Positions 1 through 58,975 of a stretch of 58,975 nucleotides of DNA are shown here, one piece after another (position 1 is the first letter of the stretch; every line of letters starts with the position of its first letter). Source of the stretch: Collinsella sp. AK_207A (GTDB lineage Bacteria; Actinomycetota; Coriobacteriia; Coriobacteriales; Coriobacteriaceae). The DNA lies in contig NZ_CABWID010000005.1 of assembly GCF_902501965.1 (NCBI RefSeq), positions 1 through 58,975 on the forward strand. Direction: 5' to 3'. The notes beneath the pieces were generated by a model. The model saw only the letters and a program-made list of their open reading frames with translations. It ran no database searches and had not been told where the DNA came from. Both the position numbers and the translations under genes were made by a program.

Positions 1-280
1 CACTCAAAACTCGACTCTTGGTCACATCACTGCTGATACCTCTTGAATGGTATCTTCAATCTCCGTTCCTCGGCGAGGGCGTTCCCGCCCTTCGCCTCGC
101 AGTATCCGGTTCTGAAGGTTCCCGCCGTCCGGCCCCTCGCTCCCAGCTCGGCGCCGCGCGGCAGGGAGATATACTGCCACACGCCCCGGGCCCCGGGAAG
201 GGGCGGATCCGGTCTCCACGGTTTGCACACAAGTCGGCAACATGGCGCGGCCTCCCCCGTCCCCGTCCATGCACCATGTG
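1..280. other. Intergenic DNA, no gene recognised
   Basis: Open frames exist on both strands but none has family resemblance or a good ribosome binding site. A 6-bp hairpin (GATACC/GGTATC) at about 35-54 is the only small structure seen. The left edge of the window cuts this region, so a neighbouring gene or its leader may begin outside. Confidence 0.4.
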
Positions 281-317
281 CGCATAACAAAGCGGGGCAC
301 CCGTAGGGCACCCCGCT
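281..317 (-). terminator. Intrinsic terminator of infC-rpmI-rplT
   Basis: Read on the minus strand, a 7-bp GC stem (AGCGGGG with CCCCGCT) plus an inner CCC/GGG stem lies at 291-317. A short T-rich run (TTTGTT) follows at 285-290. It begins 31 bp past the rplT stop codon, so it most likely ends the ribosomal protein operon. Confidence 0.7.
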
Positions 318-347
318 CAGAATTCCTCATATATGAGATATGAGTCC

Positions 348-707
348 TTAGGCCTCCAGCGCCTTCTTGGCGATGGCAGCAAGCTCGTTGAAGGACTCGA
401 TGTCCTCGTAGGCCATCTGAGCCAGGACCTTGCGGTCGAGCTCGATGCCGGCGAGCTTCAGGCCGTGCATGAACTGGCTGTAGGAGATGTCGTTCATGCG
501 CGCAGCGGCGTTGATACGGGTGATCCAGAGGCTGCGGATCTCGCGCTTCTTGTTGCGACGATCGCGGTACTGGTACTGGAGCGAGTGCTGCACCTGCTCC
601 TTGGCGTACTTATAGGTTCGCGAGGCGGCACCGTAGTACCCCTTCGCGCGATTCATGACGGTGCGGCGCTTCTTCTTGGCGTTCACGGCGCGCTTGACTC
701 GTGCCAT
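348..707 (-). CDS. rplT: 50S ribosomal protein L20
   Basis: L20 is a primary binder of 23S rRNA needed early in large-subunit assembly. The 119-residue product is the normal size. It starts [16 protein letters not shown] and has the typical arginine- and lysine-rich N-terminal extension followed by the globular C-terminal RNA-binding domain. It is the last gene of infC-rpmI-rplT, the order conserved across bacteria, with GAGGAG upstream of the ATG. In other bacteria L20 or IF3 represses this operon through its leader; whether that holds here is inferred. Confidence 0.97.
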
Positions 708-752
708 TGCTGATCAACTCCTCGTTGTTGGAACTATCGGTAAACGGGCGGC

Positions 753-950
753 TTAGCGGCCAGCGAGACGGGCGTTGACGAGCTTCTTGTCAGCGCTGGA
801 AATCTCGGTCTCCTGACGGAAGTTGCGCTTGCGCTTCGTGGTCTTCTTGGTGAGGATGTGGCTCTTGAAGGCCTTGGCGCGCATGAGCTTACCGGTGCCG
901 GTGCGGCGGAAACGCTTCTTGGTGCCGCTGTGCGACTTCATCTTGGGCAT
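753..950 (-). CDS. rpmI: 50S ribosomal protein L35
   Basis: This small, very basic 65-residue protein begins MPKMKSHSGTKKRFRRT, the classic L35 N-terminus. It sits between infC and rplT, 24 bp after the infC stop. A strong GGAGAG Shine-Dalgarno lies 5 bases from the ATG. L35 is a late-assembling structural protein of the 50S subunit. Length and composition are normal for the family. Confidence 0.96.
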   Translation of the reverse strand: MPKMKSHSGTKKRFRRTGTGKLMRAKAFKSHILTKKTTKRKRNFRQETEISSADKKLVNARLAGR

Positions 951-974
951 GAAACTCTCCTTCGATTCCTGTAG

Positions 975-1544
975 TTACTTCTTCTTGCTATCGGTTTCAC
1001 CATCGGCGGCGTCTTCGTTGTCGAAGGCGCCCTTGATGGGAGCGAGAAGCATGAGCATGTTACGGCCCTCAAGCTTGGGCTGGCTCTCGACCGTAGCGTA
1101 GGGCTTGAGATCCTGTGCCAGACGCTCGAGCACGTTGAGGCCCTGCTCCGGGTGCGCCATCTCGCGACCGCGGAACATGATGGTGATCTTGACGCGCGCG
1201 CCCTTCTTGAGAAAACGCAGCACGTGGCCCTTCTTGGTCTCGTAGTCGCCCACATCGATCTTGGGGCGGAACTTCATTTCCTTGACCTCGACGCGGGACT
1301 GGTTCTTACGAGCCTGCTTGGCCTTCATAGCCTGCTGGTACTTGAACTTGCCGTAGTCCATGACCTTGCACACCGGCGGCTCTGCGTTGGGCGCGATCTC
1401 GACCAGGTCGAGTCCCTGGTCATCGGCGATACGCTGGGCATCGCGAATGTCGAAGAGACCGAGCTGGGATCCATCGACGCCGATCAGGCGGCACCGCTTC
1501 GCGGTGATCTCGTCATTGATACGGGTGTCATCAGACTTAGCTAT
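975..1544 (-). CDS. infC: Translation initiation factor IF-3 (AUA start)
   Basis: IF-3 binds the 30S subunit, keeps it apart from 50S and checks start-codon pairing. Conserved sequence (APNAEPPVCKVMDYGKF) continues upstream of the first GTG at 1373 through INDEITAKRCRLIGVDG. The frame therefore reaches an ATA codon at 1544-1542, which has GGAGG seven bases upstream. Starting there gives 189 residues, a normal IF-3 length with both the N-terminal domain and the C-terminal ribosome-binding domain. infC characteristically uses AUU, AUA or AUC starts, which IF-3 itself discriminates against for autoregulation. No ATG or GTG gives a full-length protein, so the ATA start is the best reading. Confidence 0.88.
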   Translation of the reverse strand: MAKSDDTRINDEITAKRCRLIGVDGSQLGLFDIRDAQRIADDQGLDLVEIAPNAEPPVCKVMDYGKFKYQQAMKAKQARKNQSRVEVKEMKFRPKIDVGDYETKKGHVLRFLKKGARVKITIMFRGREMAHPEQGLNVLERLAQDLKPYATVESQPKLEGRNMLMLLAPIKGAFDNEDAADGETDSKKK

Positions 1545-1760
1545 CTCGACTACCTCCTTCTTACCTGCCGAACGAATAAAACCCGGTGCCGCAAAGGCAA
1601 CCGGGTTTCACATCTCGAGGACAGGGCTCACGAAGCGTGAGACGTCAGTCTGAAATTGTGGAACCAGGTAGCTGCCTTATTGGCGCCACGAGGTGGGAAC
1701 CCGCGGGCTCCACTTCGCTTGCCGCTCCGGATAAACCGGAACAGCACTGCTGCATAATAG
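1545..1760 (-). promoter_or_regulatory. Structured 5' leader of infC-rpmI-rplT
   Basis: About 200 bases separate tRNA-Leu from infC. On the minus strand they hold several short hairpins, including TCACG/CGTGA at about 1630-1642, TCCGG/CCGGA at about 1724-1738 and the attenuator-like hairpin next to infC. A TATTAT box at about 1755-1760 could be a -10 element, but no good -35 was seen. This layout resembles autoregulated infC/L20 leaders of other bacteria; the regulator here is unknown. Confidence 0.45.
1578..1608 (-). terminator. Attenuator-like hairpin in the infC leader
   Basis: On the minus strand AAACCCGGT pairs with ACCGGGTTT around a short inner GCC/GGC stem, followed by TTTTATT. It ends 33 bases before the infC start. 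It looks like an intrinsic terminator placed to attenuate transcription into the operon. Confidence 0.6.
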
Positions 1761-1803
1761 CACGAAGCACGTGGCTCCACGCTATCGCCATGGGTTTTTG
1801 AGC

Positions 1804-1889
1804 TGGTGCCCGAGGTGAGATTCGAACTCACACGATGTCGCCATCGGAGGATTTTGAGTCCCCTGCGTCTGCCGTTCCGCCACTCGGGC
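1804..1889 (-). tRNA. tRNA-Leu (anticodon CAA)
   Basis: On the minus strand a 7-bp acceptor stem (GCCCGAG with CTCGGGC), a CTCAAAA anticodon loop giving CAA, a long variable arm and a GTTCGAATC T-loop make a complete class II tRNA. The CCA end is encoded (1804-1806). CAA reads the leucine codon UUG. Confidence 0.96.
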
Positions 1890-1951
1890 ACATATGCGCT
1901 CGGCCATGGTAACACAAAACGCCGCAGGTCCGCGCTGAAGACCAGCGCCGT

Positions 1952-3310
1952 CTACGCGCGGAAGAGGTAGCGGACGTCGTAGGGCGCGAGTTCCAAGCTG
2001 CCCGAGAGCTCCACGGTCTCCTGTCCCAGCAGATCGGTCAGCGCACCCGAGAGCTCGCCGGCGTAGAGCGTGCACGGCTCGGCCACCGCGTTGACCGCCA
2101 CGTAGACGGTCCCCTGTGCGGACGCGCGCTCGAAGAGCAGCTGCTTGTTCTGGATGACCACGTTGCGATATCCGCCGTGGCAGAGCGCATGGGCACCGGG
2201 CCCCTTGGTTCGGGCCTCGATGAGATGCTCGATGAATTCCGTGAGGCCACTCGGCTCCGGCTTCTCGAAGTCCGGGCGAAGTCCCCAGTCGCCGTCTGCC
2301 TTGCGGCCCTTCGCACCCCATTCGCTCCCGTAGTACAGGCAGGGCGCACCCGGCATGCCGAAGAGCACCCCGTAGGCGGGGCGGATGCACGAGGAATCGG
2401 TGAGGATGCTCGCCAAGCGCTCCACATCGTGGTTGTCGGCAAACGAGAGCAGGTGCCTGCCCTGGTAGATACACCAGGGATCGGAGCCGAACTGCCGGTG
2501 CAGCGAGTGCGCGATCTCGAACATGTTCTGGCTGTTGAAGCTCGAGTACAGGCCCTTGTAGCACTCGTAGTTGGTGCAGGAGTCGAGCATGTGGTCGTTC
2601 ACGAGCTGGTTGTAGTCCCCGTGGAGCGTCTCGCCGATGAGGGCGAAGCCGTCTGGGCGAGGACCGTCGGGCCGGTCGAGCTCGCGCGCAAGGTCATGCA
2701 GCCGGTTGAGGAAGCCGTAATCCAGGCTATAGGCCACATCGAGGCGAAGCCCGTCGATGCCGAACTCGCTCACCCAGAAGCGCACGGTGTCGAGCAGGTA
2801 GTCGGCGACGGCGGGGTTCTGGAGGTTGAGTTTCACGAGCTCGAAGTGCCCCTCCCAGCCCTCGTACCAAAAGCCGTCGCCGTAGGCGGAGTCCCCATCG
2901 AAATTGGTGATGAACCACTCGCGATACGCGCTCTCCCAACGGTGCTCCTGCAGGTCGCGAAACGCCCAGAAGCCTCGCCCTACATGGTTGAACACGGCAT
3001 CGAGCACCACACGGATCCCGTGGGCGTGAAGCTCGGAAACCACCCGGGCAAGGTCCCTGTTGCTACCCAGGCGCCGATCGATTGTGCGCAGGTCACTCGT
3101 ATCGTAGCCATGCGAATCGGACTCGAACACCGGGTTCAGGATGACCGCGCCGATGCCCAGCCCCTCGAGATAGCCCGCCCACTCGGCCACCTTGGCCAGC
3201 GGGGCCGGAGACGCAGGCTCCGAAGGCGCGTCCACGGAAGCGTTCTCGCGCGGACAGCCGCAGAAGCCAAGCGGATAGATTTGGTAGAAGGCAACGTCAT
3301 CGAGCCACAT
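1952..3310 (-). CDS. Alpha-amylase family glycosidase (GH13)
   Basis: This 452-residue protein is a GH13 alpha-glucan-active enzyme by its four conserved regions in order: I, VVLDAVFNHVG; II, GLRLDVA with the catalytic aspartate; III, IGE with the acid/base glutamate; IV, FADNHDVER with the transition-state aspartate. The start MWLDDVAFYQIYPLGF is the usual beginning of the catalytic barrel. There is no signal peptide, so it should be cytoplasmic and act on imported maltodextrins or stored glucan. It ends in a short beta domain. The exact specificity (amylase, neopullulanase or glucosidase) cannot be read from sequence. Confidence 0.9.
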   Translation of the reverse strand: MWLDDVAFYQIYPLGFCGCPRENASVDAPSEPASPAPLAKVAEWAGYLEGLGIGAVILNPVFESDSHGYDTSDLRTIDRRLGSNRDLARVVSELHAHGIRVVLDAVFNHVGRGFWAFRDLQEHRWESAYREWFITNFDGDSAYGDGFWYEGWEGHFELVKLNLQNPAVADYLLDTVRFWVSEFGIDGLRLDVAYSLDYGFLNRLHDLARELDRPDGPRPDGFALIGETLHGDYNQLVNDHMLDSCTNYECYKGLYSSFNSQNMFEIAHSLHRQFGSDPWCIYQGRHLLSFADNHDVERLASILTDSSCIRPAYGVLFGMPGAPCLYYGSEWGAKGRKADGDWGLRPDFEKPEPSGLTEFIEHLIEARTKGPGAHALCHGGYRNVVIQNKQLLFERASAQGTVYVAVNAVAEPCTLYAGELSGALTDLLGQETVELSGSLELAPYDVRYLFRA

Positions 3311-3325
3311 AGAGGTGCCTCCAAG

Positions 3326-3733
3326 CTAGAACGTGACCGCGCGAGGCTCACTGGCGAAGGAGTAGAACGTCGCCGTGGCGTTCGTCAACGCCAACACGGT
3401 GCAGTTCCCGTCGTCCGCAGCGTACATATCCTTGAGCTCGGGATAGTCGTCAAGCAATGCCTGGCGCGCCTGCAGGCGGTCATCCTCAACGGCGTCCGCT
3501 TCAATGCGCAGCCAACCGCCTTCGGCATCCATGGCGCACATCGCCACACGCGGATGAGCCGCCATCTGCTTGAAAACGCTCTTGCTGCGCCCCGTCTCGA
3601 TATAGAGCTTGCCATCGAAGAGCGTCGCCGTACCGAATGGCCGCACCTGAGGGTTGCCCTCCTCGTCGACCGTTGCCAAGAAGTACGTCGGGTTCTTCTT
3701 GAGATATGCCAGGACTTCTTCGATCGCGCTCAT
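3326..3733 (-). CDS. Pyridoxamine 5'-phosphate oxidase-like split-barrel protein
   Basis: This 135-residue protein has a flavin-reductase/PNPOx-like split beta-barrel pattern: FLATVDEEGNPQVRPFG, then GKLYIETGRSKSVFKQM and VAMCAM. Proteins of this group bind FMN or F420 and act as small oxidoreductases or flavin carriers; the substrate is unknown. The start at 3733 has AAAGGAG six bases upstream. Frame upstream of that ATG is open but lacks a better start. It lies 15 bp before the amylase gene and may share its transcript. Confidence 0.8.
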   Translation of the reverse strand: MSAIEEVLAYLKKNPTYFLATVDEEGNPQVRPFGTATLFDGKLYIETGRSKSVFKQMAAHPRVAMCAMDAEGGWLRIEADAVEDDRLQARQALLDDYPELKDMYAADDGNCTVLALTNATATFYSFASEPRAVTF

Positions 3734-3796
3734 CGATGCTCCTTTGTCTCGTAATGCGCAGGCGATGGAGATCCGCCCTGTCACCTGCACAGAAAC

Positions 3797-4828
3797 CTAG
3801 ATGCGCTCCGCCATCTCGAGCACGAGCTGCTCGGTCTTGTCCCAACCCAGGCAAGCGTCGGTGATGGACTTGCCGTAGACGCCGCCATCCACCGGCTGGT
3901 TGCCGTCCTCCAGGTAAGACTCGATCATGAAGCCCTTGACCAACTTGTTGATGGAGGCGCTGCGACGGCAGGAGTCCGCGACCTCCTTGCAGATGCGCAG
4001 CTGCTCGAGCGGGCGCTTGCCCGAGTTGTCGTGGTTGCAGTCGATCACGGCCGCGGGGTTCACGAGGTCGGCCGCCTCGTAGCGCGCAGCCAGGCGCTCG
4101 AGGTACTCGTAGTGGTAGTTAGGGTAGTTGATGCCGTCGAGGCCCTGGTAGCCGCGCAGCACGGCGTGCGCGAGCGGATTGCCCGTGGTCTCCACCTCCC
4201 AGTTGCGGAAAATGAAGGTCTGCGGGGCCTGCGCGGCGTAGATGGAGTTGAGCATGACGGCCGTGGAGCCACCCGTGGGGTTCTTCATGCCCACCGGGCA
4301 CGGGATGCCGGAGGCCACCAGACGATGCTCTTGGTTCTCGACGGAGCGCGCACCCACGGCGATGTAGGAGAGCAGGTCGATCAGGTACTGGTAGTTGCTG
4401 GGATAAAGCATCTCGTCGGCGGTGAACATACCCGTCTCCTCCACCACGCGCAGGTGCATGTGGCGGATGGCCTTGACGCCCTCGAGCAGGTCGGGCGCCG
4501 CCTCGGGATCGGGGTTGTGGAGCAGGCCCTTGTAACCCGTGCCGCGGGTGCGGGGCTTATTGGTGTAGACGCGGGGGATGATGATGAACTTGTCCACCAC
4601 GCGCTCGGAGAGCTTGGCCAGGCGGTGCATGTAGTCGAGCACCGAGTCCTCGCGGTCGGCCGAGCACGGGCCGATGATGAGCAGGCGACGCTCGGGGTCG
4701 GCTCCGGTCAGAACGTCCGCGACCTTGGCGTCGAAGGCGGGCTTGCGCGCGGCGGACTCCACTGAAAGCGGCATCTCCTCGCGAATCTCCTTGGGGATGG
4801 GCAGGCGGCGCTTGAATTCCATGGACAT
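3797..4828 (-). CDS. aroG: 3-deoxy-7-phosphoheptulonate synthase (class I DAHP synthase)
   Basis: DAHP synthase condenses phosphoenolpyruvate and erythrose 4-phosphate in the first step of the shikimate pathway. The 343-residue product carries the class I signatures IGPCSADRED, PRVYTNKPRTRGTGYKG and, near the C-terminus, DCNHDNSGKRP. Metal-binding cysteine and histidine residues appear intact. The start MSMEFKRRLP was chosen for the GGAGG seven bases upstream. It stands alone with its own promoter. The isozyme type (Phe-, Tyr- or Trp-sensitive) cannot be told with confidence. Confidence 0.93.
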   Translation of the reverse strand: MSMEFKRRLPIPKEIREEMPLSVESAARKPAFDAKVADVLTGADPERRLLIIGPCSADREDSVLDYMHRLAKLSERVVDKFIIIPRVYTNKPRTRGTGYKGLLHNPDPEAAPDLLEGVKAIRHMHLRVVEETGMFTADEMLYPSNYQYLIDLLSYIAVGARSVENQEHRLVASGIPCPVGMKNPTGGSTAVMLNSIYAAQAPQTFIFRNWEVETTGNPLAHAVLRGYQGLDGINYPNYHYEYLERLAARYEAADLVNPAAVIDCNHDNSGKRPLEQLRICKEVADSCRRSASINKLVKGFMIESYLEDGNQPVDGGVYGKSITDACLGWDKTEQLVLEMAERI

Positions 4829-4891
4829 GGCAGATCCTCCGTGCAACGGGATGGCAAGAATCGAGTCGGCGCGTCAGGCCGAACGCTCGCC

Positions 4892-4921
4892 ATTATCGCG
4901 CGAACCGCGGTCACTGCACAA
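4892..4921 (-). promoter_or_regulatory. Probable promoter of the DAHP synthase gene
   Basis: On the minus strand TTGTGC (4916-4921) and GATAAT (4892-4897) are separated by 18 bases. This resembles a housekeeping sigma-70-type promoter, about 64 bases upstream of the aroG start. No tryptophan- or tyrosine-type operator was recognised. Confidence 0.6.
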
Positions 4922-4971
4922 GAGTAAAGCGGGGATTCCGGCAGTCATTGGCACCCTGCCGTGGTTTTCGG

Positions 4972-5655
4972 CTATCCCTGCATGAAGGGGTTCGTGGCGA
5001 TCTCCCTGGCCATAGTCGTGGTCGGGCCGTGCCCGATCAGACAGAGCGTGTCGGCGGGCATGAGCCGCGCCATCTTGGCGAGGCTTTTGAGGATGGTCGC
5101 CTCGTCACCACCCGGAAGATCGGTGCGACCGTGGCTTCCGGGAAAGAGGGTGTCGCCTACGAACGCGACGTTCCCGCCGGTCGTCGCCGCAAAGTAGACC
5201 ATGCCACCCCGCGTATGGCCGGGCACCGAGAACGCTTGCAGGCGGGCGTCCCCCACTTCGATCACGTCGCCCTCGTTCAGCAGGCGGTCCGGCTCGCCGG
5301 GATCGGGCGTGTCGATATCCCAGCTTCGCAGCTGTTTCTGGATGGATTCACCCACCGTCTCGACATCGCCCACCGGCAACAGATAGGGAACCTGCTCCCC
5401 CAGCACGCGGCGGAGTCCCGCCACGCCGCCTAGATGATCCGCATGGCCGTGGGTGCAGAGCAACGCCACCACGCGGACGCCGGGATGCTTGAGCGCGAAT
5501 TGCCGCGCGAGCTCGACCCCGTCCCACGCCGGATCGATGATCACGGCCTCGTCACCCGAGACGGCAAAGTAGGTGTTGGTCGTGATGGGACCGTTCGTCA
5601 CGCAGTCGATGGCGAGCGTGCCGCGAGGCGTGAGGTCGAGCGTGAAATCGGACAT
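4972..5655 (-). CDS. MBL-fold metallo-hydrolase (glyoxalase II-like)
   Basis: This 227-residue protein has the metallo-beta-lactamase metal motif THGHADHLGG and downstream ligands VPGHTRGG and DTLFPGSHGRTD. That pattern fits the glyoxalase II-like group of thioester hydrolases. Substrates in this group include S-lactoylglutathione-like thioesters and persulfides, but none can be assigned here. The ATG at 5655 has GGAGGAGC upstream. It lies downstream of rel and may be cotranscribed with it. Confidence 0.88.
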   Translation of the reverse strand: MSDFTLDLTPRGTLAIDCVTNGPITTNTYFAVSGDEAVIIDPAWDGVELARQFALKHPGVRVVALLCTHGHADHLGGVAGLRRVLGEQVPYLLPVGDVETVGESIQKQLRSWDIDTPDPGEPDRLLNEGDVIEVGDARLQAFSVPGHTRGGMVYFAATTGGNVAFVGDTLFPGSHGRTDLPGGDEATILKSLAKMARLMPADTLCLIGHGPTTTMAREIATNPFMQG

Positions 5656-5706
5656 GGGAAGAGCTCCTCCGGAACCGGTGACGAATGATGGGCGCGATCG
5701 CGGGCG

Positions 5707-8121
5707 CTACCGCTGCTTCAACTGCTTGGCGCCCTCGCCCGGCATGATGCGGCGGGCGTCGTAGACGCTTTCCACGCGGCTGATGTTCGCGAGCAGCGGG
5801 TCCAGGCCGCTGGCATCTGAGATCTCGACCAGGAAGCGCAGCGTGGCGATGCCCTCGCGATTAGTTGCGGTGGCGGCGGAGAGAATGTTGCCGCCCGCCT
5901 CGCCAATGGCGATGGTAACGTCCTTCAGGAGCCCCATGCGGTCCAGGCACTCGACCACGATTTCTACCTGGAAGAGCGCGTCGGCCGAGCCGTCCCACTC
6001 GACCTCGATCATGCGCTCCGGATGCGCCATCAGGCCCTTCACGTTAGGGCAGTTGGCCCGGTGCACGGACACCCCGCGCCCGCGCGTGACGAAGCCCACG
6101 ATGTCATCGCCCGCAACGGGGTTGCAGCAGTGCGCCAGGCGCACGAGCATCTCGACGTCGCCGCCCTTGACCAGCACGCCGGAGCTGCCGTGGCGGCGCT
6201 TCTCGTCCTTGCCCTGACCGCGCCGGCCGCTGCCGCGCACCTGAGCGCGCGCCTCGGCGACCACCTGCTCGGCCGTCTGCTCGGTGCGCGCCTCCTCGAG
6301 CTTGGGCTCGAGGATCGCCTCCACCTTGTTGCCGATGGCGCGCACCGCCTGCTTGCCCGCGCCGATAGCCGCGAACAGGTCTTCCAAGTGCCGGTAGTTC
6401 AGGCGCTCCACCACCTGGTTGAGCGCGCGCGTGGTGCGCTGCGTGGAGATGCCGAAGCCGCGCTTGCGCAGGTCCTTGGCGAGCATCTCGCGCCCCGCCG
6501 TGGCATCGTCGTCCTTGGTGGCCGCGGCGAAATAGCGGCGGATCTTGGCCCGGGCGCCCGGCGTCCGCACGATGGCGAGCCAGTCGCGCGAGGGCTTGGA
6601 GGCCTTGTTGGTGAGGATCTCCACGCGATCGCCCATGGCGAGCTCGTGCGAGAGCGGGGCCACGACGCCGTTCACCTTGGCGCCCACGCAATGGTTGCCC
6701 ACCTCGGTGTGCACCGCGTAGGCAAAATCCAACGGCGTGGAGCCGGAGCGCAGGCTCATGACCTCGCCCTTGGGTGTGAAGACAAAGATCTCCTGATCGA
6801 AGAGGTCGGCCTTGAGCGAGTGGAGGAACTCCTTGGGGTCGCCCATGTCGTCGGACACGGCCCAGTCGAGCGAACGCTTGAGCCAGTTGATCTGGTCGTC
6901 CAGACGCTGGGCCTCGTTGGACTTGGTGGCCGTGGAACCACCGGAGCTCTTGTAGAGCCAGTGGGCCGCGATGCCGTACTCAGCCTGCTCGTGCATCTCG
7001 TAGGTGCGAATCTGAATCTCGAGCGGGCGTGCCGTGGGGCCGATCACCGTGGTGTGCAAGCTCTGGTAGTTGTTGAACTTGGGCGTGGCGATGTAATCCT
7101 TGAAGCGGCCCGGCATGGGGTGCCAGAGCGAGTGGACGGCGCCGAGCGCGGAATAGCAATCGCTCACGGTGTCGACGATGACGCGCAGCGCCACGAGGTC
7201 GTAGATCTCGGAGAACTCCTTGCCCTTGCGCTTCATCTTCTGGTAGATGGACCAGTAGTGCTTGGAGCGCCCACTGATCTGGTAGTGCGAGAGCCCCGCG
7301 CCCTTTAGCTCGTCGTCCAGCGTCTTGATGGTCTCGGCCAAAAAGCGCTCGCGTGCCTCGCGGCTCTCGGACACCATGCGGGCGATGCGCTGGTAGGCCT
7401 CGGGCTCCAAGTAGAAGAAGGAGAGGTCCTCGAGCTCCCATTTGATGCTCGAGATACCCAGGCGCTCGGCCAAGGGGGCGTAGACGTCCATGGTCTCGCG
7501 GGCCTTGAAGATGCGACGGTCCTCGCGCAGCGCCGCGAGGGTGCGCATGTTGTGCAGGCGGTCGGCAAGCTTCACGATGATCACGCGGATGTCGCGGCTC
7601 ATGGCGAGAAACATCTTGCGCAGGTTGAGCGCCTGCTTCTCGTCCATGCTATCGACCTCGATGTTGGTGAGTTTGGTCACACCGTCCACGAGCTCGGCCA
7701 CGGTGTCGCCAAAGAGCCCCGCCACGTCGGAAAGCGAGGTCTCCGTGTCCTCAACTGTGTCGTGCAGGAGCGCGGCGCACACCACGTCGCAGTCCATCTT
7801 GAGCTCGGCCAGAATGATGGCGACCTCGACGGGATGGTTGATGTACATCTCGCCGGAGCGGCGCTTCTGGTCGGAATGCTTCTCCGCGGCGAAGCAGTAC
7901 GCCCGCTCCACCTTGGCGTAATCCTCACCGTCCATGTACTTGAGGCACAGGCTGCGCAGCTTGTCCCAGTTGTCGGCGCAGATCTCGGGCGGCAGGTCGT
8001 CGGCGGAGGGATAGTGGACCATCTGGTCCGTGCGACGCAAGGGGACTTCCTGGTCCACGTACTTGTGTCCCGGGCCCGCGGCACCGGTCTTCGATGCGTT
8101 CGATGCAGCGTCCATGGCCAT
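5707..8121 (-). CDS. rel: Bifunctional (p)ppGpp synthetase/hydrolase Rel
   Basis: This 804-residue protein makes and degrades the stringent-response alarmone (p)ppGpp. The order is: N-terminal HD hydrolase domain with intact LLHDTVEDT; synthetase domain with GRFKDYIATPK and NYQSLHTTV; TGS domain (EIFVFTPKGEVMSLRSG); a conserved cysteine segment (AHCCNPVAGDDI); and a C-terminal ACT domain. The RFKD form of the synthetase motif and the intact HD pair are typical of bifunctional Rel enzymes rather than monofunctional RelA. It begins six bases after the RecJ-helicase stop, so the two are probably one transcript. Confidence 0.95.
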   Translation of the reverse strand: MAMDAASNASKTGAAGPGHKYVDQEVPLRRTDQMVHYPSADDLPPEICADNWDKLRSLCLKYMDGEDYAKVERAYCFAAEKHSDQKRRSGEMYINHPVEVAIILAELKMDCDVVCAALLHDTVEDTETSLSDVAGLFGDTVAELVDGVTKLTNIEVDSMDEKQALNLRKMFLAMSRDIRVIIVKLADRLHNMRTLAALREDRRIFKARETMDVYAPLAERLGISSIKWELEDLSFFYLEPEAYQRIARMVSESREARERFLAETIKTLDDELKGAGLSHYQISGRSKHYWSIYQKMKRKGKEFSEIYDLVALRVIVDTVSDCYSALGAVHSLWHPMPGRFKDYIATPKFNNYQSLHTTVIGPTARPLEIQIRTYEMHEQAEYGIAAHWLYKSSGGSTATKSNEAQRLDDQINWLKRSLDWAVSDDMGDPKEFLHSLKADLFDQEIFVFTPKGEVMSLRSGSTPLDFAYAVHTEVGNHCVGAKVNGVVAPLSHELAMGDRVEILTNKASKPSRDWLAIVRTPGARAKIRRYFAAATKDDDATAGREMLAKDLRKRGFGISTQRTTRALNQVVERLNYRHLEDLFAAIGAGKQAVRAIGNKVEAILEPKLEEARTEQTAEQVVAEARAQVRGSGRRGQGKDEKRRHGSSGVLVKGGDVEMLVRLAHCCNPVAGDDIVGFVTRGRGVSVHRANCPNVKGLMAHPERMIEVEWDGSADALFQVEIVVECLDRMGLLKDVTIAIGEAGGNILSAATATNREGIATLRFLVEISDASGLDPLLANISRVESVYDARRIMPGEGAKQLKQR

Positions 8122-8127
8122 CTCCTC

Positions 8128-11100
8128 TCAGTCCATGCGCGGAACGATCGGCCTGTTGATGCGATGAAGCATATCACGCGCGGATGCGCCGAGCGCCCAG
8201 CTCCTAAAGGCGTCAAACGCCATGCGGGCATGCAAGCCTTCCAGGTAGCGGATGCTCTGCGTAAGATCCACGCGCCCCGGTTCCTCCACCATCTCGATCG
8301 TACGGGAGTCCTCGATACCGGCCAGCCGCACGAAGCCGAGCTCCTCGAAGATCGCCAGGCCGCCCGGCACGGCGCGCTCATCCAAGGGCGCGCGGGTGTC
8401 GATGGCGAGGCACATACTGGCGATGTCGTGGTCGGAGGCGCTGAAGCGCGGCTCGCCCGTGGCGCCCCGATGCCGGCGCCACATGGTCTGCAGCGCCCGG
8501 TAGAGCGTCACCAGCTCCTCGCGCTCGGGCGCCTGATCGTCCAGCAGATGCTCGTTGATGCGGGCGTCGCGCGCGGAATAGAGCAGGTGGATGCGGGCGG
8601 GCGCCCCATCGCGTCCTGCACGGCCGCTCATCTGGTTGAACTCCGTGGCGGAGAACGGCATATGGTAGAGCACCACGTGGCGGATATCGGGCAGGTTGAC
8701 GCCCTCGCCAAAGGCCGAGGTCGAGATGATGCAGGTCAGCTCACCCGAACGGAAGGCCTGCTCCACCCGGAAACGGTCGGCCCGCGAGAGACCGGCGTTG
8801 TAGTAGGCGATCGCGGCGCCGTATTCCGGCACCCGGCGGCGGAGCGTTCCCGCAAGGGACACGGACTGCTCGCGGGAGTTGACGTACACCACACACTTCT
8901 CGCCGGTCGCGACGATGGATACCAGACGGTTCTCGCGGTTGGAGAGATCGCGTTCGTCCTCGAGGTCGAGGTTCGCGCGAACGGCGTCGTCCACCACCAG
9001 CTGGACCGGCGGCAGGAGTTCGCGAATCGCGGCGAGCGTGCGATCGTCCGCGGTGGCCGTGCACGCGAGCACGCGGGGGTGCCCCAGCTTCTCCAGGACA
9101 GCAGGCAGCTCCTGGTAGGCGCTACGGTCCCCGCCCTTGGCACCCGCCAGGTGGTGCGCCTCGTCCACCACCACGAAGCCCACGCGCCCGCCGCGCGCGA
9201 AGCGGTCCGCGTGAATCGCCAGGAACTCGGGCGTGGTGAGCACGACGTCGAGCCCGCCCGCCGCGAGCCGCGAGAACGAGCGGTCGCGGAATGCCTGGGT
9301 GGTCTCGCCGGTCAGCACGCTCACCGAGAGGCCAAGCCGAGCGAATGCCTCGGCCAGCTGGAAGGATTGGTCGGCCACGAGCGCGCGCAGGGGGTACACG
9401 AACACGCTCGCGCGATGGTTCAGCACGGCCTCGCGCGCGGCGTGCACGTGGAAGATGAGCGACTTGCCGCGCCCCGTGCCCATGATGGCGAGCACGTTGC
9501 GCCCCGCGGCCAGCGCGGAGAGCGCCTCGCGCTGTGCCGCATGGGGCTCGGCATCGCCGATGAAGCTGTGGATGAGCGAGCGCGTGAGCTGGTCGTACGG
9601 GATACGGGCAAGCGCCTCGCGCCGATCGGTGCGCGGGGCGGGGGTTTCCGTTGCCTGCGAAGCGGCGGGCGAAGGCGAAGGGGCGGGTTCTTTTGCAGGG
9701 GCGTCCGCGGGCGCCTCGCCCTCCGGCGCCTGGGAGGCATCGGCGCAGAGGATGTCCTTCACCATGAGCTTGGTCTTGATGCGGCCCTGCCAGGGCTCCG
9801 GAACCGCCTCGAAGACCAGGTCGACGGCGCAATCGCAGGTGACCATGCGCTCGATGTCGGGCACGCGGAACATGATGGCCGGTACGCTCGCCCGCCCGTC
9901 CGTGGCGGTGAAGCGCATATGCTCACCCGTACGGCCCACCACGGCGCGCCCTTCCATGGTGACGCCCGAGGCGCCCAGCAGCGGCACGCGGTTACCCTGG
10001 CCGAAGGGCTCCAGGCAGGAGATCTGCTGCACGGTATCGATATCCAGCTCGGACAGGTGCACCATCGCCGCGACCTCCTCGCGGTCCTCGAAGTCCTCGG
10101 CGGGCAGCTCGGAGAGCACGGCGTCCAAGCGCTCGCGCAGCGCCGGCAGGTTCTCCGTCGGGCAGGTGACGCCCACCGCGCCGGCATGGCCGCCGAATCG
10201 GATCAAGAGGTCCTGGCAGCGCTCCACGGCCTCGAACAGATTGACCCTGCCCACGGAGCGGCCGGAGCCGCGCGCCACGTCGCCCTCGATGGAGAAGAGG
10301 AGCGAGGGCACATGGTAGCGATTGACCAGCCGGCTCGCGACGATGCCCTTCACGCCCTCGTGCCAGCCCTCGCCGCCCACCACGATCACGCGGCCGCCGT
10401 GGTAGGTCCGCTCCACGCACGCCAGCGCCTGCTTGGTGAGGTCTGCCTCGATGTCTCGGCGCTGCCGATTAACGTCCTCGATCTGGGAGGCGAGCCGGCC
10501 GGCCTCGTTCGCATCCGTTGCCATGAGCAGGTCGAGCGCGAGCGCCGGATCGGCCATGCGGCCCGCGGCGTTCAGGCGCGGGATGAGCGAGAAGGAGAGA
10601 GCATCCGCCTTGATGGTGGAGAGATCGGTCCGAGCGAGGGCGGCGAGGGCGACGTAGCCAGGACGCGTGGTGGTACGCATATGCGCCACGCCGTCGGCCA
10701 CGAGCGCGCGGTTCTCGGGCGTGAGCGGCATCATGTCGGCCACGGTGCCGAGCGCCGCCACCTCGGTGTAGCGCCGCCACAGATTGGGCTTGCCCAGGCG
10801 GCGACCCAGCTCGTGCACCAGCTTGAGCGCCACGCCGGCACCCGCGAGCTCGCGGCTAGGGCCGTCCGCGATCAGTTTGGGATCGGTGAGCGGAACCCCC
10901 TGGGGCACGAGGTCGGCGGGCTCGTGATGGTCCGTCACCACCAGGTCGATACCGTGCTCGGCCAGATAGGGCACCTCGTCGCGCGCGGCGATGCCGTTGT
11001 CCACGGTGACGATGATGCTCGGAGAACACGCCTCGACCACGCGGTCAAGCGCCGCCTGGCTGATGCCGTAGCCCTCATCGAAGCGCCGGGGAATGAACGG

Positions 11101-11445
11101 GTGCGCCCGCCCGCCCAGCTCGCGCAGAGCCTCGGTGAGCAGCGTGGTGGACGTGATGCCGTCCACGTCGAAATCTCCGAACACCGCAATGGTCTCGTTT
11201 GCGGCGAGCGCCGCCTGGATGCGGTCGGCGACCTCGGCCATGCCGGGGATGACAAGCGGGTCGGCCCAGTCGCGCTCGAGCGAGGGCGTGAGGAAGAGCC
11301 GGCCCTCCTCCACCGAGCCGATGCCGTGCGCCACCATGATGCGGGCCACGAGCGGCGCCACGTTCAGGCCGTCTACCAGCTGTTGTTCGAGTTGCGAATG
11401 AGGTTGCGCCACCGTCCAGCGGTGCGTCGTCTTGAGCGATGCCAT
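8128..11445 (-). CDS. recJ: RecJ single-strand exonuclease fused to a RecQ-like helicase
   Basis: The 1105-residue protein has two enzymatic halves. The N-terminal half is RecJ: DHH phosphoesterase motifs FGDFDVDGITST, VTVDNGI and VVTDHHEP, a DHHA1 motif FGGHAGAVG and an OB-like domain (about 1-560). A proline/alanine-rich linker (about 565-600) leads to a superfamily 2 helicase with Walker A MGTGRGKS, DEAH box VVVDEAHH and motif VI QMSGRAGRDG. In other bacteria RecJ and RecQ are separate and act together in gap repair and end resection. The ATG at 11445 is preferred over a TTG five codons upstream; neither has a strong ribosome binding site. Confidence 0.92.
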   Translation of the reverse strand: MASLKTTHRWTVAQPHSQLEQQLVDGLNVAPLVARIMVAHGIGSVEEGRLFLTPSLERDWADPLVIPGMAEVADRIQAALAANETIAVFGDFDVDGITSTTLLTEALRELGGRAHPFIPRRFDEGYGISQAALDRVVEACSPSIIVTVDNGIAARDEVPYLAEHGIDLVVTDHHEPADLVPQGVPLTDPKLIADGPSRELAGAGVALKLVHELGRRLGKPNLWRRYTEVAALGTVADMMPLTPENRALVADGVAHMRTTTRPGYVALAALARTDLSTIKADALSFSLIPRLNAAGRMADPALALDLLMATDANEAGRLASQIEDVNRQRRDIEADLTKQALACVERTYHGGRVIVVGGEGWHEGVKGIVASRLVNRYHVPSLLFSIEGDVARGSGRSVGRVNLFEAVERCQDLLIRFGGHAGAVGVTCPTENLPALRERLDAVLSELPAEDFEDREEVAAMVHLSELDIDTVQQISCLEPFGQGNRVPLLGASGVTMEGRAVVGRTGEHMRFTATDGRASVPAIMFRVPDIERMVTCDCAVDLVFEAVPEPWQGRIKTKLMVKDILCADASQAPEGEAPADAPAKEPAPSPSPAASQATETPAPRTDRREALARIPYDQLTRSLIHSFIGDAEPHAAQREALSALAAGRNVLAIMGTGRGKSLIFHVHAAREAVLNHRASVFVYPLRALVADQSFQLAEAFARLGLSVSVLTGETTQAFRDRSFSRLAAGGLDVVLTTPEFLAIHADRFARGGRVGFVVVDEAHHLAGAKGGDRSAYQELPAVLEKLGHPRVLACTATADDRTLAAIRELLPPVQLVVDDAVRANLDLEDERDLSNRENRLVSIVATGEKCVVYVNSREQSVSLAGTLRRRVPEYGAAIAYYNAGLSRADRFRVEQAFRSGELTCIISTSAFGEGVNLPDIRHVVLYHMPFSATEFNQMSGRAGRDGAPARIHLLYSARDARINEHLLDDQAPEREELVTLYRALQTMWRRHRGATGEPRFSASDHDIASMCLAIDTRAPLDERAVPGGLAIFEELGFVRLAGIEDSRTIEMVEEPGRVDLTQSIRYLEGLHARMAFDAFRSWALGASARDMLHRINRPIVPRMD

Positions 11446-11596
11446 GAGAATCATTTCCAATGTGCGGGCCCGCTACGGCAGGCCGAAGGTGTTGAACGCC
11501 TTCATTATACGCATCGCGCGGACATCGCCGGTTGCCACTCGGTTAAGCGATCGCGGCGGGAGATGGGCCGAGATGGGCCTTCTGCGCCGAGCGTGT

Positions 11597-11634
11597 TACC
11601 AGACGTTTAACCGCGGGATGCGGACCCTATACTG
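11597..11634 (+). promoter_or_regulatory. Possible promoter of the BASS-cutC operon
   Basis: TTTAAC and TATACT are separated by 16 bases, with TATACT ending about 45 bases before the transporter start. The fit to a housekeeping promoter is fair. It lies in the divergent region between the RecJ-helicase gene and this operon. Confidence 0.45.
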
Positions 11635-11673
11635 TGGAGCCGTGCGCGTTCCCGAGTGAAAGGCTGGCGGTTG

Positions 11674-12657
11674 ATGGAGACCTGGACGCGCATGGGCAAG
11701 GCCCTCGCCTCGCACATGCACCTCATCGTTCCCGGCTGTGTGGCCGCCGGTGTGCTGTTTCCCCAGATATTCGGCCCGATCACCGTTGCCGTGCCCACTC
11801 TCTTCGCCATCATGACCTTCCAGGGTGCCCTCAACAACACCTTGCAGCAGCTGGGACAGCAGTTTCGGCACCCCAGGCGCCTACTCGTCATCCTGGGCGT
11901 CACGCTCGTCTTCATGCCGTGCCTGGCGTGTGCCCTCGCCTTCATCCTCTTCAACGGCAACGCCAACCTGATCACCGGCGTGGTTCTGGAGTACAGCGTT
12001 CCCATCGGCGTGGTCAGCTTTATGTGGGTGGGCATCTTCTCGGGCAACGGGTCGCTGGCGCTCGCCGCCATCCTCACCTCCACCGTTCTCGCGCCGTTCT
12101 CCATCCCGCTCACGCTGCAGCTGCTGCTGGGCCACGTGGTGCATATCGACGCCGCGAACATGATGATCGAAATGATCTTCATGATCGCGCTGCCGGCCCT
12201 TGCGGGCATGGTCCTGAACAACGTGACCGATGGCTGGGGCCACCAGAAGCTCTCCCCCGCCCTGAGCCCGGCCTGCCGCATCATGCTCATCCTCATCATC
12301 ACCGCCAACTCCACGCGCATGAGCGACTACGTGCTCCACATGACCTGGACGCGTGCGGGCGTTGCCCTCTTCATCCTGCTGTTTGCCAGCACGGGCTTTC
12401 TGTGGGGCATTCTGGCCGCCAAGCTGCTCCATCTCCCGCACGCGGACCTGGTGACGATGTGCTTTGACTGCGGGCTGCGGAATATCTCCTCGGGTGCCGT
12501 CATCGCAAGCCAGTACTTCCCCGGCGAGGTCGTCTTCCCCGTCATGTGCGGCACCATGTTCCAGCAGATACTCGCCTCGCTCTTCGGTAAGGCGATGAAG
12601 CACTTCTCGGACGACGCCAAAGGAGCGCGCGCATGCCCGACCGCATCCCAACGCTGA
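11674..12657 (+). CDS. Bile acid:sodium symporter (BASS) family transporter
   Basis: This 327-residue integral membrane protein has about ten hydrophobic segments starting near the N-terminus (LIVPGCVAAGVLFPQIFG). It shows the BASS-family conserved FDCGLRNISSG segment around residue 265. Family members couple sodium to uptake of bile acids, pantothenate or keto acids; the substrate here is unknown. The ATG at 11674 is preferred with weak GAAAGG upstream; an in-frame GTG lies six codons earlier. It overlaps cutC by 25 bases, so the three plus-strand genes form an operon. Confidence 0.82.
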   Translation: METWTRMGKALASHMHLIVPGCVAAGVLFPQIFGPITVAVPTLFAIMTFQGALNNTLQQLGQQFRHPRRLLVILGVTLVFMPCLACALAFILFNGNANLITGVVLEYSVPIGVVSFMWVGIFSGNGSLALAAILTSTVLAPFSIPLTLQLLLGHVVHIDAANMMIEMIFMIALPALAGMVLNNVTDGWGHQKLSPALSPACRIMLILIITANSTRMSDYVLHMTWTRAGVALFILLFASTGFLWGILAAKLLHLPHADLVTMCFDCGLRNISSGAVIASQYFPGEVVFPVMCGTMFQQILASLFGKAMKHFSDDAKGARACPTASQR

Positions 12658-13478
12658 CACGCGAGTTCTGCGCAGAGAACATGACGCACGTGCCCCGGGC
12701 AATCCAGGCGGGGGCCGCGCGCATCGAACTGTGCGACAACCTGGCCCAGAGCGGCACCACGCCGAGCGCGGGCGTCATCCGCGCGTGCGTGCGCCGCGCC
12801 CATGCCGGCAACGCACGCGTGATGGTGATGATTCGACCCCGCGGCGGAGATTTTTGCTATGCGGAGGAGGAGCTCCTCTCCATGGAGGCCGACATCGCGC
12901 TTGCGGCCAGCCTGGGCGTTGACGGCGTGGTCTTCGGCTGCCTGCGCCCGCTCGACGAGCCCCTCCACGCCGCCGCACGAGAATCCGCCCTCGTGGCGGG
13001 CGCCCTCCCCGGTGCGGGACCCCTCGCCTATACGGCCGGCTTTGAGCTCGATACCGATGCGACCCAGCGCCTTGCCGCCCTCGCCCACCAGCTCGGCATC
13101 GCCGACGTCACCTTTCATATGGCATTTGATGAGCTGGATGAGAAGTCCCAGCTCAGAGCAATCGATACCCTCGCAGGCATGGGCGTCTCGCGCATCCTCA
13201 CGCACGGCGGCGTCGCCGGCACGCCCATCGAGGAGAGCTATCCTCGCCTGCACCGGCTCATCGACCACGCCGCGGGACGCCTGACCATCCTGCCCGGCGG
13301 CGGCATCACGTATCGCAACGCCGAGAGCGTGGCGGATGAGCTGGGCGTGTCCGAGGTGCATGGGACCAAGATCGTCGATCTGGCGAGCGGATCCGGTTCT
13401 CCCGCGGCAACCCCGGACGCACACGAGAACCACAGGGAGGTCTCGGCACATGGAAGCATCTCGTCCGCTCGTCTTTGA
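12633..13478 (+). CDS. cutC: CutC family protein
   Basis: The 281-residue product matches CutC along its length: an N-terminal IQAGAARIELCDNLAQSG, the MVMIRPRGGDFCY segment and TILPGGGI near the C-terminus, on a TIM-barrel fold. CutC was named for copper homeostasis, but its biochemical role is unsettled. Its last 29 bases overlap the next gene, suggesting translational coupling. The C-terminal tail beyond the barrel is poorly conserved and may be strain-specific. Confidence 0.9.
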   Translation: MPDRIPTLTREFCAENMTHVPRAIQAGAARIELCDNLAQSGTTPSAGVIRACVRRAHAGNARVMVMIRPRGGDFCYAEEELLSMEADIALAASLGVDGVVFGCLRPLDEPLHAAARESALVAGALPGAGPLAYTAGFELDTDATQRLAALAHQLGIADVTFHMAFDELDEKSQLRAIDTLAGMGVSRILTHGGVAGTPIEESYPRLHRLIDHAAGRLTILPGGGITYRNAESVADELGVSEVHGTKIVDLASGSGSPAATPDAHENHREVSAHGSISSARL

Positions 13479-14241
13479 GAACCGCGCCGCCGCCGGAAAG
13501 CCCGACGATCATCGCAGGCCCTCCGGATACTGCCCCTTTTGCGATGTCGACCACCTCACCGACATCATCGCGCGCGAGGACGACCGCATCTGGCTCATGA
13601 ACAAGTACCGGACGCTCCGCGACACGGTGCAGACGGTCGTGATCGAGTCCGCGGAACACGACGGCGAGCTTTCCCGCTATCCCCGCGAGCAGTGCCGCGC
13701 CATCATCCGCTTTGCGCTTTCGTGCTGGGACCAGATGATCGCTTCCGGCGAGTACCGGAGCGTTCTCATGTACAAGAACTTCGGCCCGCTCTCCGGCGGA
13801 AGCCTCAACCATCCGCACCTGCAGGTCGTGGGGCTGGTGCACGATGACGGCTACGCCAACGTGGTTCCGGAGAACCTCGACGGCCTGCCCGTCTTTGCCC
13901 ATGGGGGCGTGGAGGTCACCGTCTCCACCAAGCCGATCATGGGCTTCTTCGAGGTGAATATCGCCATGCCGCGCGCGGCGGGCCCGCAAACGCGCGACGC
14001 CTTCGCAGACGCCATCCACGTGACGACGTGGTACCTGCTGAACGAGCACCATGGCGGCCGCGCCACCTCGTACAACCTGTTCTTCTACCACATGGCCGGC
14101 AAGACGATCTGCAAGGCGCTGCCCCGCTGGGTGGCCTCGCCCTACTTCATCGGCTACAAGCTCGCCCAGGTGAACAGCCCTGAATGTCTTGAGGATGATG
14201 CCCGTGCGCTCCGGCGGCTGCTGGAAACGGGTGTGCGCTGA
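13450..14241 (+). CDS. DUF4931/HIT-like (GalT-related) protein
   Basis: The 263-residue protein has a zinc-type CPFC pair near residue 28 and an HPHLQVV segment near residue 120. Both resemble the zinc and nucleotidyl-transfer centres of galactose-1-phosphate uridylyltransferase and HIT hydrolases. It probably acts on a nucleotide or nucleotide-sugar, but no substrate can be given. The start MEASRPLVFENRAA was chosen for GGAGG eight bases upstream. It overlaps the end of cutC by 29 bases in another frame. Confidence 0.72.
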   Translation: MEASRPLVFENRAAAGKPDDHRRPSGYCPFCDVDHLTDIIAREDDRIWLMNKYRTLRDTVQTVVIESAEHDGELSRYPREQCRAIIRFALSCWDQMIASGEYRSVLMYKNFGPLSGGSLNHPHLQVVGLVHDDGYANVVPENLDGLPVFAHGGVEVTVSTKPIMGFFEVNIAMPRAAGPQTRDAFADAIHVTTWYLLNEHHGGRATSYNLFFYHMAGKTICKALPRWVASPYFIGYKLAQVNSPECLEDDARALRRLLETGVR

Positions 14242-14534
14242 CGGGTGCCGTGCCGGCATGGGCCGCAACGGTTTGGCCGATGCGAAAGGAATTCGCCGCT
14301 ACATCTTCGGGTAGACGGCGCGGCATGTCCCCCTTGTCGCCGATTTGTCTGGGGAATGGCCGCGCCGGAGCGCAATACCAGCAAGACACGGTGCTTGCCG
14401 AATGATTATCCGACCCGCGGGCATTCCTCAGGAGCATTGAGACCGGTGAATACTTCAGAATGTTCGGCATTGAAAACATGCTCGGAACGAACTTTTGAAC
14501 TCGATGGTCCGCAAACTCATTAAGTAGAAGAACG
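14242..14534. other. Intergenic region with a long inverted repeat
   Basis: No convincing gene lies between the DUF4931 gene and the hairpin at 14535. The notable feature is an inverted repeat at 14317-14366: GGCGCGGC, ATG, TCCCC on the left arm and GGGGA, ATG, GCCGCGCC on the right, around a 17-base loop. No T-tract follows, so it is not a clear terminator. Confidence 0.45.
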
Positions 14535-14576
14535 GCTGGCGGTCTTACTTGAAACAGCAAGACCGCCAGCAGTTTT
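14535..14576 (+). terminator. Intrinsic terminator of BASS-cutC-DUF4931
   Basis: A perfect 12-bp stem (GCTGGCGGTCTT with AAGACCGCCAGC) and 12-base loop are followed two bases later by TTTT. It is the strongest terminator-like hairpin after the plus-strand operon, although nearly 300 bases past its last stop codon. Confidence 0.7.
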
Positions 14577-14608
14577 AAAAATATGTCAATTCTGGTTTAA
14601 CAGAGACA

Positions 14609-14663
14609 AAACAAGCGCTGGCCACCAGCTGCCGCCAGGCCGCCAGGCCGCCAGCCCAGCGCT
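14609..14663 (-). terminator. Terminator overlapping the upp stop codon
   Basis: On the minus strand AGCGCTGG (14656-14663) pairs with CCAGCGCT (14614-14621), followed by TTGTTTTGT. The 5' arm includes two bases of the upp stop codon. The loop holds three tandem GCCGCCAG-type units at about 14630-14654. Confidence 0.65.
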
Positions 14664-15315
14664 ACAGCGTGCCGAAGATACGGTCGCCGGCGTCTCCCAG
14701 GCCGGGCACGATGTAGGCGTTCTCGTTCAGGCCCTCGTCGATGGCGCAGGTAAAGATACGCACGTCCGGATCGGCGGAGGTGACGGCCGCCAGGCCCTCG
14801 GGTGCGGCCACGAGCACGAGCAGGCGCAGGTCGCGCACGCCCTGACGGCGCAGATAGGCGATCGCCGCGTCGGCGGAGCCGCCCGTGGCGAGCATCGGGT
14901 CTACCACCAAGCAGGTGCGCTCGGCGATGTCGGGCGGCACCTTGGCGTAGTACTCGTGCGGCTCGCGCGTGACCTCGTCGCGATACATCCCCAGGTGCCC
15001 CACGCGCGCGGCGGGAATCAGGTCGAGGATACCGTCCACCATGCCGAGGCCCGCGCGCAGAATCGGAACGACGGCGACCTTGCGACCGGCCACCCGCTTG
15101 CAGACGGTCTCACAGATGGGCGTGGTCACCGGCACGTCTTCCAGCGGAAAGTCGCGCGTGGCCTCATAGCCCTCAAACAGCGCCAACTCGCGCACGAGCT
15201 CACGGAACTGCTTGGTGCCCGTGTCCTCGCTGCGCAGGATCGACAGCTTGTGCTGCACCATCGGATGGTCGACGAGCGTCACGCGTGCGGCGTCGTATGC
15301 GGCATGCCCAGCCAT
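14662..15315 (-). CDS. upp: Uracil phosphoribosyltransferase
   Basis: Upp salvages uracil by joining it to PRPP to give UMP. The 217-residue protein has the family's PRPP-binding loop [16 protein letters not shown] and the uracil-binding [15 protein letters not shown] near the C-terminus. Length is normal. GGGAGG precedes the ATG, and the gene starts nine bases after the FKBP gene stop, so the two are probably cotranscribed. It ends in a terminator whose stem includes part of the stop codon. Confidence 0.97.
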
Positions 15316-15324
15316 GGTTCCTCC

Positions 15325-15750
15325 CTAGGAGATTTCGACGATCTCGATGTCGAAGTTGAGGTCCTTGCCGGCCAGCTCGTGGTTCGCGTCCAGCTTGATG
15401 CCGGAATCGGTCTTCTCGACGACCACCACGGGCACGGGCTGCCCGCCGGGGCCCGTGAGGAAGAGCTTGTCGCCCACGGAGATGCCCTCCATATCGGGCA
15501 CCTGCTCGGCCGGGAAGTCCAGCACCAGGTCGTCGCGACGCTCGCCGTAAGCCTCGGCGGCGGGGATATGGACCGTCTTCTTCTCGCCCACGGCCATGTC
15601 CTTCACCGCGGCGTCGAAGCCGGCGATCATCTGGTGGGCGCCGCAGGTGAACTCGATGGGCTCGCCGCGGTCGTAGCTGCTGTCGAACTGGGTGCCGTCG
15701 TCCAGCGTGCCGCGGTAATGGGCACGGATCTTCTTGCCTTCGTTAGACAT
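15325..15750 (-). CDS. FKBP-type peptidyl-prolyl isomerase (SlyD-like)
   Basis: The 141-residue protein speeds proline isomerisation and probably acts as a folding chaperone in the cytoplasm. It has the FKBP N-terminal strand (HYRGTLDDGTQFDSSYDRG), an inserted flap domain at about 70-125 typical of SlyD-type proteins, and FDIEIVEIS at the C-terminus. The metal-binding histidine/cysteine tail of E. coli SlyD is absent. It is the first gene of a probable operon with upp. Confidence 0.92.
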   Translation of the reverse strand: MSNEGKKIRAHYRGTLDDGTQFDSSYDRGEPIEFTCGAHQMIAGFDAAVKDMAVGEKKTVHIPAAEAYGERRDDLVLDFPAEQVPDMEGISVGDKLFLTGPGGQPVPVVVVEKTDSGIKLDANHELAGKDLNFDIEIVEIS

Positions 15751-15808
15751 GCGTTCTCGCTTTCATCGGGGTTGGTTCGCATACCGTTTCACTATAGTGG
15801 AGAAGACG

Positions 15809-16627
15809 ATGGGTTGGCGCCGGGGATTCCGGATGGTCTTGAAGGGTGGCTGCGCGGTGGTGCGAGCGGCACGGACATACGAGCTTGAGGTGACGTTGCC
15901 GGGCGGCGGGGTCAAGCGCGTGGCCGTGACCGAGAAGCGCGTGCGTCGGCTGAACCTCCGCGTGCGGGCCGACGGCTCCGTCGCGCTGAGCGTGCCGGCG
16001 GGCACGGCACCTGCGAGCGCGCGGTCGTTCCTCGAGCACAGCGCCGCCTGGCTGGAACGCGCCCTCGCGCGGAGCGTGCGCAAGCGGGCGGCGGCGGAGG
16101 AACGGAGGCGGGAGCCGCTCATCTCCCGCACGGGTGCGGACGCCGGTACGCTCCCCCTCTGGGGCAGGCTCGTACCGGCCACCGAGGTGCTCGGCGCAGA
16201 TGCGCCGCAGCTGGCCGACGACGAGCTCGCCCGGCGCATCGACGCCCTCTACCGCCGCGAGGTGGCACGGGCGCTGCCGGTCGCCGCCACACGCTACGAA
16301 GCCGCCCTCGGGGTTCACGCCGCGCGCTGGAGCGTGCGCACCATGGAGACGCGCTGGGGCTCGTGTACGCCCGCCACCGGGTCCATCCGCATGTGCTCGC
16401 GCCTGGCGGCCTACCCGCCCGCCTGCCTGGATTCCGTAGTTGCCCACGAGCTTGTCCATCTGCTGGAGCCGAGCCACAACGCGCGCTTCCACGCACTTCT
16501 GGACGAGGTTTGCCCTGGCAACCGCGATGCACGCCGCATCCTCAAGTGCTCGCCCCGCGAGGCCTGCGCAAACGGAGGAACCGCCTTGGGAAGCGAGCAC
16601 GACGGCGAAACCACCCTCCACATATGA
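15809..16627 (+). CDS. YgjP-type (SprT-like) zinc metallopeptidase
   Basis: This 272-residue protein has the YgjP/DUF45 pattern: an N-terminal beta-rich segment (RVRRLNLRVRADGSVALSVP), the TRWGSCTP motif, and the zinc site HELVHLLEPSHNARFH near the C-terminus, with two histidines and a later histidine as ligands. Family members are putative metallopeptidases of unknown substrate. The ATG at 15809 is chosen for GGAG six bases upstream; an ATG at 15833 is also possible. It diverges from the FKBP gene. Confidence 0.82.
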   Translation: MGWRRGFRMVLKGGCAVVRAARTYELEVTLPGGGVKRVAVTEKRVRRLNLRVRADGSVALSVPAGTAPASARSFLEHSAAWLERALARSVRKRAAAEERRREPLISRTGADAGTLPLWGRLVPATEVLGADAPQLADDELARRIDALYRREVARALPVAATRYEAALGVHAARWSVRTMETRWGSCTPATGSIRMCSRLAAYPPACLDSVVAHELVHLLEPSHNARFHALLDEVCPGNRDARRILKCSPREACANGGTALGSEHDGETTLHI

Positions 16628-17216
16628 AGCGCAAAAGATGGACCTAAGAACCGCCTAAGAGGTCCGAACACGCAAAACGACGCGTAGAGCAGGGGTTATA
16701 ACTCCTTCGGCCGCAAGGACGAGACGAAGGGGGCCCCATGGGCGCCTCTACACTCATAACCCGGCACAGCGTCGTCATGGCCGCCGGCTTGGCGCTCGCA
16801 TCGGGCGCGGGCACGGGCGGCAACGCCGCGAACGGCAACAGCCAGGGCGAGCCGCCCGCGCTGCCCGACGGTTCCAGCAACCGTGAACGCGTAGGACCGC
16901 AAGCCCGAATAGCCCCAGAACGCGTCTAGACCAAGGACACCTCTCATCGGTTTTTCCGACTCATGAACGCTCCCTTCCCCATAAAAGCCGAGTAGTGAAC
17001 GCACCGTTCACAACTCGGCTTTTCCCATGACCGTTTACCTGCGGTTTTTCTGCCAGCATGAATCCTCGCCGCTCAACGCTATTCACAACTCGGATAAACC
17101 AACGACAAACCGCCCATCATCGGCGAATCCGTGCACCCCGCAGCCACGAAAGGGTTAAGCTAAGGAGGGTGTGTGAATTCGACGGGCTCGTCGATCGCGC
17201 GATAGGAGTCCTAACG
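16628..17216. other. Repeat-rich intergenic region
   Basis: No gene is assigned with confidence. A 63-codon open frame at 16738-16929 (plus) has a hydrophobic start but no strong ribosome binding site. From 16949 to 17100 copies of a motif close to GGTTTTTCCGAGTTGTGAAC occur: 16949-16970 (degenerate), 16983-17023 (as both arms of a palindrome) and 17077-17100 (inverted). Confidence 0.5.
16983..17023. terminator. Bidirectional palindrome, probable terminator
   Basis: AAAAGCCGAGT and ACTCGGCTTTT enclose GTGAACG and CGTTCAC with a single A-A mismatch and a three-base loop. The A and T runs at the ends would work as U-tracts in both directions. It has the same sequence core as the dispersed motif nearby, so it may instead be a repeat or protein-binding site. 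Confidence 0.55.
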
Positions 17217-17492
17217 ATGTTCGGAAAGAAAAACGACAGGCCACGCCTGCAGACGATCTTCGGAGCGGGCGCACAGGGCGGTGCAGCCACGGTGTTCAAC
17301 ACAAGCTCGAGCATGTTCACGGTGTCTGGCGCCGGCAACCATGATGGCACCTACTTCCGAAGCGGGAACCTCATCTCCGGTCCAGACGGCATGCATACCG
17401 TCATCGGCAGCGGCCCCGTGAAGACCGTCCTCGGACCGAACGGCGAGACGCGTACCGTGATCGAACACGGTTTCGGCGGAACGGTTTTCTAG
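17217..17492 (+). CDS. Small glycine-rich protein of unknown function
   Basis: This 91-residue product starts MFGKKNDRPRLQTIFGAG and has AGGAG eight bases upstream, so translation is credible. The body is rich in glycine, threonine and valine with repeated short phrases: VFNTSSSMFTVSGAG, ISGPDGMHTVIGSG and VLGPNGETRTVIEHG. The pattern suggests about three short beta-hairpin repeats. There is no signal peptide or membrane segment. It is flanked by repeat DNA on both sides and has no operon partner. I do not recognise the family. Confidence 0.65.
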   Translation: MFGKKNDRPRLQTIFGAGAQGGAATVFNTSSSMFTVSGAGNHDGTYFRSGNLISGPDGMHTVIGSGPVKTVLGPNGETRTVIEHGFGGTVF

Positions 17493-17515
17493 AACCACAC
17501 CCGGCAGCAGGCACG

Positions 17516-17724
17516 CCGGCTCGAACGGCACGCGGGGTCGCCGGCGGCGCCTTCCGAGCGAACTGAGGATTCCTTCCCGAGAAGGCGCGGGAACGGGCAG
17601 CGGTATTGGGCACGTAACTGACACGGCGCCCATCCTCGTTTTGCCCGTTCCCGCACCTTCTCGGGAAGGAATTCCAGTCTCGCGAGGACCAGCCGCTGGC
17701 GACCCCGCGTGCCGTCCGAGCCGG
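17516..17724. repeat. Long imperfect palindrome, element A
   Basis: Outer arms at 17516-17545 and 17695-17724 are nearly perfect reverse complements. Inner arms at 17572-17599 and 17642-17669 match at 27 of 28 positions. Between them lie AGCGAACTGA (left) and CCAGTCTCGCGAGGAC (right), two motifs shared with the palindrome at 25594-25708. The central loop is 42 bases. It lies between a small unknown gene and folB. Confidence 0.85.
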
Positions 17725-17739
17725 GCGCGACAGCCGCCG

Positions 17740-18225
17740 CTACCGTACGCGCAGAATCTCGACGCCGCAGGAGTGCAGCGGCAGCCCCACGGGCGCCCAC
17801 GGCTTCTCGAGCCGCACGCGCACGCCCAGCACGCGCGCGTACCGGCGCAGCAGGAGCTCGGCAACCCCCTGCGCCGCTGCCTCGATCAACTTGAACGTGT
17901 GCTCGCGCAGGAACTCGTCCACGTCGTGGCACACGGCACCGTAGTCCACCGAGGCATCCAGATCGTCCTCGGCACCCGCATCATGTAGGTTGCAGTAGAG
18001 CGTGAGCGAGACCACGAACTTCTGGCCGAGCTCGTTCTCGGCGGGGTAGACGCCGTGGTTCGCGAAGACCTCGAGCCCCTCGATCAGCACCTTATCGGCC
18101 TGGAGCAGATCCTCGCGCGTCACGCGCACCACGCTCCGCTGCGTTACCGGCAGGCCCCGCTTCGCACGGGCAAGGCCCGCGCCCTCTGCGGGCGTGGCGT
18201 TCTCTGGCAGCTGTTTCTTATCCAT
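17740..18225 (-). CDS. folB: Dihydroneopterin aldolase
   Basis: FolB cleaves dihydroneopterin to 6-hydroxymethyl-dihydropterin and glycolaldehyde in folate synthesis. Conserved segments are IEGLEVFANHGVYPAENELG, SVDYGAVCHDVDEF, TFKLIEAAAQGVAELLL and a C-terminal KPWAPVG. The usual FolB is about 120 residues; this has some 40 extra N-terminal residues ending near the DKVLIEGL strand, so an internal start (for instance the GTG codons before RVTREDLL) is possible. It follows folE and an HD protein in one minus-strand cluster. Confidence 0.92.
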   Translation of the reverse strand: MDKKQLPENATPAEGAGLARAKRGLPVTQRSVVRVTREDLLQADKVLIEGLEVFANHGVYPAENELGQKFVVSLTLYCNLHDAGAEDDLDASVDYGAVCHDVDEFLREHTFKLIEAAAQGVAELLLRRYARVLGVRVRLEKPWAPVGLPLHSCGVEILRVR

Positions 18226-18240
18226 AGATACATCGTCTCC

Positions 18241-18735
18241 CTAGACTCTCAGCTGCAGGTTCTTCTCCTCATCCGTCCACTTGCAGGTAGCACGCGCCGC
18301 GCAGGCGAAGCACGGGCGCGACGCGTGGTCGGCCCACGCGATCAACCCGGCAAGCTCGCCCTCCGGCTGCGGGGTACCGCGGCGATGCCCGCGCACCGCC
18401 GTCAGAATCTCCGCTTGCTCGGATGGGGAGAACCGCATCTCGCCCTCAACCGTACCCAGAATCTCGGCCGCAATCCGCTCACCCGCAACATCGTGCGGAG
18501 TCCCCACGTCGTATTGCTCGGCCCGGCCGATATCGTGCAGGAGCGCTGCGGCGTAGACCACCTCGCGATCAAGCCCCAGGCCGTCCTCGAGCCGGCGAAT
18601 CCAGGCCACGCGGGCAACGTCCAGCAGATGCGAGAGCCCGTGCCGGCAGAACCGTCGGTCGCGCTCAAGCTCCCGCACCCGGTTCAGTTCCCGCATGAAA
18701 CGCGGATGCGCGAGCACGGCGTCCACGCGGGACAT
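18241..18735 (-). CDS. HD-domain phosphohydrolase in the folate cluster
   Basis: The 164-residue protein has the HD metal pattern: CRHGLSHLLDVARVA, then ALLHDIGRAEQYD, and a later AVRGHRRG. A cysteine-rich C-terminal segment (PCFACAARATC) is typical of HD proteins found beside folE in anaerobes. Position between folE and folB suggests it removes phosphate from dihydroneopterin triphosphate, a step with no dedicated enzyme in many genomes; this is inference. The ATG at 18735 follows AGGGG; an in-frame GTG five codons upstream is possible. Confidence 0.8.
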   Translation of the reverse strand: MSRVDAVLAHPRFMRELNRVRELERDRRFCRHGLSHLLDVARVAWIRRLEDGLGLDREVVYAAALLHDIGRAEQYDVGTPHDVAGERIAAEILGTVEGEMRFSPSEQAEILTAVRGHRRGTPQPEGELAGLIAWADHASRPCFACAARATCKWTDEEKNLQLRV

Positions 18736-18753
18736 GCCCTCCCCTACCACGGG

Positions 18754-19311
18754 CTAGCGCCCCAACAGGGCAAAGAAGCGCTGCTCCAGCGCGGGATCGG
18801 TCTCGAACACGCCGCGGCGGGCGCAGGTGGCCGTCTGGGCGCCGGGCTTCTGCACGCCGCGCATGGTCATGCACATGTGCTCGGCCTCCAGGTAGACGAT
18901 CACGCCCTGCGGAGCGAGGTGCTCCATGAGGGCGTCCGCGATCTGGGAGGTCAACTGCTCCTGCAGCTGCAGGCGGCGCGCGAAGGTCTCGACCGTGCGC
19001 GCCAGCTTGGAGAGCCCCGCCACCCGGCCGTTCGGCACGTAGCCGATGGCGGCCTTGCCAAAGAACGGCAGCAGATGGTGCTCGCAAAGGGAATAGAACG
19101 TGATGTCGCGCTCCACTACCACATCGTTCGAGGCGACGGAGAAGGTCTTTGACAGGTGCTCGGAGGCGTCCGAATCCATTCCCGCAAGCAGCTCGGCGTA
19201 CATCCGGGCCACGCGCTCCGGGGTCTCCAGCAGCCCCTCGCGCTCCGGGTCCTCGCCCATGCCCTCAAGCAGCAGGCGGCACGCCCGCTCGATCTTATCT
19301 TGGTCGACCAT
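18754..19311 (-). CDS. folE: GTP cyclohydrolase I
   Basis: FolE converts GTP to dihydroneopterin triphosphate, the first step of tetrahydrofolate synthesis. The 185-residue protein has the zinc-binding [32 protein letters not shown] and the C-terminal cysteine region [10 protein letters not shown]. Zinc cysteines and histidines are all present, so this is the zinc-dependent FolE1. AGGGG lies upstream of the ATG. It is followed three bases after its stop by the region holding the HD gene and then folB. Confidence 0.97.
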
Positions 19312-19369
19312 TCCGACCCCTCTCGCACGTGAAATGTCCGCCCGTCATGCTACCACGGCGAATGGCGCC

Positions 19370-19930
19370 CTACATCTCGTGCGTGGCGTAGATGGGATCG
19401 TCTTGCCAGAGGACCACCGAGCCCTGAGCGCGTGTGGCGGGCAGGTCGATGATCCGCTGGTTGGAGGAGCCACGGAACCGCAGCGTGATATCGTGCAGGT
19501 CCTGGACGAACGGCCCGTCCACCAAGACGTCGATACAGTCGAGCAGCCGGTCCGTGACGCCCTCCGCGTAGTGCCGCCCGCCGGGCACCAGCTCGGTATC
19601 GTACACGTCGCCGGTGTAGCACCAGATGGTCCGGCCGGACTCGCGTGGGAACTCCGCCCGCACGCGCTCCACAAAGTCCACGAGCCCCGCCTGGTTCTCG
19701 GGCTCCATGGGCTCGCCGCCCAGAAGCGAGAGCCCGTCCATATAGGAGGCCCGCAGGCTCTCGATGATCTTGTCCTCCACGGCGGGCGTGAAGGGCTCGC
19801 CCGCCGCAAAGCTCCACGCGCTCTCGTTAAAGCAGTTCTTGCACCCGCGCCGGCAGCCGGAGACGAAGAGCGAAGTCCGCACCCCCTCGCCGTTGGCGAT
19901 ATCGAAATACTTGATTGTGGCGTAGTTCAT
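19370..19930 (-). CDS. nrdG: Anaerobic ribonucleotide reductase activating protein
   Basis: NrdG is a radical-SAM enzyme that installs the glycyl radical on NrdD. The 186-residue protein has the cluster motif CRRGCKNC (CX3CX2C), followed by the SAM-binding SLLGGEPM. The start MNYATIKYFDIANGEGVR is typical. It begins nine bases after nrdD, so they are co-expressed. Length is in the normal range. Confidence 0.96.
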   Translation of the reverse strand: MNYATIKYFDIANGEGVRTSLFVSGCRRGCKNCFNESAWSFAAGEPFTPAVEDKIIESLRASYMDGLSLLGGEPMEPENQAGLVDFVERVRAEFPRESGRTIWCYTGDVYDTELVPGGRHYAEGVTDRLLDCIDVLVDGPFVQDLHDITLRFRGSSNQRIIDLPATRAQGSVVLWQDDPIYATHEM

Positions 19931-19939
19931 AAACCGTTC

Positions 19940-22165
19940 CTAAAGGTGCAGCACGCGGTCGCGGATCTCCTCGGTGCGGCCCTGGTTCCAGAACTGCGTG
20001 CCGATGTAGCCGCAGGTACGACGCGCCACGTTGAGCGTCTCCTGGTTGCGGTTGCCGCAGTTCGGGCACTCCCACACGAGCTTGCCGTCGTCCTCCACGA
20101 TCTTGATCTCGCCGTCGTAGCCGCACTCCTGGCAGTAGTCGCTCTTGGTGTTGAGCTCGGCGTACATGATGTTGTCGTAGATGTACTGCATCACGCGCAC
20201 CACGGCCTTGAGGTTGTCCTGCATGTTGGGAACCTCGACGTAGCTGATGGCACCGCCCGGCGAGAGCGGCTGGAACTGGCTCTCGAACTTGAGCTTGTCG
20301 AAGGCGTCGATCTCCTCGGTCACGTGCACGTGGTAGCTGTTGGTGATGTAGCCCTTGTCCGTGACGCCCGGGATGATGCCGAAGCGGCGCTGCAAGGCCT
20401 TCGCAAACTTGTAGGTGGTGGACTCCAGCGGCGTGCCGTAGATGGAGTAATCGATGTCTTCCGCGGCCTTCCACTCGTTGCACTTGTCGTTCATCTTCTG
20501 CATCACGGCGAGGGCGAACTCCTGGCCGCCGTTGGCGTCCGTGTGGCTGTGGCCCGTCATGTACTTCACGCACTCGTACAGGCCCGCGTAGCCCAGGCTG
20601 ATGGTGGAGTAGCCGCCGTAGAGGAGCTTGTCGATGGTCTCGCCCTTCTTCAGACGGGCGAGTGCACCGTACTGCCAAAGGATCGGCGCGGCGTCGGAGA
20701 GCGTGCCGAGCAGGCGCTCGTGGCGGCAGCGCAGCGCGCGGTGGCAGAGCTCCAAGCGCTCGTCGAAGATCTCCCAGAACTTGTCCATATCCTGGTGTGA
20801 GGAGAGCGCCACGTCGGGCAGGTTGATGGTCACCACGCCCTGGTTGAAGCGGCCGTAGTACTTGGGCTTGCCCGGCTCGTAGTTACCGGCGTTGGCCACG
20901 TTGTCAAAGCCGTTGCCCGAGCGGTCCGGCGTGAGGAAGCTGCGGCAGCCCATGCAGGTGAAGCAATCGCCCTCGCCCGGCTTCTCGCCCTTGGAGAGCT
21001 TGAGCTCGCGCATCTTCTTCTCGGAGATGTAGTCGGGCACCATGCGCTTGGCGGTGCACTTGGCGGCCAACTCGGTCAGGTAGAAGTACGGGGAGTCCTC
21101 GTGGACGTTGTCCTCCTCGAGCACGTAGATGAGCTTGGGGAACGCCGGGGTGATCCACACGCCGGCCTCGTTCTTCACGCCCTCGTAGCGCTGGCGGAGC
21201 GTCTCCTCGATGATGATGGCGAGGTCGTGCTTCTCCTGGGGCGTGCGGGCCTCGTTGAGGTACATGAAGACCGTCACGAACGGCGCCTGACCGTTGGTGG
21301 TCATGAGGGTGACCACCTGGTACTGGATGGTCTGCACGCCGCGGCGGATCTCGTCGCGCAGGCGCTCCTCCACGATGGCGGAGACCTTCACCTCGGGCGC
21401 GTCCACGCCCAGCTCGGCCAGCTCGCGCTCAACGCTCGCGCGGATCTTCTTGCGCGAGACGTCCACGAAGGGCGCCAGGTGCGTGAGCGAGATGGACTGG
21501 CCGCCGTACTGGCAGCTCGCCACCTGGGCGATGATCTGCGTGGCGATGTTGCAGGCGGTGGAGAAGCTGTGCGGCTTCTCGATGAGCGTACCGGAGATGA
21601 CGGTGCCGTTCTGCAGCATGTCCTCGAGGTTCACGAGGTCGCAGTTGTGCATGTGCTGCGCGAAGTAGTCGGAGTCGTGGAAGTGGATGATGCCCTCGTT
21701 GTGGGCCTCCACGACCTCGGCGGGCAGCAGCACGCGCTGCGTGAGGTCCTTGGAGACCTCACCGGCCATGTAGTCGCGCTGCACGGAGTTCACCGTGGGG
21801 TTCTTGTTGGAGTTCTCCTGCTTGACCTCTTCGTTGTTGCACTCGATGAGGGAGAGGATCTTGTCGTCCGTGGTGTTCTTCTGGCGCTTCAGACCCTGCA
21901 GGTAGCGGTAGATGATGTAGTGGCGGGCCACCTCGAACTTGTCCAGGCGCATGAGCTGGTCCTCGACCATGTCCTGAACTTCCTCCACCGAGACGGTGTG
22001 GCCAGCCTGCTCGCACTGCTCCGCCACGTTCTGCGCGGCGAACTCGATCTCGCGGGGGCGCAGGCGCTCGCCCTCCTGGACCTCGGCGTTGGCACCCTTG
22101 ATGGCGTTGACGATCTTCTCGATGTCGAACGTGACCTCGGTACCGCTGCGCTTGATGATCTTCAT
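19940..22165 (-). CDS. nrdD: Anaerobic (class III) ribonucleoside-triphosphate reductase
   Basis: NrdD reduces ribonucleoside triphosphates to deoxyribonucleotides without oxygen, using a glycyl radical. The 741-residue protein has an N-terminal ATP-cone (from KRSGTEVTFD to about residue 95), the catalytic barrel, a C-terminal zinc site with CQECGYDG and CPNCGN, and the glycyl radical motif RRTCGYIGT close to the end. All key cysteines appear present. A possible NrdR box lies about 80 bases upstream. It indicates an anaerobic lifestyle. Confidence 0.97.
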   Translation of the reverse strand: MKIIKRSGTEVTFDIEKIVNAIKGANAEVQEGERLRPREIEFAAQNVAEQCEQAGHTVSVEEVQDMVEDQLMRLDKFEVARHYIIYRYLQGLKRQKNTTDDKILSLIECNNEEVKQENSNKNPTVNSVQRDYMAGEVSKDLTQRVLLPAEVVEAHNEGIIHFHDSDYFAQHMHNCDLVNLEDMLQNGTVISGTLIEKPHSFSTACNIATQIIAQVASCQYGGQSISLTHLAPFVDVSRKKIRASVERELAELGVDAPEVKVSAIVEERLRDEIRRGVQTIQYQVVTLMTTNGQAPFVTVFMYLNEARTPQEKHDLAIIIEETLRQRYEGVKNEAGVWITPAFPKLIYVLEEDNVHEDSPYFYLTELAAKCTAKRMVPDYISEKKMRELKLSKGEKPGEGDCFTCMGCRSFLTPDRSGNGFDNVANAGNYEPGKPKYYGRFNQGVVTINLPDVALSSHQDMDKFWEIFDERLELCHRALRCRHERLLGTLSDAAPILWQYGALARLKKGETIDKLLYGGYSTISLGYAGLYECVKYMTGHSHTDANGGQEFALAVMQKMNDKCNEWKAAEDIDYSIYGTPLESTTYKFAKALQRRFGIIPGVTDKGYITNSYHVHVTEEIDAFDKLKFESQFQPLSPGGAISYVEVPNMQDNLKAVVRVMQYIYDNIMYAELNTKSDYCQECGYDGEIKIVEDDGKLVWECPNCGNRNQETLNVARRTCGYIGTQFWNQGRTEEIRDRVLHL

Positions 22166-22244
22166 GGTGCCTCGCTTCTCTTATGGCTGCTCGGTAGCTG
22201 CTCTTTGCGTCACTGTGTGCTGAACTATAGTAGCCCAGTTCCCC

Positions 22245-22260
22245 TCACTAGATACTGTGA
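22245..22260 (-). promoter_or_regulatory. Possible NrdR box upstream of nrdD
   Basis: On the minus strand TCACAGTATCTAGTGA is a 16-bp imperfect dyad that fits the NrdR consensus ACACWATATATWGTGT at 12 of 16 positions. A TACTAT that could be a -10 box lies about 15 bases further downstream, towards nrdD. NrdR boxes usually come in pairs; the second here is degenerate. Confidence 0.4.
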
Positions 22261-22631
22261 GTTTTGCTTGACGCTGCACTACATGTTGTGTTTTTGCAGG
22301 TCAGCACCAATGATTTTCTCTGCTGCATTTTCCGGCGGGCGCCAAATCGGGCAAGCTTGGTTAAACCCTCTGCCAACGACCTGCGGCGCGCCGTTGCTTG
22401 TGCAGATTTCGAGATGGATGAAAATCCACCATTCAACGGCAGGTGAGCGGCAGGCGGTGGGTTGGACCCAGATATTGTGGCAAGGCGTGGGGCGTGGGCG
22501 TTGCGAGTGGGGCAACAGGCGGGTGGGCGCCGAGTACCCCATCGCCTGTAGGTTTTTCCGAGTTGTGAACACTCGAAGCCCATCAAATGCCGATACTACG
22601 AGACCACCGACACGATTACTTTACCGATTGA
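22261..22631. other. Intergenic region without a recognised gene
   Basis: Between the nrdD promoter area and the tRNA-Val terminator I see no supported gene. A copy of the dispersed motif GGTTTTTCCGAGTTGTGAAC lies at 22551-22570. A small hairpin (GGAT/ATCC) sits near 22421. Confidence 0.45.
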
Positions 22632-22661
22632 GAAAAAAAGCGGCCTCAAACTGAGACCGCT
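22632..22661 (-). terminator. Terminator of tRNA-Val
   Basis: On the minus strand AGCGG, CTCA, a three-base loop, TGAG and CCGCT form a stem with one mismatch, followed by seven T. It starts 11 bases after the tRNA's CCA end. Confidence 0.85.
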
Positions 22662-22672
22662 AGCTGCGCTGC

Positions 22673-22747
22673 TGGTGGGCGTTACAAGATTTGAACTTGT
22701 GACCTCTTCCGTGTCAGGGAAGCGCTCTCCCCCTGAGCTAAACGCCC
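22673..22747 (-). tRNA. tRNA-Val (anticodon GAC)
   Basis: On the minus strand the acceptor stem GGGCGTT pairs with AACGCCC, the anticodon loop CTGACAC gives GAC, and GTTCAAATC forms the T-loop. CCA is encoded. GAC reads GUC and GUU valine codons. Confidence 0.96.
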
Positions 22748-22781
22748 AGCAGATGTGCAGTGCGCGTCAAGCGCAAGGGTT

Positions 22782-22810
22782 AATATACGAGAAAGTGTCG
22801 ACCTTGGCAA
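22782..22810 (-). promoter_or_regulatory. Promoter of tRNA-Val
   Basis: TTGCCA (22805-22810) and TATATT (22782-22787) on the minus strand are separated by 17 bases, about 35 bases upstream of the tRNA. This is a good housekeeping promoter match. Confidence 0.75.
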
Positions 22811-22832
22811 GACGTTTTTTGAAATAGTTTGG

Positions 22833-22884
22833 ATGGCCAGTCGGGGGCGGCAATGGCCGATCGGGGGCGGCAATGGCCGATCGG
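22833..22884. repeat. 20-bp tandem repeat, 2.6 copies
   Basis: The unit ATGGCCGATCGGGGGCGGCA occurs at 22833-22852 (with GA changed to AG), at 22853-22872, and as a partial copy at 22873-22884. It lies in the divergent spacer between tRNA-Val and tRNA-Gly and does not encode anything recognisable. Confidence 0.85.
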
Positions 22885-23085
22885 ACCCAAGTGCGACGGA
22901 AACCAGCCAATCGCAACCGAATTCGACGACGATCTGATACAACCGGAAAAGAAAAGCGCGTGGAATCCCACCGGGGAAATCGCCCTCCCAATGCGGCGCA
23001 CAACGAGATTCCTCTCAGCACACCCCCGAAATCCTCGGGGAATCCCGCTTCAGCCGGCCCGGGAAAACTTTTTTCAAATTTCCTC

Positions 23086-23114
23086 TTGCGCACCCCTCGG
23101 CATTCGCGTATAGT
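23086..23114 (+). promoter_or_regulatory. Promoter of tRNA-Gly
   Basis: TTGCGC (23086-23091) and TATAGT (23109-23114) are separated by exactly 17 bases and lie 12 bases before the tRNA. An A/T-rich stretch precedes the -35 box. The rest of the 22885-23085 spacer holds no recognisable gene. Confidence 0.75.
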
Positions 23115-23126
23115 ACTTCCTCGCAA

Positions 23127-23202
23127 GCGGACATGGCTCAGTTGGTAGAGCACAACCTTGCCAAGGTTGGGGTCGCGGGTTCGAGCCCCGTTGTCCGCTC
23201 CA
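23127..23202 (+). tRNA. tRNA-Gly (anticodon GCC)
   Basis: The acceptor stem GCGGACA pairs with TGTCCGC, the anticodon loop TTGCCAA gives GCC, and GTTCGAGCC forms the T-loop. CCA is encoded. Confidence 0.96.
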
Positions 23203-23213
23203 TTGCATGATTC

Positions 23214-23239
23214 GGGCCGGTTGAAAGATCGGCCCTTTT
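23214..23239 (+). terminator. Hairpin after tRNA-Gly
   Basis: GGGCCG pairs with CGGCCC around a 10-base loop, followed by TTTT. It lies between tRNA-Gly and tRNA-Cys and could end tRNA-Gly transcripts or be a processing site with readthrough into tRNA-Cys. Confidence 0.6.
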
Positions 23240-23249
23240 CATTCATGTT

Positions 23250-23323
23250 GGCGAAGTGGCCAAGTGGTAAGGCAGAGGCCTGCAAAGCCTTTACCCCCGG
23301 TTCGAATCCGGGCTTCGCCTCCA
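23250..23323 (+). tRNA. tRNA-Cys (anticodon GCA)
   Basis: The acceptor stem GGCGAAG pairs with CTTCGCC, the anticodon loop CTGCAAA gives GCA, and GTTCGAATC forms the T-loop. CCA is encoded. No separate promoter is obvious. Confidence 0.95.
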
Positions 23324-23331
23324 GACGGTTC

Positions 23332-23372
23332 AAGCGAGCCGATCGGTCTTCCGGTCGGCTCGCTTTTGTTTT
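23332..23372 (+). terminator. Terminator of the tRNA-Gly/tRNA-Cys unit
   Basis: AAGCGAGCCGA pairs with TCGGCTCGCTT in an 11-bp stem, followed by TTGTTTTG. It starts nine bases after tRNA-Cys. Confidence 0.85.
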
Positions 23373-23383
23373 GACCTTCTTAT

Positions 23384-23409
23384 GAAAGCGGGCGACGTGC
23401 GCCGCCCGC
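23384..23409 (-). terminator. Terminator of the ABC ATPase gene
   Basis: On the minus strand GCGGGCG and CGCCCGC form a 7-bp stem followed by TTTC, seven bases past the ABC gene's stop. It faces the tRNA-Cys terminator. Confidence 0.6.
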
Positions 23410-23416
23410 CGCTCCC

Positions 23417-24208
23417 CTAGTACAGTCCGCGGAGCGAATACCAACCTCCGATGTGCTCCACCGCCAGCGGCACGCCGAAGAGCCCGGTCATCACCTCGTC
23501 GCGGAGCAGGTCCTCCTTGGCGCCGTCCGCATAGATATGCGCATCGCGGATGAGCAGCACGCGCTCGATGGCCGGAATGATGTCCTCGGGGTAGTGCGTC
23601 ACCAAGATGACGGAGCGTCCCTCCGCGGCAAGCGTTCGCATGGTCTCGCGCACGTGGTACATGCCCTCGGGGTCCAGTCCCGTACACGGCTCATCGAACA
23701 CCAGCACCGACGGATCGCGCACGAGTTCGCGCGCCACGAGCGCCCGGCGTACCTGGCCGGTTGAAAGCGTCATGATGTCGCGCTCAGCGATGCCCGCAAT
23801 GCCCAGCCGGTCGAGCGCGTCCAAGGCGGTTGCCCGGTGCTCAGGCAGCACCTCCTCACGCAGCGGCAGGCCGAGCGTACCGAAGATGCCGCCGATGACG
23901 ATCTCCACCACCGGCAGGTGCACGCGCACCTGGTCGTGCATGGTAGAGCTCACCACGCCGAGGGTGGAGCGAATCTGGTCCAGGCGCGGCCGTGCCTGCC
24001 CGCGAAACCGCACGGGCGGCTCGTCGCGGTAGAGCGGCATGACCTCGCGCGTGAGCAGCTGGATGAACGTGGACTTGCCGGCGCCGTTGGGGCCGAGCAG
24101 CGCCACGGACTCCCCCTCCGCGAGCGCGAAGTCGTCCACATGCAGGATGGTCCTGCCGGCGCGCACCACGTCGGCATCGTGAATCTGGAACAGCGGCGTC
24201 TCCTCCAC
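23417..24208 (-). CDS. ABC transporter ATP-binding protein (YlmA-like)
   Basis: This 263-residue ATPase has Walker A GPNGAGKST, the signature LSTGQVRRALVARELV and Walker B VLVFDEPCTGLD. The LSTGQ form and TREVMPLYRDEPPVRFRG region resemble YlmA-type and metal or molybdate importer ATPases. No membrane or substrate-binding subunit lies nearby, so its partner and substrate are unknown. The GTG at 24208 was chosen for GGAAGG upstream; the open frame upstream is arginine-rich and unlike the family. Confidence 0.87.
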   Translation of the reverse strand: MEETPLFQIHDADVVRAGRTILHVDDFALAEGESVALLGPNGAGKSTFIQLLTREVMPLYRDEPPVRFRGQARPRLDQIRSTLGVVSSTMHDQVRVHLPVVEIVIGGIFGTLGLPLREEVLPEHRATALDALDRLGIAGIAERDIMTLSTGQVRRALVARELVRDPSVLVFDEPCTGLDPEGMYHVRETMRTLAAEGRSVILVTHYPEDIIPAIERVLLIRDAHIYADGAKEDLLRDEVMTGLFGVPLAVEHIGGWYSLRGLY

Positions 24209-24290
24209 GCGCTCCCCTTCCTCTATATAAGAAGCCGGGCCGCCCCGCCGCACCCGCGGCAACGCGCACCCGGCTTCCGGTCGCACGAAC

Positions 24291-25511
24291 CTACAGCGAC
24301 GTCTGCACCACGCGCGGGTCCAGGCCCGACTGCGCCAGCGCCTCCACGATCTGCGCCTTGTGCTCCTCGCCAAAGGCCTCGATCGTCACCTTGAGCTCCA
24401 CCGCGGCGTTGCGGTTGGTGCTCACGAACTGGTTGTGCTCGAGCTTGATCACGTTGCCGTTCTGTTCCGCGATGATGCTCGCCACCTTCACCAGCATGCC
24501 GGGGCGGTCGGGCAGAAGCACGCTCATGGTGAAGATGCGACCGCGCTGGATGAGGCCGTGCTGCACCACGGAGCTCATGGTGATGACGTCCATGTTGCCG
24601 CCCGAGAGGATCGAGACCACGCGGCGACCGTCCGCAGGCAGGTGCTTCAGCGCGGCCACCGTCAGCAGACCGGAGTTCTCCACGATCATCTTGTGGTTCT
24701 CGACCATATCCAGGAAGGAGACGATGAGCTCCTCGTCCGGCACGGTGATGACGTCGTCCAGGTTCTCGCGCAGGTAGGGGAAGACCTGGTCGCCCACCTC
24801 GAGCACGGCGGTGCCGTCGGCGATGGTGTTGGCGGCGTCCAGGCGCACCGGGCACCCGGCCTCGAGCGCACGCGTGAGGCTGGGAGCGCCCGCCGGCTCC
24901 ACGCCGATCACCTTGATGTGCGGGTTGTGCAGCTTGGCGAAGGTGGACACGCCGCACGCCAGGCCGCCGCCGCCCACCGGCACCAAGATGGTGTCCACGA
25001 GCGGCAGCTCCTGCACGATCTCCATGGCGATGGTGCCCTGCCCCGTGGCGATGACGGGGTCGTTGAAGGGGTGCACGAACGTGAGGCCGCGCTCGTCCGC
25101 GAGCTTGAGGGCGTAGTCGCACGCCTCGTCGTACACGTCGCCCGCGAGCACCACCTCGGCGCCGAAGGCCTTGGTGCGCTCCACCTTGATGAGCGGCGTG
25201 GTGGTGGGCATGACCACCGTGGCGGGCACGCCGGCCCGCTGCGCCGCGTACGCCACGCCCTGCGCGTGGTTGCCGGCGCTCGCGGTGATGAGTCCGCGCG
25301 AGAGCTCGTCGGCCCCCAGGGTCGAGATCTTGTAGTAGGCGCCGCGCACCTTGTAGGCGCCCGTGCGCTGCATGTTCTCGGGCTTCAGCCACACGCGGTT
25401 GCCGCACTGCGCCGAAAGGTACGGGCTCTCGACGAGCTTCGTCTCCTGCGTAACGTCCTTGACCTTAAGGGATGCCTCCTCAAAGGCCTCCAACGTAAGC
25501 ATCTCGGTCAT
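24291..25511 (-). CDS. ilvA: Threonine ammonia-lyase (threonine deaminase)
   Basis: IlvA deaminates threonine to 2-oxobutyrate, the first step of isoleucine synthesis. The 406-residue protein is a PLP fold-type II enzyme: lysine in RTGAYKVRGAY binds PLP, and the glycine loop VPVGGGGLACG holds the phosphate. A C-terminal ACT-like domain (SVLLPDRPGMLVKVASII) indicates feedback control, as in the shorter single-ACT family. AGGGG precedes the ATG. It lies downstream of ilvC beyond a long palindrome. Confidence 0.95.
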   Translation of the reverse strand: MTEMLTLEAFEEASLKVKDVTQETKLVESPYLSAQCGNRVWLKPENMQRTGAYKVRGAYYKISTLGADELSRGLITASAGNHAQGVAYAAQRAGVPATVVMPTTTPLIKVERTKAFGAEVVLAGDVYDEACDYALKLADERGLTFVHPFNDPVIATGQGTIAMEIVQELPLVDTILVPVGGGGLACGVSTFAKLHNPHIKVIGVEPAGAPSLTRALEAGCPVRLDAANTIADGTAVLEVGDQVFPYLRENLDDVITVPDEELIVSFLDMVENHKMIVENSGLLTVAALKHLPADGRRVVSILSGGNMDVITMSSVVQHGLIQRGRIFTMSVLLPDRPGMLVKVASIIAEQNGNVIKLEHNQFVSTNRNAAVELKVTIEAFGEEHKAQIVEALAQSGLDPRVVQTSL

Positions 25512-25593
25512 GCGCGATTCCCCCTACAAGTCCGGTAACGTCTCAACCCCGTCACCCCATCGGGTCCTATTGTTCTCTTTCACCAACGCGGCC

Positions 25594-25708
25594 GTGGCGG
25601 TCGGTCGGGTTTCCCTGGGGCGACCTCCGCAGCGAACTGAACAAACACCGAAGGCGTTTGCCAGTCTCGCGAGGACTGAACCCCGGGGAAATCCCGACCA
25701 CCCCCCAC
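25594..25708. repeat. Long imperfect palindrome, element B
   Basis: Outer arms at 25594-25620 and 25681-25708 share GGTCGGG, TTTCCC and GGGG in mirrored order. Internally AGCGAACTGA (25631-25640) and CCAGTCTCGCGAGGAC (25661-25676) flank a small CAAAC/GTTTG hairpin. These two motifs are the same as in the element at 17516-17724. It lies between ilvC and ilvA and may end or attenuate the ilv transcript. Confidence 0.8.
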
Positions 25709-25724
25709 GCCCAGGCCAGCGTTC

Positions 25725-26720
25725 TTACTTCTTGATCCAGCTGAACATGGAGCGGATCTTCTCGCCCGTCTTCTCGATCGGGTGGCTGTTGATGGCCTCG
25801 CGCTGCTCGAGCAGCCACTTGTGGCCGTTGTTGCAGTCGTCCACGAACTCCTGGGCGAAGGAGCCGTCCTGAATGCGGGCCAGAATCTCCTTCATGGCGC
25901 GGCGGCTCTCGGCGTTGATGACCTTGGGGCCGGCGTAGTACTCGCCGTACTCGGCGGTGTTGGAGATGGAATAGTTCATGAAGTGGATGCCGCTCTCGTA
26001 CATGAGGTCGACGATCATCTTCATCTCGTGGTAGACCTCGAAGTAGGCCAGCTCCTCGGGGTAGCCCGCCTCGGTGAGGGTCTCGAAGCCCGCCTTGATC
26101 ATCTCGACCAGGCCGCCGCAGAGCACGGCCTGCTCGCCGAAGAGGTCCTCCTCGGTCTCATCCTTGAAGGTGGACTTGATGAGACCGGAGCGCGCGCCGC
26201 CGAGGCCCCAGGCGTAGCTCATCGCCACATCCCAAGCGTCGCCGGTGGCGTCCTGCTGCACGCACACCAGGTCGGGCACACCGGAGCCCTCGGTGTACTG
26301 ACGGCGGACGATGTGGCCCGGGCCCTTGGGGGCGACCATGATGACGTTCACGTCCTCGGGGGCCTTGATGTAGCCGTAGTGGATGTTGAAGCCGTGGGCG
26401 AAGGCCAGCGTGTCACCGGGCTTGAGGTGTTTGGCGATGTGCTCCTCGTACACCTTGGGCTGGGTCTCGTCCGGGGTGAGGATCATGATGACGTCGGCTT
26501 CCTCGGCCGCGGTGTCCACGTCCACCACCTTGAGGCCGGCCTCGCGCGCCTTCTCGGCGGAGGCGGAACTCTCGCGCAGGCCGACGCGCACGTCCACGCC
26601 GGAATCCATGAGGTTCAGCGCATGGGCGTGGCCCTGGGAGCCGTAGCCGATGATGGCCACCTTCTTGCCCTGGATGACCTCCGGCTTGCAGTCCTTCTCG
26701 TAAAAGATCTCAACGGCCAT
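25725..26720 (-). CDS. ilvC: Ketol-acid reductoisomerase
   Basis: IlvC isomerises and reduces acetolactate or acetohydroxybutyrate to the dihydroxy acids of valine and isoleucine synthesis. The 331-residue class I enzyme has the NAD(P)H loop [14 protein letters not shown], the [10 protein letters not shown] segment, and the acidic magnesium sites [16 protein letters not shown] and FEVYHEMK. Length is typical. It is the last gene of the ilvD-ilvB-ilvN-ilvC cluster. Confidence 0.98.
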
Positions 26721-26795
26721 GGTAAATCTCCTTGTCTCTAGCCGTATGGAACCGAATTCTGGAGCGAGCGGGCGACTTGCCCGCCAGAATCTGCC

Positions 26796-27281
26796 TCAGT
26801 TGTCGTGGCTGCCGCGGGACATCGCGATCTTGCCCGTGCGGGTGAGTTGCTTGATGCCGTAGCCGCGGAAGAGGTCTTCCAGGGCGTCCAGCTTGCTCGA
26901 GGCGCCTGTGGCCTCCACGGTGAGGGTGTTCTTGCCCACGTCGACCACCTTGGCGCGGAACAGGTCCGCGATCTCGATGACCTCGTGGCGCCGCTCGGGC
27001 GTGGCGAGCACCTTGAAGAGCACGAGCTCGCGCTCCACGGTATCCGTGTCCGTGAGGTCGGACACCTTGAAGACCGAGACCAGCTTGTGCAGCTGCTTGG
27101 TGATCTGCTCGAAGCCCATGGGGTCGGCGTCCACGATGATGGTCATGCGCGAGAGCGTCTCGTCCTCGGTGGGTGCCACGGTCAGCGAGTCGATGTTGAA
27201 GCCGCGACGGCTGATCATGCCCGTCACGCGGGAGAGCACGCCGCTCTTGTTCTCAACGAGCACGGAGAGGATGTGCCTCAT
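26796..27281 (-). CDS. ilvN: Acetolactate synthase small (regulatory) subunit
   Basis: This subunit binds valine and activates the catalytic subunit. The 161-residue protein has an N-terminal ACT domain beginning MRHILSVLVENKSGVLSRVTG and a C-terminal domain ending with the IKQLTRTGKIAMSRG segment. The ATG at 27281 follows GGGAGG and starts one base after the ilvB stop, so the pair is translationally coupled. Confidence 0.97.
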   Translation of the reverse strand: MRHILSVLVENKSGVLSRVTGMISRRGFNIDSLTVAPTEDETLSRMTIIVDADPMGFEQITKQLHKLVSVFKVSDLTDTDTVERELVLFKVLATPERRHEVIEIADLFRAKVVDVGKNTLTVEATGASSKLDALEDLFRGYGIKQLTRTGKIAMSRGSHDN

Positions 27282-27282
27282 C

Positions 27283-29163
27283 TCACTCGCCTCCCTTCGC
27301 GGGCGCGGCGCCCGGCGCGGCGGCGCCGCCCTGGCCAAAGCCCTTCTCGCTCACGCGCACGCCGCCGAGCGTGACGTCCAGCGCGCCGATGATGTCGTCG
27401 ATGGGCGCGCCCGGCGCCACCATGGGGTACACGGTCTGGTCCACGGGGATGGCCACGTCCAGCAGGTAGGGGCCGTCCGCGGCGAGCATCTCGTCGAGTG
27501 CGGCGTCCACCTCGGCGGGATCCTCGATGCGGCGGGCCTGCCAGCCGTAGGCATCGGCCAGCTTGACGAAGTCGGGGTTCGCCGCCAGCTCGGTGAAGCT
27601 GTAGCGCTCGTGGTAGAAGAGCCGCTGCCACTGGTGCACCATGCCGAGCGCGCGGTTGTCGATGACAAGCACCTTCACCGCCACGCCGTTGATGGCCGCC
27701 GTGGCCATCTCCTGCGTGTTCATCTGGAAGGACCCGTCGCCCGCGATGCAGACCACCTGGTCCTCCGGGCAGCCGATCTTGGCGCCGATGGCTGCAGGGA
27801 AGCCGAAGCCCATGGTACCGAGGCCGCCGCTCGAGATGAACGTGCGGGCGTGCTCGCGGTGGATCTGCTGGTGCGCCCACATCTGGTGCTGGCCCACCTC
27901 GGTGGTGACCACGCTCGCCTCGGGGTCGAGCTTCTCGGAGAGCTCGTGCAGCACCACCTCGGGCGCGATCTTGTCGGGATAGTCTTTGAACTCGTCGGTG
28001 TAGAACGGCCAGCGCTCGCGCCAGGAGAAGACCTCCTGCGTCCACGCCTCGCCCACCGGCTTGGCGTCCACCTTGGCCAGGCGCTCGTTGATGGCGGCAA
28101 GCACCACGCGGGCATCGCCCACGATGGGCACCGCCGGGTCGATGATCTTGCCGATCTCAGCCGGGTCGATGTCGATATGGATGACCTTGGCGTGCGGCGC
28201 GAACTCGGAAACCTTGCCTGTCACGCGGTCGGAGAAGCGCGCGCCCACGGCGATGAGCAGGTCGCACTCCGTCACCGCCATGTTGGCGTACTTGGAGCCG
28301 TGCATGCCCACGGGGCCGAGGTTCAGCGGGTTGGAGCAGCGCATGGCGCCCTTGCCCATGAGCGAGGTGACCACCGGCGCGCTGATGCGCTCGGCGAGCT
28401 CGGTCAGCTCCGCGCACGCATGGCTCGCCACGATGCCGCCGCCCGCGTAGATGAGCGGGCGCGTGCTGCCCTGGATGAGCTGGACCGCCTGGCGCACCTG
28501 ACGGGCGTTGCCCTTGTAGGTGGGCCGGTAGCTGGGGATGCTCACGCTGTCGGGATAGTGGAACACCATCTCGGAACCCGAGAGGTCGGAGGGGACGTCG
28601 ATGAGCACGGGGCCGGGACGACCGGTGCTCGCGATGTAGAACGCCTCGCGGAAGGTCTTCGTCAGGTCATCGGTGGACTGCAGGAGGAAGCTGTGCTTCA
28701 CCACGGGCATGGTGATGCCCACGATGTCGGCCTCCTGGAAGGCGTCCGTGCCGATAACCCCGCGCGTGACCTGGCCGGTGATGATCACCATGGGCACCGA
28801 GTCCATGTAGGCCGTGGCAATGCCCGTCACCGTGTTGGTGGCGCCGGGACCGGAGGTGACAAGCACCACGCCCACCTTGCCCGTGGCGCGCGCGTAGCCG
28901 TCGGCCATGTGCGCGGCGCCCTGCTCGTGGCGCGCGAGGACGTGGTGGATCTTCTTGCTGTCGTAGAGCGCGTCGTAGATCTTGATAGCCTGGCCGCCGG
29001 GGTAGCCGAAGATCGTGTCCACGCCCTCGGCCTCCAGGCTGGCGATGATGGCCTGGGCGCCCGTCATCGTCTTGCCCTCGTGCTCGGTGTTGCTGCCGGG
29101 GCCGTTCGGCTTGCCCTCGATGGCGCGCTGCTTGCGCTCGAGCTTCTCCTGGGTGGTCATCAT
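27283..29163 (-). CDS. ilvB: Acetolactate synthase large (catalytic) subunit
   Basis: IlvB is a thiamine-diphosphate enzyme joining pyruvate with pyruvate or 2-oxobutyrate. In the 626-residue protein the catalytic glutamate is in HEQGAAHMADGYAR and the thiamine diphosphate motif begins GDGSFQMN. The ATG at 29163 overlaps the ilvD stop in an ATGA arrangement. The N-terminus has about 30 residues before GAQAIIASLEAEGVD, within the family range. Confidence 0.97.
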   Translation of the reverse strand: MMTTQEKLERKQRAIEGKPNGPGSNTEHEGKTMTGAQAIIASLEAEGVDTIFGYPGGQAIKIYDALYDSKKIHHVLARHEQGAAHMADGYARATGKVGVVLVTSGPGATNTVTGIATAYMDSVPMVIITGQVTRGVIGTDAFQEADIVGITMPVVKHSFLLQSTDDLTKTFREAFYIASTGRPGPVLIDVPSDLSGSEMVFHYPDSVSIPSYRPTYKGNARQVRQAVQLIQGSTRPLIYAGGGIVASHACAELTELAERISAPVVTSLMGKGAMRCSNPLNLGPVGMHGSKYANMAVTECDLLIAVGARFSDRVTGKVSEFAPHAKVIHIDIDPAEIGKIIDPAVPIVGDARVVLAAINERLAKVDAKPVGEAWTQEVFSWRERWPFYTDEFKDYPDKIAPEVVLHELSEKLDPEASVVTTEVGQHQMWAHQQIHREHARTFISSGGLGTMGFGFPAAIGAKIGCPEDQVVCIAGDGSFQMNTQEMATAAINGVAVKVLVIDNRALGMVHQWQRLFYHERYSFTELAANPDFVKLADAYGWQARRIEDPAEVDAALDEMLAADGPYLLDVAIPVDQTVYPMVAPGAPIDDIIGALDVTLGGVRVSEKGFGQGGAAAPGAAPAKGGE

Positions 29164-30824
29164 GAGAGGTACGCTCCCTTGTCGGCGCTGGTAACGAGCT
29201 TGGCGTAGCGCGAGAGCACGCCGGTGGTGTACTTGGGTGCGGGCGGCTGCCAGGCGACGCGGCGCTGGGCCAGAACGTCGTCCGCCACGTCGAGCTCGAT
29301 CGAGCCGGCCTCGATGTCGATCTTGATGGTGTCGCCGTCCTCGACGAGCGCGATGGGGCCGCCTGCCGCGGCCTCGGGCGAGATGTGCCCGATGGCGGGG
29401 CCCTTGGTGGCGCCGGAGAAGCGGCCGTCCGTGATGAGCGCGCAGGAGTGGTCGAGTCCCATGCCGCAGATCACGCTCGTGGGCGTGAGCATCTCGCGCA
29501 TGCCGGGGCCGCCGGCCGGGCCCTCGTAGCGGATGACCACCACGTCGCCCGCGTGGATCTGCCCGCCGAGGATGGCCTTGCAGGCCTCCTCCTCGGAGTC
29601 GAAGCAGCGCGCGGTGCCGGTGAACTGGTACATATCCGGGGAGACGGCGCTCTTCTTGACCACGCCGCAATCCGGCGCGAGGTTGCCGCGGAGCACCTTG
29701 AGGCCGCCCTGCTGCGAGTAGGCGTTCTCCACGTGGCGGACGACCTCGCCGTCGGCCGCGCTCGCCGCAGCGATCCACTCCGCCATGGTCCCGTGGCAGG
29801 TGAGCGCGCTGTCGTCCAGCTTGCCCGCACGTCCCAACTCGCCGATGATCGCCGAGATGCCGCCCACGTCGTTCAGGTCCTGGATGTGGAGCGGACCCGC
29901 CGGGGCGATGCGGACGATGTTGGGCGTCTCGGCGGCCACGCGGTCCCAGTCCTCCATGGTGACGGGATGGCCGGCGGCGTGCGCGATGGCCGTGAGGTGC
30001 AGCATCGTGTTGGTGGAGCCACCGAAGGCCATGTCGAGCGCCATGCCGTTGTGGATGGCGGCCGGCGTGATGAGGTCGAGCGCGGTGACGCCCTCCCGCA
30101 GGAGCTCCATCACCTTCATGCCCGCGTGCTTGGCCAGGCGGACGCGCTCGGAGTACACGGCGGGCACGGTGCCGTTACCGGGGAGCGCGATGCCGAGCGC
30201 CTCCGAGAGGCAGCAGATGGAGTTGGCGGTGAACATGCCCGAGCAGCTGCCGCAAGTGGGGCAGGCCGTGTTCTCGAGCCAGTGGCACTCCTCCTCGGTC
30301 ATCTTGCCGGCGGTCACCTGGCCCACGGCGTCGAAGAGGGAGTTCAGGTCGGTCTGCTCGCCGTGGCGCCCGCGACCGGCGAGCATGGGGCCGCCGGAGA
30401 CGAGCACGGTGGGGATGTTCAGACGGCACGCGGCGATGAGCATGCCGGGAACGATCTTGTCGCAGGAGGGGATGAGCACCATGGCGTCGAACTGATGTCC
30501 CTGCACGGCGCATTCCACGGAATCGGCGATGACCTCGCGCGAGGTCAAGCTGTAGCGCATACCCTCGTGGTTCATGGCGATGCCGTCGCACACGCCGATG
30601 GTGTTCACCTGCAGCGGGGTGCCGCCTGCCATGCTGATGCCGACCTTCACGGCCTCGGCGATCTTATCCAGGTGAATGTGGCCGGGAATGACCTCGTTCT
30701 GCGAGGAGACGACGGCGACGAGTGGGCGGTCGAGCTCCTCGTCCGTCAGGCCGTCCGCCTTGAGGAGGCTCCGGTGCGGGGCACGGGCCAGTCCTTTCTT
30801 GATGGCATCGCTGCGAAGCTGCAT
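29160..30824 (-). CDS. ilvD: Dihydroxy-acid dehydratase
   Basis: IlvD removes water from dihydroxy acids to give the keto-acid precursors of valine and isoleucine, using an iron-sulfur cluster. The 554-residue protein has the cluster cysteines in PSCDKIVPGM and CGSCSGMFTANSI, and the C-terminal TDGRFSGATKGPAIGH. GAGGGAG precedes the ATG. It is the first gene of the ilv operon, behind a 270-base leader with T-box-like features. Confidence 0.97.
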   Translation of the reverse strand: MQLRSDAIKKGLARAPHRSLLKADGLTDEELDRPLVAVVSSQNEVIPGHIHLDKIAEAVKVGISMAGGTPLQVNTIGVCDGIAMNHEGMRYSLTSREVIADSVECAVQGHQFDAMVLIPSCDKIVPGMLIAACRLNIPTVLVSGGPMLAGRGRHGEQTDLNSLFDAVGQVTAGKMTEEECHWLENTACPTCGSCSGMFTANSICCLSEALGIALPGNGTVPAVYSERVRLAKHAGMKVMELLREGVTALDLITPAAIHNGMALDMAFGGSTNTMLHLTAIAHAAGHPVTMEDWDRVAAETPNIVRIAPAGPLHIQDLNDVGGISAIIGELGRAGKLDDSALTCHGTMAEWIAAASAADGEVVRHVENAYSQQGGLKVLRGNLAPDCGVVKKSAVSPDMYQFTGTARCFDSEEEACKAILGGQIHAGDVVVIRYEGPAGGPGMREMLTPTSVICGMGLDHSCALITDGRFSGATKGPAIGHISPEAAAGGPIALVEDGDTIKIDIEAGSIELDVADDVLAQRRVAWQPPAPKYTTGVLSRYAKLVTSADKGAYLS

Positions 30825-31093
30825 GTGCTTCTCCCTCTCTTCTCTGGACGCCCGGATGGTGCGGCTGAGAATTGCGAGGGCGAACCCGTACGGGGGCTTC
30901 CTCGATGCCTATAACGGTGGCGGCCGGCCCGGGGTACGCGAGCGCTGGCAACCGGGGGTGACCGGTGCGAGCGACGCTTCGCCCAAGCTGCTCGAGGGTG
31001 GTTCTGAGCCGTCCGACACAGGTTCTCAAACACTTCCTGCTCTCTGTGGGACGGATGCGGCCCGTACTGGTCCTGTCATCGCAGTTCTCGTGG
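30825..31093 (-). promoter_or_regulatory. T-box-like leader of ilvDBNC
   Basis: The minus-strand leader has T-box stem I signs in order: a base pairing (CCCA-CTGC with GCAG-TGGG), GATGA (31076-31080), AGTA (31065-31068), a CCGTCC/GGACGG helix, AGAGAG (31040-31045), a distal loop CAGG, GTTTGAGAA, CCTG, then GAACCA where the specifier would fall. The aligned specifier is ACC (31000-31002, minus), a threonine codon, instead of an isoleucine, leucine or valine codon. A canonical TGGNACCGCG antiterminator was not found, so a translational or degenerate type must be assumed. The call is tentative. Confidence 0.5.
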
Positions 31094-31099
31094 GTCGGT

Positions 31100-31128
31100 A
31101 CTTTACTCCACCAAAGCGGGGAGCGCAA
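31100..31128 (-). promoter_or_regulatory. Promoter of the ilvD operon
   Basis: On the minus strand TTGCGC (31123-31128) and TAAAGT (31100-31105) are separated by 17 bases. The -35 matches that of tRNA-Gly in the same window. The transcript would start near 31093, leaving a leader of about 270 bases. The -35 box lies within a hairpin that also follows thrB. Confidence 0.65.
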
Positions 31129-31199
31129 CAACGCAATCGGGGCAACTCGCGAACGGCGAATCGCCCCGTTGGTTCCTCGAGGTTTCTGGCGCTCCCGAC
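31117..31199. repeat. Nested hairpin between thrB and ilvD (element E)
   Basis: GGGGAGCGC (31119-31127) mirrors GCGCTCCC near the thrB end, and CGGGGC mirrors GCCCCG inside it. It would form a long stem just past the thrB stop and may be its terminator. It also contains TCCTCG and TTTCTGG segments similar to one core motif of elements A and B in inverted orientation. Confidence 0.55.
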
Positions 31200-31200
31200 C

Positions 31201-32082
31201 CTACAGGTACTCGATCTGCGCGCCGGCGGTATCGCAGGAGAGGATGTGCGTGGCGCAGGCGGGGAACTGCTCGTGCAGGCGCACCTGCAGGAACTTCGCC
31301 ACGATGGTGTCGTCCGTCACGGCCATGAGGGTGGAGCCGGAACCCGAGATCCACATGGTCTTGGCGCCTCCCGTCAGGCAGGTCTCGCGGATGGCGTCGT
31401 AGTCGGGGATGAGCTTGCGGCGGTAGGGCTCCTGCAGGCGGTCGTCGTTGGCGGCGGCGATCAGGTCAGCGTCGCCCGTCTCGAGCCCGCGCGTGAGGCC
31501 GGCCACGCGGCCCATCTGCCACACGGCGGTGGAGAGCGGAATCTCGCGCGGCACCACCTTGCGCGCCTCGCTCGTGTGCACCTCGTAGGGAGGGATGACG
31601 GTGATGAACTGTAGCTTGTCGCTCACGTCGTAGCGCAGGCAGCGCGGGAGCTCCCCTTCCGGCGTGAACGAGCACACCGCTCCGCCGAGCAGCGCGGGCG
31701 CCACGTTATCGGGATGGCCCTCCACGCTCGTGGCGATGGCGACGAGCTCCTCGCGGCCCACGGTGTGCCCCGTGAGCGCCGCCGCGGCCATGATGCCCGC
31801 CACCACGCAGGTGGAGCTGGAGCCCAGACCGCGCGCCACGGGCACGTCGGTGGCGATGTCGATACTCACCGGGAACGGCTCCACGCCCCAGGCGGCGAGC
31901 GCGTCCACGAACGACACGTAGACCAGGTTGTCCTCGTTTTGGAACTCCTCGGGGCAGCCGGTGATGGTCAGCTCGTCCGCGCGGTCGAAGGTGAAGTGCG
32001 AGTACAGGCTCACCGCCATGCCGAGCGTGTCGTAGCCGATGCCCAGGTTGGCCGAGGTTGCCGGTACGGTGATCTTGATCAT
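31201..32082 (-). CDS. thrB: Homoserine kinase
   Basis: ThrB phosphorylates homoserine, giving the substrate of ThrC. The 293-residue GHMP kinase has the phosphate-binding motif PVARGLGSSST, the N-terminal PATSANLGIGYDTLG and the C-terminal ISGSGSTLMAV. Length is normal. It follows thrC on the minus strand with a large perfect hairpin in between and precedes the ilvD leader. Confidence 0.96.
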   Translation of the reverse strand: MIKITVPATSANLGIGYDTLGMAVSLYSHFTFDRADELTITGCPEEFQNEDNLVYVSFVDALAAWGVEPFPVSIDIATDVPVARGLGSSSTCVVAGIMAAAALTGHTVGREELVAIATSVEGHPDNVAPALLGGAVCSFTPEGELPRCLRYDVSDKLQFITVIPPYEVHTSEARKVVPREIPLSTAVWQMGRVAGLTRGLETGDADLIAAANDDRLQEPYRRKLIPDYDAIRETCLTGGAKTMWISGSGSTLMAVTDDTIVAKFLQVRLHEQFPACATHILSCDTAGAQIEYL

Positions 32083-32100
32083 GTTGGAAGCTCCCTTGAA

Positions 32101-32211
32101 GGACGGGTCGGGAGCACCGCCCGTCGCTCGGTCAGTCCTGCCCGCACGGAGGCGCCCCAGGCGCCTCCGACTCGTGCGGAATCTACGACGGGCGGCGCTC
32201 CCGACCCGTCC
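32101..32211. repeat. Long near-perfect hairpin between thrC and thrB (element D)
   Basis: The arms at 32101-32126 and 32186-32211 match at 25 of 26 positions. A second stem inside pairs CCGCAC (32142-32147) with GTGCGG (32174-32179) and GGAGGCGCC (32148-32156) with GGCGCCTCC (32160-32168). It fills nearly all of the intercistronic space. It could reduce thrB expression relative to thrC, or be another member of the palindrome family. Confidence 0.85.
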
Positions 32212-32226
32212 GCCTCGTATCCCCTT

Positions 32227-33738
32227 CTACAGCCTCGCCGCGGCCTGCTCCACGTAGGCGCCCAGCTGGTCGATGTCCTCAACGTCCGCAAAGCGCACGG
32301 GCTTCTCGGAGAGCTCGGCGAGCTGGCGGGGCGGCACCGTGCCCGTAGCGCGGGCAAGCACGTCCATGCAGGCGAAGTCGTCGGCCGGCGCGTCCAGGCC
32401 GAGCGCCCCCGCCACCGCACGCGGGAACTTGTACGGGCTCGCCGTGGAGAGCAGCACGCGGGCGCGCGCCCCCTCGGCGGCGGACAGCTCCTCCAGCACG
32501 TGGAAACCGCAGGCGGTGTGCGGGTCTATCACGTAGCCGTTCTCGTCCCAGCAATGCTTGATGGCGCTCGCCACCTGCTCCTCGCTCGCCCAACCGCCGT
32601 CGAAGAGCGCGCGGATGCCCTGGTGAAGCTCCTCGGGCACCTGGTAGCAACCCTCGTTCGAGAGGTCGGCCATGAGCGAGGCCACAAGCGCCTCGTCTCC
32701 CCCGCTCACGTAGTAGAGCATGCGCTCCAGGTTGGAGGAGATGAGGATGTCCATGCTCGGCGAGGTGGTGGTGAAGAACTCGCGCCGGCGGTCGTAGGCG
32801 CCGGTCTTGAGGAAGTCGATCAGCACGTTGTTGCGGTCGCTCGCCACGTCCAGGCGCGCCACGGGAAGGCCCAGGCGCTGGGCGTAGTAGCCGGCGAGGA
32901 TATCGCCGAAGTTGCCGGTGGGCACGCAGAACTCCACCGCGTCGCCCGGCTGGATCGCACCCGAGCGGAGCAACTGCGCGTAAGCGGCGAAGTAGTACAC
33001 CACCTGCGGCACCAGGCGGCCGACGTTGATGGAGTTGGCGCTCGAGAGCACCACGCCCCGCTCGGCCAGGCGCTTCGCCAGCTCGCGGTCGCCGAAGATG
33101 CGTTTGACGGCACTCTGGGCGTCGTCGAAGTTCCCGCGCACGCCGCACACGGCCACGTTGCCGCCCTCCTGCGTGGACATCTGCAGCTCCTGCACGCGGG
33201 AGACCTTGCCCTCGGGATAGAAGACGGTGATGCCCGTGCCGGGCGCGTCGGCAAAACCGGCGAGCGCCGCCTTGCCCGTATCGCCCGAGGTGGCGGTGAC
33301 GATCATGATCTTCTGGGCGGCCTCGCCCTCCGCGGTGCCCGTGCGGGCCATGAGGCGGGGCAGCATCTGCAGCGCTACGTCCTTGAAGGCGCTCGTGGGC
33401 CCGTGGAAGAGCTCGAGTACGTAGGTGGGAACGTCCCCGCCGTCGGGCGCGTGGTCCAGCCCCACGAGTGGCGTGACCTCAGGGCTCGCGAAGGTGCCCG
33501 TGTAGGCCTCGTCAACACAGGCGGCGACCTCCGCATCCGTGTAATCATCTAGCAACAAACCCAGCACGGTGCGGGCGATCTGGTGGTAAGAGAGATCCGC
33601 AAGCCCGGCTACGTCGAGTTTCTTCTCTCCCAGCTCATCGGAGACGAAGAGTCCGCCGTCGGGAGCGAGGCCGCGGCGTATGGCATCTTTGCTCGAGCAG
33701 GCTAACGTGCGGGAGCGTGTACTATGATAGGTGCCCAT
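32227..33738 (-). CDS. thrC: Threonine synthase
   Basis: ThrC converts O-phosphohomoserine to threonine using PLP. The 503-residue protein begins MGTYHSTRSRTLACSS and has the PLP-lysine segment HGPTSAFKDVALQ and the phosphate loop TATSGDTGKAALAG. It belongs to the longer threonine synthase type with an N-terminal extension. GAGGAG lies seven bases before the ATG, and 99 bases separate its start from lysC on the other strand. Confidence 0.97.
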   Translation of the reverse strand: MGTYHSTRSRTLACSSKDAIRRGLAPDGGLFVSDELGEKKLDVAGLADLSYHQIARTVLGLLLDDYTDAEVAACVDEAYTGTFASPEVTPLVGLDHAPDGGDVPTYVLELFHGPTSAFKDVALQMLPRLMARTGTAEGEAAQKIMIVTATSGDTGKAALAGFADAPGTGITVFYPEGKVSRVQELQMSTQEGGNVAVCGVRGNFDDAQSAVKRIFGDRELAKRLAERGVVLSSANSINVGRLVPQVVYYFAAYAQLLRSGAIQPGDAVEFCVPTGNFGDILAGYYAQRLGLPVARLDVASDRNNVLIDFLKTGAYDRRREFFTTTSPSMDILISSNLERMLYYVSGGDEALVASLMADLSNEGCYQVPEELHQGIRALFDGGWASEEQVASAIKHCWDENGYVIDPHTACGFHVLEELSAAEGARARVLLSTASPYKFPRAVAGALGLDAPADDFACMDVLARATGTVPPRQLAELSEKPVRFADVEDIDQLGAYVEQAAARL

Positions 33739-33836
33739 GTAACTACTCCTCTGTTGCTCATGGGTGTCGTTTGGCCCCCATGGTATCAGAGCGCGCCAAG
33801 CGAGTCGCAACAGCCCAGAAAGGTAACCGCGCCGAC

Positions 33837-35246
33837 ATGATAAAGATCGCAAAGTTCGGCGGCTCCTCCGTCGCCGACGCCGACCACTTCCGCAAAATCC
33901 GTGGCATCGTCGAGTCGGACTCCGCCCGCCGCTTTGTGGTGGTCTCTGCCTGCGGACGCCGCTTTAAAGAGGATTCCAAGGTCACCGACCTGCTCTACCT
34001 GGTAGACGCGCATGTGCGCTACCACGTGAGCTGCGACGACCTGCTCGCGGACATCGGCCAGCGCTACTTCGACATCGCCGACGAGCTGGGCCTCGCCTAC
34101 CCCATCCGCCAGGAGTTTGCCGACTTCTCCGACCGCGCCCGCAAGGGCGAGTTCTCCACCGAGGAGCTCGTCTCCCGCGGCGAGTACTTCACCGCGCGCC
34201 TCATGGCCGAGTACCTGGGCCTGCCGTTCCTGGACGCCGCCGATGTGGTCGCCTTCCACCACGACGGCACCCTCTCCATGAACCGCACCAAGGAGCTCTT
34301 CGCCGAGCGCGCGCCCAAGGGCGGCTTCGTGCTCCCCGGCTTCTACGGCGCCACGCGCGAGGGCCAGGTCAAGCTGCTCGACCGCGGCGGCGGCGACATC
34401 TCCGGCGCCATCGCGGCCAACTGCCTGGGCGCGGACCTCTACGAGAACTGGACGGACGTCTCGGGCTTCCTCTCCGCCGACCCGCGGATCGTCGAGAACC
34501 CCGAGCCCATCGCCCGCATCACCTACTCCGAGATGCGCGAGCTCTCCTACATGGGCGCCTCGGTGCTGCACGAGGAGGCCATCTTCCCCGTGCGCGACGC
34601 CGACATCCCCATCGTCATCAAGAACACCAACCGCCCCGAGGACCCCGGCACCATCATCTCCGAGAGCGCCGGCGCCTCGGAGTCCGAGCCTATCATCACG
34701 GGCATCACCGGAAAGCGCGACTTCCTGGCCATCAACATCATGAAGACGCACCTGTGCCGCGAGGTCGGCATCATCCGCCGCACGCTCTCCGTCTTCGAGC
34801 GCTACGGCGTGTCCATCGAGCACATCCCCTCCGGCATCGACTCGTTCGGCGTGGTCGTGCAGGGCACCGATGTGAAGGATTCCATCTGGAGCATCATCGC
34901 CGACATCAAGGCCGAGATTCACCCCGACGAGATCCAGGTCGCGGATGGCCTAGCGCTCATCTCCACGGTGGGCCGCAACATGATCGGCCGCCCCGGCGTG
35001 TCCGGCTCGCTGTTCGCGGCGCTGGGCGCGGAAGGCATCTCCATCCGCATGATCGCCCAGGGCTCGGACGAGATCAACATCATCGTCGGCGTCTCCGAGA
35101 GCGACTTCGAACGCGCCATCCGCGTGATCTACGATGCGTTCTCCGACGGCGACCGCATCCTGGAGATTTCCGAGCTGGAAGCCACCGTGCGCGCCTCGAA
35201 CGTGACGATGACGAACATCCTCGGCGGAGAGAACATCGACAAGTAA
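33837..35246 (+). CDS. lysC: Aspartate kinase
   Basis: Aspartate kinase opens the aspartate family pathway by making aspartyl phosphate. The 469-residue monofunctional enzyme starts MIKIAKFGGSSVADADH and has the kinase domain (about 1-300) with LLDRGGGDISG, followed by two ACT domains (from about 315) for feedback by lysine, threonine or both. There is no fused homoserine dehydrogenase. The ribosome binding site (AAAGG) is unusually far, 13 bases from the ATG. It starts a lysC-asd operon divergent from thrC. Confidence 0.95.
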   Translation: MIKIAKFGGSSVADADHFRKIRGIVESDSARRFVVVSACGRRFKEDSKVTDLLYLVDAHVRYHVSCDDLLADIGQRYFDIADELGLAYPIRQEFADFSDRARKGEFSTEELVSRGEYFTARLMAEYLGLPFLDAADVVAFHHDGTLSMNRTKELFAERAPKGGFVLPGFYGATREGQVKLLDRGGGDISGAIAANCLGADLYENWTDVSGFLSADPRIVENPEPIARITYSEMRELSYMGASVLHEEAIFPVRDADIPIVIKNTNRPEDPGTIISESAGASESEPIITGITGKRDFLAINIMKTHLCREVGIIRRTLSVFERYGVSIEHIPSGIDSFGVVVQGTDVKDSIWSIIADIKAEIHPDEIQVADGLALISTVGRNMIGRPGVSGSLFAALGAEGISIRMIAQGSDEINIIVGVSESDFERAIRVIYDAFSDGDRILEISELEATVRASNVTMTNILGGENIDK

Positions 35247-35252
35247 CCCAAA

Positions 35253-35291
35253 CATGGGGCAGGGCCGCGCAGGCCGCTCGCCCCATCGGAG
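35253..35291 (+). promoter_or_regulatory. Hairpin between lysC and asd
   Basis: ATGGGGC pairs with GCCCCAT (about 35254-35288), with an inner GGC/GCC stem. No T-tract follows, and the asd ribosome binding site lies just after. It may stabilise or process the lysC-asd mRNA. Confidence 0.45.
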
Positions 35292-35301
35292 AGGAGCTCT
35301 T

Positions 35302-36330
35302 ATGTCCAAGCAGTACACCGTCGCGATTCTGGGTGCCACGGGCGCGGTGGGCACGCAGATGCTCCAGTGCCTGGTTGAGCAGGACTTTCCCGTGGGCGAG
35401 CTGCGCCTGCTGGCGAGCGCGCGCAGCGTGGGCAAGACGGTTGAGTTCGCCGGCCGTGAGGTTGCGATCCAGGAGGCCCGCCCCGAGGCCTTCGACGACT
35501 GCGACATCGTGCTCGGCGCCGCCGGCGACGACATCGCCAAGCAGCTGCTGCCCGAGGCCGTGAAGCGCGGCGCCGTGGTGGTGGACAACTCCCACGCCTT
35601 CCGCCTGGACGCCGATGTGCCCCTGGTGGTGCCCGAGATCAACGCCGACGACGTGAAGTGGCACCACGGCCTCATCGCTAACCCCAACTGCGCCACCATC
35701 ATCGGGCTCGTACCCACCTGGCCCCTCCACCAGCTGGCCGGCGTGACGCGCATGGTCGTCTCCACCTACCAGGCCGCGAGCGGCGCCGGTGCGCCCGGCA
35801 TGGCCGAGCTGGAGGAGCAGCTGGCGGCGCTCGGCCGCGGTGAGCAGATCCCCGAGCCCCACGCCTTCGCGGCGCAGCTGGCGAGCAACCTGATCCCGCA
35901 GATCGGCGGCGAGAAGTTCGCGGGCTTCACCTCCGAGGAGATGAAGCTGCAGAACGAGGGCCGCAAGATCATGCACCTGCCGGAGCTGCGCGTGAACTGC
36001 ACCTGCGTGCGCGTGCCCGTGCTCCGCAGCCACTCCGAGAGCATCACGCTGGAGTTCGAGCGCGACATCACCGTCGAGGAGGCACGCGAGGCCCTCGCCG
36101 CCGCACCCGGCGTCAAGCTGGTGGACGACCTCACAGCCGAGAACGTGCACGACCGCTGGCCCATGCCGCTGGACACGTCCGATCAGGATCTGATCTACGT
36201 GGGCCGCGTGCGCCAGGACATCTCCAACCCACGGCCCGAGCACGGCATCACCTTCTGGTGCTGCGGCGACCAGATCCGCAAGGGTGCCGCCACGAACGCC
36301 GTGCAGATCGCCAAGCTGCTGGTCCAGTAG
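35302..36330 (+). CDS. asd: Aspartate-semialdehyde dehydrogenase
   Basis: Asd reduces aspartyl phosphate to the semialdehyde used for lysine, threonine and methionine. The 342-residue protein has the NADP loop ILGATGAVG, the catalytic cysteine in ANPNCATI and the active-site segment YQAASGAGAPGM. GAGGAG lies eight bases upstream. It is directly downstream of lysC, an arrangement conserved in many bacteria. Confidence 0.97.
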   Translation: MSKQYTVAILGATGAVGTQMLQCLVEQDFPVGELRLLASARSVGKTVEFAGREVAIQEARPEAFDDCDIVLGAAGDDIAKQLLPEAVKRGAVVVDNSHAFRLDADVPLVVPEINADDVKWHHGLIANPNCATIIGLVPTWPLHQLAGVTRMVVSTYQAASGAGAPGMAELEEQLAALGRGEQIPEPHAFAAQLASNLIPQIGGEKFAGFTSEEMKLQNEGRKIMHLPELRVNCTCVRVPVLRSHSESITLEFERDITVEEAREALAAAPGVKLVDDLTAENVHDRWPMPLDTSDQDLIYVGRVRQDISNPRPEHGITFWCCGDQIRKGAATNAVQIAKLLVQ

Positions 36331-36371
36331 TTCGGAACGGATAGCACCGGCGCCAAACAAGCAGTGGGAAC

Positions 36372-36420
36372 AACGAGCTGCGGGCCGCTACGCCTCCAGG
36401 TAGCGCGCCCGTAGCTCGTT
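36372..36420. terminator. Two-way terminator spanning a stop codon
   Basis: AACGAGCT, CGGG and CGCTA on the left mirror TAGCG, CCCG and AGCTCGTT on the right. The hairpin runs into the last codons and stop of the convergent phosphatase gene. It can serve both lysC-asd and the phosphatase gene. Confidence 0.65.
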
Positions 36421-37197
36421 TACATCCGCCATGGTGAACTCGAGCTCGTCGAGCACGTAGCCGAGCACACTGCCGTACACCTTCTCGAGCGCATCCACCG
36501 CGGCGTTGAACGAACGGAGGCTCGCCGGCGCCTCGCGGGTGAGCTGACGCGGCGCGAAGAGGTTCGTCGCCAGGTAGTCGTTAGCCATATCCTCGCGCGA
36601 GACGCCGAGGACTGCCTCGATGAGCATGGACGCCATGCCGCAGCGGTCGCGCCCCACATGGCAGTGCCAGAGCGCCGTACCCTCGTCGCATGCCAGCAAC
36701 GAGTACAGGAAGCCCTGGTAGCCCTCGATACCGGAATCATCGAGCAGGAGATGCGGGTAGAGCAGCTCCATGAAGAGCACCGGGTCGTCCTCCTCGGCGG
36801 CACGGCGTTGCGCCTCCTGCACGCGCGCCACGGCATCCTGCGAGATTCCCGCCGCAGAGGCGCGCAGGATATCCGCCTGGACGAAGCGGACGTCGGGGAA
36901 GACGTCGAGCGGGTCGGGCGCCTCGATCAGCTCGTCATCGTTGCGCAGGTCGATGATGACGCGCAGGTCGTAGTCGCGTTTGAGCCGCGCGATATCCTGC
37001 GCCGAGCCAAGGCCCAGCGCGCCGGAACGGAGCAGCAGCCCACGCTTGATGCGTCGCCCGTCCAGGCCGGTCAACCCGCCCAGGTCGCGTGTGTTGGCCA
37101 GCGTGTCGAACGGGATCAGTCCGTAATCCGGACGCTCCGACGAAGCCTCCTCATCGGGAACCTCCACCTGCATGCCATCCATGTCGACCGTGCGCAT
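36388..37197 (-). CDS. Tyrosine-protein phosphatase-like protein
   Basis: The 269-residue protein has the CX5R active-site motif HCHVGRDRCG near residue 180 and NTRDLGGLTGLDGRRIKRGLLLRSG near the N-terminus. Both are typical of bacterial PtpB-like tyrosine or dual-specificity phosphatases. There is no signal peptide. GGGAG precedes the ATG. It stands alone, convergent with asd. The substrate could be a phosphoprotein, phosphoinositide or sugar phosphate. Confidence 0.87.
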   Translation of the reverse strand: MRTVDMDGMQVEVPDEEASSERPDYGLIPFDTLANTRDLGGLTGLDGRRIKRGLLLRSGALGLGSAQDIARLKRDYDLRVIIDLRNDDELIEAPDPLDVFPDVRFVQADILRASAAGISQDAVARVQEAQRRAAEEDDPVLFMELLYPHLLLDDSGIEGYQGFLYSLLACDEGTALWHCHVGRDRCGMASMLIEAVLGVSREDMANDYLATNLFAPRQLTREAPASLRSFNAAVDALEKVYGSVLGYVLDELEFTMADVNELRARYLEA

Positions 37198-37305
37198 CTT
37201 CGCTCCCTGCCTGCCGCCGCCTGTACCAAAATCGTCCTCAGTCTAGCGGTTTTACGCCCGCCGCACCGCAAAGTGGATGAAAGGTCTTGCGCATATCGCC
37301 GCCGG

Positions 37306-37352
37306 CGTTAAGACCGCGCCCCCATCCGCGAGCAGTGCGAACGGGGGCGCGG
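37306..37352 (-). terminator. Terminator of asnS
   Basis: On the minus strand CCGCGCCCCC and GGGGGCGCGG form a 10-bp stem with a 19-base loop, followed by TCTT. It lies just past the asnS stop. Confidence 0.75.
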
Positions 37353-37371
37353 GAAACAGAAGCGCTCGCGA

Positions 37372-38775
<1,404 letters not shown>

Positions 38776-38822
38776 GGATGTCCTTTCACTTGTGCACATG
38801 TGCCGCGAACCATCATAGCAAG

Positions 38823-38940
38823 GACGCCCGGGCCGAGCCGCAGGAACGCACTGAACGAATACGTCGTACGCGGTCGATGCCGCGACGGTACCGCAGTGCG
38901 TTCCCAGGCTTGGCCCGGGCGTCTTCTCAGTTCGCTCGGA
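38823..38940. repeat. Long imperfect palindrome, element C
   Basis: GACGCCCGGGCC (38823-38834) and GGCCCGGGCGTC (38912-38923) are the outer arms, and GGAACGCACTG and CAGTGCGTTCC the inner ones. The inner left arm, GCACTGAACGAATAC, resembles GAACTGAACAAACAC of element B. TCAGTTCGCTCGG at 38927-38939 is the reverse complement of the CCGAGCGAACTGA core of element A. Confidence 0.75.
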
Positions 38941-38945
38941 AAGTC

Positions 38946-38974
38946 GCGCAGCGCCAGGGGACCCTTCGCTGCGC
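38946..38974 (-). terminator. Hairpin after the COG0523 GTPase gene
   Basis: GCGCAGCG and CGCTGCGC form an 8-bp stem around a 13-base loop, starting 16 bases past the stop codon. The following T-run is weak (ACTTTCC), so termination strength is uncertain. Confidence 0.5.
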
Positions 38975-38990
38975 GGGTGCCGGTCAGGTC

Positions 38991-40244
38991 TTACTCGTCC
39001 ACCCAGTCGGTCAGGCAGGCGTCCAGACCGGCAACGAGCGCGTCCTTGTCCATGTGACGGCCGATAAAGCAGATCTTGGTCATGCGGTCGCCGGTGACGG
39101 GATCCCACTCGGCTGCGATCTGCGGGTTCTCAGCCAGCAGCTCCTTCTGCTTGTCCTCGGGTGCAGAGGCAATGAAGAGCCCTTGCTCGGACAGGCTGAA
39201 CTGCTTGCCGGCCTGCTCGAAGAGACAGCACATGTCGGGGTTCTCCGAGATCCAGGCCTGTCCCTTGGCGCGGATGATCTCGCGTGGCCACGTGGCAGCA
39301 AAGCCGTTCAGCAGCGAGAGGTCGAAGGGGCGACGGCGCTCGTACACGAACGTGCCGATGCCGTACTCCAGCAGCTCGTGGCTCTCGCCGTGATCATGGT
39401 CGTGGTGGTGATGGTGATGATGGCCGTGACCATGCTCATGATCGTGCTCGTCATGATCGTCGTCATCGTGGTCGTGATGCTCATGGTCGTCGTGGTCGTG
39501 GTCCTCCGGGTGCTCCATGGCGTCCATCCACACGGCGGAACCGTAGACCTTGTCGAAGTCGAAGCGGTTGGTGTCCAGCAGCTCGCTCATGGGAACGTTG
39601 CCCTGCGTGGCCTCCACGATCACGGCGTCCTTCTGCAGGCCGCGGACGATGGCACGCAGCTCGTCGATCTGCTCGCGCGTCACCTGGTCGCACTTGTTGA
39701 GGATGAGGGTGGAGCAGAACTCGATCTGCTGGATGAGCAGGGCCTCCAGGTCCTCCTCGTCCACATCCTCGGCCAGCAGGTCGCGACCGCCGTTGAACTC
39801 GTCCCACATGCGCGCGCAGTCCACCACGGCCACGATGTTATCGAGGTCGAGCGGAGCCGCGCCGTCCCACTTGGAGCGGTCGCAGAAGTTGGAGATGGTG
39901 TACGCGATGGGCACCGGCTCGCAGATGCCCGAGGCCTCGATGATGATGTAGTCGAAGTCACCCGAGGCTGCAATCTGCTCGAGCTGGCGCGAGAGATCGT
40001 CGGAAAGCGTGCAGCAGAGGCAACCGTTGGTCATGGGGATGAGCTCGCCGTCGACCTGCGAGAGGCCGCCCTTGGCGATCAGGTCGGCGTCCACGTTGAT
40101 CTCGCCAATGTCGTTCACGAGCACCGCCGCGCGGATGCCCTGGTCGTTGGCGAGGATGTGGTTCAGCAACGTGGTCTTACCCGCGCCCAGGTAGCCCGTA
40201 ATGAGGATAATCTTGGTCTGCTTGGGATGTCCGGCTTCGGTCAT
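38991..40244 (-). CDS. COG0523/CobW-type metal-handling GTPase
   Basis: The 417-residue G3E GTPase has Walker [13 protein letters not shown], the metal-binding CLCC motif, EASGICEP and NKCDQV for guanine recognition. A histidine/aspartate-rich stretch between about residues 245 and 290 is probably a metal-binding buffer. The C-terminal CobW domain follows. Family members deliver zinc (ZNG1/ZigA type) or cobalt to client proteins. No Zur box was recognised upstream, so the metal remains an inference. Confidence 0.87.
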
Positions 40245-40382
40245 GGATGCTCCTTCTCAGCGGTCCCGAATAGTCCGCACCACCATATACCCAAAACAAC
40301 GGGGAGGAAAAACCCGGGCCGATGATTCCGCGGAGAACGCAGCAGCGATGCGAAGCGGGTGGGCGGCGGGCGGCGGCCCGGT

Positions 40383-42053
40383 TTAGCGGCCCGCCGGGAC
40401 GTCGCCGAGGATCGCGCGGGCCACGCGGATGCCGTCGGCCGCGGCCGACATGATACCGCCCGCGTACCCCGCGCCCTCGCCGCACGGGTAGAGGCCGGGC
40501 GCGCCCGCCGCCTCGCACGCACGGTCGCGCACCACGGTGACGGGCGAGCTCGAGCGGGACTCCACGGCGGTGAGCACGGCCTCGGCATCCCCGAAGGCAC
40601 GGAGCTTGCGCGCGAGCAGGGGAATGCCGGCGCGCATGGTCTCGGCCACGTGTGCCGGCAGGCAGCCGTCGATGGCGCCCCACGAAACGCCACGCGGATA
40701 GGTGGGCTTCACGCGACCGGGGCCCGCGCTCGGACGACCGGCTAGGAAATCTCCCACGAGCTGTACCGGGGCCTGGTATCCTCCCCCGCCGAGCTCGAAG
40801 GCCGCCCGCTCGCACCGGCGCTGGAGCGCCACACCCGCGAGCACGTCGTCGCCGGGAAGGTCCTGCGGGTTGACGTTCACCAGGAGCGCGGCGTTGGCGT
40901 TGGCGCCCGCCCGCGCGTGCAGGCTCGCGCCGTTGGTGACCACGCCGCCCGGCTCGCTCGCCGCCGCCACCACCTCGCCGCCCGGGCACATGCAGAAGGT
41001 GTAGAGGCTGCGGCCCGCGGCACCGTGCGCCACCAGCTTGTAGGGCGCGGCGCCGAGCGAGGGATGTCCCGCCGCGGGGCCGTACTGGGCGCGGTCCACG
41101 TCGCGCTGCAGGTGCTCCACGCGCGCACCCATGGCGAAGGTCTTGCGCTGCAGCTCAAAGCCGCGGGCGTGCAGGAGCTCGAAGACGTCGCGGGCGGAGT
41201 GGCCGCAGGCGAGGACCACGGTATCGCAGGGGATTCGATCGGCCGTGACGGCACTGCCCGCAGGGTCGGCGGCCTCCACGGAGATGCCGCGTACCTCGCC
41301 CGACGACCCGCGCTCGATGTCCGTGAGCCGGCAGCGGAAGCGCACCGCGCCGCCCAGCGTCCGGATGCGCGCAACGATCGCCTCCACCACGTCGGGCAAG
41401 ATGTCCGAGCCGATGTGCGGCTTGGCGTCCCAGAGGATCTCGCGCGGGGCGCCCGCCTCCACGAAGGTTTGCAGGATGAGCCGGTGATCGGGATTGCGCG
41501 TGCCCGTGGTGAGCTTGCCATCCGAGAACGTTCCGGCGCCGCCCAGACCGAATTGGATGTTGCACTCGGGGTCGAGTTCTCCCGTGCGATCGAAGCGCGT
41601 CACGCGGTCCGTGCGCCGACGGGCGTCGTCGCCCCGCTCGATGAGCAGCGGCTTGAGCCCCGCCTCGGCGAGGGCGAGCGCGCAGAAGAGGCCGGCGCAG
41701 CCGGCTCCCACCACCACGGGACGCTCCGCAAGGGCAGCACCGGACGGCTGGAGCCGGGGCCAGGCCGCGGGCGCGGCGTCGAGCACCGCCACGTGCGAAG
41801 CGTCGCGTGCGGGAACCTCGGCGACTACCGCGCCATCCGAGAGGCCGCGGCGCAGGGTCAGACGGGCGCTCGCAACAAAGTGGACGTCTTTCTTCTTACG
41901 CGCGTCCACGGACACGCGGGCGAGTTCCGCAGCCTCGACATCCGCCGGATGCAGGCCCAGGATCTTGAGCGCTCGCCGACGCGTGGCGGCGAGAAGCCCC
42001 TGCTCATCGCGACCGGCATCCAGCGCCACCCGTATGTTCGACACCTCGATCAT
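40383..42053 (-). CDS. FAD-dependent oxidoreductase (COG2509-type)
   Basis: This 556-residue protein has an N-terminal region of about 100 residues and then the dinucleotide-binding motif VVVGAGCAGLFCALALAEAG. GLGGAGTFSDGKLTTG and a C-terminal YPCGEGAGYAGGIMSAAADG complete the FAD site. Family members are uncharacterised flavoproteins related to the HI0933 and GidA groups. It stands alone between the GTPase gene and the restriction island. The reaction is unknown. Confidence 0.82.
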   Translation of the reverse strand: MIEVSNIRVALDAGRDEQGLLAATRRRALKILGLHPADVEAAELARVSVDARKKKDVHFVASARLTLRRGLSDGAVVAEVPARDASHVAVLDAAPAAWPRLQPSGAALAERPVVVGAGCAGLFCALALAEAGLKPLLIERGDDARRRTDRVTRFDRTGELDPECNIQFGLGGAGTFSDGKLTTGTRNPDHRLILQTFVEAGAPREILWDAKPHIGSDILPDVVEAIVARIRTLGGAVRFRCRLTDIERGSSGEVRGISVEAADPAGSAVTADRIPCDTVVLACGHSARDVFELLHARGFELQRKTFAMGARVEHLQRDVDRAQYGPAAGHPSLGAAPYKLVAHGAAGRSLYTFCMCPGGEVVAAASEPGGVVTNGASLHARAGANANAALLVNVNPQDLPGDDVLAGVALQRRCERAAFELGGGGYQAPVQLVGDFLAGRPSAGPGRVKPTYPRGVSWGAIDGCLPAHVAETMRAGIPLLARKLRAFGDAEAVLTAVESRSSSPVTVVRDRACEAAGAPGLYPCGEGAGYAGGIMSAAADGIRVARAILGDVPAGR

Positions 42054-42189
42054 GCAAAACCCCGTTTCCGTCAGCGCCTGCGTGCGCCTACTATCCTAGC
42101 GAATGAACTGCCTGGGGCGCAGACGCAGGCGGCGTTCGCCCATATGCCTCCGCCCGGCACCCAGCTCGAGACCGGCAATGCATCGAGCC
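42054..42189. other. Left edge of the restriction island
   Basis: This 136-bp spacer lies between the flavoprotein gene start and the hsdR stop. No direct repeat, tRNA end or integrase was seen, so no attachment site can be assigned. A short CTCGA/TCGAG pairing near the hsdR end is the only terminator candidate. Confidence 0.35.
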
Positions 42190-45100
42190 TTATTTGGTCG
42201 GCTTGTCGGCGTCGTATTCCAAATCGGCGGGATAGCTTCTCGTGAGGCTCCGATACTTGTTATAGAACGCCAAGATGAACGCCGCCGCAGCCTCACGCTT
42301 CGCACCGTAGGGGTTACCCTTCGCAAAGCGCGAGACGGGTTTGATGATCTTCCCCACCGAGACGCCCTGATCGGGCACGCTCCCCGTCTCGAACGTTTCG
42401 GAGATGAGCTCGCGCGTCTCTTGTGGCTTGAGGTTCTGCTCGCTCACCGCCTCCTCGATCTCTTTCTCCATCGAACGGGCCACGAACTTCTTCCATTCCC
42501 CCTGGATATAAGCATGACGCGCCGCGGGGGTATCGCCCGCATCGACCATCAGCTTCTGCGACCCCTCGCCGCCGTCAAAGCCAACCGTCCGTAAGAACGC
42601 CTCGATCAAATCGGCCTTGTCGCGCAGCTCCGGTGAGGCGGCAACCGAGCTACGAATCTTCTCCGAGATCTCCTTGTCGCTGGCGTTACCGCCATGCAGG
42701 CGCTCCACGAGCATGAGGATGTAATCGATGTTGATGTCCACCTGGCTCACGAGCTCCATCTCGAACACCAGGTCATCAGCGATGCTCGAGAGCTCGGCTT
42801 TCTTCTGCCGCTTGTACTTATCGGCCAGGTCGAGATAGTGGCTCTGATAATCCTGCAGCTCGCGCTCACCCATGGGGTCATCCGCTTTATAGGCGTCGAA
42901 GCTCTGGAGGATGTTCCGCAACCGCAGGATCTGCCCAAAGAGGATGACGAACGCCCGCTCGGCCTTCTCCCCTAAAAGCATGAAGCCCGAAAGCGGAAAC
43001 TCCGTGCGCAGCTCATCGAGCTTCTCCGCATACTCCTTGAAATACGACTCATACGGCCGGAGCAGCACGATACCGCCGGCATTCGGGTCGCCAAAGAGCC
43101 CGAGCGCCTCATCAACCTGCCGGGACAGGTCCCGGAAGCACACGATGTTGCCGTAGGTCTTAACCGAGTTGAGAATGCGGTTGGTGCGGCTGAACGCCTG
43201 GATGAGTCCGTGCATGCGGAGGTTCTTATCAACCCAAAGGGTGTTCAGCGTCTTGGCATCAAAGCCGGTGAGGAACATGTTGACCACGATGAGCAGGTCA
43301 AGGCACTGGTTCTCCGGCAGCTTCTTGACCCCGTCATCGCCCTTCAGGCGCATGGAGACGTCCTTGTAGTAGGTGTCGAATCCCTTGGCATCCGTTCCGC
43401 AGCTCGTGCCGAACATCGCGTTGTAGTCACCGATCGCGGCATCGAGGAACTCGCGGTCGGCGGCCGGCATGGCATCGGCGTCCATGGACTCATCGGCGAG
43501 CATGCCGTCGGCCTCGTCCCCGTTCGCCTCGAACGTGAAGATCGTGGCGACCTTGAGGTTGGGACCGGGACGCGAGGCATCGAGCTCGCGGATCTTCTTG
43601 TAATACGCCTGGGCGGTGGGAATGGAGTCACAGGCGAGTAACGCGTTGAAGCCGTTCCGCCGCGCGCTCCCGTACTGGTAGGCCGCCCCGTCACGCTTGG
43701 TCTTCTGGGCAAAGTGGTCGAGGATGTACTCGGAGACGAGCTCGATGCGCCGCGGATTCTGCCACGCCGTGTTGGTGTCGATGCCCTCCACCCGCTCGTC
43801 GGGCCTGCCGTCCGCATGGTGGAAGGTCTTAACGTAGTCCACCCGGAAGGGCAACACGTTACCGTCGTCGATGGCGTTCACAACCGTGTACTTGTGGAGG
43901 CACTCGCCAAAGGCTTGAGCGGTCGTGCGCAGCTCAGGGTCTCCGCCCGTGCCGGCGTTCTTGGCAAAGATGGGCGTCCCGGTAAAACCGAATAGGTGGT
44001 AGTTTCTAAAGTACTTGGTAATCGCCTGGTGCATCTTACCGAATTGCGAACGATGGCACTCGTCGAATATGAACACCACGTGACGCGAGAAGACCTCGCC
44101 ACCGCGCTCGGCTTTCGACAGGTAGACGGCAAGCTTCTGGATGGTGGTGACGCAGATTCGCCGGTCCGCCGCCATGGACTCCAGGTTCCGGCTCAGGGCT
44201 TTGGTATCGGTGGAACCGTTGACCGCACCCTCCTGGAACTTGTTGTACTCCTTCATGGTCTGGTAATCCAGATCCTTGCGGTCCACCACAAAGAGCACCT
44301 TGTCCACCCCATCCATCCGCGATGCGAGGATGGCGGCCTTAAAGGAGGTGAGCGTCTTGCCCGAACCCGTGGTGTGCCACACGTACCCGCCGGCGTCGAG
44401 CGTACCCAGGCGCTTCTTATCGGACTCGGAGATGAGGATACGGTTGAGGATACGCTCGGTGGCGCAGATTTGGTACGGGCGCATCACGAGCAGATTCTCG
44501 CTCACGTCGAAGACGCAGTAATGGGTGAGCACCATGAGGAGCGTGCCGCGCGAGAGGAACGACGCCGCAAACGGGGCAAGGTCCATGATCTTGCGGTTCT
44601 CGGCATCGGTCCACCAGCTCGTGAACTGATAGGAAGCGCTCGTCTTGCGCCCGCGGTCGCCGTTGGTCTTTTGCCAGCGGGTCGTGTTGGAGTAGTACTT
44701 GGTGCGCGTTCCGTTGGAGATGATGAAGATCTGGACGTACTCAAAGAGTCCCGACTCGCTCCAGAAGCTCTCGCGCTGGTAACGCTCGATCTGATTGAAC
44801 GCCTGGCGAAGCACCACGCCGCGGCGCTTGAGCTCGATGTGCACGAGCGGCAGGCCATTCACGAGGATGGTAACGTCGTAGCGGTTCTCGTGGGTGCCCT
44901 CGCCCGCCTCGTACTGGTTCATGACCTGCAGGCGATTGCGGTGGATGTGGTCCCGATCCAGCAGCATGACGTTTTTCAACGTGCCATCCGCCATCTGGAA
45001 GTCGATGATCGGCGCGTTCTGGATGCGCCGCGTCTTCTCGACGATGCCCTCGGCGCCGTTGGCGATGTGCTCACGGAAGAACGCATCCCAGTCGGCGTCC

Positions 45101-45306
45101 GCGAACCTGAAGCCGTTGAGCTCCTCGATGCGCTCGCGCAGGTTGGCGACGAGCCCGGCTTCGTCGTGCACGGTGAGTCTGCCATAGCCCTGGGCGACGA
45201 GCTGGTCGATAAGCGCGCGCTCGAGCTCTGCCTCGGATTGGTATGCCGCGGTATCGACGGGCGACGCGGGGTGCCCGGGCGCACACCGTCGCCTCCGGGC
45301 CCTCAA
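42190..45306 (-). CDS. hsdR: Type I restriction enzyme R subunit (start uncertain)
   Basis: HsdR is the DNA-translocating endonuclease subunit. The 1038-residue frame has the nuclease core (DVTILVNGLPLVHIELKRRG), Walker A in WHTTGSGKT, the DECHRSQFG box and helicase motif QAFSRTNRI. The only in-frame start near the 5' end is a TTG at 45306 with no ribosome binding site. A well-placed ATG at 45370, overlapping the upstream stop as TGATG and preceded by GAGGG, opens a different frame (MAMESRELDGC). That frame runs past the start of recognisable HsdR sequence. A one-base indel between about 45270 and 45300 would join them. Confidence 0.85.
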   Translation of the reverse strand: MRARRRRCAPGHPASPVDTAAYQSEAELERALIDQLVAQGYGRLTVHDEAGLVANLRERIEELNGFRFADADWDAFFREHIANGAEGIVEKTRRIQNAPIIDFQMADGTLKNVMLLDRDHIHRNRLQVMNQYEAGEGTHENRYDVTILVNGLPLVHIELKRRGVVLRQAFNQIERYQRESFWSESGLFEYVQIFIISNGTRTKYYSNTTRWQKTNGDRGRKTSASYQFTSWWTDAENRKIMDLAPFAASFLSRGTLLMVLTHYCVFDVSENLLVMRPYQICATERILNRILISESDKKRLGTLDAGGYVWHTTGSGKTLTSFKAAILASRMDGVDKVLFVVDRKDLDYQTMKEYNKFQEGAVNGSTDTKALSRNLESMAADRRICVTTIQKLAVYLSKAERGGEVFSRHVVFIFDECHRSQFGKMHQAITKYFRNYHLFGFTGTPIFAKNAGTGGDPELRTTAQAFGECLHKYTVVNAIDDGNVLPFRVDYVKTFHHADGRPDERVEGIDTNTAWQNPRRIELVSEYILDHFAQKTKRDGAAYQYGSARRNGFNALLACDSIPTAQAYYKKIRELDASRPGPNLKVATIFTFEANGDEADGMLADESMDADAMPAADREFLDAAIGDYNAMFGTSCGTDAKGFDTYYKDVSMRLKGDDGVKKLPENQCLDLLIVVNMFLTGFDAKTLNTLWVDKNLRMHGLIQAFSRTNRILNSVKTYGNIVCFRDLSRQVDEALGLFGDPNAGGIVLLRPYESYFKEYAEKLDELRTEFPLSGFMLLGEKAERAFVILFGQILRLRNILQSFDAYKADDPMGERELQDYQSHYLDLADKYKRQKKAELSSIADDLVFEMELVSQVDINIDYILMLVERLHGGNASDKEISEKIRSSVAASPELRDKADLIEAFLRTVGFDGGEGSQKLMVDAGDTPAARHAYIQGEWKKFVARSMEKEIEEAVSEQNLKPQETRELISETFETGSVPDQGVSVGKIIKPVSRFAKGNPYGAKREAAAAFILAFYNKYRSLTRSYPADLEYDADKPTK

Positions 45307-45369
45307 GGAGGACGGAGTATGTCATGGCGCCAGACGCGCACCCATCAAGTTCGCGAGACTCCATTGCCA

Positions 45370-46821
45370 TCACCTTGTCCCTCGCGTCGCGACGAACCGT
45401 TGATTCTTGCTCTTCGGCTTCTCCGGAATCGTCATCGCGAGCTTTCCATTCGCTACCAAGGGGTTCAGATAGCGCGATCCCATGTAAGAGACACCGATTC
45501 CAAAGTGCTCCGCTACTTCGCGCCTGCTTCTGGGAACGGAGCAAAACGCGAGAATCTCCTCCAGAGAAACGCCCCCTGCGGTGACAGCCACACCCTCATG
45601 GCCCATCTCCTCCGGCTCGTTGAAGAGCTGCGCGGTAAACGTCCCGCGCACATCCCTAAAGACGGGTGGACGCAACCCGGCACGACGCATCTCGTCCCGA
45701 ATGACGGGAATCCCCGAATGCCGATTCTCAGCCACCCCCTGGATCTCGAGAATGGACACGAGCGTGGGATTGCGCGTCTGGACGTTCACGTACCCCAAAT
45801 CCTCCACGCTCTGGCCTCCGTAGATGCCACCCGGATTCCAGACCTCGAGCCTGTTGCTGAACAACATGAGGCGCGTGGGTGTTCCGTTGCTGTAGGGGCC
45901 GTAATCGCGATGCATGAGCGAGTTGGCGATGACCTCGCGAACCGCGTTCTCGGGATACTCGGGCACGTCCTCCCGCTTGCCGTCGACGACGACGGTCCGC
46001 GTCCTCGTGTTCCGCCGTACGAAGGCGAGCGCATCCTCGACCATCTGGCCGATCGTTCCCTCGAAACGTTTGTTATCCAAGAAGCGGTTCCCTCGTTCAT
46101 CCTGGCCAAGCTCATTACCCGCCACGGCGACGGCCGTGACGCAGAGGTTGGGATACGCCTGCTGAGGATAGTCCGAGAGCGCGAGCATGCCCGCAAGCGT
46201 TGGCGCTCCGTTCCGCACCGCACCGGAAAGAGAGAGAACCTCGTCCGCCGAACGATGCGAGAGATGGGGACGCTCCGCCTTTGCATCCAGCACGAACTTT
46301 GCCACGAAATCGTCGCTCAGCATATCGATGGAGGAAGCGGGGCTCACGTCCAGGTCATCGCGAGCGCCGTTCTTGAACGCCTCGATCTCGTAGAGCTCGG
46401 GAGCGCCCATATGCAGGTCCTGGTCCCCCACACGCACGTAGGAACCCTTGGTGATGCCGGCGGTCCTGCGATACGCCGGCCGCTGGCCCATGGGAAGCCC
46501 CGCAACGTAGCAACCGACGATCACGACGCTCTGGTACTCGACCACCTCGAACACGGGCGACAGGGACGGTTCGATCTCCTTCGCCTGCTCCGCAACCGCC
46601 TTCTGCAGAGCCTGCGGGTCGTAGACGCCGACCGCGGCGAATGAGCTGTTCTCATCCAAACCGAAGACGATGACACCCCCGTCGCTTTGGTTCGAAAAAC
46701 TCGAAAGGGTGTCGTATACCTTGGGGGCACCCTGGGTGGCAGCCTTTACCTCGACCGTCTGCTCCTCGCATTGGCGCCGCTGGATGGACTCGATAAGTTC
46801 GATGAGGTTTCGTCGTTCCAT
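45370..46821 (-). CDS. AlbA_2 / HATPase_c_4 putative DNA-binding protein
   Basis: This 483-residue protein is of the Schlafen AlbA_2 type: an N-terminal domain (VEVKAATQGAPKVYDTLSSF, then GGVIVFGLDE), a central GHKL-like ATPase segment with NAVREVIANSLMHRDYG, and a C-terminal winged helix (YLNPLVANGKLAMTIPEKPK). Such proteins are often called transcriptional regulators or RecG-like and are common beside restriction genes. Its stop overlaps the upstream-frame start of hsdR (TGATG). An AT-rich region with a dyad lies upstream, compatible with autoregulation. Confidence 0.82.
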   Translation of the reverse strand: MERRNLIELIESIQRRQCEEQTVEVKAATQGAPKVYDTLSSFSNQSDGGVIVFGLDENSSFAAVGVYDPQALQKAVAEQAKEIEPSLSPVFEVVEYQSVVIVGCYVAGLPMGQRPAYRRTAGITKGSYVRVGDQDLHMGAPELYEIEAFKNGARDDLDVSPASSIDMLSDDFVAKFVLDAKAERPHLSHRSADEVLSLSGAVRNGAPTLAGMLALSDYPQQAYPNLCVTAVAVAGNELGQDERGNRFLDNKRFEGTIGQMVEDALAFVRRNTRTRTVVVDGKREDVPEYPENAVREVIANSLMHRDYGPYSNGTPTRLMLFSNRLEVWNPGGIYGGQSVEDLGYVNVQTRNPTLVSILEIQGVAENRHSGIPVIRDEMRRAGLRPPVFRDVRGTFTAQLFNEPEEMGHEGVAVTAGGVSLEEILAFCSVPRSRREVAEHFGIGVSYMGSRYLNPLVANGKLAMTIPEKPKSKNQRFVATRGTR

Positions 46822-47024
46822 GCGTGCCTCCCTGCAATTGAGTTTTCAAAACACTTGAGTAATTTTAGCGAATAGTTGCGAAGTTTTTCTCATATCTTGG
46901 ACAGTTTTACGCAAATGGTCCGGACGGTTTGCGTAGTTTTGTCTAGATTTGCGTAATTGATGATCTTGTGACGACAAAACCCATAATTTGACAGCTCGGA
47001 ATGCCGAGCTGTCTGACATTGACG
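46822..47024 (-). promoter_or_regulatory. AT-rich regulatory region with dyad upstream of the AlbA_2 gene
   Basis: This stretch is visibly richer in A and T than its surroundings. A 26-bp imperfect dyad at 46909-46934 (ACGCAAA, GTCCGGAC, TTTGCGT) looks like an operator. TTTGCGTA recurs at 46948-46955 and TTGCGAA at 46876-46882. TAAAAT on the minus strand near 46860 may be a -10 box. Together they suggest a protein-controlled promoter for the AlbA_2-hsdR transcript. Confidence 0.55.
46990..47013. terminator. Perfect palindrome after hsdS
   Basis: GACAGCTCGG and CCGAGCTGTC form a perfect 10-bp stem with a four-base loop, 12 bases past the hsdS stop. The bases after it on the minus strand (AAATTATGGGTTTT) give only a weak T-run, so it may be a terminator or a protein-binding site. 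Confidence 0.55.
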
Positions 47025-48296
47025 TTATGCAACCTTCCGCGGAAAGTCGAGGAGCTTATCGCGGTAGTGCTCGTACTGTTGGCGGCGCGCCTCGATCTCG
47101 GCGGGCAGGCCGTCCGAGAGCGATGTAGTGAGGGCCTCGAAGCGATCGAGGATGTCGACAATGCGGCGCTGCTCGGAGAGAGGTGGTACGGGGATCTCGA
47201 ACTGTGTGATGCGCTCGGCCGAGAGACGTGTCATCTTCGCCTCGGTCGCATAACGCCTCTTGAAGCGGGCGAAGCGGTTGGTCTGGAACAGGTAGGAGAC
47301 GTACTTGGGATCCAGCTTGTGATGAAACACGCAGCAGTCGTCATGGACGGCGACGGGCTCGTCGCCGAGCCACGCAACGGCCTTCGCGATGTCCTCGGCG
47401 TCCTCACCCGTGCACGCGATGACGAGGTCACCGGGCTGAGCGTAGCGAAGCGCATCTCTCTTCCCCTCGTCCACGAAGGCCACTGCCTTCGTCGCCCACG
47501 TGTCGAGCTTCGTGTAGATGTCGGCGTAATGGATTGAGGGAATGCCCTGCTCGCGGTAGTCTGCCTTTGTGAAGCGTCGACCCCGCATGAAGGTTCCCAC
47601 CTCTCCCAGCTTTTGCCACGAGACGGACTCTCTCTCTGTAAAGTCGAGCAGTTTATCGCGGTAGTAAGCGTATTGCGCCCTACGTGCCTCCAGCTCCGCC
47701 TCCAGCTCCGCCTCCAGCTCCGCCTCCAGCTCCGCCTCCAGCTCCGCGAAGGAGTCTAGAATTCTCACGATCTCCTGCTGGATTTCCATGGGCGGGATAG
47801 GAATCTGAACCCGCTTAATGCGCTCTTTGGAGATGTTAAAGCGGGTAACTCCGTTAGCCGTTTTCCTAATTTGCTTCCTACAATCTTCTGCTCGAAAAAT
47901 GTGTTTGCAGTACCCAGGATCCAACTGGATCGCATCGGTCGGTCTCCAGCCAAAGCAGAAACTATTTAGATAGATTGGAAAAGCTGGGGCATCCAACACG
48001 ACTGAAGACATCCCACAATCGTCAGGGGTCTCCGATGATGCCGTGAACAAGACATCACCAGTCCGTATCTCTCTCTGCCTCTCGCCCTCATTGATGACGA
48101 CGGGAGTCAGATTAGAATAGTCAACAGCGGAATTGTTATAGACGTTAACGTAAGAGACGAATCGCCCCTCACCCTTGCCAAAGTCAGCTTTCGTCTTACC
48201 GGTAAGGCCACCGTAGATAGAGCCAACCTCACCCAGCGCCTTGTACTCCACCCCATCCGGGCAGAGCTCGGCAATCAGCTCGTCGATCTTACCCAT
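47025..48296 (-). CDS. hsdS: Type I restriction specificity subunit
   Basis: HsdS fixes the DNA target of both methylation and cleavage. The 423-residue protein has two target-recognition domains: one from KALGEVGSIYGG to IPIPPMEIQQEIV (about 15-180), one from KLGEVGTFMRGRRF to IPVPPLSEQRRIV (about 220-390). Each is followed by a conserved helix ending YYRDKLLDF or HYRDKLLDF. The central helix contains five ELEA units. It overlaps the RhuM-Fic gene by eight bases with GGAGGA upstream. Confidence 0.95.
   Translation of the reverse strand: MGKIDELIAELCPDGVEYKALGEVGSIYGGLTGKTKADFGKGEGRFVSYVNVYNNSAVDYSNLTPVVINEGERQREIRTGDVLFTASSETPDDCGMSSVVLDAPAFPIYLNSFCFGWRPTDAIQLDPGYCKHIFRAEDCRKQIRKTANGVTRFNISKERIKRVQIPIPPMEIQQEIVRILDSFAELEAELEAELEAELEAELEARRAQYAYYRDKLLDFTERESVSWQKLGEVGTFMRGRRFTKADYREQGIPSIHYADIYTKLDTWATKAVAFVDEGKRDALRYAQPGDLVIACTGEDAEDIAKAVAWLGDEPVAVHDDCCVFHHKLDPKYVSYLFQTNRFARFKRRYATEAKMTRLSAERITQFEIPVPPLSEQRRIVDILDRFEALTTSLSDGLPAEIEARRQQYEHYRDKLLDFPRKVA
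47686..47745. repeat. Five perfect 12-bp repeats in hsdS
   Basis: GCCTCCAGCTCC repeats five times without interruption, encoding ELEA five times on the minus strand. Each unit is a whole number of codons, so copy number changes leave the frame intact but lengthen or shorten the helix between the two recognition domains. In EcoR124I/EcoR124II a similar four-residue repeat changes the spacer of the DNA target. Confidence 0.95.
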
Positions 48297-49266
48297 AGGA
48301 TTCCTCCGTCCTCATGAGCCGCATGACGAGATCGATCATCAGGTCTTTCTCCTCTGGTCTGCTCGCAGCAATCAACAGGGTAACTGCCGCGAGATTGTTG
48401 TTGGTAACGTGTGGCTCGCATCCCGCATCGAATGACCTGGCATTTGCGTGCAGAAACGCCGCGAACAGCGCCGCGCCGGCTCGCTTGTTGCCATCGCAGA
48501 AAGGATGGTCCTTCACCATGAAATACAACAGATGGGCCGCCTTCTCCTCCACGGTCGGATAGGCATCTTGGCCGTCAAAGCCCTGGTAGATCGAGGCGAT
48601 GATACGCTCCAAGTCATGCCCGCGCTCCACACCGAGCAAACTATCTGCCGGATACGTTTCGCGCAACCGCGCCACCACGGAGCGCGCCGCATCGAGTGTA
48701 AGCTCCCACACTGGTTTGGCCTCGGGCTTGGGATTCAAGGTGTGCGCATCGAAGTCGCGCAGGACGGTCAAGCCAGGCAGGTAACTCTGTACGACACCGG
48801 CAATACCCTCGGCAAGCGCATTGTCGGTTTGAGCCAGTACTCGCACCACGCGCCCGAGCTGCTCCAAGCGCTGCTCGCTTACGGCATAGCCCTGCGTAAG
48901 ATACCGTCGCAGCACCTTGGTGGCCCAGCGGCGGAACTGCACGCCCTGCTGAGATTTAACCCTGTACCCCACCGAGATGATGACATCAAGGTCATAGAGG
49001 GTTATCGGCCTGTCTGAGCTGGCAATTTGCACTTTTTGCAAATTGCTCTGCCCATCTATCTCCCCTTCGTTCAAGGCGTTTGATATATGCCGCGACACGG
49101 CCGCAACCGACCGGCCAAACAGCTCCGCCATCTGCGCCTGCGTCAGCCATACCGTATCGCCGGACACACTCACCTCAAGTTGCACGCTACCGTCGTCGGC
49201 GCGGTACAGCTCGATTTGATTCCCCGTTCCTACGGCGTGTGCCGTCACTTCGTCAATCCCACTCAT
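48289..49266 (-). CDS. RhuM-Fic domain protein
   Basis: The 325-residue protein joins an N-terminal RhuM (virulence-associated, possibly DNA-binding) region with WLTQAQMAELFGRSVAAVSRHI and a C-terminal Fic domain. The Fic motif HPFCDGNKRAG is complete, including the catalytic histidine and the acidic residue, so AMP transfer or a similar activity is possible. No inhibitory helix motif was recognised in the sequence. It lies inside the hsdM-hsdS operon, which is common for this family, but its job there is not known. Confidence 0.87.
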   Translation of the reverse strand: MSGIDEVTAHAVGTGNQIELYRADDGSVQLEVSVSGDTVWLTQAQMAELFGRSVAAVSRHISNALNEGEIDGQSNLQKVQIASSDRPITLYDLDVIISVGYRVKSQQGVQFRRWATKVLRRYLTQGYAVSEQRLEQLGRVVRVLAQTDNALAEGIAGVVQSYLPGLTVLRDFDAHTLNPKPEAKPVWELTLDAARSVVARLRETYPADSLLGVERGHDLERIIASIYQGFDGQDAYPTVEEKAAHLLYFMVKDHPFCDGNKRAGAALFAAFLHANARSFDAGCEPHVTNNNLAAVTLLIAASRPEEKDLMIDLVMRLMRTEESYG

Positions 49267-49267
49267 G

Positions 49268-49459
49268 TCACTTCCACGTCCTGCGGTACTTTTGGTTTCG
49301 GCTTCGCGGTTTGCCCAGAATGATGCGCTCTACGAGCCCGCTTTCCAGTGCTGGGTTGAGATAGTTCTTTGCAAAGCTGTTGCGGTCGGAAAGCTCGCCG
49401 ATAGTGGCAACTCGAGCGAGCATCACAGGGATCAGGCTGCAGGGAGATTCGTACGCCAT
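49268..49459 (-). CDS. Small winged-helix-like protein
   Basis: This 63-residue protein resembles a stand-alone copy of the C-terminal winged helix of the AlbA_2 protein encoded at 45370-46821: SFAKNYLNPALESGLVERI and KPRSRNQKY here align with GSRYLNPLVANGKLAMTI and KPKSKNQRF there. GGAGG lies seven bases before the ATG, and it fits two bases from hsdM and one from the RhuM-Fic gene. It may be a remnant of a larger AlbA_2-type gene or a functional small regulator. Confidence 0.7.
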   Translation of the reverse strand: MAYESPCSLIPVMLARVATIGELSDRNSFAKNYLNPALESGLVERIILGKPRSRNQKYRRTWK

Positions 49460-49461
49460 CC

Positions 49462-51030
49462 TTAGCCCTCCAGGTCCGCCACGATGGCGTCGATCTGGGA
49501 GCGGAGCTGCTGCTCACGCGCCACGATGCCGGCGATGCGCTCGTTCAGCTCGGCAATATCCACCTTTACGCGGGTGTCGCGCTTCTCGACCCAGGTACCC
49601 ACAGACAGGTTGTAGTGGTTGGCCTCCCCACCGATCTCGGTGATGCCCACGAGCTTGGAGAAGTACTCCTCCTCCGTGCGATCGATAACGGCGTCGGCGA
49701 TTTTCTCGATATGCTCCGGCATGAGAACGTTCTTGTTGCCCACGTGGCCGAAGAGCTCGCTCGCGTCAACGAAGAGCACCTGGTCGTCCGCCTTGTGTCG
49801 GGAAAGCACGATAACGCAGGTAGCGATGGTGACGCCAAAGAAGAGGTTCGCCGGCAGCTGGATGACAGCGTCCACGAAGTTGTTGTCCACAAGGTAGCGG
49901 CGGATCTTCTCCTCGGCGCCTCCTCGGTAAAGGACGCCGGGGAACTCGACGATAGCGGCCGTGCCCTCGGTGGAGAGCCATGAGAGCATGTGCATGGTGA
50001 ACGCAAGGTCCGCGTAGCCCTTGGGCGCGAGCACGCCCGCCGGGCTGAAGCGCGGGTCGTTGATGAGGGTGGGATCGTTGTCGCCCACCCACTTCACCGA
50101 GTAGGGTGGATTGGAGACGATGGCATCGAACGGCTCGTCATCCCAATGCTGCGGATTGAGCAGGGTATCGCCACGAGCGATATCGAAGTCGCTGAAGTTC
50201 ACGTGGTGCAGGAACATGTTGATGCGGGCCAGGTTGTAGGTAGTGGGGTTGATCTCCTGACCGAAGAACCCGCCACGCACGTTCTCGGGGCCCAGGATCT
50301 TGGCGAACTTGAGCAAGAGCGAACCGGAACCGCAGGCAGGGTCGTAGACCTTGTTGACGCTCGTACGATGACCGATGACGATGCGCGCGAGAAGCTCAGA
50401 CACTTCCTGCGGGGTGAAGAACTCGCCGCCCGACTTACCCGCTTGGCTGGCGTACATGTTCATGAGGTACTCGTAGGCATCGCCGAACAGATCGATGCTT
50501 GCGTCCCGGACGCTACCAAAGTCGAGGTCTCGAATGCCCTCGATGATCTTGGCGAGGCGCGCGTTCCGCTCCACGAGGTCGCCACCGAGCTTGTTGGAGG
50601 TAACGTCCACGTCGTCGAACAAGCCCTTGAAGCTGTCTTCGGACGAGGTGCCCACGCTGGAACCCTCGATAGCCTCGAAGATCTCCTTGACGTGGATGTT
50701 GAGCTCAGGGTCCCTGTCCGGTGCCTTGGCGATATTCGCGAACAGCTGCGAGGGCAGGATGAAGTAGCCCATATCCTTGAGAAGATCGGCGCGAGCCGCC
50801 TCGGCATCATCGTCGGAAAGCTCGGCATAGGAGAAGGTGGGGTCGCCCGCCTCGTGCTCGCCGGTATCGATGTACTCGGCAAGGTCCTCGGAAATGAAGC
50901 GGTAGAACAAGAAGCAGAGGATATACGCCTTGAAGTCCCAGCCGTCCACCGCGCCGCGCACTTCGTCTGCAATTCCCCAGATGGCCTTGTGAAGCTCGGC
51001 ACGTTGGGCCTGCCTGTCGGATTGAGCCAT
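49462..51030 (-). CDS. hsdM: Type I restriction-modification methyltransferase subunit
   Basis: HsdM transfers a methyl group to adenine in the target defined by HsdS. The 522-residue protein has the SAM-binding DPACGSGSLLLKFAK and the catalytic NPPYS motif, with an N-terminal helical domain (about 1-170). Both motifs are intact, so it is probably active. It is the first gene of the operon hsdM-winged helix-RhuM-Fic-hsdS. A TATTAT upstream on the minus strand may be its -10 element. Confidence 0.96.
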   Translation of the reverse strand: MAQSDRQAQRAELHKAIWGIADEVRGAVDGWDFKAYILCFLFYRFISEDLAEYIDTGEHEAGDPTFSYAELSDDDAEAARADLLKDMGYFILPSQLFANIAKAPDRDPELNIHVKEIFEAIEGSSVGTSSEDSFKGLFDDVDVTSNKLGGDLVERNARLAKIIEGIRDLDFGSVRDASIDLFGDAYEYLMNMYASQAGKSGGEFFTPQEVSELLARIVIGHRTSVNKVYDPACGSGSLLLKFAKILGPENVRGGFFGQEINPTTYNLARINMFLHHVNFSDFDIARGDTLLNPQHWDDEPFDAIVSNPPYSVKWVGDNDPTLINDPRFSPAGVLAPKGYADLAFTMHMLSWLSTEGTAAIVEFPGVLYRGGAEEKIRRYLVDNNFVDAVIQLPANLFFGVTIATCVIVLSRHKADDQVLFVDASELFGHVGNKNVLMPEHIEKIADAVIDRTEEEYFSKLVGITEIGGEANHYNLSVGTWVEKRDTRVKVDIAELNERIAGIVAREQQLRSQIDAIVADLEG

Positions 51031-51178
51031 GGTCAGCTAACCTTTCCCCTGCTTTTAGGGTCGCTGATAATACGCCTGCTAGTCTAACCGATGGAACGGA
51101 TAGCTGCATTGACCCACCCGCGCTGAAAAGTGGCACGCCGAGACTGTCCAGGCGTACCACTTTCGGGTGAGATCCCAT
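51031..51178. other. Right edge of the restriction island
   Basis: This spacer lies between hsdM and a flavoprotein gene. It contains an imperfect inverted repeat (AAAGTGG and CCACTTT, about 51126-51166). No integrase, direct repeat or tRNA end was found. Confidence 0.4.
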
Positions 51179-52504
51179 TTACTCGTTCGGTCGTGCGGTG
51201 TTGATGGCCGCAGCGGCAGCGGCGCGGCCCGCGCGCAGGCCGGAGAGCCATGCCCATGCCAGGTTGAAGCCGCCGCAGTCCGCGTCTTGGTCGAGCATCT
51301 CGCCGCAGACGTGCACGGCGGGCACCACCCCGGAATCGACGGCCAGCGTCTCCAGGTCAACGGCATCGAGCGGCACGCCGCCGCGCCGCACCTGGGCCTG
51401 GCGCTCCTCGGTGCGGCCCCGCACTACGAGCGGTAACCGCTTGGCAAGCTTGGCCAGGCGCGTGAGCACATCCCCGCGCAAACCGTCGGAAACGCCCGCG
51501 CACGCGGCGGCATCCATCTCGAGCAGCAAACGGGAGACGGGGCGCGCCAGCAGGCCGTCCAACCAGGCGGGATCCCGCCCATCGAAGGTGCCAACCGCAT
51601 CCTCGCGTGCTCGTAACAAGCCCATCAACTCGCCGGAGGTGAGTTGCGGGAACAGATCGAGCTCGAGCGTATCCCCCGGCGCCACGCGGCGGGAGATGTC
51701 GAACGCCACGATGCCCGAGATGCCGTAGGAACGGAAGAGCACCTCCCCCGCCTCGCGGTACACCGTCTCTCCGGAGCGAACGAGGGAGACATCGGCCTCC
51801 ACACGCAAGCCGTCGAGCCCCCGCAGGCTCACCTGTGCCGGAGCGCAGGCGATGGGGCACAGCACGGGAGCCTCCACCACATGGGGCAGGCCGAAGAGAT
51901 CAAAGGCGGGCGCGCTGGAACCGCCGGTCGCGAGCACCACGCGGCGTGCGCGCACGGTCTCCTCAACCCGGTGGGCCGCAGCCAGGGCCTTGCGCGCGCG
52001 ACGCAAATCCCCTTCAAAGCGAACCGCGCGCTCGGGGCGCAGCACGCGGAGCCCCCATGCCGAGCCGTCGTAATCCGCGGTGGCAACCTCGCACCCGCAG
52101 GAGAGCTCCACGCCCGCGCGCGCGACCCCGCGGAGCAACACATCTCGCACGGACTCGGCCCGACGCGTCGCGGGATACAACCTGCCTTCGATCTCGCAGG
52201 CCAGAAGCCCCAAAGAGTCGAAGAAGCCGGTAACCGCGGCCTCGGGCGCCGGCCCCATCACCGCGCGGGCGGCGTCAGGGTCGTGGTAGCGCTGCGCATC
52301 CAGATGAACGTTGGACAAGTTGCAGCGCCCGTTGCCGGTGGAGAGAATCGGCAGGCCGCACGCCACGTCGCGCTCGAGCACGACCACGCGTGCCCCCGCG
52401 CGCGCCGCCGCAATGGCAGCCGCGAGCCCGGAGGCACCGCCGCCAATCACGGCAACGTCAAAGCACGGCGCTTCCGATTCCATGCGGCCCGACCGCTGCG
52501 TCAC
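51179..52504 (-). CDS. HI0933/BaiN-type flavoprotein
   Basis: The 441-residue protein has the FAD motif VAVIGGGASGLAAAIAAARAGARV, followed by ILSTGNGRCNLSN, and a C-terminal HVCGEMLDQDADCGGFNLAWAWLSG that completes the FAD pocket. Relatives include the BaiN bile-acid flavoprotein, but most members have no assigned function, so bile-acid metabolism is only a possibility. The GTG at 52504 follows GAGGGG; an ATG seven codons later lacks a ribosome binding site. Confidence 0.84.
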   Translation of the reverse strand: MTQRSGRMESEAPCFDVAVIGGGASGLAAAIAAARAGARVVVLERDVACGLPILSTGNGRCNLSNVHLDAQRYHDPDAARAVMGPAPEAAVTGFFDSLGLLACEIEGRLYPATRRAESVRDVLLRGVARAGVELSCGCEVATADYDGSAWGLRVLRPERAVRFEGDLRRARKALAAAHRVEETVRARRVVLATGGSSAPAFDLFGLPHVVEAPVLCPIACAPAQVSLRGLDGLRVEADVSLVRSGETVYREAGEVLFRSYGISGIVAFDISRRVAPGDTLELDLFPQLTSGELMGLLRAREDAVGTFDGRDPAWLDGLLARPVSRLLLEMDAAACAGVSDGLRGDVLTRLAKLAKRLPLVVRGRTEERQAQVRRGGVPLDAVDLETLAVDSGVVPAVHVCGEMLDQDADCGGFNLAWAWLSGLRAGRAAAAAAINTARPNE

Positions 52505-52523
52505 CGATTCCGCCCCTCAAGCC

Positions 52524-53381
52524 CTAGGCGCTCGCGCCTGCGTCATCCGCGTCGTCCACATCGCCCTCGTGCGCCGACACGGCGCGAATCTTGGCAACCG
52601 CCTCGGGCAACAGGCCCTCCGGCAGCTCGTTCTCAAAGGTGCCCGCATCGCAGGCGGCAGCGAGCGCCGGATCGATGGGCACGCAGCCGAGCACGTCGAC
52701 CTGGTACTCCCCCGCCACAGCATCGAGCTTGCTCTTGCCGAAGACCTCGATCTTCTTGCCGCAATCCGGGCAGGTCACGTAGCTCATGTTCTCGACCACG
52801 CCGAGCACGGGCACGTTCATCTTCTCGGCCATGTTCACGGCCTTGGCCACGATCATGCTCACCAGGTCCTGCGGGCTCGTCACGATGACGATGCCGTCCA
52901 CCGGGAGCGACTGGAACACGGTGAGGGCCACGTCGCCCGTTCCCGGAGGCATGTCGACCAGCAGGTAGTCGAGCGGGCCCCAACTCGTCTCGGACCAGAA
53001 CTGACGGATGGCGCCGGCGATGACCGGACCGCGCCAGAGCACCGGGTCCGTCTCGTGCTCGAGGAGCAAGTTGGAGCTCATGACCTTGATGCCGTGCGCG
53101 GAGATCTCGGGCAGCAGCAGCTTGCCCAAAGCCCCCGCGTGGCGCCCGCTCATGCCCATCATCTTGGGGATGGAGGGGCCGGTGATGTCGGCATCCAGGA
53201 TGCCCACCTTGGCGCCCCCGCGCGCGAGCTCCACCGCGAGCGCGCCCGTCACGAGCGACTTGCCCACGCCGCCCTTGCCCGAGAGCACGGCGATCACGCG
53301 CTTGACCTCGGACAGGTTATTCTCCTCAAACTGCATCGGAGCGCGCTTGCCGCCCGCCGCCGCTGCTTCTCCGCACCCCAT
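52524..53381 (-). CDS. mrp: Mrp/NBP35 family ATP-binding protein
   Basis: The 285-residue protein has the deviant Walker A LSGKGGVGKS, the ILDADITGPSIPKMMG segment and a VDMPPGTGD box. A CPDCGKK pair toward the C-terminus can bind an iron-sulfur cluster. Family members carry clusters to target proteins. It lacks the N-terminal MIP18-like domain found in some Mrp proteins. AGGA lies upstream of the ATG. The gene ends 19 bases before the flavoprotein gene, which it may share a transcript with. Confidence 0.93.
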   Translation of the reverse strand: MGCGEAAAAGGKRAPMQFEENNLSEVKRVIAVLSGKGGVGKSLVTGALAVELARGGAKVGILDADITGPSIPKMMGMSGRHAGALGKLLLPEISAHGIKVMSSNLLLEHETDPVLWRGPVIAGAIRQFWSETSWGPLDYLLVDMPPGTGDVALTVFQSLPVDGIVIVTSPQDLVSMIVAKAVNMAEKMNVPVLGVVENMSYVTCPDCGKKIEVFGKSKLDAVAGEYQVDVLGCVPIDPALAAACDAGTFENELPEGLLPEAVAKIRAVSAHEGDVDDADDAGASA

Positions 53382-53503
53382 GGCACGTCCTCTCTCTCGG
53401 AAACACGGCCCCATTGTACCCATGCGCGCACGGGCGTGTCAGATGCGCGCGTATGCGCCACGGCACCCCGAACGCCCGCGGGCAACGGGCGAAACCCTAT
53501 CCG

Positions 53504-54550
53504 CTACCGGCGACGGAACAGCTCGCGCGCGCGGTCGGCCAGGTTCGTCGCGCGGATGACGCCCTCGTAGGGCAGCATGCGCAGGTTGGGGAAGGCGTTG
53601 AAGTAGCGCAGGTCGCGACGGCGCAGCCGCAGCTTGGGCACCGGGCGCGCGGGGCGGCGCGGGCGCTCCGGCATGCGCGGACGCGGCACCGAACTAACTA
53701 GGCGCTTCGCCGTCATGCGCAGGCCCTCGCTGCCCTCCACCACAAAGGCGGGAATCTCGAGCTTCTCGCGCAGCGCGTCCATCGCGGCGTCGGAGAGCGT
53801 GGCGAGCCAGGCGTTGATGGCGCGTCCCCGCGTGTGCGCGGTCTGCACGGAATCCACAGCCTGCTCGGGCACGTGCTCGAGCAGGCCGTCCGACACGTCA
53901 CGCAGACCCTCGTTGATGCGCTCGGCCATCTCGGCGCGCAGGTCTTCCAGCTGGGCGGAGAGACGGCGCCAGCTCGCAAGCGCAAAGACGGCATCCACCG
54001 CGGTCAGGGCCACGAGCACCATGGCCACCGCCATGAGCGCGGGAGCCGGAACGTGCAGCATCGCATCCAGGAGCGCCGGCTGCGCCACGCGGCACACCAG
54101 CAACGCCGCGGTGCCAAAAACGAGCGCCCCGTACAGGCAGATGCGCCCGTGCAGGTTCAGCGGAAAGCGCGAGTAGTCCCAGAAGCGGGCGTTGGTGATC
54201 TGCTCGAGCGCCCATCCCACCACGTACTCGATGGCGCAGCACACCACCGCGGCGAGCGCGAACTGACTGGGCACGCTCTCCACGCCGCGCAGCGCGAGCC
54301 AGCACGCGATGCCGCCCACGCCGTAGATGGGACAGCACGGGCCGAGCAGGAACCCGCTGTTGGCAAAGCGCCCGTGCGCGAGCATGGCGCAGACGGTGGA
54401 CTCGTACGCCCAGCCGATGAAGCCGTAGACGAAAAACGAGATGATGAGCGCGGAAAGCGGCGCGCCCGAGATGGTGGCACCGTTCAGGATGAGCGACGCA
54501 GCGGCCGCCCCCACCACCGGGGGCACCACGGGCAGGGCAGTGCGAATCAT
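53504..54550 (-). CDS. CmpB-like (PF06541) membrane protein
   Basis: The 348-residue protein has about five hydrophobic segments within residues 1-200, with YGFIGWAYESTVCAML and GPCCPIYGVGG, both typical of the putative ABC-transporter CmpB family. A long cytoplasmic region with a coiled-coil-like stretch (RRLSAQLEDLRAEMAERIN) and a basic C-terminus follows. Function is unknown. The ATG at 54550 overlaps the HD gene stop as ATGA, so the two are translationally coupled. Confidence 0.8.
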   Translation of the reverse strand: MIRTALPVVPPVVGAAAASLILNGATISGAPLSALIISFFVYGFIGWAYESTVCAMLAHGRFANSGFLLGPCCPIYGVGGIACWLALRGVESVPSQFALAAVVCCAIEYVVGWALEQITNARFWDYSRFPLNLHGRICLYGALVFGTAALLVCRVAQPALLDAMLHVPAPALMAVAMVLVALTAVDAVFALASWRRLSAQLEDLRAEMAERINEGLRDVSDGLLEHVPEQAVDSVQTAHTRGRAINAWLATLSDAAMDALREKLEIPAFVVEGSEGLRMTAKRLVSSVPRPRMPERPRRPARPVPKLRLRRRDLRYFNAFPNLRMLPYEGVIRATNLADRARELFRRR

Positions 54551-55062
54551 GCGCGGCTCCCGCGAGGATCGGAGCCGGTACGCGTGCGGCCGCGCAGGCG
54601 GCCCTCCACGGTCTCCCGCAGCGCGCAGTACTTGTCGGCCAGGCACACGATCCAGGCCTCGCGGCACGTAGGCGGAATCGGCACCAGAGGGAACATGTGG
54701 CGGACGATGATGTTGCGCTCGCGAGCCGTCAGCGAGAAGTCTGCCTCGGCATTGCGCAGCGCCGTGAACGGATGGCGGAACCCGTGCAGTCGATGGCTCG
54801 GATCGGGATCGTGCCAGTCGTAGAGAAAGTAGTCGTGCAGCAGCGCACCGCGGATGAGGGAAGAGCGGTCGGTGCCGATGCCCACGTGCGCAAGGGCATC
54901 GGCCATGCGAGCCGCTGTAACGGCAACGGCGTTGACGTGGGCAAAGACCGTCACATCGCCATGCTGGATGAACTGGCGCGTCAGGCCGAGGCGCCCCTGT
55001 TCCTCCAACGCGCTTGCCACCGCGTGAACCTCGGCGACCACGCCCGTTTTGCTCCGACCCAT
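54547..55062 (-). CDS. HD-family phosphohydrolase
   Basis: The 171-residue protein has HVNAVAVTAARMAD, then GALLHDYFLYDWHD with the HD pair, and RHMFPLVPIPPTCREAW near the C-terminus. Metal-binding histidines and aspartates of the HD fold are in place. The ATG at 55062 follows GGGGAGG. A GATAAT on the minus strand about 45-50 bases upstream may be part of its promoter. It is the first of a two-gene unit with the CmpB-like protein. Confidence 0.8.
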   Translation of the reverse strand: MGRSKTGVVAEVHAVASALEEQGRLGLTRQFIQHGDVTVFAHVNAVAVTAARMADALAHVGIGTDRSSLIRGALLHDYFLYDWHDPDPSHRLHGFRHPFTALRNAEADFSLTARERNIIVRHMFPLVPIPPTCREAWIVCLADKYCALRETVEGRLRGRTRTGSDPRGSRA

Positions 55063-55199
55063 CGATCCTCCCCGCGGCGAGCGCTCCATGGGCCCGCCCT
55101 TTCCCGTTAATTGCGACCCATTATCTCCGCAGCACGCCGTGGGACGGCCAGCGCCGGCGCGGCCACACGGACACTACGGAACCCGGCGCCGCCCACACG

Positions 55200-56135
55200 T
55201 CAGCGCGGCGCCACGACCCGGAGCGCGGCGGGCACGACCTCCACGTTGAAATGCGTGCCCCGCAGGCGCTCGCCGTCCACCTGCACCGGCGGCTCCAGGG
55301 GAAAATCGAGTTCGATGCGCCGAACGCACCGCAGGCGCACGACGCGCGAACCCGCATGGGCACCGCGCCGCGCCAGGGCGAAGAGCGCCAGGATATGAGC
55401 GATCGACGGGCGACGCACGTTGTAGCACACGTCGAGCAAGCCGTCTGCCGGGTCGGCGGCGGGGCAGATACGGAACCCGCCTCCGTAGGTTGGGCCCACC
55501 TGCACGGCAAAGACCAGTTCGGAGAGCTCCTCCGGCTCACCCCCGTCAAAGCGGGCCGTGCAGGGCCAGCCCGTACGCGCCCGGCCCATCACCTTCAAGC
55601 CTGAGGTCATGAAGAGCGCCTCGCCCCGCTGCCGCGCACCCTCGGCGCGGCGCTCCACTGTGTCGAGCGCAATGGCGGAATCCAGGCCGAACGAAAGCGT
55701 CTGCATGAAGTACACGCCGTTCACGCAGCCTGCCTCGAACTCGCGGATACGCCCGTGGCAGAGTTGCTCCAGCGCGCGGCGCAGGCTGCCGCGCGCCATG
55801 CCGAGCGTGCGCGCGTAGTCGTTGCCCGACCCCATGGGGATGAGGCCCAGCGCCGGGCGCTCCGCGCGCGGGAGCTCCATGAGCCCGTTCACGATCTCGT
55901 GGACGATGCCGTCGCCCCCGAGCGCCACCACGGTGTCGAACCCCTCGACCGCCGCAGCCGCGGCCATGCGCTGGGCATCGCCCGCCGCCGCGGTCGAGCG
56001 CACCTCAAACCCGTGCGTCGCCTCGGGATGGGCGGCAAGGAACGCCTCGACCTCCCCGGCCGCGCGGGCACCCTCGCCGCTCCGCGCGGCGGGATTGGCG
56101 ATGACGAGCGCACGTCCGAGCGCTGATGCCAACAT
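55200..56135 (-). CDS. Diacylglycerol kinase family lipid kinase
   Basis: The 311-residue protein has the nucleotide-binding segment VVALGGDGIVHEIVNG, the MGSGNDYARTLG motif and a C-terminal beta-sandwich. It fits the DagK/YegS group that phosphorylates diacylglycerol or related lipids at the membrane. The first residues (GRALVIANPAARSG) match the family. It follows a three-gene run reading the same way: dCMP deaminase, a small membrane protein, then this kinase. Confidence 0.9.
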   Translation of the reverse strand: MLASALGRALVIANPAARSGEGARAAGEVEAFLAAHPEATHGFEVRSTAAAGDAQRMAAAAAVEGFDTVVALGGDGIVHEIVNGLMELPRAERPALGLIPMGSGNDYARTLGMARGSLRRALEQLCHGRIREFEAGCVNGVYFMQTLSFGLDSAIALDTVERRAEGARQRGEALFMTSGLKVMGRARTGWPCTARFDGGEPEELSELVFAVQVGPTYGGGFRICPAADPADGLLDVCYNVRRPSIAHILALFALARRGAHAGSRVVRLRCVRRIELDFPLEPPVQVDGERLRGTHFNVEVVPAALRVVAPR

Positions 56136-56195
56136 GCAGGACCTTCTTCCTCACGACCGCCGCCGAGATGACGGGCGGCCGCCAACACCCTGGGG

Positions 56196-56396
56196 CTATT
56201 TCTTCTTCCAGCGCTCGGGAAGATGCAGATCGATGTTCACCCTGCCTCCGTGCATGAAGAACAGCACCGCGACCACGATGAGCGCCACGGGCAGCAGCTT
56301 GAGGGCGAGGCCCACGACCGCGCCCATGAGCGCCAGCGCCATGATGATGAACGCCAGGCAAAGGCAGGCTATGAAGAGCACGAGCACCAGGCTCAT
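56196..56396 (-). CDS. Small membrane protein
   Basis: This 66-residue protein has two hydrophobic segments: SLVLVLFIACLCLAFIIMAL and ALKLLPVALIVVAVLFFM. A short charged tail (HLPERWKKK) follows. Its ATG overlaps the dCMP deaminase stop as ATGA. A transcribed, translated membrane peptide is likely; the role is unknown. Confidence 0.72.
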   Translation of the reverse strand: MSLVLVLFIACLCLAFIIMALALMGAVVGLALKLLPVALIVVAVLFFMHGGRVNIDLHLPERWKKK

Positions 56397-56890
56397 CGAG
56401 CGCCACCACCCTCGACGGCGTCCGCACCCACCGACACCTGGCGATAGCGGATGCCGCACGAGTCCAGAATGCGTCGCGAGATGCGGGCGTCATCGGTATC
56501 GGCGTATTTGTTGTCCAGGTAGACAACCTCGCCGATACCCACCTGCGCCATGATCTTGGCGCAGTCGTGACAGGGGAAGAGCGTGACGTACACGGTGGCG
56601 CCGCCCAGGTCCTTCAGCGAACCGCGGTAGTTGAGCACCGCGTTCGCCTCGGCATGCACCACGTAGTTGTGCTTGTCCTCCAAGGGATCGTCCGAGGTGC
56701 CCCAGGGAAAGTCATCGTCGTTCAGAGCTGAGGGCGTGCCGTTGTAGCCCACGGAGAGGATGCGGTGATTGGTGTCGGCGATGCAGGCGCCGACCTGCGT
56801 GTTGGGATCCTTGCTGCGCAGCTGCGCCGCGATGGCGACGCGCATGAAGAATTCGTCCCAAGAGATAACGTTCTCGCGTTTGCTCGACAT
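56393..56890 (-). CDS. dCMP deaminase
   Basis: Converts dCMP to dUMP, feeding dTMP synthesis. The 165-residue protein has the zinc site HAEANAVLN and PCHDCAK of the cytidine/deoxycytidylate deaminase family. The N-terminal WDEFFMRVAIAAQLRSKDPNTQVGA is typical of ComEB-type enzymes. GGGAGG precedes the ATG. It leads a minus-strand run with a small membrane protein and the lipid kinase. Confidence 0.94.
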   Translation of the reverse strand: MSSKRENVISWDEFFMRVAIAAQLRSKDPNTQVGACIADTNHRILSVGYNGTPSALNDDDFPWGTSDDPLEDKHNYVVHAEANAVLNYRGSLKDLGGATVYVTLFPCHDCAKIMAQVGIGEVVYLDNKYADTDDARISRRILDSCGIRYRQVSVGADAVEGGGAR

Positions 56891-57006
56891 GACCAGCCTC
56901 CCGGTTGGGCGTTGCTTGCGTTCACAATGAGGTATCTTCTACCCAGATGCAAGCAGGGCACGGGCGTCGCTTCAAAATCATCGCCGCGCAGGGACGGGAG
57001 CAGGGC

Positions 57007-57585
57007 ATGGAGACCAACCAGCACACAGCGTATCGGATTCGCACAGCGCGGCCCGCGGACGCGCCCGCGGTGCAGCGCATCAAGGCGCCGTACGTGGAGT
57101 GCACGCCCTACAACTTTGCCTTTGAGCCGCCCACGGCGGCCGAGGTGGAGCGGGACATCCGCCAGACGCTCGAGCGCTATCCCTTCCTAGTGGCCGAGCA
57201 GCCGGACGGCACGCTCCTCGGTTGGGCGCAGGCCGAGCCCTTCCGTGCGCGCGAGGCAGACGGCTGGAACGTGGAGCTTACCATCTACCTCGCCGAAGAC
57301 GCGCGCGGCCACGGCGTGGGCACGGCCCTGTACGAATCTCTGCTCCGCTTGCTCGCCCTCCAGGGCGTGCAGAACGCCTACGCGTGCATCACGGCGAGCA
57401 ACGAGGCGAGCCTGGCTTTCCACCGCGCGCGGGGGTTCACCGAGGTGGGGCGCTTTCCCGCCACGGGTTACAAGCAGGGTGCCTGGCACGACACGGTCTA
57501 CCTCTGGCGCGCGCTCGGCGACCACGAGGTGCCGCCCGCACCGTTCCGGCCGTTTGCGCAGCTTGCGGGGGACGCCGTCCTCTAG
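57007..57585 (+). CDS. GNAT family N-acetyltransferase
   Basis: The 192-residue protein has the acetyl-CoA loop EDARGHGVGTALYE and, near the C-terminus, FHRARGFTEVGRF and the WHDTVYLWR tail. The tail pattern is seen in phosphinothricin- and methionine-sulfoximine-type acetyltransferases. The acceptor is an amino acid or small amine, but cannot be specified. GGGAG lies six bases before the chosen ATG. It diverges from the deaminase gene. Confidence 0.85.
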   Translation: METNQHTAYRIRTARPADAPAVQRIKAPYVECTPYNFAFEPPTAAEVERDIRQTLERYPFLVAEQPDGTLLGWAQAEPFRAREADGWNVELTIYLAEDARGHGVGTALYESLLRLLALQGVQNAYACITASNEASLAFHRARGFTEVGRFPATGYKQGAWHDTVYLWRALGDHEVPPAPFRPFAQLAGDAVL

Positions 57586-57699
57586 CCGCTGCGCCGCGGG
57601 AGTTCTTCGCCGTAGCCGCCACGGTGCGCATTTTGGCAGGAAGACGGACTCGTTGACCTATACTGTGAGGGCTATCGGCACGACCAGGGAGGTCATCCT

Positions 57700-58779
57700 A
57701 TGCTTCGAATCGGCTTGCTCACGAGCGGCGGCGACTGCCAGGCGCTCAATGCCACCATGCGCGGCATCGTGAAGGCACTCGTACACAAGAGCGAGGAGCC
57801 CGTGGAGATCTACGGCTTTGAGAACGGCTACCGCGGTCTCATCTACGGCCAGTTCCGCGTGATGACACCCGCCGACTTCTCCGGCATCCTCACCCGCGGC
57901 GGCACCATCCTCGGTACCAGCCGCACGCCCTTCAAGCTGCTCGACATCCCGGGCGAGGACGGCGTTGAGAAGGTTCCCGCGATGGTCCACACCTACCACA
58001 AGCTCAAGCTCGACTGCCTGTTCATGCTGGGTGGCAACGGCTCCACCAAGACCGCCAACCGCCTGGCGCAGGAGGGCCTGAACGTCATCGCTCTGCCTAA
58101 AACCATCGACAACGACACCTGGGGCACCGACATCACCTTTGGCTTCACGAGCGCCATCGACGTGGCCACGCGCTGCATCGACGACATCCACACCACCGCC
58201 TCGAGCCACGGCCGCGTGTTCGTGATCGAGATCATGGGCCACAAGGTAGGCTGGATTCCGCTGTACGCGGGTGTGGCCGGCGGTGCCGACGTCATCCTCA
58301 TCCCCGAGATTCCCTACGACATGGAAAACGTGGTCCGCTGCATCGAGGAGCGCATCCACGGCGGCGGCAAGTTCGCCATCATCGCCGTGGCCGAGGGCGC
58401 CATCTCCAAGGAGGAGGCCGCCCTTCCCAAGAAGGAGTACAAGAAGCGCGTGGCGGCCCGTACCAGCCCGTCCATCGTGTACGACATCGCCAAAGAGATC
58501 GAGGAGCGCACGGGACGCGAGACGCGCGTGGCCATTCCCGGCCACACCCAGCGCGGCGGCGAGCCGGACGCCCAGGACCGTATCTTCGCCACGCAGTGCG
58601 GCGTGGAGGCGGCCCTCGCCTGCCTGGCGGGCGAGTTCGGCATCATGATCGCCCAGCGCGACGGCAAGATGTGCCACATGCCGCTTGCCGAGGTGGCCGG
58701 CAAGCTGAAATACGTTGATCCGGAGAGCGACCTGGTCCACGAGGCGAAGGCGCTGGGCATCAGCTTCGGCGACGAGTAG
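57700..58779 (+). CDS. pfkA: 6-phosphofructokinase (group III, GGNGS form)
   Basis: Phosphorylates fructose 6-phosphate in glycolysis. The 359-residue protein has the donor-site motif LGGNGSTKTANRLA and the catalytic PKTIDND. In E. coli-type ATP enzymes the first motif reads GGDGS and the second PGTIDND; the lysine form of the second is found in pyrophosphate enzymes and in actinobacterial ATP enzymes. The glycine after the asparagine favours ATP. GGGAGG lies seven bases upstream, and a TATACT precedes it. Confidence 0.92.
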   Translation: MLRIGLLTSGGDCQALNATMRGIVKALVHKSEEPVEIYGFENGYRGLIYGQFRVMTPADFSGILTRGGTILGTSRTPFKLLDIPGEDGVEKVPAMVHTYHKLKLDCLFMLGGNGSTKTANRLAQEGLNVIALPKTIDNDTWGTDITFGFTSAIDVATRCIDDIHTTASSHGRVFVIEIMGHKVGWIPLYAGVAGGADVILIPEIPYDMENVVRCIEERIHGGGKFAIIAVAEGAISKEEAALPKKEYKKRVAARTSPSIVYDIAKEIEERTGRETRVAIPGHTQRGGEPDAQDRIFATQCGVEAALACLAGEFGIMIAQRDGKMCHMPLAEVAGKLKYVDPESDLVHEAKALGISFGDE

Positions 58780-58975
58780 GCGTGTCAGGGAACCGGGTTC
58801 GATGACACGTTCGGGGTAGCAGAAGCGCTTTTTTCAATTTCAAGCGGATTTTTGGCGGTTTTGGTTGGTTTTTGTAGAGCCGACAGGGATTCAAGGGTCC
58901 GTTTGGAGCCCGTTTGATTGTCTGCGGGTGCCTCAGGCACTAGAGGGGGGGCGATCCGCTCGTCCGTTTCCTGGG
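58780..58975. other. 3' region of pfkA, hairpins and no gene
   Basis: GCGTGTCA and TGACACG flank a 15-base loop at about 58780-58809, and a run of six T follows about 22 bases later. GTGCC/GGCAC forms another short hairpin near 58928-58940. These could contribute to termination of pfkA. The window ends here. Confidence 0.45.

Follow-up and report, generated by a model that had tools for sequence, protein, structure and literature searches.

A candidate 3'-end RNA element with a fixed internal loop and covarying arms in Collinsella sp. AK_207A and other Coriobacteriales

The window analysed here, a stretch of 58,975 nucleotides from Collinsella sp. AK_207A (contig NZ_CABWID010000005.1, positions 1 to 58,975), contains two long intergenic palindromes, named element A and element B (Table 1). 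Element A occupies 17502-17739 on the minus strand, and re-reading of the coordinates bore out the arms and cores that the original prediction had placed there. Element B (25590-25712) was likewise found, as predicted, to carry both core motifs of element A in the same order between unlike outer arms. The folB and ilvC genes lead into elements A and B respectively; therefore, the minus strand of the window is the working strand. In this sense, both elements have the order arm, GUCCUC, inner hairpin, UGCGGA and complementary arm (arm'). Between the inner arms of element A (17569..17672) is a second internal motif, common to the long class of elements described below.

Two degenerate members of the same family were found in the window with a covariance model of the short class, at 32100-32212 (32.4 bits) and 38823-38929 (32.9 bits). 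The first is located between the genes for threonine synthase and a GHMP kinase, both on the minus strand. In the second, one core half (CAGTTCGCT, 38928-38936) is found outside the arms, and a cobW-like gene lies nearby. On the sequence of the window by itself, support for the motif is weak, because as many matches were obtained from 22 of 100 shuffled sequences for the right core (up to three mismatches) and from 2 of 100 for the exact left core.

Table 1. Features of the palindromic elements in the window
Feature	Position	Strand	Remarks
Element A, proximal outer arm	17692-17739	-	Adjoins folB stop codon 17740-17742
Element A, core half 1	17674-17689	-	CCAGTCTCGCGAGGAC on + strand, GTCCTCGCGAGACTGG in sense
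Element A, inner arms	17569-17599 and 17642-17672	-	Complementarity 97%
Element A, core half 2	17557-17566	-	AGCGAACTGA on + strand
Element A, distal outer arm	17502-17548	-	
Element B, proximal outer arm	25681-25712	-	ilvC stop codon at 25725-25727
Element B, core half 1	25661-25676	-	Same core as element A
Element B, short inner hairpin	25641-25660	-	
Element B, core half 2	25631-25640	-	Sense TGCGGA runs on to 25625
Element B, distal outer arm	25590-25620	-	
Degenerate member	32101..32211		26-nt arms (96%), GTCCT...TGCGGA on + strand
Degenerate or truncated long-class member	38823..38936		Arms 38823-38839 / 38907-38923

In the 2.12-Mb genome as a whole, the 16-mer CCAGTCTCGCGAGGAC has 15 exact copies, for about 0.001 expected with uniform bases, and the right core with up to three mismatches has 67 matches versus 35 for a reversed control pattern. 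Thus, the recurrence of the core across the genome is not a matter of chance. Twenty-seven copies with both cores were read, of which 14 belong to the short class (spacer 21-22 nt), 12 to the long class (spacer 106-108 nt) and one has a spacer of 46; the palindrome test was passed by 25 of these 27. The covariance model, made from 13 short copies, returned 24 rows in its own genome, which correspond to 21 places, three being one place on both strands. Together with the 12 long copies, this gives at least 33 elements. Elements A and B are therefore part of a larger repeated family, in agreement with the original prediction, and not two of a few copies only. The 14 short copies are very similar in their cores and inner hairpins and unlike in their outer arms, which in this genome differ between copies. 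Outer arms are 14-67 nt long, and the spacers between the 8-nt core halves range from 2 to 122 nt.

The placement of the family relative to genes is also regular. In the motif orientation first described, the right-hand gene is mostly directed toward the element and has its stop codon close to it. For a wider count, 107 palindromic copies were assembled: 25 from this genome, 37 from records of Collinsella and other Coriobacteriaceae, and 45 from a broader sampling of the order and phylum. These copies were picked by the core pattern, include orthologues and are not independent. In 66 of the 107, the core is preceded at 15-80 nt by the stop codon of a sense open reading frame no shorter than 150 codons, and an antisense frame satisfying the same criterion is present in 25 (18 copies have frames on both strands and 34 on neither). 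The antisense count serves as a control, because GC-rich DNA gives long open frames by chance. Among the 41 copies with no qualifying sense frame, seven have an antisense frame only, and some lie in short stretches of sequence. The distance from stop codon to core in the 66 sense copies has a median of 45 nt, with 64 of them at 30-70 nt; antisense distances (n = 25) likewise fall at 28-79 nt.

The genes that end in an element are housekeeping genes. They encode a chaperonin, in this genome and two other members of the order, and an aldolase, here and in one further genome, as well as proteins identified by Pfam as LeuA-like, ThiC, UvrC, GcpE and sigma-70. The genes for FolB and ketol-acid reductoisomerase end in the same way. 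The GroEL and aldolase genes end in an element in several lineages. Tandem copies were found in single intergenic regions at L080/L136 (G024 C10:159985 and 160109) and at L150 (G065 C2:395027 and 395250); the arms of the L150 pair are unlike between the two copies, and each is paired. At L004 (G000 C18:60052-60102), the right half of a long-class element stands by itself, and a complete short element in the opposite orientation is located about 200 nt away.

Pairing of the arms was examined column by column. In the 13 short copies, 94.9% of cells pair, compared with 28.0-38.3% when the partners are slid by one to three columns. Both sides have changed in 73 cells, a number above that of all 500 shuffles, and at least one such change is present in 16 of the 17 outer pairs. 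In the 12 long copies, both-side changes were counted, without a slid control, in 43 of 60 predicted pairs. Covariation among paralogous copies is ambiguous, because arms of independent origin would give the same picture.

Orthologous sequences were available at the 3' end of fba, where 21 of 43 genomes each have a single copy of a different core, core B (GCTCACCTG...CAGAAGTCGC), located 55-57 nt past the fba match. Core B had been considered as a second dispersed family and was rejected as such, since it is a single copy per genome and always at fba. The 19 distinct fba 3' ends that were compared all contain core B, so that this test concerns core B and not GUCCUC/UGCGGA. They showed 99.1% pairing and 31 both-side cells, a number reached by none of 500 shuffles, with slid partners giving 0-3. 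Pointing in the opposite direction, the number of both-side pairs was reached by 75 of 500 shuffles and the number of pair types by all 500. On the sense strand of fba, there are 17 G-U versus 5 A-C cells, several of them inherited together.

Mismatches in the outer arms were counted in the same manner, and 1615 of the 1697 pairs counted are Watson-Crick. A strict set of 62 copies gave 39 G-U versus 29 A-C (p 0.28), divided as 17 to 7 in this genome and 22 to 22 elsewhere. RNA-level selection is not visible in these outer-arm counts from 62 copies, and the G-U versus A-C test was dropped as an argument. Less strict counts, which had pointed to no RNA bias, gave 40 G-T to 38 A-C (plus strand, 27 copies; looser scoring that let alignments extend into noise), 32 to 29 (a set short of copies due to a short de-duplication key) and 65 to 75 (looser scoring of the same kind, with false positives). 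Terminator-like hairpins gave 101 G-U to 53 A-C and differed from the elements in one version of the comparison (Fisher p 0.001).

The scarcity of arm mismatches and the non-significant G-U excess in the strict set are what might be expected of a DNA-level hairpin or cruciform, recognised as single-stranded DNA in recombination, in replication or as an uptake signal, and with template switching as the source of new arms. Such an origin is very improbable in view of the gene polarity, the regular distance from stop codons and the sense-strand excess of G-U in the fba orthologues. A palindrome-renewing DNA process is nevertheless conceivable, because the arm runs through the stop codon in 4 of the 66 sense copies. 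One of these, at the 3' end of uvrC (L007, G000 C14 near 32198), is an inverted repeat of 54 nt with no mismatch, the proximal arm of which takes in the uvrC stop codon and the last five codons.

Two versions of the core must be distinguished with respect to lineage. The exact extended core of the short class was found in one of 58 genomes, namely this one, and an initial scan of contigs for it gave no matches. A minimal core, which matched 24 stretches in a first scan, is far more widespread. The short-class covariance model identified a single member per genome in four further genomes of the genus, with TCCGCAGCG...CGAGGAC or near variants, that is, GTCCTC...TGCGGA in sense. The pattern GTCCTCGC-N(1-31)-GCTGCGGA matches at least once in 70 of 149 Coriobacteriales genomes, with the highest counts per genome being 30, then 15 in two genomes, 13 and 12, and 0-3 per genome for its reversed control. 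These tallies include chance matches: among 62 places listed, 44 pass the palindrome test and 18 fail, and most of the 18 look like chance. In the passing copies, most inserts form a hairpin, and neither this hairpin nor the arms have a set sequence. The minimal core in locus-specific palindromic arms is thus a recurrent feature of the Coriobacteriales. Presence throughout the phylum was rejected, since most inserts form no hairpin among the matches listed from a sample of 198 genomes. Palindromic copies in that sample were found in G187, G233 and G289; G333 and G273 failed the palindrome test.

Of the two readings originally offered for the palindromes, that of a conserved RNA with covarying arms is supported by the pairing in the short class, the fixed polarity after stop codons and the order-wide core. 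The other, a REP- or MITE-like element with a RAYT transposase, is not supported by the six RAYT loci examined or by the arms, which are not common to the copies; spread within the genome is nevertheless likely, as discussed below.

A position just beyond stop codons is that of intrinsic terminators, which are likewise GC-rich sense hairpins 15-80 nt past a stop codon. At ilvC, 10 relatives have a readable 3' end, and none of them has the core; all 10 have a hairpin there, followed by four or more T in five (judged by eye). Similarly, in 29 relatives no core was seen over the 230 nt following the stop codon of the sigma-70 gene, so identified from its domains. Thus, at both genes the element occupies the site of a terminator-like hairpin in relatives. 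The 3' UTRs of these relatives are too diverged for insertion junctions to be defined. A classical terminator is present within 170 nt of the stop codon in 21 of the 29 sigma-70 relatives lacking the element, a control that covers this one gene only. Element-bearing genes usually lack a second one: a further classical terminator was found in the 150 nt after the element at 3 of 66 such genes, and none in 330 random windows. In the sigma-70 copy of this genome, TTTTT follows the outer stem, which gives the impression of a terminator invaded by a core.

Of the 29 relatives compared at fba, 25 have a composite hairpin that starts 20-24 nt after the stop codon, one has a mismatched version of it and in three it is missing. 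By eye, the exact core is present in one of these relatives and TGCGGG replaces TGCGGA in three. U-rich tails at fba in relatives read TTCGTTT or TGCGTTT. Such U-rich tails, together with the terminator position, could be explained by ordinary intrinsic terminators with unusually long stems, in which the common core is merely inherited or coincidental. This explanation is improbable, as a mismatched internal loop is kept across the Coriobacteriales in freely varying stems and the U-tract is mostly missing. Of 101 copies, 7 have at least five T among the 8 nt that follow the distal arm, and 20 have at least four. The fixed internal loop GUCCUC/UGCGGA, the nested inner hairpin and the 14-67-nt outer arms also set the elements apart from intrinsic terminators.

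Spread of the core within the genome is likely, because the extended core is confined to one of 58 genomes and yet has many similar copies there. An extended core that is species-specific and sits in unlike arms argues either that the core was copied into hairpins already present or that one core was converted by another. These facts, along with the sigma-70 copy followed by TTTTT whose 29 relatives have no core, and the arms that run through stop codons, could also be produced by a miniature mobile DNA element of the REP or MITE kind with no flanking RAYT. Its core would be copied into the loops of terminator hairpins, or its arms made at insertion, and any effect on 3' ends would be a by-product. 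We regard this as unlikely, though less so than the two alternatives above. A Y1_Tnp domain was found in 8 of 12 genomes (15 matches); at the six RAYT loci read of these 15, no palindromic core lies within about 1.5 kb, and only two loose core matches, without palindromic arms, were seen. Carriage by phages was rejected, since no viral contig matched either of two exact core patterns. The order-wide core, the fixed polarity after stop codons and the recurrence at GroEL and aldolase genes better suit a function. A mixture of a functional module and copying is possible and compatible with the data.

The elements resemble REP and BIME sequences in being dispersed extragenic palindromes with internal mismatches that are amplified in particular species. 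REP repeats are described as short, with a GTAG or CGTC tag at one end (PMC3733652). Here, the central core is kept while the arms differ, so that the REP hallmark of one palindrome sequence in all copies does not apply to the unlike outer arms in this genome.

DNA uptake sequences number thousands of copies. In this respect the elements, with tens of copies, are unlike them; in addition, their core halves are not mutual inverted repeats, and the motif tracks hairpin geometry, at spacers of 2 to 122 nt. The resemblance is to uptake sequence pairs in Neisseria and Haemophilus, which also place a common motif inside terminator hairpins (PMC2267715).

A scan of the window with Rfam 15 (cmscan) returned tRNAs only. 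A permissive scan of 25 distinct further loci returned four miRNA/sRNA matches, all below the gathering score. The L17 downstream element (RF01708), a candidate structured RNA in 3' UTRs (PMC2864571), is similar in position and differs in being tied to one gene. Collinsella-1 (RF01700) is another candidate structured RNA, listed for Actinobacteria and human gut in the same source. Neither family was among the matches in the window or the 25 loci. Listings from literature searches contained no account of the GUCCUC/UGCGGA motif. One study (PMC8040213) reports 250 palindromic candidate RNAs from human microbiomes, 230 of them predicted to form terminators, and its set may hold parts of the present family as an unnamed entry. 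The element appears to be an RNA element without prior description.

The reading that we consider probable, on the evidence of position, polarity, pairing, lineage and the usual lack of a second classical terminator, is a 3'-end RNA element, namely a terminator-like hairpin mostly without a U-tract, with the fixed internal loop as a putative protein dock. Past the stop codon, the transcript would fold into a long composite hairpin, in which the asymmetric internal loop is fixed as GUCC-UC / UGC-GGA and the sequences of the outer stem and the inner hairpin are free to vary. This outer stem would take the place of an ordinary terminator hairpin and may end or protect the mRNA there. The fixed loop most likely docks a protein. 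The extended core, in turn, may have spread into terminator hairpins that already existed.

This reading can be extended, tentatively and with less confidence than the element itself, to a separate class of factor-assisted 3' ends in the Coriobacteriales. In this class, a hairpin without a working U-tract would recruit a lineage-specific protein by its GUCCUC/UGCGGA loop, and the loop would act as a portable module, with a core multiplied in one species and seated in the hairpins of unrelated genes. If the loop does recruit a factor, it would represent a route to mRNA 3' ends in common gut actinobacteria. Programs that search for terminators can miss such ends, as the U-tract is mostly absent. 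A fixed loop between freely varying stems is also a ready bait for a partner protein, and the species-specific extended core makes the copying of an RNA module between unrelated gene ends testable.

Other inverted repeats were observed near gene ends. In other Collinsella genomes, very long inverted repeats with no core are present in the 3' regions of sigma-70 genes (L297, L304, L307 and L309) and of fba (L324), within 200 nt past the stop codon; their arms are 30-44 nt, and some have loops of 4-5 nt. A second kind of intergenic inverted repeat, on CCGATACTTTA / TAAAGTATCGG, was found at L183, L184, L189 and L190 (G000 C10) and recurs within the 400 kb examined. Palindromes with the related cores GTCCTCGGAC...GTCCTGCGGA and AAGTCCTG...TGCGGAATC were found in G024 (L200, L208 and L217), and the inner hairpin of one of them resembles a bidirectional terminator.
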